Assembly: GCA_000310025.1 (NCBI GenBank)
Contig: FN649741.1
Location: 809,379 to 873,378, forward strand
DNA: 64,000 nt
Origin: Ectocarpus siliculosus
Lineage: Eukaryota; Sar; Phaeophyceae; Ectocarpales; Ectocarpaceae
Direction: 5' to 3'
Shown piece after piece: positions 1 through 64,000 of this stretch (positions within the stretch are counted from its first letter, which is position 1; each line of letters starts with the position of its first letter). The translations under genes were made by a program, and so were the position numbers. The notes beneath the pieces were generated by a model, which worked only from the letters and a program-made list of their open reading frames with translations, had not been told where the DNA came from and made no database searches.

Positions 1-177
1 CCCCCCCCCAGACCGATTTTCAGAAGCTCGATTGCTCCGTTACCAAGACTGTGCCAACACAAGAAAATTATGGTTTTGGAACCATCTCGTCGAGGGCTTT
101 CTGTAGATGTTTCGGGCTCTTTCCACACACCCCTCGTTGTGGAGCAGTCGAGCTTTGAAGGTCGGTCTAGGGGGGGG
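1..177. mobile_element. MITE-like terminal-inverted-repeat element, copy 1
   Basis: The left end (positions 1-40) begins with a C run followed by GACCGATTTTCAGAAGCTCG. The right end (about 138-177) is its reverse complement, CGAGCTTTGAAGGTCGGTC, followed by a G run. The pairing of a C-rich left end and a G-rich right end around roughly 100 bp of non-coding sequence is that of a small non-autonomous DNA element. A second copy with the same ends lies at 20225-20448. The window starts at or inside the left end, so the target-site duplication cannot be checked. It lies in an intron of SMC5-A. Confidence 0.6.
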
Positions 178-351
178 TGCCATCTCTCGTCTTACGGTGC
201 CCCAAAACCGACTACGCAGGTTTTATTGTAGTAAAATATTTAAGTTCTTAAAACATTTCTTTGCTTGGGCCAGGATTTTGGTTGGTGGCGCGTCTCTGTT
301 GTACCGCTGTATGCATCGGGGATGTCCAGTGAGATTATTGTTCGTTCCATC

Positions 352-440
352 TGACGCTCAGCGGGAAGGGGTAGGGAACCTCAGGGAAGGGAAAGGAAAC
401 TTACCGTCTGTGTGACCACGGGTTCGAGCTCCCACCAATA
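352..440 (+). repeat. possible tRNA-derived (SINE-like) fragment
   Basis: GCTCAGCGGGAAG near 357 resembles a tRNA D-arm with box A, and CACGGGTTCGAGCTCCCAC near 417-435 resembles a T-arm with box B. The two boxes are about 20 bp further apart than in a plain tRNA, and the T stem pairs poorly. I see no acceptor stem, so it is not a functional tRNA gene. A SINE head or chance similarity are both possible. Confidence 0.2.
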
Positions 441-1072
441 CCCGGCAGAAGTGCTCTGAGCGTTGATTTAAAGTGACGAACAACAACAAAAAAATGCGCT
501 GGGTGCCAGTGTAAACCTTGCGGTACCTGTTTCATCGCACCAGCAAATTTTTGCAAATGATAGGCGTAACGATAACACACACACCAGACGGGTTCACTCG
601 GAAAGAAACCTCCACCTTCCCTCTTGCCGTGGTTGCCTAAATTTGTGGTCTACTGCTGCTGTAGGTAGGGAACGAACGGCAAGGACCGAAGACTTTTTTG
701 TTTTTTCGCGACTTCTATTGCCGTTCACCGTGGACCTAAGATTTAAATTCCCTCCGATCGTATTTGTCTGTGATGCTCCGACCGGCGGTTGATGCTTGGA
801 TTTTTCGTTGTTGTTTCCATTGCCGCAGTTTTGTTTCTTTTTTTGATGTTTGCTCTTAGTTTTGTTCATTTTTCCCTGCCTTTTTTATTTTTTTTTGCTT
901 GTCTCTTCTTCGTTCCCGCCTCTTTACCCGCATGGTCTCTTACTGTGTCCGTATGCACGTCCGTATGTGTGCGTCTCTCGTTCTTATTATTGCCCCGTAT
1001 TCTTTGTTTGCTCGTCCTTGTTTATTCCTTCCTTTCTCGTTCATGAAGTTTCTCCGCTTTCCTTCTTTTCAC

Positions 1073-1073
1073 G

Positions 1074-1105
<32 letters not shown>
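1073..1105 (+). repeat. (GTT)n microsatellite
   Basis: About eleven GTT units in an SMC5-A intron, just 5' of the exon at 1187. The poly-Val and poly-Thr reading frames across it are artefacts of the repeat. Confidence 0.9.
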
Positions 1106-1106
<1 letters not shown>

Positions 1107-1186
1107 CCCCGCTTTCCTTCTTATTTTCTCTTTCTTGGTCCCAATTTTTTCTGCCGCCTTTCCTCTTTCTGTTCTTCCGAGCGCAG

Positions 1187-11593
<10,407 letters not shown>

Positions 11594-11990
11594 CCTAACA
11601 TCTTGTCTGCGTGTGTCAGTTCTTTACCGGTGTTTTGTACGGATATTCTTTACTTGTCTGGTGGAGGGATTATTTTTGTCACAGCCTGGTTTTGGTAAGA
11701 CAGGGTAGTGGTGGGCTTGGGGCCGATTTGTCCGCTGTGCGATGTAGGGCCCACTCCCGCTTTTGTGATGATGGTGTAAGTAAGAGAAGAGGGAGGATGC
11801 GTCTGAGGCAGCGAGTGGGGGAGAGGATTTTTTTTTTCCTGCGCGACGGGGTGTAGCGTTGTTGTTGTTGTTGTTGTTGCTGTCTTCATGTTGAGAGACG
11901 TCTCGACCTCTGCTCAGTACCTTCACCATGAAGTGTCCGTACTAAAACAGTCCAACTGACGCGGACGCTTTCCGTGGTCATTGGGCATAA
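11594..11990 (+). other. SMC5-A 3' flank, duplicated downstream of SMC5-B
   Basis: The sequence after the stop codon contains TTGTCTGCGTG, ACGGATATTCTTTACTTGTC and CCAACTGACGCGGACGC. It aligns in order with 26578-26985 after SMC5-B, so the duplication includes the 3' UTR and downstream DNA. It also contains a (GTT)n run at about 11860-11880. Confidence 0.8.
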
Positions 11991-12085
11991 CTGCAGTACC
12001 CAACACAGGGTAAGTACCTACAATGGATGTGAGTCTTTGGGGGGCTTCTGGGGGCAGGGGGGAGGGGGGGGGGTCGCTGAAAGGC

Positions 12086-12572
12086 TTGACAAATGCAAGG
12101 GGCCCTCCATGTGGAAACCGTGGAACACCCCAGCCCCCCGGGCCAAGATTCCAGCGCAATGTAGGGGGGACGCTTGCAGCAGTCTATTGTATAGGATTTA
12201 GTGTGTCCATAGTAAAACCAATATACTCTTCATTGAAACGACTTTCGTGCCGCATTCTAAAGCCCATAAAATTCTCTTCATTTGTAGGCTTCGTGTCGTC
12301 ATACTAATTCCTACACCATGCACTAGACCTCGCGACCAAGGTTGACGCGTATTCTTGGGGTGTTTCCATAATTTCCACTAGCTCTCTGTGTGGGATCCCG
12401 CGCGCGCGCGCTGAAAGAAGCGCCCGAAAATGTCGGAACCCCGGGGATTTTGTCAAAATGTCCCCATCCGGAGATATATAAGGCCCATCCCCCCCCCTCG
12501 ACCAAGATTGCAGCGTAGCCCAGGGGTGTTCCGACGTTTCCAGATGGAGGGCCCCTTGACAAATAAATGCGG
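12086..12572. repeat. inverted repeat with ~390-bp spacer
   Basis: AAGGGGCCCTCCATGTGGAA with a following GGAACACCCC at 12097-12130 is found in reverse complement at about 12520-12560 (GGGGTGTTCC...TGGAGGGCCCCTT). The arms are about 45 bp and imperfect. The spacer includes a CG dinucleotide run at 12400-12411. No gene is seen here. It probably represents two head-to-head copies of a dispersed repeat. Confidence 0.6.
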
Positions 12573-12579
12573 GTACGGC

Positions 12580-13083
12580 TGCTGCTGCTGCTTCTGGCAT
12601 CTGTCCACGCCCACAGTGGTTTGCGAATGTCGCGGTCTTACCATTACCGTGTGTTGCATGAGTTATCACAACAGCTGAACCAGTATTATTATGCTCCACG
12701 ACGCAGAAGGTTAAGGTTCCAAACTTGAAGGATGCGTTTTAGGCAAGATCTCGACCCGACCGTTCCGTTCCGATGCCGCCATTTTCGGAGCCGTCACTGC
12801 TGTTTTAGGTGCAGATTACTGTAGTCGTGCTTTAAAAATAGGTTCCGGGGGTGGTAACTTGTAATCTACGATGATAGCTCCTAGGCTCGCCTTGCTGCGC
12901 AGGGGGGATTTCCTGGTTTGTTGTCGTTTTATCTGTTGCCGTTCGTTCGCCGTGCCTGAGGGTGAACACTTGATTTCGATGTATTTTTTCCTTTTTTCGA
13001 GAATTACATACAGAGTAGGTGTGAGTAAAATAGTGATATCTACACTGTACTGCACGCTGTCGTCGTACAAGAAGCCCGTAGGA
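12580..13083. other. intergenic sequence, nothing recognised
   Basis: This lies between the SMC5-A 3' flank and the tandem repeat at 13084. I find no reading frame with domain similarity, RNA gene or clear repeat. Confidence 0.5.
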
Positions 13084-13213
13084 CGGATCGTAAGTTGTAG
13101 GTAAATGGGAGCGGGCATGACCGGACGCTTACAGGTGGTGGTTGCATACGGATCGTAACTTGTAGGTAAATGGGAGCGGGCATGACCGGACGCTTACAGG
13201 TGGTGGTTGCATA
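13084..13213. repeat. two-copy 65-bp tandem repeat
   Basis: A unit starting CGGATCGTAAGTTGTAGGTA and ending TGGTGGTTGCATA occurs twice in direct tandem with almost no differences. It lies upstream of SMC5-B. Confidence 0.9.
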
Positions 13214-14029
13214 GGTAGAATACAACAGTAGTTACTCTGGTCTACATAGTAGGTGGACCGATTATTATCCCGGATTATGTTGTGCTAACAACATAAAAAA
13301 AAAACAATCTGTATAGCAGTACGGGCCGAGTTTGGGAGTTTGCTGCTGGCGATGCAGCAGAACAACGGCTACGGCCTACAGCAGTACACTGCCTATTTCC
13401 CCGCCCCCCCGCAAGTAATCTGGTTGGGATGAACAGCAGTCCATCGCTAAGTTTTTGGGGGGACTAGAAGACTATTAATAACTACTACCCTAACTGATAT
13501 TGCGCTCCACCAAACACAACATCGCCGCTGACTGTCACGTTGAATACAACAAGAGGAGTGCGTCATTTGGGCAGAGGAGTGCGTCATTTGGGCAGCTGGT
13601 TACTGGCCTGCAGTGCAGCCGAGCTGGTCGGTTGAGGGTTGAGGGGCGGCACTAAAGAGTAAAAAAAAGAGGCCTCCTGACCTCCTGATTCGCCCAGCTG
13701 TCTGGTTCGTGAAACGCGTTGAATAGAGCCGCCGAACCGAAAAATTGGAAAGCGCCAAGCGCCACGACGTTATGGAGAAGTAGGGACACTGGCACGGAGA
13801 GCGAGAAGGCATGGGAGCGCAGGGGGCGGGAGAGAGCGACAAAGAAGGGAAGGTAGAGGAAGAGGAGGGCCAACAATCAACGCCCCTTAGGCGTATCTTC
13901 CCTCTGGATCTCTTCCTTCCGTAATCAACGACTGCGCGGCAAACACCCCCTCTTTTCCTCTTCTCTTCAAATTTGCTGTGGTGGAGAGCGGGAGAAAGGC
14001 AGGGCCACGACACCAAAGGCATCAACAGC
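13214..14029. other. upstream region of SMC5-B
   Basis: Non-coding by inspection. It contains several copies of the recurrent ACAGCAGTAC-type motif (13312, 13376) and a short direct repeat, GAGTGCGTCATTTGGGCAG, at about 13556 and 13576. Any SMC5-B promoter should be here, but I cannot assign elements. Confidence 0.4.
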
Positions 14030-14879
14030 ATGGTGACCACCAACATCAGCAGCAGGGCGCCCATGAGCAGAGAAAGGCTCACGGGCTCGGGCACCGGTGC
14101 CATTGGCGGCGAGGTTTCGGGCTGGAAGAAAGGCTCCATCGTTAGCCTCAAGATGAAAAACTTTCTCGTGTACAAGGACGCCAAGGCCGTGTTTGGGCCA
14201 CGCCTGAACATGGTCGTGGGGCCGAACGGCTCGGGAAAGTCTACGCTCGTGTGCGCCATTGCGCTCGGCCTGGGCGGTTCCCTCAAGGTGAGAGCATTCA
14301 TTGCACAGGAGCAGTCTCAGCAGCGGGTTGTTGTTCATCATTCATGTGTCGGGGCTACAGCAGCCGTAGTAGTCGTCGTCATGCTGCGGCGCATGCATGG
14401 TGCAGGCGCGGGATCTTCCTGCCTGGTGGGGGGCCCGCATCGAAGCCACACGGCTCCAACTACGACTTTGAAGAAAATTTTCTGGGAAGTTGGCGCTGAA
14501 TTGACGGTGATATATGCACGTGTCTACAGCCGCAGTGTGCTCATTGTTTTTCATTTTCCAAACTCGCACACACGGCCTGCAACCTGCAACAGAACTGCAG
14601 ACAGATGTGGCAGACCGCTTGTGGACACAGAGGCAATTTTTTTCTCGGTCTTGCTTGGCTTTTTTGGAAGTAGAAATGTTGTACCGCGCTGCTACGCCCA
14701 AACTACATAGACTACAATGCTGACGTACCTCCGGAGTTCGTTTAACTTTCCAACTTTGGCGATCTGCTTCTCCAAGGGCGCAAACATACGGAACACAACC
14801 GATATGCATCGTTGTGTGTGTATGGAAGAAAGAAAAGGTGCGGTGCGCGTACGCGGGTAAAAAAAAGGAAAACACCCGT

Positions 14880-14960
14880 CTCCGTCATGCGAGGTCAATG
14901 AATGGTCTCACAAGTACGGCATGCACGACTATGAGTAACACCGCCCCCCCCTCTCTGTCA
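14880..14960 (+). mobile_element. LINE 3'-end fragment (solo tail)
   Basis: GGTCAATGAATGGTC, then ACGGCATGCACGACTATGAG, then a C-rich run. This is the same 3' terminus as the LINEs at 2437 and 11105 and the fragment at 44740-44835. It lies in SMC5-B intron 1. Only the tail is present, consistent with severe 5' truncation on insertion. Confidence 0.65.
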
Positions 14961-15451
14961 GAACTCATAGCTCAAAACCGCGTTGTTGTTGACGGTCCCA
15001 CGAAACACGGCGCCTCACAACCCCGGCATACGTAGAGAGCAGGGTTTTCTATTCTTGCTTGCGATGGCTTGGACAAGCGGTGTAGATTTATTGCCCAAAC
15101 AGCAGTGCATGTTGCACCCCATCCTCCCTGAATGTTTCTGTCATCTTGCCCGCTACACTCGGCTATTACCTTCGATACGTAGACATATCATTGGATGGGG
15201 AATCGGTGGAATATCGGGCGGGTTATTTGTGTTAGGACTGTGGCGTTATGGTCTATCCCTTGCCTCTCTATTACACTACAAACTACAAGCGTACAAAGAG
15301 CCTACAGGTAGGCCGCCCGACCCTTGCGAATTTGCAGATTTTGGAACCGCAACTTGTTGTGTTCCTTGTAGCGTACAACACGCTCGAGTTGTAGACAGCG
15401 TGGCCGAGCTGACTCATGGTTCAATCAAAGTGGGATTTATAAGTGCGGAAT
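14961..15451. other. SMC5-B intron 1, open frame without recognised domain
   Basis: A + frame from 14983 to 15453 (156 codons) includes a Gly-rich hydrophobic stretch (IIGWGIGGISGGLFVLGLW). It has no recognisable relatives or splice context, and it ends at the inverted arm of the TPR array. I treat it as probably non-coding. Confidence 0.3.
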
Positions 15452-18226
15452 GAAACGTTATCGACCGCGCCCGCCCGGTTGTCGACCGCCTTGACGCATC
15501 TGGGTACCCCTGGCCCCGAGCGTTCCCTCCAACGGCTCATGACCGTTTGAAGAGTGGCTCTGTCTCAGCACACTTGCCGTGATACGTGGTGAACACCACC
15601 ACGCCAGGTCCGATGGTAGTCAACACCCGAATGAGACCACGGTGCTCAAATTGTCTGCAACTCACCACCTGATTAGCCAACAATTAACGCCCGGTTCTCG
15701 AGCACCGTGGCCACATCAGGATGCTCTGGACCTAGCACCTTCTCTGTTATGGCCTGTGACCGCTCGTAGAGTGGCTCAGCCTCTTCGTACTTGCCCTGGC
15801 TTTCAGTCTTACTGCATGCCAGGGCAAGTACATTGAGGCCGAGCCACTGTACGAGCGGTCACAGGCCATACAAGAGAAGGTGCTAGATCCGGAGCACCAT
15901 GATGTGACCACGGTATTTGAATTGTCTGCAACTCACCACCTGATTAGCCAACAACAACGCTTGTTCTTGAGCACCGTGGCGACATCAGGATGCTCTGGAC
16001 CTAGCACCTTCTCTGGTGTGGCCTGTGACCGCTCGTAGAGTGGCTCAGCCTCTTCGTACTTGCCCTGTCGTTCAGTCTTACTGCATCCCATGGCAAGTAC
16101 ATTGAGGTCGAGCCACTGTACGAGCGGTCACAGGCCATACAAGAGAAGGTGCTAGATCCGGAGCACCCTGATGTGACCACGGTGCTCAACTTGTCTGCAA
16201 CTCACCACCTGATTAGCCAACAATTAACGCCCGGTTGTTCGAGCACCGTGGCCACATCAGGATGCTCTGGACCTAGCACCTTCTCTGGTGTGGCCTGTGA
16301 CCGATCATACAGTGGCTCAGCCTCAGCATACTTGCCCTGGCTTTCAGTCTCTACTGCATGCCATGGCAAGTACATTGAGGCCGAGCCACTGTCTCGAGCG
16401 GTCACAGGCCATAACAGACAAGGTGCTAGGTCCGTAGCACCCTGATGTGACCACGGTATTTGAATTGTCTGCAACTCACCACCTGATTAGGCAGCAACAA
16501 CGCTTGTTTTTGAGCACCGTGGCCACGTCAGGATGCTCTGGACCTAGCACCTTCTCACGTATGGCCTGTGGTCGCTCGTACAGTGGCTCAGCCTCTTCGT
16601 ACTTGCCCTGGCGATCAGTCGTACTCAAATTGTCTGCAACTCACCACCTGATTAGCCAACAATAACGCTTGTTCTTGAGCACCGTGGCCACGTCAGGATG
16701 CTCTGGACCTAGCACCTTCTCTGGTGTGGCCTGTGACCGATCGTACAGTGGCTCAGCCTCTTCATACTTGCCCTGGCTTTCAGTCGTACTGCATGCCATG
16801 GCAAGTACATTGAGGCCGAGCCACTGTACGAGCGGTCACAGGCCATACAAGAGAAGGTGCTAGATCCGGAGCACCATGATGTGACCACGGTGCTCAAATT
16901 GTCTGCAACTCACCACCTGATTAGCCAACAATTAACGCCCGGGTCTTGAGCACCGTGGCCACATCAGGATGCTACGGACCTAGCCCCTTCTCTGTTATGG
17001 CCTGTGACCGCTCGTAGAGTGGCTCAGCCTCTTCGTACTTGCCCTGGCGTTTGTCGTACTGCATGCCAGGGCAATTACATTGAGGCCGAACAGCTGTTCG
17101 AGCGGTCACAGGCCATACAAGACAAGGTGCTAGGTCCGGAGCACCCTGATGTGACCACGGTGCTCGAATTGTCTGCAACTCACCACCTGATTAGGCAGCA
17201 ACAACGCCCGGATCTCGAGCACCGTGGCGACATCAGGATGCTCTGGACCTAGCACCTTCTCTGGCATGGCCTGTGATCGCTCATAGAGTGGCTCAGCCTC
17301 TTCGTACTTGCCCTGGCGATCAGTCCTACTGCATGCCAGGGCAAGTACATTGAGGTCGAGCCACTGCTCGAGCGGTCACAGGGCAAAACAGACAAGGTGC
17401 TAGGTCCGTAGCACCCTGATGTGACCACGGTGCTCGAATTGTCTGCAACTCACCACCTGATTAGCCAACAATAACGCCTGTTCTTGAGCACCCGGACTAC
17501 ACCGGGGTTCTTGGGAACTAGCCCCTTCTCTCGTATGGCCTGTGACCGCTCGTACAGCGGCTCAGCCTCAGCATAGTTGCCCTGGCGTTCAGTGTTACTG
17601 CATGCCAGGGCAAGTACATTGAGGTCGAGCCACTGCTCGAGCGGTCGCAGCCCTACAAGAGAAGGTGCTAGGTCCGGAGCACCATGATGTGACCACGGTG
17701 CTCAAATTGTCTGCAACTCACCACCTGATTAGCCAACAATAACGCTTGTTCTTGAGCACCCGGACTACACCGGGGTTCTTCGGAACTAGCCCCTTCTCTC
17801 GTATGGCCTGTGACCGCTCGTACAGTGGCTCAGCCTCAGCATAGTTGCCCTGGCTTTCAGTCGTACTGCATGCCAGGGCAAGTACTTTGAGGCCGAGCCA
17901 CTGCTCGAGCGGTCGCAGCCCTACAAGAGAAGGTGCTAGGTCCGGAGCATCCTGATGTGGCCACGGTGCTCAACAACCGGACGTTGATGTTGTGGCTTAT
18001 CAGGTGAGTTGTAGACAATCTTCCTCCGCAATTAGTTCTAGATCTCGTTTTGACTGCAATCCTACCCGGTGTGGCGCTGTTTTCCATATACTTCTATCAT
18101 GGCAAGTGTGCTGAGACAGAGCCACTGTTCAAACGGTCATGAGCCATGGGAGGGAAGGTTCGGGGCCTGGAGTACCCAGATGTGTCCAGGCGGTCGACAA
18201 CCCGGCGGGCGCGGCTGTTAACGTTT
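15452..18226. repeat. tandem array of head-to-head TPR cassettes (8 paired units plus a half unit) with inverted flanking arms
   Basis: Each unit of about 270 bp has a TPR-coding segment on the minus strand joined head to head to one on the plus strand, then a linker containing GCAACTCACCACCTGATTAG. Plus-strand junctions lie near 15825, 16093, 16367, 16801, 17071, 17341, 17610 and 17879. The 434-bp step at 16367-16801 holds a minus half whose plus partner is deleted. The minus halves read KYEEAEPLYERSQA and VLGPEHPDVATVL, and the plus halves GKYIEAEPLYERSQA. These are the 42-residue TPRs of the kinesin-light-chain/NB-ARC-TPR type. The outer arms (15452-15582 and 18099-18224) are more diverged TPR copies, inverted to one another, with GTCGACAACC and a GC-rich edge. 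Stops and lost acidic positions show it is not one coding gene. It lies wholly within SMC5-B intron 1. Confidence 0.85.
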
Positions 18227-18521
18227 TAATCCTCAGTTGTATGTTACACGTCACATGCAAACGTCAGCTTACCGCTGTTGTTGGTCATTGGAGCGTATTG
18301 TTCGCACACGTGCAGCAGTACGTGCAATGTCTTTTCCGCGTCTGGCCGTAACGTAAGGTGTAGGGGCGCGCGGACAACCTGAGCGCGTTTGTGATGTACG
18401 GCGTCAAAAGGGAAGACGCCTCAGTGATGGTGGAGCTCTACATGCCGGATGGGAACAACCTCCACGTCACCAGGACGTGCTCGAGAAAGAACAACTCGTC
18501 CAACTGGCACATAAATGGCAG

Positions 18522-19456
18522 GTCGGTACTTCCAGCAACAGGCAACGGCGCGTCTCCTGCCATTTTTTTCTTTCTCCGTGTTTGGTCGATCTTATTTTTT
18601 TATGTTTGTTTCCGTCTATGAATAGCCGTGGTTAACCTCGTGAACCTAGTACTTCTATTCGTAAGAGGCCCCCCTCCTAGAAGTGGGTGCCAGCCCTCCC
18701 GAGGGTGACTCCAGATGACATATCCGAACGTTTTTCAGAACCTAAGGCGACTATTCTATGGACCGCTCGACAGAGAGGGCACGGGGAGCAACACCAAAGG
18801 CACTCGCAATCGTGGTTTGTTGGTACATCTTCCTGCTGAACGATGAATAAACTTACTGTTTGTGTCGTACTCCGCGTGTATTTTGGAGACAGCTCGGGCG
18901 GCCTACAACTCTCCAGCGATTTTCCTCCAAAGAGCTGGTTCATTCAGCGATTTTCTGTTGCTTTTTGGCGTGCCTCATTTCTCTCATGTTGGGGCGGATG
19001 TCTTTTACCAGAGCCAATGGAAAAGCACAAGCGGTGGGTAAGCACTTAAGCACGCCTTGCCATAGGTACAACACTTGCTGACGCGGGCCGCGCAGATCGT
19101 TTGTTGACTTTTGTGTGGGTGCCATGAGTGGTATGCCCTAATGCCTCTCGCTGTTGATGATTGAGAGCAGACCATCCCCACTGGTGGAAGGAAATCGGCG
19201 TGTATAAGAACAGCCCCACCCTGCCTATCGGTACATAGCTGGGATATAGCTGGGATATTTTTTCTTGTTGTCCGTGAAGAATAGTTAATGCAACGCCATT
19301 CGTTGTTACCCGTGATTGTGGTTTGATGTCCTTGCTTTCTGGTGCCGAGAAGCTGGCCGCCCATCTTCCGCGCGGGGCCTCCATCCCTACTGGCATCATT
19401 TTCGTCTGTGCGGATGTATGATGTGCTTGGATGATGATGCAATACACATGATGCAG
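18522..19456 (+). other. SMC5-B intron 2
   Basis: Between the exons at 18364-18521 and 19457-19538. The donor is GTCGGT after GGCAG and the acceptor ATGCAG. A minus-strand open frame (19005-19586) has no recognised domain. I see nothing else. Confidence 0.5.
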
Positions 19457-20224
19457 GTCCTATTCGGGCAAGGAAGTGGAGAGCAAGATAAGGGCCCTTG
19501 GCATTCAGGTCGACAACCTCTGTACCATGCTGCCGCAGGCAAGTGATGCGTGCATGACACAACGTCAAGTGACATCGAAAACACACCGCACAAAAATAGC
19601 CCCCTTCATCTCATCAGAGATCGCCGCCTACCCCACTTCCGTCGAGGACAGGGTGACGCTCTTTGCGTTCTATACACATGAGTACCATGCTTGTCGACTT
19701 CGCACCAGCCTAGGGACCGTAGAGACTCTATTCCTATGAACGTCACCTCAAACTTTGGGCAGGCGGCCTTGACGAACCACCGCCCTATTTAGCTCGCATT
19801 CCCACCCACGCATGACGCTCTTAGGGGCGAGCTTGAGGGCGCTCCTGGCCTGCCTGGTGCCGAAAAGTCCTGGCAAGAAACAGGTCACCTGCGTTGTTGC
19901 CGCACGCAGGCCAAAGAGAAGGAGACGAGGGAAGGGGTCCTGGGCATGACATGATTTTTTTCGATACGACGGTGGGGAATGTTCGTTGGACAGGCAAGCT
20001 AGCCCCAGTAACAGAGCCTCTGCTGCAAGTTGCAACATCGAACCATCGAACACGCCAGCAGCGGCAAGCCCACTACTATTTGTCGAGTGGCACCATCATG
20101 CCCGCTTTCCGATCATCTTCTCCATACGAGAATTTCAAACAAAGCCATCACACAGAGCACGCAATGGCTGCACGTAAGACGAGCAGCGATGCACCGCTAT
20201 ACCGCAGGTAACAGACGTAGGACA

Positions 20225-20448
20225 CCACACCCCTGGACCGATTTTCAAGCCTCGACTTCTCCATAGCAGAAAGAGACTTCTCCACAGCAGAAAGAGACTT
20301 CTCCACAGCAGAAAGAGACTTCTCCACAGCAGAAAGAGTGGCGGTGGGACCGTCTCGTGGACACCTTTCCGAAAACGTATTGTTTGATTTTGGCATCCTC
20401 TTCGTCGTGGAGAAACCGAGCTTTGAAAATCGGTCCTGGGGGTGTGGT
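20225..20448. mobile_element. MITE-like element, copy 2, with internal 21-bp tandem repeat
   Basis: The left end CCACACCCCTGGACCGATTT and right end AAATCGGTCCTGGGGGTGTGG are inverted repeats of about 37 bp, the same ends as the element at 1-177. Just inside the left end, a 21-bp unit (AGCAGAAAGAGACTTCTCCAC) is repeated about four times at 20254-20338. The unit includes the inner edge of the terminal repeat. No transposase is encoded. It lies in SMC5-B intron 3, immediately past the truncated end of the SNF2 fragment. Confidence 0.8.
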
Positions 20449-20579
20449 ATGTTGTGTCACCCACGGTATACGCGCTGCGGGCCGAGACAGGCGCGCAACA
20501 AGACTATCATTGACAACATGTCCATGTGTCTGCTCGTGCTCCACCGAGAAAAAAGGCACAAAGAAGCATCCACCTGAAA

Positions 20580-22630
20580 GGTTCTCCCCAGACTGATGTC
20601 GTCGCCTAGGATGCCGCCCATGTCCCCCTGGCGTTCGACGGCACGAAAAACTCAGACAATTGGTGGCGTTGTAACTGTGTGCTTCGATCGGGGGGGGCGG
20701 GCTAGCAATAGATACATGGTTAAACATGAACGACCGGTCAAGGAATTACAGCAAAGGCTCACCTTGTAGCGCGCTGCTCCTGCAGCCTTCTGGGTCGTAG
20801 GTCTGCCAAAACCGGGGGCCTGTTGGAGCACATTAGAGCTCATGCCAGTCATCGTTTGAAAAAAGAAAACTTTCCCGGTGCAGACTTACTCCACAACCAC
20901 CGCACCCCGATCCTCTGGTGGGCGTACATCCGGTTGTACAGCTCCGGCGGCACCGAAAACGCCTCCTTCTTTTTCCTGGGGGTCAGCTCGTCGTTGTCGC
21001 TTCTCGCTCCTCCGCCCTCGTTGCCGCCGCCGCCGCCCGAGGCCTCCATCTTCCAGGCCTTCCCGCCTGCTTCCCGCCGCCACTCGCCAGCGACGCCGAC
21101 CACCAAGTCTCCGCACCGCCCACCGTCGCCTTCCTGCCGCGGGGCCCCCGAACGAAGAGCTTATAGTGCCTTCACCTGCTCCCGCCGTGTGGACACCCTT
21201 ACTGCTGCGTTTGGTTGAAGCAGCCATCGAGGAATCATCCTTGTTCGTCATGCTCGCTGCTGCTGTATAACCCCCGACCAAAAGCGTTTGACGGTTGGCG
21301 TGCCTCCGCTCCTCTCGCGAGGCGACCGCCGTTCCCGAGAGACCGAAGCGGCCGCCACCGCCGCCGCCACCGCTACCACTGCCGCAGATCGACGGCGGCT
21401 TCTTCGGCCCCGTGCCTGACCACCCCCGGTCGTGGGCACCCCCGTTCCTACCGACAGGGATAGCACAGCCCGCTTCTTTCACCTCTAGGCAGTCCACAAT
21501 ATCGTCGTCGTCGTCATCGCTACAGACAACGAAGCTCTCCGAAGCCTGGCCTTTGCGATTCGCGGGAGCGGCAGTCGGGCTTTTCGGGGGGCAATTCCTC
21601 CTTGGAAAGCCGGGATGTTGGCGGGGGCGGCGGAGACGACATCAACAGGTCCAAGACATGGCTCGTGTCGACGGGACTCGCTGCTGATGATCCCCCCGAC
21701 CGAGTCATGAGCGTTGCTGCTGCTGTTGCCGCCGCCAAGACAAGAGCGGAAGGAGGAGGACTCCGCGCCCTTGTCGACACCGGAAGTGGCGGCAGATGGT
21801 CGCTGCGGCGACGGCGAGTACGCGTAAAAAACGCCTCCGCTGCCGCAGTCATGACCGTAGTCGTCGTCGTTCCCCCGCCGCCGTCGTAGTCCCATGCCTC
21901 GGGAAAACCTTCCGACCCGGCTCCTATAGGATCTGTAAAGCGTCCTCCTCCGGCTCTTGATGATGCCGACAGCGAGCGTCGTCGTCTGGGTTTCTGGAGC
22001 CCGTGAGATGCAATGCTCGGGGTACTCGACGTCCTTCGTTTTGACGTTCTCTAACGTTAACATTGCAACAAGCAGCTGACGCTCGACAGGGTCAGTGGAC
22101 AAGGCCCTATCTTAATCTTCCGTCACCGTCCGTGCGTCCGTTACCACGGAGTGAATGTGTTGTGAATTGTGGCTCCCGCCGCCGTCCCCGCGTGTCTTAT
22201 TGTGGCCAGCAACAAGGTCCGCGCCGTATTGGCCAGACAGCAGTTACGCATTCGTCCTGACAAACGGTCATGGGACCCTCAGTAGCGGTGCCAGAGATGC
22301 TGTTGCCGTAGGTTGTGATTGTCCAGGTACATACGTCATACGTCGAAACGTAAGGAGTACATTTGGTAAGGATTGTCGGCACAGGGGTTTGACCAACTGG
22401 ACCAAACGACATATCCGGGGCCCCACCAAGACTACCGTGATTCACCCCCTCGCAGCCGCATGGTCGCCGCCGGTGGCGCAGCTGGAGTACCACCTGGAGC
22501 AACTGGGCTGTCGCCTCCTGTCACGTCAACTGATGGACCTATCCGCCGAAGCCTCTCAACCGGGGACTTTGCAGCCTCTTTCTGCGGCTCGCTCCCCCTT
22601 TTGTATCTCCACGCGCAAAGCATCCTCCCA
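20580..22630 (-). pseudogene. SNF2-family helicase fragment (ERCC6/CSB-like start of ATPase), antisense in SMC5-B intron 3
   Basis: On the minus strand, a Gly/Ser/Arg-rich low-complexity N-terminal region (about 22100-20990) leads into VPPELYNRMYAHQRIGVRWL, the block that opens the SNF2 ATPase. A splice (donor GTAAGT at about 20896, acceptor AACGCCAG at about 20630) joins it to MGGILGDDISLGRTFQ. That matches motif I, normally GGILGDEMGLGKTIQ. Here the catalytic Lys of GKT is Arg and GLG is SLG. A stop follows within about 35 codons and no further helicase motifs exist before the MITE at 20448. The frame also shifts near 21150. So only the first tenth of the ATPase remains. ERCC6 (CSB/RAD26) is the best guess, and ERCC6L is possible. 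Non-functional as an ATPase. Confidence 0.6.
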
Positions 22631-23150
22631 CGTAATGATATAGGGTAGCTCTCTACCTGCAGTCCATCCCCTTGAAGCGCAAGCGCCCAGCTACATACCG
22701 TGCTGTCCCCGCCCCCGATGGCTACGGTCCCAGTTTGAGTGAAAAGCCCGCAAGAATGGCGTACGTCGCCTCTCTTTGGCCCGACTCACACGGCTCAGAC
22801 GCCAATACCCCGTTGCCTACACCAGGGTGCAGCAGCTTCGTCAGAGGCCGAAAGAGAAGGAAGGTTGACTCAAGTATTTTTCTCAGAGAATGACAGACAT
22901 GAGGGAAGCAGGGAAACCCTCGCTCGTCATGTCCATCATATCATACCCATATTGTCCACGTCACCCTCCGGACCCGTAGATCAGCAAGTAGTTTGCCGAG
23001 TACACCCTAATTTATCGGATAAGAGAGGGACAGGCGGACAGAGACACTCACAACAGTACAATGGAGGGCATAGTCAGCGAGATGTGCTCCATGTCCGTAT
23101 GCACGTGTCGTAACAGTATCAGTAGTCCTGGACATAACAACCAATTTACC

Positions 23151-23337
23151 ATATTAGATTTATATAACATATTAGATTTATATACCATATTAGATTTATA
23201 TACCATATTAGATTTATATACCATATTAGATTTATATACCATATTAGATTTATATACCATATTAGATTTATATACCATATTAGATTTATATACCATATTA
23301 GATTTATATACCTTAGATTTATATACCATATTAGATT
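23151..23337. repeat. 18-bp AT-rich minisatellite
   Basis: About ten head-to-tail copies of CATATTAGATTTATATAC, one shortened, sit in SMC5-B intron 3. The apparent (ILDLYT)n peptide is a product of the repeat. Confidence 0.95.
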
Positions 23338-23603
23338 TACAACTCGTTTCAAGGCGATTGCGAACTCATTTCTCAAGTAGACGATGCGTTATTGTTAACT
23401 TACGAAGTCGACGTCGTGCCACGTTCCTCATTCCGAATAGCTTTTCCTTGGTTGTGTTGTGTACTTTTTACAGGACAAGATCGGCGACTTCTCGGGCTTT
23501 ACGCCAGATAGCTGCTGCTGGAAACGGAGAAGGCCTTGTCCATCACCGAGCTGTACGACCCGCACATGAAGCTCATCGACCTGCAAGACTCGGTGAGTCA
23601 GAT

Positions 23604-23740
23604 ATCCTTTGTCTTTGTCTTTGTCTTTGTCTTTGTCTTTGTCTTTGTCTTTGTCTTTGTCTTTGTCTTTGTCCTTGTCTTTGTCTTTGTCTTTGTCTTT
23701 GTCCTTGTCCTTGTCTTTGTCCTTGTCCTTGTCCTTGTTC
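23604..23740. repeat. (CTTTGT)n hexanucleotide array
   Basis: More than twenty CTTTGT/CCTTGT units begin about 12 bp after the donor of SMC5-B exon 4. The T-to-C variants cluster at the 3' end. Confidence 0.95.
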
Positions 23741-24577
23741 ACTAGGTTTCATCGGTAAGAAGAATGGCTCTGTCGCCTACAGGTGGAGCTGTCTGTGTTC
23801 GTCCCCCGTTTGTTCTGGCCCCAGTATACACATCTCTCGGAGTTGACGTTTGGCATATCAGCCGGGGGCACACAGGAGGAAGTTCGCACAAACCTGTTCT
23901 TACTGTTATTATTGCCACACCTCTCCTGCTGCGGGATTTGCGCTGTTTTTTTTTCTCGGCAAGGGTTTTTCATTCGAAGTTGTACCTCATTTTTGCATGC
24001 CGACCTCAAGCAGCCCCGCGTCAATGGCTGTGTTTTTGTAGCGTTTGTCCTCTTACACGTTGTCAAAATGGACCCACTTCTATCCGTGAACAAGATTCGG
24101 AAAGGTTTTTCTGATATTCATCTGCACATCAACAATGTGGCTGTACAGACGGACGTCCTTCTACGTGTTATTTTTCATTATTTTCGTTCATTGCCGATGC
24201 CTGCAGAGAGAGAGAGAGAAGACCTCGCACAGAGGCGATATCATCATCTCACCTCGTCATTATCTTTTCCTTGTGCGCTTGTTTTTTATCCTGATATATA
24301 TATATACGAGTCCGTCTTTTTTTGGTTGGCGAATCTGTGCTGCCAATAAGGTAAGCTTCACGCTATGGACATCAGATTTTGCCCATCCAGTGTCCAAAAC
24401 TCCCGTCATTTCGGTTGTTTCCCGTCTGTTTGTTTTTGTTGGTTGGCGTCTTTTTCATCCCAAATCCTTTTTGTGTGTGTTCTCAGAAAAGGCAAGACTC
24501 AGAACGAGGAGGAGACGAGGACCAAGCTGGATGACATGGAATCGGAGTTGTCCACCCTCGAGAAGGACGTGCAACGC

Positions 24578-24955
24578 TACCAAGAGCGCCAAGAGAAGCA
24601 GGAGAGGGTGAGATACTTTCCTCGTAGTGTCTGCTTGTTTGTTTGTTTTTCGTCGGAGCAACGGTGGGGCTTAGGAGAAGCAAGACACCAAAAATCATGG
24701 TAGATCGTTCACGAACATTGCACGTATCACCTTGTTGTTTTGTTTTGCACGTATCTCCTTGTTGTTTTGTCCTTCGAATCGCGCCAAGAGAACCAGGAGA
24801 GGGTGAGATACATTCCTCCTAAGTGTTTGCTCCTTTGATTAACTTTTTTTTCGTCGGAGTAACGGTGGGAGTTAGGAAAAGCAAGACACAGCAATTAATG
24901 GTGGATCGTTCACGAATATTGAACGTGTTACATTGTTGTTTTGCTGTCCTTCGAA
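24578..24955 (+). repeat. tandem duplication of the 3' end of SMC5-B exon 5 and its donor
   Basis: The stretch from CGCCAAGAGAAGCAGGAGAG through the donor and about 150 bp of intron (24578-24770) is repeated at about 24780-24955 with roughly 15% differences, including a second GAGAGGGTGAGATAC donor-like site. The second copy is not preceded by an acceptor, so it looks like a decoy, not an exon. Confidence 0.75.
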
Positions 24956-25342
24956 GCGCGACAAGGGAAGCCGCAGGACAGGCTTGACGCAAATCTTTGC
25001 TCGTCGACTCTCGGGCTGCTTCGTTGTGTTTTTGTTTTTGGAGTCCGCAGGGTGGAGGCCGTCGTTGCTGGCTTCGCCTCGGCGGATGTAGCCATGCAAT
25101 AAGCGCTTGTTGTTGTTGTTGTTGTTGTTAATGCTGCTGCTGCTGTTGTTGATGGTATTGTTGCTGTTGTTACTTGCACCCTTTTTCTATGTTGTCTGCC
25201 CAGGCTTGAGCTGCACAAAAAGCGGAAGATTTTTTGGAGAACGTGGCGAACCTGAGAAGGCAAGGGCACGCGACTCAGTTGCCCGAGGAAGAGGCCGCCA
25301 AGGAGCTCGAGATGGCTGAGGAGGCCGACAAACCTGTGGAGG

Positions 25343-25864
25343 TGTGGACGACGACTTGGGCCTTCGGTGATTGTCGGCAGTGATGTTGGATTACGTCGTC
25401 GAAGTCCAAGGCAGCTTATTTTTTCAGGTGGTTTGGGCTATGCTGCTTTACAACATGCTGACCGCAGTGATGGTGCTGTTCATGAGGTTTGCATATCGCG
25501 CCTATTGGTGAGGGTGTTCTTGGCTATTTTCTCCCGAAAGGAACGATTGTTACGAATTATTCTGGAAATGGTGGGAGTAGACTATATTGACGGCAATGAT
25601 GATGCTGTTGGTGAGGTTTGCATAACGCGCCCATTGGTGAGGGTCTTCATGATATCAATCGATAATGGTTGCGATTGAAATTTCACGTATTGGTGATTTT
25701 CCACTTTCAAATCAATGGAGCCAATGGCGTGTTAACCAGCAGGAGAACTGCCGGCATGTAATGTCGTTCTCGCTTTTGCTGTACCTCTATCGTGCTGAAG
25801 TATGATGAAGAGGTGCGTGCATGATGGAGCCAATGCCCTCGGTTGCTCTTTTCGCACAAAGAAG
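25343..25864 (+). other. SMC5-B junction region between N-terminal and C-terminal remnants
   Basis: No SMC5 coding sequence is found here, although the hinge and the second coiled-coil arm would be expected. It contains a diverged local duplication (TGATGGTGCTGTT near 25469 and TGATGATGCTGTT near 25598, each followed by GAGGTTTGCAT). The deletion breakpoint at 25865 falls directly against SMC5 exon sequence. Confidence 0.6.
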
Positions 25865-26577
25865 GCGGTGCTGAACGCACGGGTACACTCGGGGGGCGAG
25901 TGGTCCGTGCCTACCGTCCTCTTCCTCATGGCCCTGCAGGTGAGGCAAGGGAAGGGAAGTTTGCGTGGGACGGGATGGCTCGCGGGTCTGGCCGAACTTC
26001 AGCGGAAACTGGTCGTGTTTGTTGGTACGCTGATGGTTGCATGGATCGATTGGGTCGATGGTTCGTTGAAAACATGGTTGTTTTGAAATGGAATGGGTTC
26101 GTTTGGTCTTGATTGTTCTGGCCGTGCTTTTGGGCAAGTGGCATCACTACACGGCTGTTCCGTTTGGTTTTGGGGGCTTGGTTCGAGCCAGTGTACTGTT
26201 TGTCACGCTGCCACTATGTGCTGCGAAAGCAGGGCACGAAGTACTTCAAGCAGGGTACGAACACGGTGTCGGACATGTACATGTATATATTCATGGAACG
26301 ATACTACCCACATGCGATATGTACGGCGCATGCATAAAATGATTTTTTGTTTGGTTGGTGCAATGACGGTGTGATGTAAACGCGCGGTCAGGGTCTGGTG
26401 GCCATGGACAACGACGACATGAAGATCGCCGTCCTCATGAACGGCCCCAACAACACCATCAAGGGCACCGAGGAGCACTCCATGAAGAACTTCATCGCCG
26501 CCAAGAAGCGGCAGCGAGCCCTGAGGAACCTCGACGCGCAGGGGAACGGTCCCCAGCAGCGACGCCGGATTTCCTAG

Positions 26578-26990
26578 CCGAACCCCTTGTCTGCGTGCTT
26601 CAGTTCCTTACCGGGGGACGGATATTCTTTACTTGTCTGTTGGGGGGGGCTTTTTGTCGTCATGGCCTGGTTTTGTTTGGTGATTCTGCAGCACATCACC
26701 AGTTGCGTTTGTTGCATTGTGGGGTTGGTGTTCCGTTGTCGTAGTCTTGGCGCCGATTTTGTCCGCGGTGTGGATTAGGGCTGCTTGGTTTATGGTGTTA
26801 GTAAGAGAGAAGGGCGAGCGTGGTGTGGCGAAGGCGGCGATCGGGTCGAGTGGGAGGGGTGTTATTTTCCTGCGCGGTTGAAGCGTGGTTTTTGTTGTTG
26901 GGTTCGTATTGGAAAGCCGTTTCGATCTCCGCCCAGTGCCTTCAAGCATCCGTACTGGTCCAACTGACCCGGACGCCTTCCGTGACCAAA
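26578..26990 (+). other. SMC5-B 3' flank, homologous to the SMC5-A 3' flank
   Basis: TTGTCTGCGTGCTTCAGTTC, ACGGATATTCTTTACTTGTC and CCAACTGACCCGGACGCCTT match 11594-11960 in order. This shows that the duplicated segment ran at least 400 bp past the stop codon. Confidence 0.8.
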
Positions 26991-27090
26991 AGGCTACAGG
27001 TACCCGAAAAAAAAAAAAACAGTACAAGTACAATTTCAACTACAACTACAAATCAGAGAGAAGAGTAAAGACGGACGCACCCGGTAATAA

Positions 27091-27281
27091 CCCGAAATAT
27101 TATTGTATGCGTGAACAAATGGAACGAGTCCCCAAAGCGTATTGTACAGGTGCATATTGCCATGGATGAAGGGGGGGGTATGGGAACCCGAAAGATTATT
27201 GTATGCGTGAACAAATGGAACGAATCCCCAAAGCGTATTGTACAGGTCCATATTGCCATGGATGTAGGGGGGGTATGGGAG
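27091..27281. repeat. two-copy 96-bp tandem repeat
   Basis: A unit starting CCCGAAATATTATTGTATGC and ending in a G run plus TATGGGA occurs twice with few differences, between SMC5-B and VPS28. Because the unit length is a multiple of three, both strands show repeated open frames, which I read as shadows. Confidence 0.9.
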
Positions 27282-28392
27282 CAGCAATATCGCAACTCCT
27301 ACATGCACGCATGGGATCGAGTACTTTGTATTGGAGCCTTTGGGAGCCGAGGGGGGTGTCGTTGTTGTTTTGTTGTTTGAAGGGGTTCCTGGCGGCTGTT
27401 GTGGCCGATCGTTTGATCGTAGCAATACTAACACTTCGTACTCTGTATCCACAGGGATCTGATTCCTACATAGTCTGCGGAGTAGTCGACTAGTCTTAAT
27501 AGTTGGTTGCCTAGCTGCTCTGGAGGATTTTCGGTGTGTGTTGTATTTAATGTTCGTTCGGCCCCCCCACCCAGTGATTGTTGCATGAACGATTCGTTTT
27601 GTGTAGTTAATTTTAAGTCGAGAGACGTGAGTAGTGATATACAGCCCCGTGTGCATCGCCCTGTTTCTTGTAATTCCTGTCCGTTGTCGTGAAGCCGTAG
27701 GTAACAAGAGTAGGCAAATGATAGCCGGTCGACCCTTCTTTTTATAGACTACTACAGCAGGTGTGTTTTATCGTGGGTGAAATGATGATCGCGCATGTTT
27801 TAAGGAATAGGGTGACAGTAGAATAGAGAGTACTCGGCGAAGAAGGGCGAGTGCTGCTGATTGCAGAGCAAAGCAGACGTATCACACGGCCACTGCCTAC
27901 GGCCAGAGAGGTAGTAGTACAAATTTGTACTAAGAGTACGAAGTGCTTGATGGATATAAGATTGATATCCTGGAGCTTTTACAATGTACCCGTCAGGTTT
28001 TATCTCATCCCGCCCCCACTTCGTAGAGCAGGATGATGAGCAGCCCAGCCCTAGCGGTGGATGAATGTCAAATTTGCTCCGCACCAAAGACGATTGATTC
28101 GATAGCTGCTACTGCTGCGGTAGCGTTATGTATAGCAAGAGGAGTAGCACGTCGTTTGCTGAGACGCCGAGACCCGAGACGGTAAACGAGAGGCCCCCTG
28201 CACAGCGGTTCTTGGCAGGTACCCACATTTATTTACAATTTTGTGCCCAATTTTGTGCCCCCGCCGTGGGTTCTCGTCTGCTCGGCGGCGGCTGTTCGGT
28301 CGCATTGTGCCGCCTTCCTCTCCCATCCCGTCATCCCGTCACCTCAACACTCTCCGACGACCACACGGCAGCGAACACCACAACCTCTGTCC
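27282..28392. other. intergenic region upstream of VPS28
   Basis: No gene recognised. It contains an ACTACAGCAG motif (27751) and, close to VPS28, a C/T- and C/A-rich stretch (28310-28390) likely to be the VPS28 5' UTR or promoter-proximal region. Confidence 0.4.
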
Positions 28393-31300
28393 ATGGCTAG
28401 CGGGTACCCAAATAGTCCTCCAGCAGGGCTCGCTAGGCAGTCCTCAGACCTAGATGTGAGACGAAACTTCAGCAGTAATCCGAGGAACACAGGTTACCTT
28501 CGTTCCGGCAACCCGACAAGTACTCGTCCGGTACATTTGTACAGTAGTCTGCTGCTCTACACGCTGTACATGGGCAAACTGTGCGAAAGCAAGTTGTGTG
28601 TTGATTCGCCGCCCAGCAGTGTCTCCGTTCATTGGTTGTTTATTTTTATCCTCCTAGACAACGCCAGTACGCAGGCAGCTGTACATATTTGTACAGGAAA
28701 CCTCTTCGTTTGTTTGCGTACCGACAACGCTCGAACCGGTGTTGTAATTTGCTCCCAAAAGGCAAGGAAGGTTGATGTTGGTGTGCCTGCCGCCACCGTG
28801 CAGCAGGTACCCATGGCGGCTATATGTCACGGCAAATCCCGTAAGGTGGCCACTGCTGTACGCTGCTGCTGCAACCAGTTGGATGTTGCATTGGCTTGCT
28901 TGGTTTCTGGCTGGCTCCCAGCAAGTATGGCGGACGAAGAGCCAGACGCGAGTTTGCTTGGTTTCTCCAACCCTGCTTGGTGCTGGGGGGTCACTTAGGC
29001 CGGTGAATCTTTGTGCTGTTGTTGTATCGCCCGTAGCCGGCTTGTCGGCCCTTATTACGACGGTTGGGGTGGGGGACCCGCGGACTGCCGACGGCAGGAG
29101 ATCGAGCGCGAGAACGCAGCGCAAACGAGATAGGCTTGTTGGACCCAGCCGTGAGCACGTGCAGTGCGAACAAGGGAGGAAGGGCCGGACATGAGAGAGC
29201 GCACACCGAGTGAGCGCAGACGAACCCACGGGCCCAACATTGCCCCAGCTTACGGCAGAGTGTTTATGCGAAACTTCGGCGTGTGTGCGTAGCATTTGGC
29301 GTACAGTACACGCCTCTCCTGCCGCGATGCCCGGGCGACTGCTTACGTTTCAGACCTCTCGTGTTTCGTGCCGACAACGCTTGTGTTGCGCAGGATGAGG
29401 TGAGCTTGTATAGCAACGCGAGAGAACGAAGGCAGTGGGACAAGCTGTCGGAATTCTTCGCCATCCTCAAGACCACGGAGCACCTGGAGAACGCGCGCAT
29501 CAAGAGCGCCATCGGGCGTGACGAGGTAAGACCGTAGTGACTGCCACCTTGACGACGGAGTGCGATCAGTCGGCGCATGTTGATTGGTTCATTCGTTTGT
29601 TTCTGGTGTGGCCGCCGTTGTTGCTGGTGCTCTCTTTCGACGATAGAGCGAAGTGCGACACCGGTTGTCTAAAGTATGCCGCAGACATCGACTCACGCGG
29701 CTAGTCCCGACAAAGATATTCGACGATATTAGCAGCAAACGCAAAGGACAACCTTGGCGCTTCGTTGAACCAAGTATTTTTTAGCAACCGAAATCAAACG
29801 ATGAAACTACTAGAATGGTCAAACGGATTGATTTCGGTTGCTGAAGTAGTGCGGCTTACGTTTGTTTGGCTCGTGCCCAGAAATCCAGTTGCACCGGTAT
29901 TTTTTAGCAGAGCAGACGCTATCCCCACCTTGACGGCTACCCACCCTCCGCCTCCGCCAAATCGAAGAAGCGGCTGCTCTCTCAGACGACGTGTGTCTTA
30001 CTTGACTCTCTTTTCCTTGGCCACCACCACCGCCGCCCGCTGTCTCTCGTGCGGCGGCGTCCGTTTCGCCGTTACCTCCTCCTCTGTGGCTGGCAGTACA
30101 CCCGGGAATGCTCCGCCCTCATCTCGCAGTACAAGGACGCAGAGAGCGCCTTGCTCGCGGACGGGAGCATCACCAGCACAGTGTGAGCGCGCGCCGCTTT
30201 GAGGGACTTGTCTGCGTTGAATTTTGGTTCGAGTTGGAGCGCGATGCTGACAATCTTTGGGGGCACGGGTATGGGCTTGCTTGTGAAAACCGTTCTCGCG
30301 GTTCATTACGTCTCCCTAGCGTTTTCTCCTTCATACATACCCGGTACATGCGTTTTGCGAGTTCTTGCTCGTTTAGGGGTGTGGCTTGTTTCTCGGTAAA
30401 AGGGATTCTACAAGGTTATGTCGGTACTGTAACGGGCGAGGTTGATGACGGCGAGTTGATGCGCCCACGACCGTCGAAAGTTCGTTTGAGCGGACAGGAC
30501 AAATGAGCATCGTCTTTGACCAAGAAAGAAAGCATGACCTGTCCTGCGCTCCCTAGTCACCCTCTTTCTCTCCCCTTTGCCCCCTTGCGTCGTGTGCCCT
30601 TTCATCTCATCTCGCTCGCGGCAGCGATTTTATCAAGGAGTACCAGCTAGATTGCCCTTACGCGATGGACCGGCTAGTCAAGTACGGCGTTCCCGCCACG
30701 GTCCTGCACCGACAAGTGGACGAGAGGGATCAGATCGGCAGGGCGCGCCAGGCGGCCGAGACGGTGAGCCTTCCGAAGCTATACAAGTACAAGACCTTTT
30801 CTTCTTTTTTTCTTGTTGTACAAATAGAAAGCCGGTTGTTGTACATAGGTAAAGAGTACCCCCGTCCCCCCTTCCAGTTAGACGAAAGTCATCATGCCCA
30901 CCCTTAGTAGCTCTACCGCCGTCGAAGAGCGCACCTGCTACCACAAGCAGAAAGAGCGCGGGGGAACAACCGAAGAATTGGTCTGAGGTGTTCCCCCGCA
31001 CCGGATGGTACAACAGGGTAGCAGGGTAGCCGCGAATCTCTGATTGGCACGCCTGTCTTGTTTGGTCCGTTGTTTTCCGATTGCAAGAAGAGTTTTTCGG
31101 CCATGCGTCGGTATTTTTTTCGTTTCGGGGCTTGACGAAGCAGAACCGTAGCTCGCACGATTCACCCCTTCGGGAATTGGCACTGACGGTTAAACAAATG
31201 CTGCTCTTTTTTCGCTGACAGTCCTCCCAAAAATCCCGACTTCCTGGCCCCCCTCCCTTCACGTCGCGCGTATGCTTGTGTTTCCAGACCCAATGTTTCA

Positions 31301-32080
31301 TCACCGCAATGGACGCCTTGAAGCTGGAGCAGAGGGCTGTCGATGAGGTGCAGCCGCTCATCTACGACCTCTCGGACCGGTTGAATAAGGTGCGTCATCT
31401 GCAGCAGCAGCGTTCATATTGTTCGACGGGGTGGAGAGGAAGGGGTCAGAGTTTGCCATCACACCCGAGCCCCAAGCTCCATCGGTAGCCTTAGCTCTAT
31501 CCCTTCCCCATCCTTAAGACCCTCGTCCTATCTCTTTGTCTCTACTCCACTGTCCTGGCACGCCCGAATTCAATGTTTGACACCAACTCCTTTCCTTCTT
31601 GACCTGACATTTTGATCCTGCATAACCGAAAACGTCGCAGCCACTCCCAAATAGACCCACGACCACGCGTTTTCTGCAAGCCCTAAATTCACTCGTCTTG
31701 TCCGCTCCTCAGACACACGCCCGCGTGTTGTGCCATGCAACTTTTTAACACTCTACATATCACGGGAATCGACCCCGTCACGTGTTCGACTAGTACGGAC
31801 AGAAGAAGGTGCTGGGTAGAGATAACGGAACGGTTTTTAATGTGAAGACAACAACAGCATTAACAACAACAACAACATACCCCGGTGTTGTGGTTCCAAG
31901 GTGGACGGGCTTCCGAATGACTACGAGGGGACACAGAAGACGCGGGAGTGGCTGGTGACTCTGAACGCCATGCGGGCGGCCGACGAGCTTTCGGAGGACC
32001 AGGCGCGGCAGCTCTTGCACGACCTCGACACGTCCTACAGCGCCTTCTTCCGGTACTTGGAGATGACACAAAAGCCGTGA
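28393..32080 (+). CDS. VPS28: VPS28, ESCRT-I subunit
   Basis: ESCRT-I core subunit that binds VPS23/TSG101 and VPS37 and links to ESCRT-II for sorting ubiquitinated cargo at endosomes. Six exons join in phase: 28393-28455, 29394-29525, 30097-30182, 30625-30763, 31288-31389, 31901-32080 (TGA); 233 residues, against about 220 in animals. The N-terminal part (residues 22-140) has VSLYSNARERRQWDKLSEFF, matching the family's [20 protein letters not shown], then FIKEYQLDCPYAMDRL. The linker has FITAMDALKLEQRAVDEVQP. The C-terminal four-helix domain (about 174-233) has the YEG...REWL start and ADELSEDQARQLLHDLD. The start is the only ATG giving an in-phase first exon. All junctions are GT-AG. No oddities; this is a normal single-copy housekeeping gene by appearance. 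Confidence 0.95.
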
Positions 32081-33204
32081 CGACCATCCTATAGTACTAT
32101 GACGCACCACTGCACACAGTGGAGGGATGATATCGAAATGAATACGAGAGAGGTTGGCCTGTTGGAAATATGATGCCCCCCGTGTGACATGCTTGCGTGA
32201 GATGGCGGGGCACTGGGATACGGAGCATCTCATAATGACACTCGTGGCAGAGAGGCAGGAGGCCGTCGCGAAGTGAGCCGTGTGGCCGTGTTGTACTGTG
32301 AACACCTAGTCGGGAGGCGGTGGGTGGGCTTCACGCAGCTTTCTGTGCCCAACGGACGAACGCTAATAAACGGTTGGATCCCTACGTGGCAAATTGGATG
32401 TGTTGTACAAAGCGTTCCCAGAAAACGGAAGTTAGCGTTCGTTGCCTAGGCGTTCCACGCTCGTCGGCATTCATAGGACCTTTCGAGATGAAGGTTTGGT
32501 TGGTTGCAACGGGAGGTTTCGACGGGCGACTTTTGAATGTTGTGGTGCTGAGTGTTTTTGTTCGGGGGGGAGGAGGGGGAGGGAAGCCTGTCGTAGAATC
32601 CTCTTTGCGGCAAGGATATGCCGCAATGATTATAACCTGTGGTAGGCATGTGCAGAGTGGAGTTGTTGTAGAGATACCCGTAAGGCCGTAGATATACATG
32701 GGACATTTTTTGTACTGAAAAATGAAACGTCAAGAAGTATTTTTAACCTGTTCGAGCTGCCGGTTACGCACCTGCTGAGCAGTGTCTGCTTCCTATCCCC
32801 CACTAGTGCTGAACGAGGGGAAACGCAATTTCCCTCGATTTTCACGATGCAGGCCGCGTCTGATACTGCTTGGTCTCACCTCCATTTGGAAGGGAAATGA
32901 TGCAAACTCGCTGAATGCAGGGCGGCCATATATTCCCCTAATTTCGGGCAGACTACGTACGGTATGAAGCACACCAACAAAATTAGATACAAGCCGCCTT
33001 CTCTGAAAAGGTGCAGCCCACGCCAAAACGTCTCCGCGTAACCCCAATCCACAAGCCTCACCACAGCAGTCTTCTCAAAACTTCAAAGTACAAACGGTTG
33101 TACACGTCAAATGCGTTGGGCGTCATCCTCGTCTTCAATTTCGAACCGTTTCCCCCTCAACCCCAATCCAGGCACTGCTGCTGCAGACATGCGCGCAGAT
33201 ATTT
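32081..33204. other. convergent intergenic region (VPS28 / DDX24-like)
   Basis: The two genes converge here, so the region should hold both 3' UTRs. Short frames on both strands lack domain similarity. A G run occurs at 32564-32581. Nothing else recognised. Confidence 0.5.
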
Positions 33205-36200
33205 TCACAGGTTGAAGTTCTTTCTCTTCTTTTTGCTGGCGAACGCGAGCGTGTCTTTGGGAGCCGCCTGTCCCCTGCCGCCTGCTTGCAGCCCAATTCC
33301 GACACCGAACCCTGCCGAGATTGACCTCCAAGTCGCTAGATCGCCGGACAGGACGAAGGACATGACTCGCCTAGAGAGCTCCGCGGACAACGGTCCGAAT
33401 TGAGACTGTTGGCAACATGGTTCCGTACGAAGATTGTTTGAAGATGGAAGGGGGGGGGGGGCAGGGGGTGGGAAGAGGATGAGCCACCACAAAAAATCAA
33501 CCCGCCCGACGGCTGCAAGAATAGCACTTCTTGTGATTGATTGTCTACTCGAAACGACGAGCAACGAAGGGTGAGCGTATGCACACTTTCCACAAAACCA
33601 ATTCTCCAACTTTCCTCGTGGACGACACAACACACGGAAAGGCCGGTTGAGAAGCACTACCCCGCATCTACCAAGAAGAGGGGCTGCACCCCCCTACCCC
33701 TCCCCCCTCCACGGATGCCCCGAGTCTACCAAACGCCGAGCCCTTCACCTGCTTGGCACCCCACCCTGCCGAGTGGAGAACGGCCCTTGCGACTTCTCTT
33801 GGTGGAGTCTGGCCCCCGCCGCACACCGTAAAGCTCCTCATGTTCTTCACGAGGAACCGTAGCGTCGGTAGGGGCACGTGCAGCATCGCCTGCTTCGGCA
33901 GCGTGGAGCACGCCCCGGCCTTGTCGACGTGGATGAAGGACGAGTCGTCCCAGACCGTGAGAGCCCGCCCGTGTGCCCGGCAGGTGAGGGAGAGCAGCTC
34001 CAGGCAGCCGTCGAAGCCTGTGTTGCCCGGGGCGGGCGAGGCCTTCGAGCACACACGGGTGTTGATCACTTCCAACGGCGCGAACGGTCGCAAGTGCTGT
34101 AGCACCACCTTGTCCAAAATCAACAGAGATACGGGCGGCGGGTTTTCGTGGCGTGGTTTGGTTAGATATTACCTTGCTGGCAAAAATCGCATTCCCTTAC
34201 GGCAGGGACCAGAGGAAGAATCGGGGTCTGCAAATTCCAACTATTTCGACTCAAGTTGTTTGTTTTTTTTCAGTTTCCAACGGAAATTTCATGCCGTGGT
34301 ATAGTCAGTGCACCGGTTTCATTTACAACAGGCCTCTTGTGTGTTCGTGGGACGCGTTGCTGTTCCGAAGTCTCCACATATTTAACTCATCCTCTAACAC
34401 TCGTTCGCAGCCGAGGGCGAATGAAACACCCACTTCGACATACGAGTGCAAACCCGTCACATCGATTCTCATCCGCAGTCCGACATCACACCACACCACC
34501 CACGCCGACGCCATCTCCACGCACCTCGTTGTGCCCGCACGGCTTTCCCCACTTCCCGCCCCACTTTTCCGGGTCCGGCGTGTCAGGATTCGGTTTCCAC
34601 CTGGCCAACGCCACCGTCGCCACCCCCCGTCCCGCCACGTCTTCTCCATCGGCACCTCGCATCCCCGTCTCCCCCTTCTTGGCGTCCTCAACGCGTGCGC
34701 GCAGCTCCAGAGAAGCGGTGTCGCAGCTGGCTCCCGTCCTGACGATGCCGCCCCAGCTCCCGCCGAAGAGCTTCCCGGTGGCCCCGTCGAGCCAGCGGGT
34801 CTGTGCGGCAGCTCTGTCCTCGGCTGCCCCCGCCCTTCTTCCTCCGGCAGCAGCAGCTAACGGCCCGCTGTCGGCTGCTTGGTGCTGAGGCGGCCCGTGG
34901 ATCATGCCCAAGATGACCATCTTCTTGCGGAGCTCCTTAGCGGATTGGTGTGCGTTCTTCGGCGCGGGGGGAAAGGCGGCTGCGGAGCCGCTCCCCCCCA
35001 GCGCCGCCAAAGGCGGGGGCAGGGGCGGCAGCAGCGGCTGGCAGAGTAACACGCTAACCTTCTGTCGGAGGGCGACCGCCTGCTGCGCGTGGGCACGCTT
35101 TTTCTCGCGCTTGGTGGCCTCTGCCCCGCGCTCGTTGCTGCTGCTATATAATAGTGATCAAGACAGAAAACGGACACGAAGGGTTGAAGGGCGATGAAAC
35201 ATTGGTGATTCAGGCGCGGCGAAATTTCTACCGTTGGTAAAGTGAACTGAGAAGTGGTGTCAAGCCTACCGCGACAGTTCTTTAGCGAAACACTGACTTG
35301 AGGAGGCGACGTCAAACCAGGCGCGAACGTCTTCCTCAAGTTTACACTGGGCGGAGGAAGTGGCATCGGACCAGACGCGAATTTCTTCCTCCACAATGAA
35401 GTACACTGAAGGGTTATCACATAAATTAGACGGGGGGAGTGATATCATGAATATCTGGTTCGGCAAAGACTTCCGAACAAGCCAAGAGTATGGTCGACGG
35501 CCGGGGTATGAAGACATGGCCATGTTTTCCCGCTGACTGCGAGCTCGCTTTGAAGGCCGGTGACAAATCACTATCAATGGATGTGTCGTAGAAGATCTAC
35601 AACAACGGGCGGAATGCGAGTGTGCTGTTCGGCTTATATCAAGGGTAACGGGAGGAGCACGGCCACCTCCAGGAGAAATAAGAAATTATCTCCTTAGATT
35701 CAGCAGTGTAACAGTATGTTTCCACCAATTATTATCACCTTTGCTCATCCCACTCCAGACCCGCAGCGGCAGCGGCTCGCTGCATGCCCCTCTCCTCCCC
35801 CTCGCCGGCACTCAAAGCTATCGCCCTCGACAGCTTCTTGGCAACGGCGAGCCTGATGCACGCACGCCACAATAAAATAATGACACCAGATGGAGAATGA
35901 TACCTTCATTTCCTTTCAAGGATAGTTCAAGTCTTCGTGCCCAGGTTGTACCCGCGGATAGGTTTTTGGTGATGAGCCAACGTGAACAACAACGTAAGCG
36001 TGCAGCCAGGGACCTTGCCAGCAGTACGAAAACGTACGATTCCCTACCACGTTTAAGAAGCAAGACCTAGGGCCAATGGGAGTAGACGTTTACCAGACAA
36101 ACACCCAATCCGTTCGGCACACAACAGCTTGGCGTGAGGACAGAAAAGCCCTTTTCACACCTCGAGCGGATGCCCCCCATCGCCCCGCTGTCGAACGAAA

Positions 36201-37429
36201 ACGGGGCCAAGCCCACCGCCTCCGCTCCTCCCCGCAGGTACACCTCCTCCGCCGCCCCCGCACCCCGCCCTCGAAAGAAGCCTCCGGCGACCCGAGCCCT
36301 CGCCGCCGCGTCCTTTTTGCCCTCTGGAGCGTCGAAATGAACGACCCTCTGGAGTTTCCCGTGGCCTGGCTTGACCGATCCGATGGAGGGCGGCGTGCGG
36401 GATATCGCCAAGTTGGTCAAGACCAGGACAGAACTTCTCTCCGAGGAGGTCGCCGCCAGGAAACGCTTCACATGTTCCTGGGTCTTTTATTTGTATGACC
36501 GATCAACGAGAGGGGGGGGGCGTGAGGAGGGGCAATGGCACAAACTGACACGATACCGGAGACGGTGGGCGAGCACCAATACAGTTTAAGCAGGCTGCGA
36601 GGGTTGCTGCGATAAACGGCTGCACCGAGTGCCGGCGCATTTTGACATTGCGCCATCGCGCCCTCCACAGCTATCCTTGCTTTGATTCCTAACCGGGTGA
36701 GTTGCAAGGTTTGACTGACCCAGGGGGCTCGTGCGTGTGTACTTGTCTCTTCTGATCTTGCTACAGACTGCTGTTACGTGAGCTCACGACTGCGGTACAA
36801 CAACATCAGTACAGCATTTCCAGAGCTGGGGTGAACACGCTACAGCTACATAATACAACCAGCACAACACACAGCTGTCGCCTGTCTACCTGTGCTTTCG
36901 GCGTGCGGTCGTGAACAGCAAAGGCCACGAGGCTTAGCGCCTTCAGCTCCCCGACTAGCTCCTGGGCAACAGCGGTCGTCTCCACAAAAACCAGCGCATG
37001 GCACCCCCCTTCTACGGCGGTAGGAGCATCCGGAATACCCCCGCCCTCGCCGGGCTGGTGCTGCTGCTGCCCTCTTGTTGCACACATGTCTGATGTCCGT
37101 GTCGTCAAGAGATAGTACAGCTGCTGCTCGCGGGAGTGGTGCTTGGATGAAAAAATGTACTCAGCGACCCCGCCAGTGCTGGCGACAGCAGACGCAGAGG
37201 GGGGAGCATCGAAGTCGTCGCTGTCATCACCGTCGCCGGGGGCACTCAAGTCTGCTAGCCCTAGCCCCCTCTTCTTCTTGTCCTTCTTGCCCTTCTTGCC
37301 CTTCTTGGCTTGAGGATGTTGTTGCGGCGTGGAATTGGAGTGGAGATTCCGCTGCGATACCACGACCAACCCGCCACCTTTCCTGGAGGGCTTGGGTGTT
37401 CGGCACTGCTTCTTGCTGGACTTGGCCAT
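33205..37429 (-). CDS. DDX24/MAK5-like protein retaining only a degenerate helicase C-lobe
   Basis: Six exons join in phase on the minus strand: 37429-36890, 36477-36161, 35852-35739, 35140-34525, 34096-33827, 33405-33205; 685 residues. The N terminus is basic (KKGKKGKKDKKKR) with an acidic DGDDSDD patch, nucleolar in style. RecA-lobe-2 blocks follow: EQQLYYLLTTR, HALVFVETTAVAQELVGEL (motif IV) and SSVLVLTNLAISR, then QRVVHFDAP. The segments LAVAKKLSRAIAL / RAAAAAGLEWDE and KREKKRAHAQQAVALRQK are laid out like the MAK5/DDX24 tail (RIRLARQIEK..WIEQAAAALEIE..RRRQKQMKVLKKELRHLLSQPL). The whole first lobe (Q motif, Walker A, DEAD) is absent, motif V has lost ARG, and motif VI (HRxGRxxR) reads ARVAGGFFRGRG, so no ATPase activity is expected. 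MAK5/DDX24 act in 60S ribosome assembly; a role here is inference. Exons 5-6 have no recognised domain. A missed upstream exon set in 37430-39027 was looked for and not seen. Confidence 0.6.
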
Positions 37430-39027
37430 GGTATTTGTGTGTATTGGCGTAGTGGCTCAGCCGAACCTGCCGCTCGCCACGAGAGCAAAACTTGACAGTC
37501 CCGGGCGAAAAAACGAAAAAACGAAAAGCCGATGTGCATTTTTCTCCTTGCTGCTAGTTTTTGCCCCCCCTCCCTTCCCGCCCCCTCGAACCCTCAAAGC
37601 TCTCCTGCAACACACACGTTAGTTCTTTACACACGATTGTCAATGTTGATCGTAACAGAACAATGCACCGGAGCAGGCCGGCGCGAAGCGCCAAAAGCCT
37701 TGGAATACATCTCGAAGAAGCCTCTGTTACTGCTGCTGTAGTGAAGACCCAATTCGCCGTGCAAATTCTGAACAATGGGAGTGTTGGGGTGTTGGGGTGG
37801 GGGTGGGGGGCGAAAGCGGGACATTGTTTTGTTTCCGTGCCCGCTGTGTTTTCATGGTGTTACACGTTGTTTGGGGCCGGGTTGGGGACGTGTGAGAATT
37901 CGTTTGTTCGCATGCTGTTCAAGGGCGTTCCTTTCCTTGGGTGCCTACAGGCATTTCCCGCGAGGTGGGGGTGCGGGCTCATCATCAGTGTGTGACGAGA
38001 ACTTACGGATGGTACTACCACACACTCCACACTGCTGTTCTGCTTCTGACTCTGTCTCACGTGCTCCTCTTCCCAGAGACAAACAACGTTGAACTTGTTT
38101 CACTGCAATACTATGTACATGGTGCCTCTCTTGCGGGGGGTGAGCTCAGTCAACGGGAAACGGAAACACCGGACCGATGTATCGCACGTCTGGCTGTGTG
38201 AAAGGACTCTCTGTTGGCAGTTCCCAAACAAGCACCCCTCCCCCACGTGCTCGAGATGCAGATAGGTACCGTGAGAGTGCGGACCCCAACACAGTTGTGC
38301 GATCGACGATTGATTGCTCCGCGAACAAGAGAGGGTACTATCGAAACCCGACCGGCACGTGCGCGGACAGCTCTCCTCTACGAGATCTTTCCAAAACCAC
38401 TTTCATTCTTCCGCATTGATTGGCAGAGGCCTCTGGTTGTTTTGAACAATCGAGCTTGAACATGCAGCTTAAAAAGATCACACACCTGTAGTAGGGTGCC
38501 TACAACCTGGGGAACAACAAACCGACCACAGCCATTTCGTGGGGATCGTTCGGTTCCCTGATATCATTGTCATACGGTTATCGTCTGCTCCTTCCACGGA
38601 GACGAGACTGAACACGCGGTAATCCGTTCATCGGGAGTCTCAACAAGCCACAAGACCGACGGAGCTCAGTAAACCGGCGTGAGAGACGTCATGAACTAAA
38701 TCCGCCAACGCCATATTGGCGCTTCGCGTGTGTACCTGAAAAGGCCTACAGCAGTAGAGTGTGCTTCGTTTGCAACCTACTACTCTGTGCCATCCTCTAC
38801 GCAAAGAACAGACAGTCGCCGTTGACGAACAAACCGTAGTGAACTTTCGCAGGCAACCTGGTGGCCCACCTTGAGGGTGGTGTTGATACGCCGACATTTC
38901 TCTCAAAACAAATGAGATCTAAGGCTCCGCTTCCCATTCCTGGGAATGCAGTGCGTGGGAAAGATGGAAAGGAGGTCGCGAGGTCTCATTAAAGTCTACG
39001 CGCACTCTGCACACACTCGAGCAACCG
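37430..39027. other. intergenic region upstream of the DDX24-like gene
   Basis: No coding sequence recognised on either strand. A G-rich block (37790-37820), a GCCTACAGCAGTAG motif (38744) and unremarkable sequence. In particular there is no Q-motif, Walker A or DEAD exon for the helicase gene. Confidence 0.5.
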
Positions 39028-41660
39028 TCATCGATATTTTTCGTATCCTCTTCCCGGTCCCCGCCCCCGCCCACCCCGGCCGCGACTCGGATCCCCCCGC
39101 CCACGGCCGCCGCCATCCCTCCCTCCTCTCCCTCCGTCCCTTCCCCTCCCACGGCCCGCCGCCCACCCGCGTGCATCGCTCCCTCGCCAGCGACCGCCCC
39201 CGTTTTCTCGACCAGAATATCCGTTCGCCGATCTCTCTGATCCTGGTCCTCCCCAGCCACCGGGAACCCACTTTCCTTGGCGCGACATGGTCGACTGGAG
39301 CTTTTCCAAGTGAGCTTTCCCTGCCAGGTGTTCCTGTCAACAATTCAACAATTGCAAGGTTGTTGAGGTTGGCATGCATCGGAGGGTGTTTGCAGGGTTA
39401 ACGTTGGCGACACACGTAGGACACACGGGGGCCTAGGTAGACGGACAATTGTTGCCAACGGAAAGAAGGTTCACGCTGCACGCCGCGTGTTGAGTGCCGA
39501 AGTGCAGCACAAATAGAAAATATATTGTAGCCCACGCACCGTTCAGAAAGACCGACGTGGGATGAAAACGACTTGCGGCTTCGTAACAGCAGCGTATTGT
39601 AGCAGGATCAACCAAAACAGACTACCAGAAGAAACAAGGAGAGGATAGGTGCGGCGCTGGTGCGAACAACAGCACCGACGCCAATACGATGGGCTGGTTG
39701 TACTTGTCCGTAGTCCACGCACCGTCAGCAAAGAACACAGCACAGCGCGCGCCGACAGCTTTAACACTTTCACCCCGCAAGCGACTAAATCGAACATCTC
39801 AGAACGCGTCCCACTTGTGAGAGCACAACCGTTCCGTGCAGGACAGCGCACCCCCAACAGCACCCTTCAAATATTCAAATATTCTACGAAACACTAAGAT
39901 AAGCCAGCAAACAGGGGCAAGGCAGCAAAACGGTAGGGTTACGACGAACAACGCCGGGGCGAACACGACCAGCACCTGCAGCTGGGGTGGGCTGGTGAAC
40001 TGCTTCTTGCAGAGCAAGCACTTGCAAATCTTCCGCTCCTTCTTAGCGGCCTCCACGTGCAGCGGTTCTTCCTTGTGCTTCTCAAGCGCCTCCAAGCTGA
40101 TCCGTTCATCCAGCCAGAATATACAGCGTGTGGAGATACGAGACATGCGCAACAAGGTTGAGGAGCGTCGGTTAGAAGGACAACAAGACGGGTTGACCGG
40201 CAACCGGACAGGTAGGACAGTAACACGGATCCAATGCTATCCATAGCTGCCACTGTAAATAGCACAGAGGTATCACGCCAGCGGTGGTGAGGTTGTTGTA
40301 TAGTGCATTGTCGTTTCCAGTGCAGCCATGCGACTATAACAATGCACGGCAGTGATGGGACGCTTCATGTGTTCAACCTGCACATGGAGCCGGGTTGCAT
40401 GCAACACACTGGTGGAATGCTCTTCCCTGTCAAAACACTGCGCATAGCTTGCGAAAGCAAATGCCTCCAAAATACATGTTACCAAAGAGAAATGGAAGTC
40501 ACCATCGTCGGCTAGAAGGAAGAACCTACAGGGCTCGTGTCCTTTGTTTGGAGATACACGGAGTACGGTCTACGGTCGCTCATGGGTTGGGTTGGATTCG
40601 CCAGCAAGCATCACAGGTAGGCTTGGACCAGGTTGCGAGTATTGTAAGGTGGAGAAGTTGTCGCTGGGAAGGCACTATTAATATTACTATTCGCCAGGTG
40701 GAGACTTGTACAACAAGGACCATTTCTCGGAGAAGATAGAGGAGACGAAACCCATCGAATCTGTATACGCCGAGCACGGCCAGGTCTTGCTTGTGGATGC
40801 ATGTATAACGAGACAAAAACCAGCCGATGATCCAAAACTCCAATTGTAATTTAAATTCATAGCTTGCATGTACCGAGCTCATCGGTGGTGGCGCGCTCAT
40901 GGGGTACTTCCTGCCTGTACGCTCTCGAGGGTTAGCAACCAACTGAATTACAATGGCCGACACATCACCGCATGATTTCAGGATGAAGCTGAGGGCTGAG
41001 TGCAGTGAAACCAGCCACACACCTATCTCCCTGGAACTTGCACACTCTGCAGTAGAACGGGACCCGCTCGGAAGATCGGGCCTCGTAGTTTGCCAGAAGC
41101 TCCTTCACGGCGCTATCAAGCCCTTGCGACGGTCCTGGTAGCGCCGTAGTACCAACAGCAGCACTAGGCTTCTTCTTCTTCTTCTTCTTGTCCTTGTGCA
41201 CGCCGCACCCCGGGCGCGGCAAGAGATGCGCGGGCAGGGGCTCGATCTTCTCGACTTCGAGAGGAGATACGAGCTTTGCTACTCGCCCGCGCTCTCGGCC
41301 GGCTCCTCTGTCCTCCTTGCTGCCGGCGCTATCATCGTCGCTGCTAGAGCTCTCCGCGTCGCTACTGCTATCGTTGGCGCCTTTGAGCTCGCGCTCAAGC
41401 GCCGCGATTTGGTCGTCCACGGCGACATCTTTGGCAGAAGTGCCGTTCTCGCTTCTACCCCCCCCTTCTCCTTCCTCCTCCTCCTCCTCCTCTTCCTCGC
41501 TCGAGTGTTGTCTGCTGCCGCCGCCGTCCACCCTTGGTCGCTTTCTCTTGGACTGGCTTGCGGTGCTCGGCGTCGCGTCTACACCACGGCCTGCAGGCCG
41601 AGGGCGTTTCGCCAGCCCCGCCCGCTTGAGCAGCTGCGACATTGTAGGAGGTCCGGACAT
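39028..41660 (-). CDS. two-C2H2-zinc-finger protein with acidic-serine region and RGG tail
   Basis: Three exons join in phase: 41660-41023, 40096-39976, 39333-39028; 354 residues. The start MSGPPTMSQLLKRAG at 41660 is preferred over the upstream in-frame ATG at 41894 because sequence before it looks untranslated. Order of parts: a basic region with KRKRPR; a Glu run and Ser/Asp repeats (about residues 60-125); a Lys run KDKKKKKKK; finger 1 FYCRVCKF...LEKHKEEPLH (about 201-225); finger 2 CLLCKKQF...LQEHLAGKAH (about 236-258), both of the U1/JAZ type with widely spaced histidines; then a Gly-Arg-rich tail to the end. Both fingers are interrupted by introns but rebuild exactly on splicing. This fits a nuclear RNA-binding protein (dsRNA or snRNP-linked). 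The exact orthologue is not known to me. It is divergently transcribed from PdxT. Confidence 0.82.
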
Positions 41661-41941
41661 CTTGCTATCCAGCGTGGGGCTGGCCCCGCTCAAGAGTGGC
41701 AGGCCTGCTGCTGTCCAAGTATGGGGCAGCAGGCAGCAACCCCACCTGGAACCTTGGTTCTTGGCTGCTTGGTTCACGAGTTCACATGTGGTTTTCGGTT
41801 GGGGGGACGACAGAATGAAAAGTACGGTGGGGGGGTGCGAAGTTAGCCCCTCGGAGGTTGACCCGCACAACCGCACGCACGCACGCAGCCCCACACATCA
41901 CAGCGAACCCGTCGCTGTCGTGTTGCAACACGCACAGAGAG
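41661..41941. promoter_or_regulatory. bidirectional promoter region, zinc-finger gene / PdxT
   Basis: 281 bp separate the two opposed start codons. The PdxT-proximal half contains ACGCACGCACGCAG. No TATA box is obvious on either strand. Function is inferred from geometry only. Part or all may be 5' UTR. Confidence 0.5.
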
Positions 41942-44900
41942 ATGACCGCTCCAGTACCTCCACCCGGTGAAGCTAGTGTCACTGGCGAACCAACACGCCG
42001 AGTAACGATCGGTATTCTGGCGCTGCAGGTGAGAACAAAGAAGCTCTGCAGCGGTACTACTGGCTGTTTGAATCTCGATCGAAGCCCGAACCTGACTCGA
42101 CGAACAAGAGAAACATGAGCGGGAACGGTTCGATTGGAGACCTGAGTTTGTGTAGACGTACAGACTGCCCATCCTTCCACGATCAGCTGTTGTGCGCGAC
42201 GAAGCCTCCATACTTCTGTCTGTGTCTAGTCCCGGTGTTGGCCTAGCATAGGCACGGATACCTCATTTCGCTCTACTGCTGTGTCTCTATGTATTTCATC
42301 TCCTGTAACAGGGTGCGTTTGCCGAGCACTCTTCGTTGCTGTCCAAGCTCGGTGCTGACGTTCGAGAGGTGCGGCTGCCGCATGAGTTCGAGGGACTGGA
42401 TGGGATCGTCCTTCCAGGTAACTACCTCTAGAGCTGCGAGGGTTTCCCTCTCGTTGGCCTTGCAGTACCCTGCAGGCCGCGTGGACAGATGAATGTTTCG
42501 AAGCGCCGGGAAGTGTGACCTCGGGTGGTTGGTTGTGTCGGAGAGTTGAGGACAGCAGTATGTGGGGCAAGTGTTCAAACTCCAGCTTTGTCGTAGCATG
42601 TCCTGAGTAATAAGCTGTGCTGGAGTACATGCAAAAAGTACAGCAGTAGTGACACGCGGTGTTCGAGATAGGCCCACTGGCTGCGGCTCTAGAGCACAAC
42701 TCGCTGACGCGCGGAAATCAGACAGTCCACATGGTCGGGGAGGCGTGTGCGGATGCTGCAGTGGTCTTGTCAAGCTACCCTGGCACCTGCTGTGTCCAAT
42801 ATATGTTGCATGACTACCTTCTGGCGCTGGGCCCTCCAGTAGTCTCCAGGTATTGCCAGGTATTGTGTCTACAGCAGTAGTGGTATATGTACTGCCAAAA
42901 CCAGGAAATTAAAAAATACCCAACACACCCCAATATATGTTTATGCATACAACAGCAAGAAACAAATAACACACACCCCACAAATTCTTATCTCCCCATC
43001 CAATCCGAATAGAAGCTTGTGACTTGTGACCGAAGGCTTTACCGTTTTCTGTAGTAAAGTCTCGGCCGGGTGCACTACTGTACCGCCACCCTCTTGCGAC
43101 GTAGTTCTTGAGGCCATGGCTAGGGCCTGTGGAGTGGCGGTAGTAGGGGTACTTCGCGGGGGCTCCATCGCTAGGCAACCAAAGCTTATGCTGAGAGCGC
43201 TCCGACCATGTCCCGTGGCTGATTCATTCCTATGGTGTTGTGGATAGCAAACAGGCGCCCCCTCGTCATCGCTCTACATGTTCTTGCACCACCGAGACAT
43301 CCCTCACCTCAGCCCCGTGGAAGCCTTTGCCCCGATTCTTGCCACTGCAGTATCATGACTCTCTCGCTGGCTCTCGTGACCAGATTGCAAGAGACCGCTA
43401 CCCACCGGCGCCCAACAAGTTCTGCCAAGACTTACTTTTCCTCTTCATTGTTTTTGGCTAATAATATACATGTCAAACACATCGAGTAAAGGCGGCGAGA
43501 GCACCGCCATGGCACTTATCGGCGAGAGGTGGGGGGTGTTCCCGCGGCTGAAGCAGTGGGTGTCGGAGGGACGCCCGGTGTGGGGAACTTGCGCCGGCAT
43601 GATTCTCCTGTCCGACCACGCCCTCATGCAGAAGAAGGGGGGGCAATCCCTCGTGGGGGGGCTCAATGTGGAGGTATGTCCCGAAGAATAGACACAACAC
43701 GATTGATTGACTGATCCAAGATTTCTGTGAATCAATCTACATAGTTCAATGAATCCAGCTCTCATGCTGTCGAAAGCTCAGCAACGGGCAATCCCAGGTG
43801 ATGCGATTGTTGACGAAGAGCTGCTGTCGTTGAAGATCGTTAATCAAGCGCAATATTTGTCCTGCTTCTCTAGCTCTTGGTTGCCTTTGTTAGCCTCTCA
43901 TGTGACTCTTCGGGGGTTGAGCCATGACGGTTGCAACGGGGACGCCGATGATCGTTGACGCGTACCACACCTCGAGTTGAGGGGCCCTGCCCAATTGTTT
44001 TTCTCTCCACCAGTGTTAAAATGGTCGTTGCCCCCGTGCAGGTGTCTTGGATATATTGCTCTCACGTCGTTTCTCGATGACATTTTGCTGCTTGTGGTGT
44101 TTACTTTGAATGGGGCGATACTCGGCCATGTCATATTTTTGTTGTTGCAGAGTGAACGAAAAACACAGATCAAGAAACTTGGCTAATCATGGTACCAAAT
44201 TTGGATCTCAGTACCCCCCCCCCCCCCCCGTCCCTTCGTCCCCGGTGTTTGCCATCGGGGTTGGGTTTTCGTCGCTTGGCAACGACGTTGTAAAACAAGC
44301 CCCCCCCTCGGTGTTTGCCATCGGGATTGGGTTTTCGTCGCTTGGCAACGACGTTGTAAAACAAGCCAACTCACTTCGTGAACTCGGCAACCAGGTTACA
44401 GTTTTTTTTTTTTACCTCTGTTTTGTTTTTTGGCGGTGACCATAATGGTGGTCGAGTAGATCAAGTTGTGCGGGGTCGAGAAGCCTCACTCCGCGCAAGG
44501 GGGATGATCGCACCACGTTGGGTTAAAATGGTAAAGCATCCTCGAGGCAGTTACACAGTGCTTACAACTGTCTCTGGTAGTGAAAGCACCAGAAAATAAA
44601 TTAAGTCATACGCAGCTGTCATCCGTACGCAAGCAAGTAAGCACAAGATGCCGAACACCCTTAGCAGGATGCAGCTCACCCTTCATGCGACTCGCCAAAT
44701 ACCTCACGGCGCTTCGCGCTTGGTGATGTGAGAGCCTGGTCCGGTGAGAACCCGGCGTGCTCCGTCCCGGCTTTGTGGGGATGCGAGGTCAATGGTCTAT
44801 CGACTACGGCATGCACGACTATGAGTACCCCCCCCCACGCCACGCCGCCCCTCTCCCTCCTTTCGTCCGCGCCAACACACGTCTCAACTTCTGTGGACTC

Positions 44901-45902
44901 CAGATTTGTAGAAACTACTTCGGCGCGCAGACGTCCAGCTTCGAGGTGCCACTCGACACGTCGGCGCTCGAAACCGGGTCCGTCGGTAAAAAGGATGGGG
45001 GTTCGGCAAACAAGAACCCGTACCCCGCCGTGTTCATTCGCGCGCCGGCGGTTCTAGAGGTAAAGCTGTGCATCTGTGTGTAGAGGGGTTGTTTGTGTTG
45101 TTGGAGGTGTATCTATGCGAGTGTGATTGGTGGAATTCCACTAGGTACCGCAGAGCGCACCAATCGCGGATATCTCTCACAACTATATTCAGGGACAAGC
45201 ATTATCTCTCTCTCTCTCGTCCTCTGCAGAGAAGAAATTGCCATTCGGCATCATGGGTTTGCGATGTAATCGGCACGGTTTTTAATTGTGGAGACAGCAA
45301 GAGCAACAACAACCCCTCCGTTACATGCAAAATTGGAAACTTCGGAGATCGTCCACGTTGGGAGATGCACGCGTGTTGAACGAGAGAGGGAGCCAAGAAA
45401 TGATTGCCTTCACCCCATACGACCACCCCACCCCGCCTCACCGACCTACACACAGGCCGGTCCCGGCGTCGATGTCCTCTGCAAGGTGCGATCCAGGCCG
45501 TGCAACAAAGCTGTCACCGTCATGAAGGCACAGCTAAAACAAGAAGAAGCAGACGACCGCGACGATGACACCCGCAGAGCGAAACGCAGAAGACTAGCCG
45601 CGTTTTTCGTCGAGCCTAATCCGTCGACGGCGGCTGTTGCGGGGGAGGGTGGTGGCGGGGGCAGCGGCGCCAGCAGCGGAGAGAAAGAAGCTCCCGAGGT
45701 GATCGTCGCTATCCGCAAGGGCAACATCGTGGGCACCGCGTTTCACCCCGAACTCACGAACGACTCCCGCTGGCACGAGTACTTCGTGAGGATAGTCAAG
45801 GAGGCGGTAAGCTCCGGCACCGGGGGGGTCCGCGATGCGGAATCTCCCGCGAAAACGCTTGGTGCCGCTGCCGCAGCTGAGGCCGAGGTTGCCGTGGCAT
45901 AG
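41942..45902 (+). CDS. PDX2: pyridoxal 5'-phosphate synthase glutaminase subunit (PdxT/PDX2/SNO)
   Basis: Class I glutamine amidotransferase that frees ammonia from glutamine for PdxS/PDX1 in vitamin B6 synthesis, normally cytosolic. Five exons in phase: 41942-42028, 42312-42417, 43492-43673, 44904-45059, 45456-45902 (TAG); 325 residues. It opens with GILALQGAFAEH, the PdxT signature, then [20 protein letters not shown]. The nucleophile is Cys98 in [11 protein letters not shown]. The other triad residues are His and Glu in GTAFHPEL (about 274 and 276). Residues [11 protein letters not shown] match the family's NAFGRQ.SFE. Usual length is 190-250. The extra length comes from a basic then Gly/Ser-rich insert (about 205-255) between the last sheets, and a short Ala-rich tail. 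Introns hold a LINE tail and a two-copy repeat. No partner PDX1 is in the window. Confidence 0.95.
44243..44367. repeat. two-copy 66-bp tandem repeat in PdxT intron 3
   Basis: CGGTGTTTGCCATCGGG through CAACGACGTTGTAAAACAAGCC is repeated once with one or two differences. A C run precedes each copy. Confidence 0.9.
44740..44835 (+). mobile_element. LINE 3'-end fragment in PdxT intron 3
   Basis: GTGCTCCGTCCCGGCT, then GGTCAATGGTC, then ACGGCATGCACGACTATGAG and TACCCCCCCCC. It is the same terminus as the LINEs at 2437 and 11105 and the solo tail at 14880. Sense orientation, ends about 70 bp before the intron acceptor. Confidence 0.7.
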
Positions 45903-47954
45903 ACGCGGTGCGAGCTTCGACTCGAAGATTTTGGGCTGGTCAGGGATGTTCCACGAGCCCATCCCACTTTCCACACACCGCTGTCCGATGTTGATGTTTT
46001 TGGTATCCCCCATTTTTGAATCCTGGGAAAGGTCGTCACGGGGAGGTCGTTTTGGTTCCGTGGTGTGATTGTGTTGGCTACATCGCTGTTTTTGCCTATG
46101 CACTGACTTGTTGTCTTTTCCCCGGCGGCTGTCCTCCATCGGCGACCGAGCAGAATTTTTTGAGACGACGTTCGTTTCACGCATGTGTGGGTGTGCGTCA
46201 TTCTTGGAGCGTTTTAGGTCTGAGTATGTATTGTAGGCGTTTTTGGAAAGAGGCACGACGGGGAGAGGCCCGTAGCTTAGCTTTGTGTCGGTAATGGTGT
46301 TGCGGGATTTCGCGTGGTGTCCGGTTTTTGTAGTGTTCACGCCGGGAACCAAATGCCGCAGCGCCGCTGTTGCTGCTGCTTGTACATACAAATGACTGCT
46401 GGCCGGTTTTTTGCACGCCGACCACGCCTCTTGATAATTGCAAAGACCGCGGAAGGAGTTTAGTGATGAGAGTTGACTTGTTCGAGGAAGTTGACTTAGG
46501 GCGGATGACGGGTACGATGGAATGGATCATAGTTAGATCGTGTGGTGAGGTCGATGGTTGGTGTGACGTCAACGCGTGATATATGGCGACCGGATAGGCG
46601 ACGTGACAAGGGGTGGTTGTGATGTGTTTTCGGTGCTAACACGAAAACATTCATCTTAGTCTTCCACGATGACGTGCGAGGCGGCTTTGCTTTGGCGGAA
46701 TGTCCGCTTTGTGGGGGGCTCCGTGAGCAGAAGCACGTGGCCCTCCGGGACTGTCAGGTCAAAACGTGTACGCTCTGTGTATACATGGTAACCCCCTCTC
46801 TTATACTCCGTGCAACATGTGTGTCGCACACGTAAGAGTGCTACTCCCGAGTGACAGATTCGCGGTTGCTGCCCGTAGACTGTGGAGCTTACATATCGTT
46901 TAATTGGTAGCCGGGTCGGAAGACCAGATGTTTGATACCCCTTCCGATAAAAAGGCGCCTGTTTGTACCGTTCGGGCGCTGCTCTTGCACCAGCACGCAC
47001 AGGCGGAGAGCCCAACCTGCTACTACCGTATATCATCACCGATCGATTTGCTCGGTACACACATTCGTGTCTGTGTTTGATGGCAATGCGGGCACTTCGA
47101 GTCAACCTTACCTTTTGTGGCAGGTTAGAGGGTGGGCGACAAAAACCGCACTCGCTCGTGAATGAGTGGGATGGGTGAGACGGAGTCGGTGCATACCTGT
47201 GTCGTTCGAGTGTTTCTCGAACGCTGAACGCACGCCAGAGAAGGAAAGGAACATGGTAGAAACACGTGTGGAGCACGAGGAAGGCACAAGTTACAAAGGC
47301 ATGTTGTTGGTGTTGTCTTGACCTCGACAAAATAAAAACGTCTTATCAATCAGACCAGTACGCCCCATGGCATGCGTATTCATTGTCATGATCGTTTTTC
47401 CTTTTCATATTAATCTCTAACAAGGTACGGTCGTCACAAGCTGACCCGAAAAACGTCAAGAGAAAACGAGAGAAAGAAATAGCAGTCCTGCCACAAGCAA
47501 GAATCAAACTCACTAACTGGAAAGCAAAAGAAAGCGCCCATTACATAGTACTTTTATGTACCGTATGGTGCGGGATACAAAAGCCCGTTGCCAGGGGCTG
47601 AAACCAACGAGTATCAGCATCAGCATTATTTTCCATCTTCGTCTGTTCGAGAGGTTGCGGTGCAGCACGTTGCGCCTATCCTCTATTTTCCAAGGGACAG
47701 GCGCACCTGCCCACGGCATCTAGATACGCTATTCTCTATCCGATGATTCAATACGCACCCAAACTCTCTTAAAATTACATCAACATCGTTAGGGTACTTG
47801 CAACTGACAATACGACAGGCGATACATTCGGGTGCCCCAGCATGTCGTCAAAACTGTATCGGTCTACCCTTGGGTTCCCGACTCCTTTATACAGCAGCAG
47901 AGTGAAATGAAGCACATGCCACGATAAACGACGTCTTAAAAGAGCCCCGCCCGG
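45903..47954. other. convergent intergenic region (PdxT / ADC synthase)
   Basis: 3' regions of two converging genes. A minus-strand frame of 224 codons (47330-46656) is listed separately. Otherwise no domain, RNA gene or repeat recognised. Confidence 0.5.
46656..47330 (-). CDS. hypothetical ORF, 224 codons, uncertain
   Basis: A single uninterrupted frame starting MSRSRQHQQH and ending SKAASHVIVED. It is rich in Arg, Tyr and Cys, with no signal peptide, membrane segment or family motif that I recognise. It is longer than most chance frames in this window that are not shadows of real exons. On the other hand it lies alone between two 3' ends with no splice context. It may be a real small gene, an exon of an unrecognised gene, or chance. 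Confidence 0.2.
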   Translation of the reverse strand: MSRSRQHQQHAFVTCAFLVLHTCFYHVPFLLWRAFSVRETLERHRYAPTPSHPSHSFTSECGFCRPPSNLPQKVRLTRSARIAIKHRHECVYRANRSVMIYGSSRLGSPPVRAGARAAPERYKQAPFYRKGYQTSGLPTRLPIKRYVSSTVYGQQPRICHSGVALLRVRHTCCTEYKRGGYHVYTERTRFDLTVPEGHVLLLTEPPTKRTFRQSKAASHVIVED

Positions 47955-53068
<5,114 letters not shown>

Positions 53069-53281
53069 GGGGGGTTCCTGCCGCGGTCCCTTGGACCTGG
53101 TCTACGGCGCGAGTCTTTGCGTCCTTCTCTCTCTCTCCATCTCTCAATGGGTTGCAGGCTGGACTGTTGTAACGGCGGTTTGTTGACCAATGAGGAGCGA
53201 GCCAGCACACGGCGCGCTCATTTCAAGATGCTATGCTACGTAGATGTCGGCGCCACGGCTGAGCTGGGGGGAGGGAGCACG
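53069..53281. promoter_or_regulatory. divergent promoter region, ADC synthase / lumen protein
   Basis: 213 bp separate the ADC synthase ATG (53068, minus) from the first usable ATG of the plus-strand plastid gene (53282). It contains a CTCTCTCTCT run (53130-53141). A longer in-frame extension of the plus gene through this region is open, so some of it might be coding. No TATA box is clear. Confidence 0.4.
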
Positions 53282-56200
53282 ATGATGACGACTATGAACA
53301 AGCGAACGAGATTAGGCGTGGCCTTATTTGCGGTGGTAAATGCTCCTTTCTCGGTGCAGCGTGTCGGTGCCTTTGCTGTGCGTTCTTGCGCAAGATGCAA
53401 GAGATCTCAACCTGCGATGACGGTGGACTCGCCCCCTCTCAGTAGAGCGCAGCTGTTGAGAGCATTTCCTGCACTAGTGGGCGTGGCGGCCTTTCATTCT
53501 GCAACAGCAGCGGAGCCTGCACGGGCTGCTCTGCCTACAACAGAAGACTACGCTTTTGGTACCGGCTCAAAGGTACGTCACACACGCGAATGGTCGCTGA
53601 CTGGACGTTTTTTTTTTTTTCGGGATGAACCTTCAAAGAACCTTCCTAAACTACATGTAAACGCACAATACAATAAACTGCTGTATTTTGTACGTAACGA
53701 CATGCTTCCCTCACTACAGCAATGCACTTATAATCCATATGGGCCATGCCGGCATGAATTGATTGCAACGGCTAGGTGTACAGAGCGCAGTAGACGGTCT
53801 TCGTGCTGGTGTCTCGCACAAACCTCTCCCTGTACACCGCTGATGATCCTAGCTACTGCGGGGGCGACACGTATGCATACGACAGCAGTACTGCTCTCAG
53901 ACTCATCCCAGTTCCTGTGACACAACCATGATTTCATCAGACCTCTGCACGGACCTCCGCATCAACACAAGGACAGGAGTCGAAGGATGCCTGTCCGGAC
54001 TGTTCCTTGTCTGAACGGAGAAAACGGGTGGCATCCTCGTCAGCAGTACAAAGCAGTCCCGCAAAGGTAGACAAAACACGCCAAGATGTACATGAGTGTA
54101 TCTACAGTACCAACCTGTTGTCACCGGACGGCACCCTTGGTCTTCCCTATTAGGCAGGCTATGTAGCCAAAGTCAAGCACATATTTCCTAAAGATCGCTG
54201 TTGGCAGGCTAGCCAAGGCCAAGCACATTTCCAAATGATGACTGTTGGATTCGGAGTAATCTTCTTGTGGGAACGGGGCAACCTATGCGCATAGCGACGC
54301 CAGCCACCTGACTTCAAAAAAAAAAATGGCGGATTTCCTTGGGCAGTGCAGCGCTTGGCCATTACCGGTCTTCTCTACCTGCCTGCTTGGCATGCATGGT
54401 CGAAACTAACCCTAACACCATAAAGCGTTTGACTACAAGTGAAGACATGTTACACACGAGCACGGGGACGGGTCCAATACACCAACGCTGCGTTGACGCA
54501 ACCCGTCCGCCCTCGTTCGTTCTGTTATTAACGTTGAACGCCCATGCTGTACACAAGGTCAAGAGGCCGGAGGTACAAGATGAGCTATCGGTAGGTACCA
54601 CAGCACCGCCTGTTTTGAGGTTGACTACCGAAGGTTCGGGGTGCGGCACGGCCTGGAACTGGTTGAGCTATGTAGCCGGGGGGTGTTTTAGACTGAGCGT
54701 GGTTGCAAGCCATGTCGTGCGGTCCCACTGCACCTATTTTCGAAACTTGTTGTGACGTGAACGCTTCCTGGCTGTCCATGACAAGGCCTGGTTAAGTTGT
54801 TTTCCCTCTGTGCCCGCAGCAGTTGTAAGTACCACATGTGTTTATTGGATTGGCATTGGCAGCTAAGAACTGGCAGACCAATGAAGCTGTTTTTAGCCTT
54901 ACTGAGACACGAAACGCATTGTATTGGTGTACAATCAAGTTCCGCCCCTTTTTGTGCCACAACGCCAGGCTCCGCTCCCGAAGTCATCTGTGAATCCTGA
55001 CAACCCGGTGGAGGTGGTGAGAGCTGTGTCCGGGGAGCTGGATCGCATGCAGACGCTGGTTAAGAAGGAGGTTCGTTGATCGTGTCGAACCTTCATCACT
55101 TTTTTTTCAAGCGGTATGAGCAGGGAAGGCAGTTGACGCGGGCGTTGGCAGACAACGAAGTTGTTAAAACTGCAAAATCTGCAACAGCTGCAGCTGAAGC
55201 AGCTGGTCGCTGAACAGGCGAGTTTCCCCCAACGTAGAAAGGCGTTGAGAAACCAGGTTGGTCCGCTTCGCTCGTTTCCCACTCTCGAACCAAGGAAACG
55301 AGCCCCGTCGTTCGGTAGAGAGGACCGGCTTACTTCGCACGATGCAACACTCCGGGCCACAGGATGCAACGAAATACCAACTCGACCTCGTCCGGAACCT
55401 CGTGCGTTTTGCAACATGGCCGATGCTCTTGCCGCGGGAAACCCTTTCTCGCGGCGTGCGGCGCCTGGACCAACGATGTTGTTGCCTGGGAATCTCGTGT
55501 TGGGTGGGGCAGCGCTGGGGAGACGCGCTGACGCGGCTGAGGAGCTACCCGTTGACGGCCCTGAAGAGCCCAACCTTGGGCATGAAGTCGGTGGGAGACG
55601 TGTCCCGTGCACTCGGAGTTAGCAATTCCAAGGTAAGGTGTGTGCGTCGACCGTGTGCTGAATTCCCACCGCGTGCACCCACCTACCCTCGTATGCATAC
55701 CTTCTCCGTCCTGGGAAAACTTGTCGTGCTGTTGCCCCGACGTGGCTTGTGATAGTTCACTGTCGCTGCAATGTTCATGCTTTTTTCGCGGTCAGGCTTC
55801 TGATATCCTTGAGGCTAGCATGGAAGCAGGGTTAACTCTCAGGGAGGTGGAAGACGTGGTGTTCAGCAACACCCGCACGCTTGAGTTCTTCAACAGTGCC
55901 GACTACAAGCAGGTGATAACTCCTTTCTGTGTTTCGTGGACGGCGGAAGAAGACGGATCAAGTTGGTGCGGAATATCGAGGTAGAAGGCAGAATTTAGAA
56001 CCCTTTTTCACTTTCGGGCGCCACACCACAGAATCTACCTACGCACATCAGAACGTTTTTTGTGGTCGAGTCTCCCACGAATAGAAGAAAATAACACCAA
56101 CAATAATGGACATCGTAGGGCAACAAGGCTGATCTTATTTGATCATCCCCAGTTGCTTTTTGGGACGAAGTGGAAGCCATGGACAAACCGCCCAATATGG

Positions 56201-57171
56201 TCTCTATGGATGGACATTCCATGTGTGGGTCGCTCGTTTGGAGGGCACCCCATTCTCCCGGTCGTGCAAGTCACGGGAGCATATGTATTGCGGTAGCTGC
56301 TGGAAGGGGTCTTGGACACGACTGTCGAGAACAAGACACTTCTTTCGTTTTCGTCTCATTGATTCTGAGCCCCAGTCTGCACCTTTTTTCTCGTCCCATC
56401 GATTCTGGGCGCCACTCTTTACCTTTTTTTGTCTTCCCATCGCTTGTGGGTATCACCCTATATCTTTTTTTATCGTCCCATCGATTCAGGACACCACTCA
56501 TACCCTTCGGTGCATGTTGGACACACCAGTCGGGGTCACACAAGAGGACGGCGGCCTTTCTTTCCTCCTGCGGAGCTTGCGTACGGGTTCAGCAAATCCC
56601 TTCCCTCATTGCTAAGCGTCACGACTACTTAGGTTTTCGCACACGGTTGGGTCCCACAAATACGACACATCGTTTGCAGAAAAATGGACTCAGCTTCGTA
56701 CAAAACAAACGGAAGAATGTGGATGAGAAACATGCCTTCAGCGAGCAGTGGATCCCACACCCACCAGACACCCTGCATAGCAGTAGCCCATGCTCAACTG
56801 TGGCAAAGACATATAAAACTGAACCTCGCCCCGAACTGGACGTTTCTTTATTGCCTGCCCCAACTACATTTGTGCCGTGACTTCAGATTGCCATGGCTTC
56901 AGATGGATTGTACACGATTGTCTGTACAGTTTCTTGCGTTGTTCCTCACGTGTTTTCCGATAGAACGGCAACGTGATGGCCAGTCAACTTGGGCATGTCT
57001 TGCTAACGAACAAATTTTCCGGCGGCTCGGAAAATAAAATTGGAACAAATGCAGGTTGAAGACTTGGCCAAGGATCGGACGCCCACAGACCTAACGGAGC
57101 CGTTACAGCTGCTTTCCGACACCAAGAAGTTGGTGGGAGGCGTGGCGGACTTGATGGGGGCTCCGCAATAA
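53282..57171 (+). CDS. nucleus-encoded protein with plastid and thylakoid-lumen targeting, unknown function
   Basis: Exons in phase: 53282-53572, 54969-55070, 55513-55632, 55796-55912, 57055-57171 (TAA); 248 residues. Start at 53282 or the ATG at 53294. The leader has a signal peptide (LGVALFAVVNAP) ending at VGAFAVRS, where AFA with Phe fits the heterokont plastid signal cleavage site. A second hydrophobic segment, LLRAFPALVGVAAFHSATAA, ends like a lumenal processing site. The mature part is helical and charged: VEVVRAVSGELDRMQTLVKK, RWGDALTRLRSYPL, ASDILEASMEAGLTLREVED, TEPLQLLSDTKKLVGGVADL. Layout is like small PSII-associated or lumen proteins, but I recognise no family. A possible alternative exon at about 55112-55197 (TRALADNEVVKTAKSATAAA) does not splice in phase. 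Targeting is fairly secure; function is not. Confidence 0.7.
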
Positions 57172-59019
57172 ATGGGGGTGGTACCCTCTGTCTCTCTTTG
57201 TTGGTTCAGAAGTGTGCCAGTGGCCTCGCTCCACTGCACGGCAGAGGGACGGGAGCGTCCCTGGACTCTCGCTGTGTCCCGCGTCGTTGATTGAGTTATT
57301 CAGCTGGAAGAAAGCCTGAATCTGAGATGACGAGTATAACCTGCCGTTGACAAAGGGGGTTGTCTGGCGGCAATGACATATCACTCTGCACAAGACTGTG
57401 AAGAAGTCGGTAGCGACGCCGTACAGCTAGCACGATCCTGCAGTTTTGTGCCGCTAAGTTCACGACAACGCACAGAGATTCCCGTCGTTGCCCACCAGTT
57501 TTTTGGGGTCACACACGGCGGTACTGCTGTCCAAGCACAGGGGCTGTGGCATCGTTGCATGCCGTTTGACGTGATGTTGTGGCGGGGGTGTGCCCTACTT
57601 GGGTGGGAAGGTGTGGTCGACGTTTCCAAATTGTGCAGTGGCTCGCGGTGGCGTTGTGTCATGATGGGGAGGGCGTGGGTCGATTTGTGTTCGCTGCTCG
57701 CTGCTTTCGGTCGCGTGTTGTTGGTTTCGTCCCCGTCTATTCTGGGCGCCAATCTATGCTGTGAGCGCTGATTTGAAGTAAAGACAAAAAAAAACACACT
57801 TTCACAGTCAACACCAGGGGCTGTGAGAGAGACTCTGATCTGTCCAAGATGTTTATCTGTCGAACGCGTAGGTTTTCTGGTGTTCAGGCCGCATTTTTCA
57901 CACGAACACACATGTTTACCCCAAAGAATGTGTTGGTAGAAGGGGGGACGATGCTGGTTCGCCACGAAATCATCCTCCGGCTTTTTGCAACTAAAGAGGG
58001 CCCATTTTTCGTCGGGATTTTATGGCTTTGTCTTGGCAGTAGTGGAAGGCCTGCCGCAGCCACCAGATGCACGAAGTTAAAGCGATGTCGGTTGCGCCAT
58101 CGCGATGTCTTGTGTCAAGCCTCGGGTTTGGCGTGAGATCCGACCAAGGACGAAAGCACAAAAACAAGAAGGGAAACCATGCATCAACTTGCACGAGCAA
58201 CAGGAGTATTTAGTGCACGTCAACAAACGTTGACGAGGACACTTCGATTGATTGAATTTGCGGGAATACAAGACGACCAGAGCAGCTCCGCATTGCGCTT
58301 CGAATGTGAAAGGAATCGCCACGCCAATCAAAAGTCGTTCGCGACAGGAGAAGCAAAGCAGCATGAGCCGCTGAATTTTGCCGGCGTCACTACAGTCGCA
58401 TCGCATCCTTGGCAAGTCACACTCCGTCAGACATGTGACTGCGCTCGATCGTTCCTTTCTCGAATCCTCTTTTTGATTGATGCTCACAAATCGAAGCGCA
58501 TTTCCTGTTTCACGGTATATGCAAACTAGCATACTTTTTATGCTCACAAATGGAAACGGGCTACATGCAAAAAAGAAAATTACTCTCTGACCTGATCGCT
58601 AATAGAGACGCACGACACGAAGACCAACGGTCAAACAATCCCTGGGACATCGATACGGCAAGTGCGTTTCCATACCACACCAGTCTACAACATATACTTT
58701 TACATACAACCCGACTACAATGAAAACAAAGCACTAAACAACTAGCAGGCGTCTGGTACACGTTTCCATGAGAGCGGACACTGCACTACCATTGTACATA
58801 CATAACCTTAGCGCCAATAAACACAAACAGAGCTGCGCCGACCTGATCTCACTGATAGACAAAACAAGAGCTCCAGGTGGAACCTTCGATAAAATAACCT
58901 ATCGACACACTTACGCACCCCGTTACCTGGGGCTTGAACAACCTGAGCCGCAAGGGCCCTCATCCACGCCACGGATCACCGATCGAAGAGAGACAACACT
59001 GATGTGAATCGAGCTCCAC
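57172..59019. other. convergent intergenic region (lumen protein / bHLH-PAS)
   Basis: Open frames on both strands (57381-57965 minus, 58179-58529 plus) have no recognised domain. The region probably holds both 3' UTRs. Nothing else seen. Confidence 0.5.
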
Positions 59020-61640
59020 TTACAATGCTTGCCCCGACCGTCGCTTCTGAGATTTGCTCTGGCCTCCCGCATCCCAACTACGCGCTCGCCCTCTCTTCCG
59101 CGCCGAGCACCCCCCCCCCCCCTCCCCCTTCTCCGCCTGGACGCTGAATTCGGGCGCATCAGCGTTGTACTCGGTACTGTGTCGTTCGCGGGAAGCAGCC
59201 AAGCCGTCGGTATCACCACCGCCATCTGTACAGCTACTGCTGCTGCCCCCCCCGTCGCCAGTGCCGGTGGTCCTCGGGATGAGGGCAACGTGGAACGCGC
59301 TAGCCTCGCCGCCCTCGTCAAACACGAGCGATACCGTCAGAAGGGTCGGCCTGTTGCCGATGCCCGCGTTCGCCAGGAACGGCTGCGCGCCAATCTGCGG
59401 GGATGGGACCGGGCTCTCGGAAGGGCTCGAGGCTGCTGCTGCCAACAGCATACCGCTCATCGCGTCTTGCAGTGCCTGGCGTTGTATCAAAAAATGTGAG
59501 GGGAAAACGAGAGGGGGAACACACGGGTGCGTGTAACATTTCTCAAGTACCACGAGTACATCCACAATAACGCCAGTGCAGCGTAGGTTGCACTTGTCAA
59601 ATCGACATGACACATGGACGACACAACAACGATCGGACCAAACCAGCCACCGCAGTAACGGCGGCGCAACTCCCTCCAGCGGTCATGTCACGCAAGCCAA
59701 CATTCAGGACACGTCAACGGCCAAAGAGCATGTACGGATAGAGATGGATTAACGGCAAAAAACTATGATGTACGGATAGAGATGGATTCGCTGCGATTAA
59801 GCAAGAAAAAAGACACGAAGAGTGAATGCCGCACCTGAGCACTCTCGGGGGCTACGAGGGACCGGACGGTGAGCGTGCTGACGGTCTCCTGGTTGATCCG
59901 CCCGAAGCCTCGCATGGCGTCGTTCACGTCCACCAGCGCGCCGGCTTTGTCGGCGATGGCCATCGGCACGTTGCTCAGCCGGAAGATGTCGAAGTAGTTC
60001 ACGACGCGCATCCTTGCGCCGGCGGTGCCCTCCTCGGACTCGTCGCTGCCGCCGTCCGCGCTCCCGGCGTCGCCGCCGCTCCCCAGGCTGCCCGTGTAAC
60101 CGCTGAACGAGCTGTCCGTCGTGAAACCGCGGCTCGTTGTGTCGGTGGTGAAGTCCTGGCTCCCGGAGTCGGTGGTGCCCGCCGAGGTGGAGCCTCCGCC
60201 GCTGTCGCTCGAGCCCGCGTCCCCGTCGGAGCCCGTGCTGCTGCTGCCACCGACCCCGCCGACCCCGCCGCTACCGCCATCGCCCAGGCTGTTCTCGTCA
60301 TCATCAGAGGAGGAAGACGAAGCGGAGTACAGCCTCTGCTTCTTGCTGCGGCGGCCGCCGCCGCCGCCGCTGCTGCTGGTGCTGGTGCTGCCTCGGCTAG
60401 CGCTGCTGTTGTTGCTGAATCTGGCGTCGCCGCCGCTGCCGCTGCCGCTGCAGAAGTCCTCCGCTGTGTCCATGCGATCTGTCTCTTCGGCAGGGCTAGC
60501 GCCACCTGTAGCTGGCTTGGTTGACCTTCCTTCTCGTGCTGGCCCGACGACCTCCGCGTTGCCCTTAGCCGCCCAGCTCTTGACGTCATTGTCTACGCTG
60601 GAACCGCTGGCCCTTGCCGTGTCGCTGTCCGCGGGCGCCTGCTGACGGTGCCCGCGAGCGGCTTGGCGGAGCTTGGTCTCCATCTCGTAGCACTGTATCT
60701 TGTCCCTCAGGCTCCGGAGGTAGCTCTCGCAGCTTACGAGGACGTGAAGCTTCGAGGAAGACCCGTCGCTGACGTTCGCCTTGTCCAGCGTCGCCTCGAG
60801 TTTTCGGGCGTGGATAGTGCAGGGCGGAAAGGGGGGCGAGGGGGAAGAGTGTCGTGTTACCGCGACGCCGGGGGCCCTTGTTACACAATAAATCGCCGCC
60901 TCGCGAAATAAATCGCCTTCTCTTCGCGCACAACGTGAACACAAACACCGGTAGCAGTTTATGTATATTTTAAATTTACAATTAATAAGTAAGCACCGGG
61001 AGGCGACCTCCGGGAAACTACGGGAAGAAAGTGTCAACCAGACATTAAAAAAAAGCGGCAACGGCGGTGTCGGGGGGGGGGGGGGGGACCTGCGTCCAGG
61101 CAGAACACAGAACCCGATGGCCTCTGACAATAAATCCACCACATCCCGTTCGACTGCTGTGGGCATATCTCGAACGGGTCTTTCAGTGTGTATATATATT
61201 TCCGAATAAATAAATAAACGAATCAATATCACCTTCAACTGGTCGATCACGTCGCTGATTTTCTGCGCGCGCTGCTGCTCGCGTCCGTTCTTCGCCGTCC
61301 TCGTGGACTTCTGCGCCATCGCCAGCATGCTGCTGGTGTTTCTGTCCGAGCCGGCTTGGTGTTGGGGCCGCTGCTGTAACACGTGTCCAGCAGCTACCGC
61401 CGTCTTTGCGGCTGCTGGGGCCACCACCGCCGCTGCTGCTGCCTGCTGGTTACCGGGTGCCTCTGCGACTCGACCCTTGCCGTTCTTTTTCGCCTTAGCT
61501 GCCCCCAATTGAGCCGTAGCCGCATCTAGTCTCGGCATCTTCTGGAGCGCCGACGAGATCTCGGCCGCGGTTGCTTCGCAGTCTAAAAAGTTCAGACAGC
61601 CGTGTGGTTCGGAGGCCCCTGCTGCTCCCCCGAACTCCAT
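59020..61640 (-). CDS. bHLH-PAS transcription factor
   Basis: Three exons in phase on the minus strand: 61640-61233, 60794-59835, 59475-59020; 607 residues. Start MEFGGAAGASEP; the frame stays open upstream to 62423, but that part looks like 5' UTR. The basic region and helix 1 are NGREQQRAQKISDVIDQLK (118-136), with the Glu and Arg that contact E-boxes. Loop and helix 2 follow across an intron that splits the domain: SKLHVLVSCESYLRSLRDKI (to about 170). A Ser/Gly/Asp-rich linker with an RRSKKQR nuclear signal spans about 200-395. A PAS core begins at YFDIFRLSNVPMAIADKAGA (about 402) and runs, over the next splice, to FHVALIPRT (about 530). The tail has a second basic patch. bHLH before PAS and the QRAQKIS basic style resemble the stramenopile bHLH-PAS group that includes the diatom rhythm regulator RITMO1. 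A clock role is inference. Confidence 0.88.
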
Positions 61641-63731
61641 ATCCTTTTTCTCGTTCTCTTCAGCCTGCTGTGAGTGTGAATCCTCGCACAGCAGTGTACT
61701 GCTGTAGTAGTGTTGCAATTTCTGTTGGAACCAACGGGGATAGCAGCAGGGGAGTATAACAGGCAGAGACAAAGGACGGTCAAAGGACGATCGGAATGAG
61801 GAATTTGAGGAGAGACAAAGCTGCTCGACAGCTGTGTTCCTGGTTTTACGCAGCAGGAGCGGGACGAGCAGCTGGCTTTTTCTCCCAAGTTCAACAGAAA
61901 CAGCAGGCACACCTCGGCGCGAGACCTCGTTGTTGCGAATACAGCCACAGACGTAGAGCCAGTAGCAGGAAGCAAAGCACGTTCCAGCGGCAGGCATTTC
62001 TCTACCCCAATCGAGTTGCACAAGGAGAGAGGTGTGGTCCAAAATGACGGCGGGTGGATCACAAACCTTCGAACCGTGCTTGGATTGATAAAAAAAAGTG
62101 TCAGACACGGCGGTTAATTTACGGTTACCGTTGCCAAACGCACAATAGGGAGAGGCGTCTAACGACACACAGGTAGCTGATGGATCTATTTTGCTTTCCG
62201 CACGACGGCGAGAGAGCCACAGCAGGCTGTGCGACTTGACTTGCGGACAAGCTGATGGTGACAGCAACGACGTGGCCTCCGTCCGCACCCCCGGCGACTG
62301 CCGTCGTATTTTGTATTTTCCACTCTTTTTCCGTGTGTCACCAACCACGTCGGCCAACGCCGGGAAAAAGCAAAGAGAGGCACAACACAACAGCAGTCTC
62401 CAACAAGCTCGTTTACACCTCACTCACCGACACGCTCCCGCCAAGTGGCGATTCAGCCTGTCGCATCCGATGCACCCCCGTGGTGTCCGGTTGTAACTGC
62501 TCTGGTTCGCTATGTGAAGGTGAAGCAGTTGGACGTCAGCTGCCCCGCAACGACCACCTTCTTCTGTCTTTTGCCACGACTCGCTCTCTCTCTCTCTCTC
62601 GTATCTTGCCCAAGCCCGCGCTATCACGCCTGGCTGATGCGAACGTTAAGCGTAGACGCGGACGGCTACCGCGCGTGCTCTCTCTTGTTCTCGTGCGTGG
62701 ATCGTGCCTGAGATGGCAGGTCCTTCCGTGCGGGTGGTGGTGACAATAGTGGCGGCCCCTTGCGGTGACCGTCTGAGACTGCAAACTACAAGCTGTTTTG
62801 GTAACACGTCATTGGGCTGTTCAATGACACCACGAACTGTTTCTTGGGAAACATATAATGTTAAGCAATAAAAAAAACACACACAGAAAGACTACCCATT
62901 CGAGATATACCCACAGTCGAACGTTGCGACGGACCCAAAAAAGAAGGCGAAGATTGTTGAAGAGAACCTTGTCATCGGGCTGTTCGAAGCCAGGCAGGCT
63001 AGTGGTTCGTTTTGGTTCAGTTGGCGTTTTGGTATCCTTCCGAGTCTGACGTCATGACACGAAGCCGGGCCTTTTTACTCTTACTTCCTTGGCAGCATGT
63101 TATTATAGAGAAATCAGAGAGACGAACACTCGCGGAGAGAAAAAGTTACTCTCTTTTCGACGAGGGAAGGACAGCTGCCTACATTGTAATCCTGCCCGCT
63201 GCTCGTGCTCTTCGTTCTATGCCTATCATACCCCCCAGTCCCACACATGAGAGATAGCCGCCACGTGCCTTGTTGAGCCCATTGCTTTCATTTCGGAAAA
63301 GTTAGTTAAGTTGTACAAGGAGGAGCAAAAACACAGCATCATCATCAGTATATATATATGCCAATACGGACCACTACTACTCGATCTATCTATGCATTCA
63401 TACGGCTGCTTTCCTGGGGGCTCTCCTCGTGTCTAGACAACGGATTGCAATGATGAATGAGTTCATTTTGCATCAATCCTGGTGCTTGCTGCTGCTGCTG
63501 TACGTAGTAGACGACGCAAACAGAGTTTCTGTGTGCGTGCCCGTTTGATCCAATCTTGGCGCGCACACACGGGTGGCCAGAGGGCAGGTTGTGGGTGGGT
63601 TGTGAGCATCTACAAGGTAGGGGCAGCAGCAGGTTGTTGTAGTAGAGGGGGGTTGGGAGGAGGCCTCAACCTTGGCCAAACGGCTTGGTTGTGCAAGAAG
63701 GACGGATGCGGAAGGTTGGGAGCTATGAGCT
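61641..63731. other. upstream region of the bHLH-PAS gene
   Basis: Presumed 5' UTR and promoter. It includes a near-palindrome CAGCAGTGTACTGCTG (61690-61705), a (CT)n run (62583-62600) and an AT run near 63350. The minus frame is open from 62423 to the start codon but shows no domain. No second gene is recognised. Confidence 0.45.
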
Positions 63732-63773
63732 ATGGAAGATGACGATAAAGAGCGCTTTATTGTCATCTTCCAT
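63732..63773. repeat. 42-bp near-perfect palindrome
   Basis: ATGGAAGATGACGATAAAG and its complement CTTTATTGTCATCTTCCAT flank AGCG, with one mismatch per arm. It would form a stable hairpin of about 19 bp. It is not followed by a T run, so a terminator role is not implied. Confidence 0.85.
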
Positions 63774-63795
63774 AATAATAATAATAGATACAGTA

Positions 63796-64000
63796 GGTTG
63801 GCACAGCCACAACGTTGTTAGGCCACACCTCTTGGTTGTGTGCAAGCACCGGTCACACAGGTTGGGAGGCAGCCACAACGTTAGGCCATACCCCTTAGTT
63901 GTGCAAGCACCGGTCACACAGGTTGGGGGGAAGCCACAACCGTAGGCCAGACCTCCTGGTTGTGAAAGCACCGGTGATGATGCAGGTTGGGAGGCACAGT
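63796..64000. repeat. ~62-bp minisatellite running off the window end
   Basis: Units starting GGTTGG near 63796, 63858, 63919 and 63985, each with AGCCACAAC, TAGGCCA and GCAAGCACCGGTCACACAGG, vary slightly in length and sequence. The array continues beyond the window. Confidence 0.9.

Follow-up and report, generated by a model that had tools for sequence, protein, structure and literature searches.

Background

Archives of silent cassettes serve antigen or receptor variation in the vls, VSG and lamprey VLR systems, where variant partial copies of an immune-type gene lie side by side. In Arabidopsis, MIRNA genes are said to be born by inverted duplication of the gene that they come to target, a model credited to Allen et al. 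2004. In soybean, according to the account in PMC3534067, inverted pieces of gene families fold back at the CHS cluster (I locus) and at the Gm14 aquaporin repeat; these loci have exact short matches to family members, siRNAs have been measured and CHS has a phenotype. For brown algae, PMC11378527 cites earlier work (Zambounis 2012, Teng 2023) for the shuffling of TPR exons in NB-ARC-TPR genes.

We describe here a locus of Ectocarpus siliculosus that shares traits with each of these systems. Like the brown algal shuffling genes, it is built on the same single-TPR exon (126 bp at the reference gene on contig C27), with the same coding consensus. Like the soybean loci of PMC3534067, it consists of inverted gene-family pieces that fold back and contain exact short matches to family members, but its copies are intronic and ninefold and it is known here from sequence alone. 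It resembles the Allen model in being an inverted duplication of a would-be target gene; however, its exon core has no conserved 21-nt block and no mature miRNA is known from it. As in the vls, VSG and VLR archives, variant partial copies of an immune-type gene are adjacent, yet there is no sign of variants passing between array and genes. Among the literature matches listed, titles and abstract openings describe no inverted TPR exon arrays. We propose that a piece of an NB-ARC-TPR receptor gene, two exons long, was probably duplicated here in inverted orientation, and that the locus is the amplified, decayed and non-coding product.

Host gene and array architecture

The window, that is the whole stretch of 64,000 nucleotides analysed (contig C16 in our numbering), contains the 5' part of an SMC5 gene, which serves chromosome maintenance:

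14030..14287, plus strand: SMC5 exon 1, from the ATG (borders set by eye; the joined translation matches SMC_N and SMC5 chains)
14288..18363, plus strand: SMC5 intron 1, host of the array (GTGAG donor, TAG acceptor; borders set by eye)
18364..18521, plus strand: SMC5 exon 2 (borders set by eye; SMC_N and SMC5 matches of the joined translation)

The first three exons, joined into 126 residues, match SMC5 (best PDB chain, E 6e-26) and the Pfam family SMC_N (E 2.1e-15). Since the exons on either side of the array jointly match SMC5, the intronic position given in the preliminary description is borne out. Further downstream in the window, tandem repeats were observed at 23147-23339, 23607-23738 and 20254-20338 (18-bp unit x 10.9, CTTTGT x 22 and 21-bp unit x 4, respectively).

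A profile made from four TPR exons of the C27 receptor gene recovered 19 TPR exon copies in 15438-18241, namely nine inner minus copies, eight inner plus copies and one outer copy on each side:

15438..15584, minus strand: decayed B-type TPR exon that forms the outer left arm (profile match at 15474-15578; repeat search; tree)
15670..15795, minus strand: minus copy 1, an inner TPR pseudo-exon (127 nt up to the donor, out of frame; profile)
15823..15911, plus strand: plus copy 1, likewise an inner TPR pseudo-exon (truncated at the tail junction; profile)
15941..16064, minus strand: inner minus copy 2 (125 nt; profile)
16092..16193, plus strand: inner plus copy 2 (profile)
16210..16336, minus strand: inner minus copy 3 (128 nt; profile)
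16365..16454, plus strand: inner plus copy 3 (frameshift and stop; profile)
16484..16607, minus strand: inner minus copy 4 (125 nt; plus partner deleted; profile)
16649..16772, minus strand: inner minus copy 5 (125 nt; profile)
16800..16897, plus strand: inner plus copy 4 (profile)
16918..17043, minus strand: inner minus copy 6 (127 nt, in-frame stop; profile)
17070..17166, plus strand: inner plus copy 5 (profile)
17188..17312, minus strand: inner minus copy 7 (126 nt; alone among the nine in keeping the frame up to the donor)
17340..17436, plus strand: inner plus copy 6 (in-frame stop; profile)
17458..17581, minus strand: inner minus copy 8 (125 nt; with private variant tract)
17609..17705, plus strand: inner plus copy 7 (frameshift; profile)
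17726..17849, minus strand: inner minus copy 9 (125 nt; with private variant tract)
17877..17993, plus strand: inner plus copy 8 (sole plus copy with the splice donor kept; frameshifted)
18095..18241, plus strand: decayed B-type TPR exon that forms the outer right arm (profile match at 18101-18188; repeat search; tree)

With the strand order --+-+-+--+-+-+-+-++, the layout is one of head-to-head pairs in tandem, the head-to-head neighbours lying 26-28 nt apart. Tandem Repeats Finder gave periods of 269 and 268 bp, and of 165 bp where one half is missing; both the nine minus and eight plus inner halves and the inverted pairs of about 270 bp that had first been noticed by inspection were therefore recovered. 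The numbers of the two strands differ because one pair lost its plus half, by a deletion between 16607 and 16649. A 268-bp unit matches the eight other units on the same strand with E values of 1.8e-119 to 9.2e-61 (self match excluded), a likeness beyond chance, and the repeat search found 87% complementarity between the outer arms (15438-15584 and 18095-18241). The assembled array sequence is free of N.

One further element is repeated along the array:

15651..17732, minus strand: invariant 26-nt tail block in nine copies, centred on the antisense splice donor

These copies start at 15651, 15922, 16191, 16465, 16630, 16899, 17169, 17439 and 17707. The block is identical in all nine units, although 73 of the 277 columns of the unit alignment vary (P 0.018, column shuffle), and outside the array it has no genome match within 3 mismatches. 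Its donor contains an extra GTG at C16 which is absent from the related locus on C24 described below. Crossovers may favour this block, or its donor may have been retained.

Source of the copies

The 268-bp unit gave at least 84 matches in the organism's own genome (189.5 Mb, 492 contigs), the array itself included; the genome searches score best candidates only, so that such counts are lower bounds. When one minus copy was used as query, the best-scoring gene exon was found on C27 (86% identity over 98 bases), at a locus with an NB-ARC match upstream (E 1e-5). The preliminary description had derived the cassettes from single-TPR exons of NB-ARC-TPR genes, and the C27 match supports this derivation. 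The best ungapped matches of the inner copies without core indels to gene exons are at 77-86%, a measure which undervalues copies with indels. Two inner copies were tested and gave TPR_12 and TPR_10 matches, one above the curated cut-offs and one below.

The NB-ARC-TPR locus on C27 (L020, C27:3655500-3660500) is informative about the arms. Four full 126-bp TPR exons alternate there with decayed exons of a second type, and the locus is thus a tandem two-exon unit of which one half is dying. The outer arms cluster with these decayed second-type exons (clade 99/97), and 15387-15812 can be aligned, at 69%, with an exon-intron-exon stretch of C27; on this clustering and alignment, each arm appears to be a fragment of an NB-ARC-TPR receptor gene that comprises two exons. 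Copies of one exon are present in opposite orientations at one locus, with a related gene elsewhere. Unlike the C27 gene, which runs in one direction with full exons, the array alternates strands and has no intact exon chain; indeed, no succession of in-frame 126-bp TPR exons on a single strand, as in NB-ARC-TPR genes, was found in it.

Likeness among copies

Within the 98-base core (gapped alignments), the minus inner copies have a mean identity of 87.5% among themselves (76.5-98.0%, n=36) and the plus inner copies of 90.4% (85.7-98.0%, n=28). The proper comparison for the outer arms is that between opposite-strand inner halves, which are 82.0% identical on average over this core, none of the 72 pairs exceeding 86.7%. 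The outer arms are 90.8% alike over their TPR part and 87.1% over 147 nt. The inner arms are therefore less alike than the outer ones, and the earlier statement that likeness is much greater among the units than between the outer arms fails. Head-to-head partners showed no extra likeness over non-partners (permutation P 0.67), so that homogenisation between arms was discarded. Recent amplification or conversion had been suggested: tandem amplification is upheld by the periods and the same-strand likeness, but recent conversion between arms is not, in view of the partner comparison.

Coding state

From exon start to donor, minus copies 1 to 9 measure 127, 125, 128, 125, 125, 127, 126, 125 and 125 nt, and the 126-nt frame is consequently gone from eight of nine; seven of the eight plus copies end at the tail junction. 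Loss of the coding frame is what a gene-fragment inverted duplication would display.

Synonymous changes number 4 of 18 in five plus copies (4.8 expected without selection; the three plus copies with core indels excluded), a proportion that gives these copies an unselected appearance. There is a weak excess in seven minus copies (8 of 18 against 4.6 expected, P 0.06) and in all nine (13 of 31 against 8.3, P 0.04). Variable positions of 22 copies also track weakly those of 110 gene exons (Spearman 0.25, P 0.015). We have no explanation for the synonymous excess and the position tracking, which may go back to ancestors that still coded. Together with the invariant tail block, each of them could reflect some constraint, past or present.

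Related loci and history of the pair

Part of the window is found again, in reverse orientation, on C24:

14949..18302, no strand assigned: segment common to the C16 window and the C24 twin (flank and segment alignments)

The likeness extends from 14949 to about 18302, flanks included, and the segment measures 3.3 kb at C16 and 1.6 kb at C24. In the twin (C24, about 2574250-2575811, reversed), the outer arms and both junctions, tail and head, are those of the window; it also contains a run of N and two or more head-to-head pairs. Seven reading frames and two pieces of C24, examined for genes next to the twin, gave no Pfam match. A third locus, on C14, has a single head-to-head pair without outer arms. 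The head-to-head gap is 27-28 nt at both C24 and C14.

Opposite-strand neighbours within 400 bp occur at 6 of 26 loci (the window and L018-L042, a non-random sample picked for likeness to the array; at most six pairs were listed per locus, the remaining window gaps being taken from profile coordinates). They are head-to-head at C16, C24 and C14, and tail-to-tail at C464, C10 and C6. A pattern for the palindromic junction, run over the whole genome, occurred at five forward places (three of the eight junctions of the window, C14 and C25) against one for the reversed control; it missed the C24 junctions, and the search is therefore non-exhaustive. The C25 place was rejected as a further junction of this kind: it is a chance hit, because the locus proved to be a one-strand gene, and the reversed control also gave one. 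Besides, the tail-to-tail TPR exon pairs L024:412-717 (C10) and L026:13-319 (C6), with exons 67-69 nt apart, constitute a second kind of inverted pair, one exon of the C10 pair being sister to one of the C6 pair (100/99).

The tree has 99 columns and 65 rows, with 33 of 60 forks open and the bootstrap unsettled; its gene rows are the 25 best by ungapped likeness and the exons of L018-L021, L024 and L026. The eight plus copies form one clade (99/94) with one arm of C24 (two exons) and one of C14. Seven minus copies group together with a support of 94/92, below the star; the remaining two, those carrying the odd tract, form a pair of their own, and the other arms of C24 and C14 are unplaced. The composition of the plus-copy clade implies that the two arms separated before the loci did, and hence that C16 amplified a pre-existing pair. 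The shared junctions and the tree support the view that the head-to-head pair formed only once.

Alternative explanations

Several other readings were weighed against a decayed inverted duplication. The finding of one segment at two loci (3.3 and 1.6 kb) and of a solo pair at a third might suggest a foldback-type transposable element that captured receptor exons, but neither target-site duplication nor terminal inverted repeat was seen at the segment ends at C16 and C24, where such an element should have both. In addition, the left flank matched one other locus only and so did the right, both being found in the genome at C16 and C24 alone; a transposon was rejected on these grounds and we consider it very unlikely. 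An unannotated antisense TPR gene, with the nine minus copies as exons and the plus copies as introns, deserves equally little credence: it would account for the splice donor and the surrounding 26-nt block kept in nine of nine minus copies, for the first 32 codons open in eight of nine and for the weak synonymous excess (P 0.04-0.06), but its outer exons are decayed and joining exons of which eight of nine are not 126 nt long would shift the frame, and on this ground it was rejected. The least probable of all, if only by a little, is the conversion reservoir put forward in the preliminary description, in which the copies would give variants to receptor genes by gene conversion or recombination. 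PMC11378527 contains a comparable proposal for kelp, with LRR-only sequences as a reservoir for LRR shuffling, and receptor loci do have long exact stretches in common: 262 nt between two loci on C2 (L029 and L030, about 500 kb apart on opposite strands) and 241 nt between C10 (L023) and C2, from which TPR gene segments appear to have been exchanged or duplicated recently. The longest exact match between the array and any of 22 receptor loci is, however, 36 nt, and the distinctive tract of the array occurs in two places, both in the array, and nowhere else at up to 3 mismatches. Inner copies free of core indels do not exceed the 77-86% ungapped identity to gene exons given above, and donated copies would carry frameshifts. 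Exact-match lengths, the genome search for the odd tract and the tree thus give the reservoir no support, and no passage of variants in either direction, nor any variant common to cassettes and genes, was seen in the 22 loci and one genome pattern search.

A hairpin-siRNA or proto-miRNA locus is unlikely as well, though clearly less so than these three; the diced intron would silence NB-ARC-TPR receptors, as plant inverted duplicates do, a role that the preliminary description had also raised. By computation, the sense strand folds into a long double strand (-0.667 kcal per nt, six other stretches of equal length in the window giving -0.324 to -0.358), and 60 of the 1921 distinct 21-mers of the array have a perfect antisense partner within it; perfect internal duplexes of 28 nt are present and none of 32 nt. 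An exact 21-mer is common to the array and 12 of 22 receptor loci. RNAi-type domains are encoded in the genome (Piwi at 1 locus, RdRP at 2, RNase III at 2, the second weak); these are domain matches, no Dicer gene being identified as such, and the Piwi and RdRP counts agree with PMC3145265, which lists a single Argonaute and two RdRPs for Ectocarpus. Moreover, PMC4513859 places 75% of Ectocarpus miRNA loci in genes, mostly in introns and mostly on the host strand. Against these points, only 27 positions combine perfect pairing in the array with an exact receptor match, in 2 of 22 loci, and the sharing of 21-mers is ordinary: receptor loci share them with 3-19 of the other 21, and the sharing by the array is therefore family likeness. 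Pairing is not partner-specific, and 14300-18400 has no Rfam match at the gathering score. A guide block conserved and complementary to targets was found neither in the exon core (97 positions, 22 copies), which lacks any conserved 21-nt block, nor in the tail block, which has no target because it is unmatched outside the array. A single constrained miRNA block was likewise dismissed, the longest invariant run in the core being 4 nt (P 0.89). Finally, what PMC4513859 (Tarver et al. 2015) states of Ectocarpus miRNAs is that there is no evidence of their origin from protein genes. Folding is equally strong in the C14 pair (-0.70 kcal per nt) and in the C24 twin, run of N included (-0.69 kcal per nt). 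On its predicted fold, the array could feed silencing.

As a separate observation on the machinery, the two RdRP loci (C474:77892-84393 and C17:1194778-1201306) closely resemble each other in the pattern of their matched stretches, and their in-frame stops are of the same kinds; we read this as recent duplication or as the presence of a second haplotype among the assembled contigs.

Conclusions

In the reading that we favour, a decayed inverted duplication, two TPR exon copies would have been joined head-to-head in a single event, the neighbouring exon and intron becoming the outer arms. The product has been copied to at least three places, as the loci on C16, C24 and C14 show. In SMC5 intron 1 at C16, the pair was then amplified to nine, most likely by unequal recombination between tandem repeats, as the same-strand likeness and the tandem period suggest. 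Transcription of SMC5 would yield an intron with a very long imperfect RNA foldback, as predicted by the computed fold. Most likely, it has no present role kept by selection and is spliced out and discarded, occasional dicing being a possible by-product.

If the array functions at all, it may do so like the plant inverted-repeat siRNA loci (soybean CHS, aquaporin). A wider proposal, that dispersed receptor-exon hairpins give small RNAs which restrain the alga's own NB-ARC-TPR receptors, with C16 reinforced by ninefold amplification in the housekeeping transcript of SMC5, is doubtful.

Land plants are known to control immune receptors by small RNAs, and brown algae evolved multicellularity independently. 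If the proposal were true, receptor-hairpin silencing would be a brown-algal counterpart of plant small-RNA control of NLR genes, and if dicing of the array took place, a separate lineage would have a silencing locus of receptor origin. It would also have originated from a protein-gene duplicate, an origin for which Tarver et al. 2015 (PMC4513859) report no evidence. If the array is not diced, it still documents, in a good state of preservation, the origin, spread and amplification of inverted exon pairs in a shuffling-prone family; it also cautions that inverted copies which are dead can enter the counts of TPR exons in genomes of this kind.
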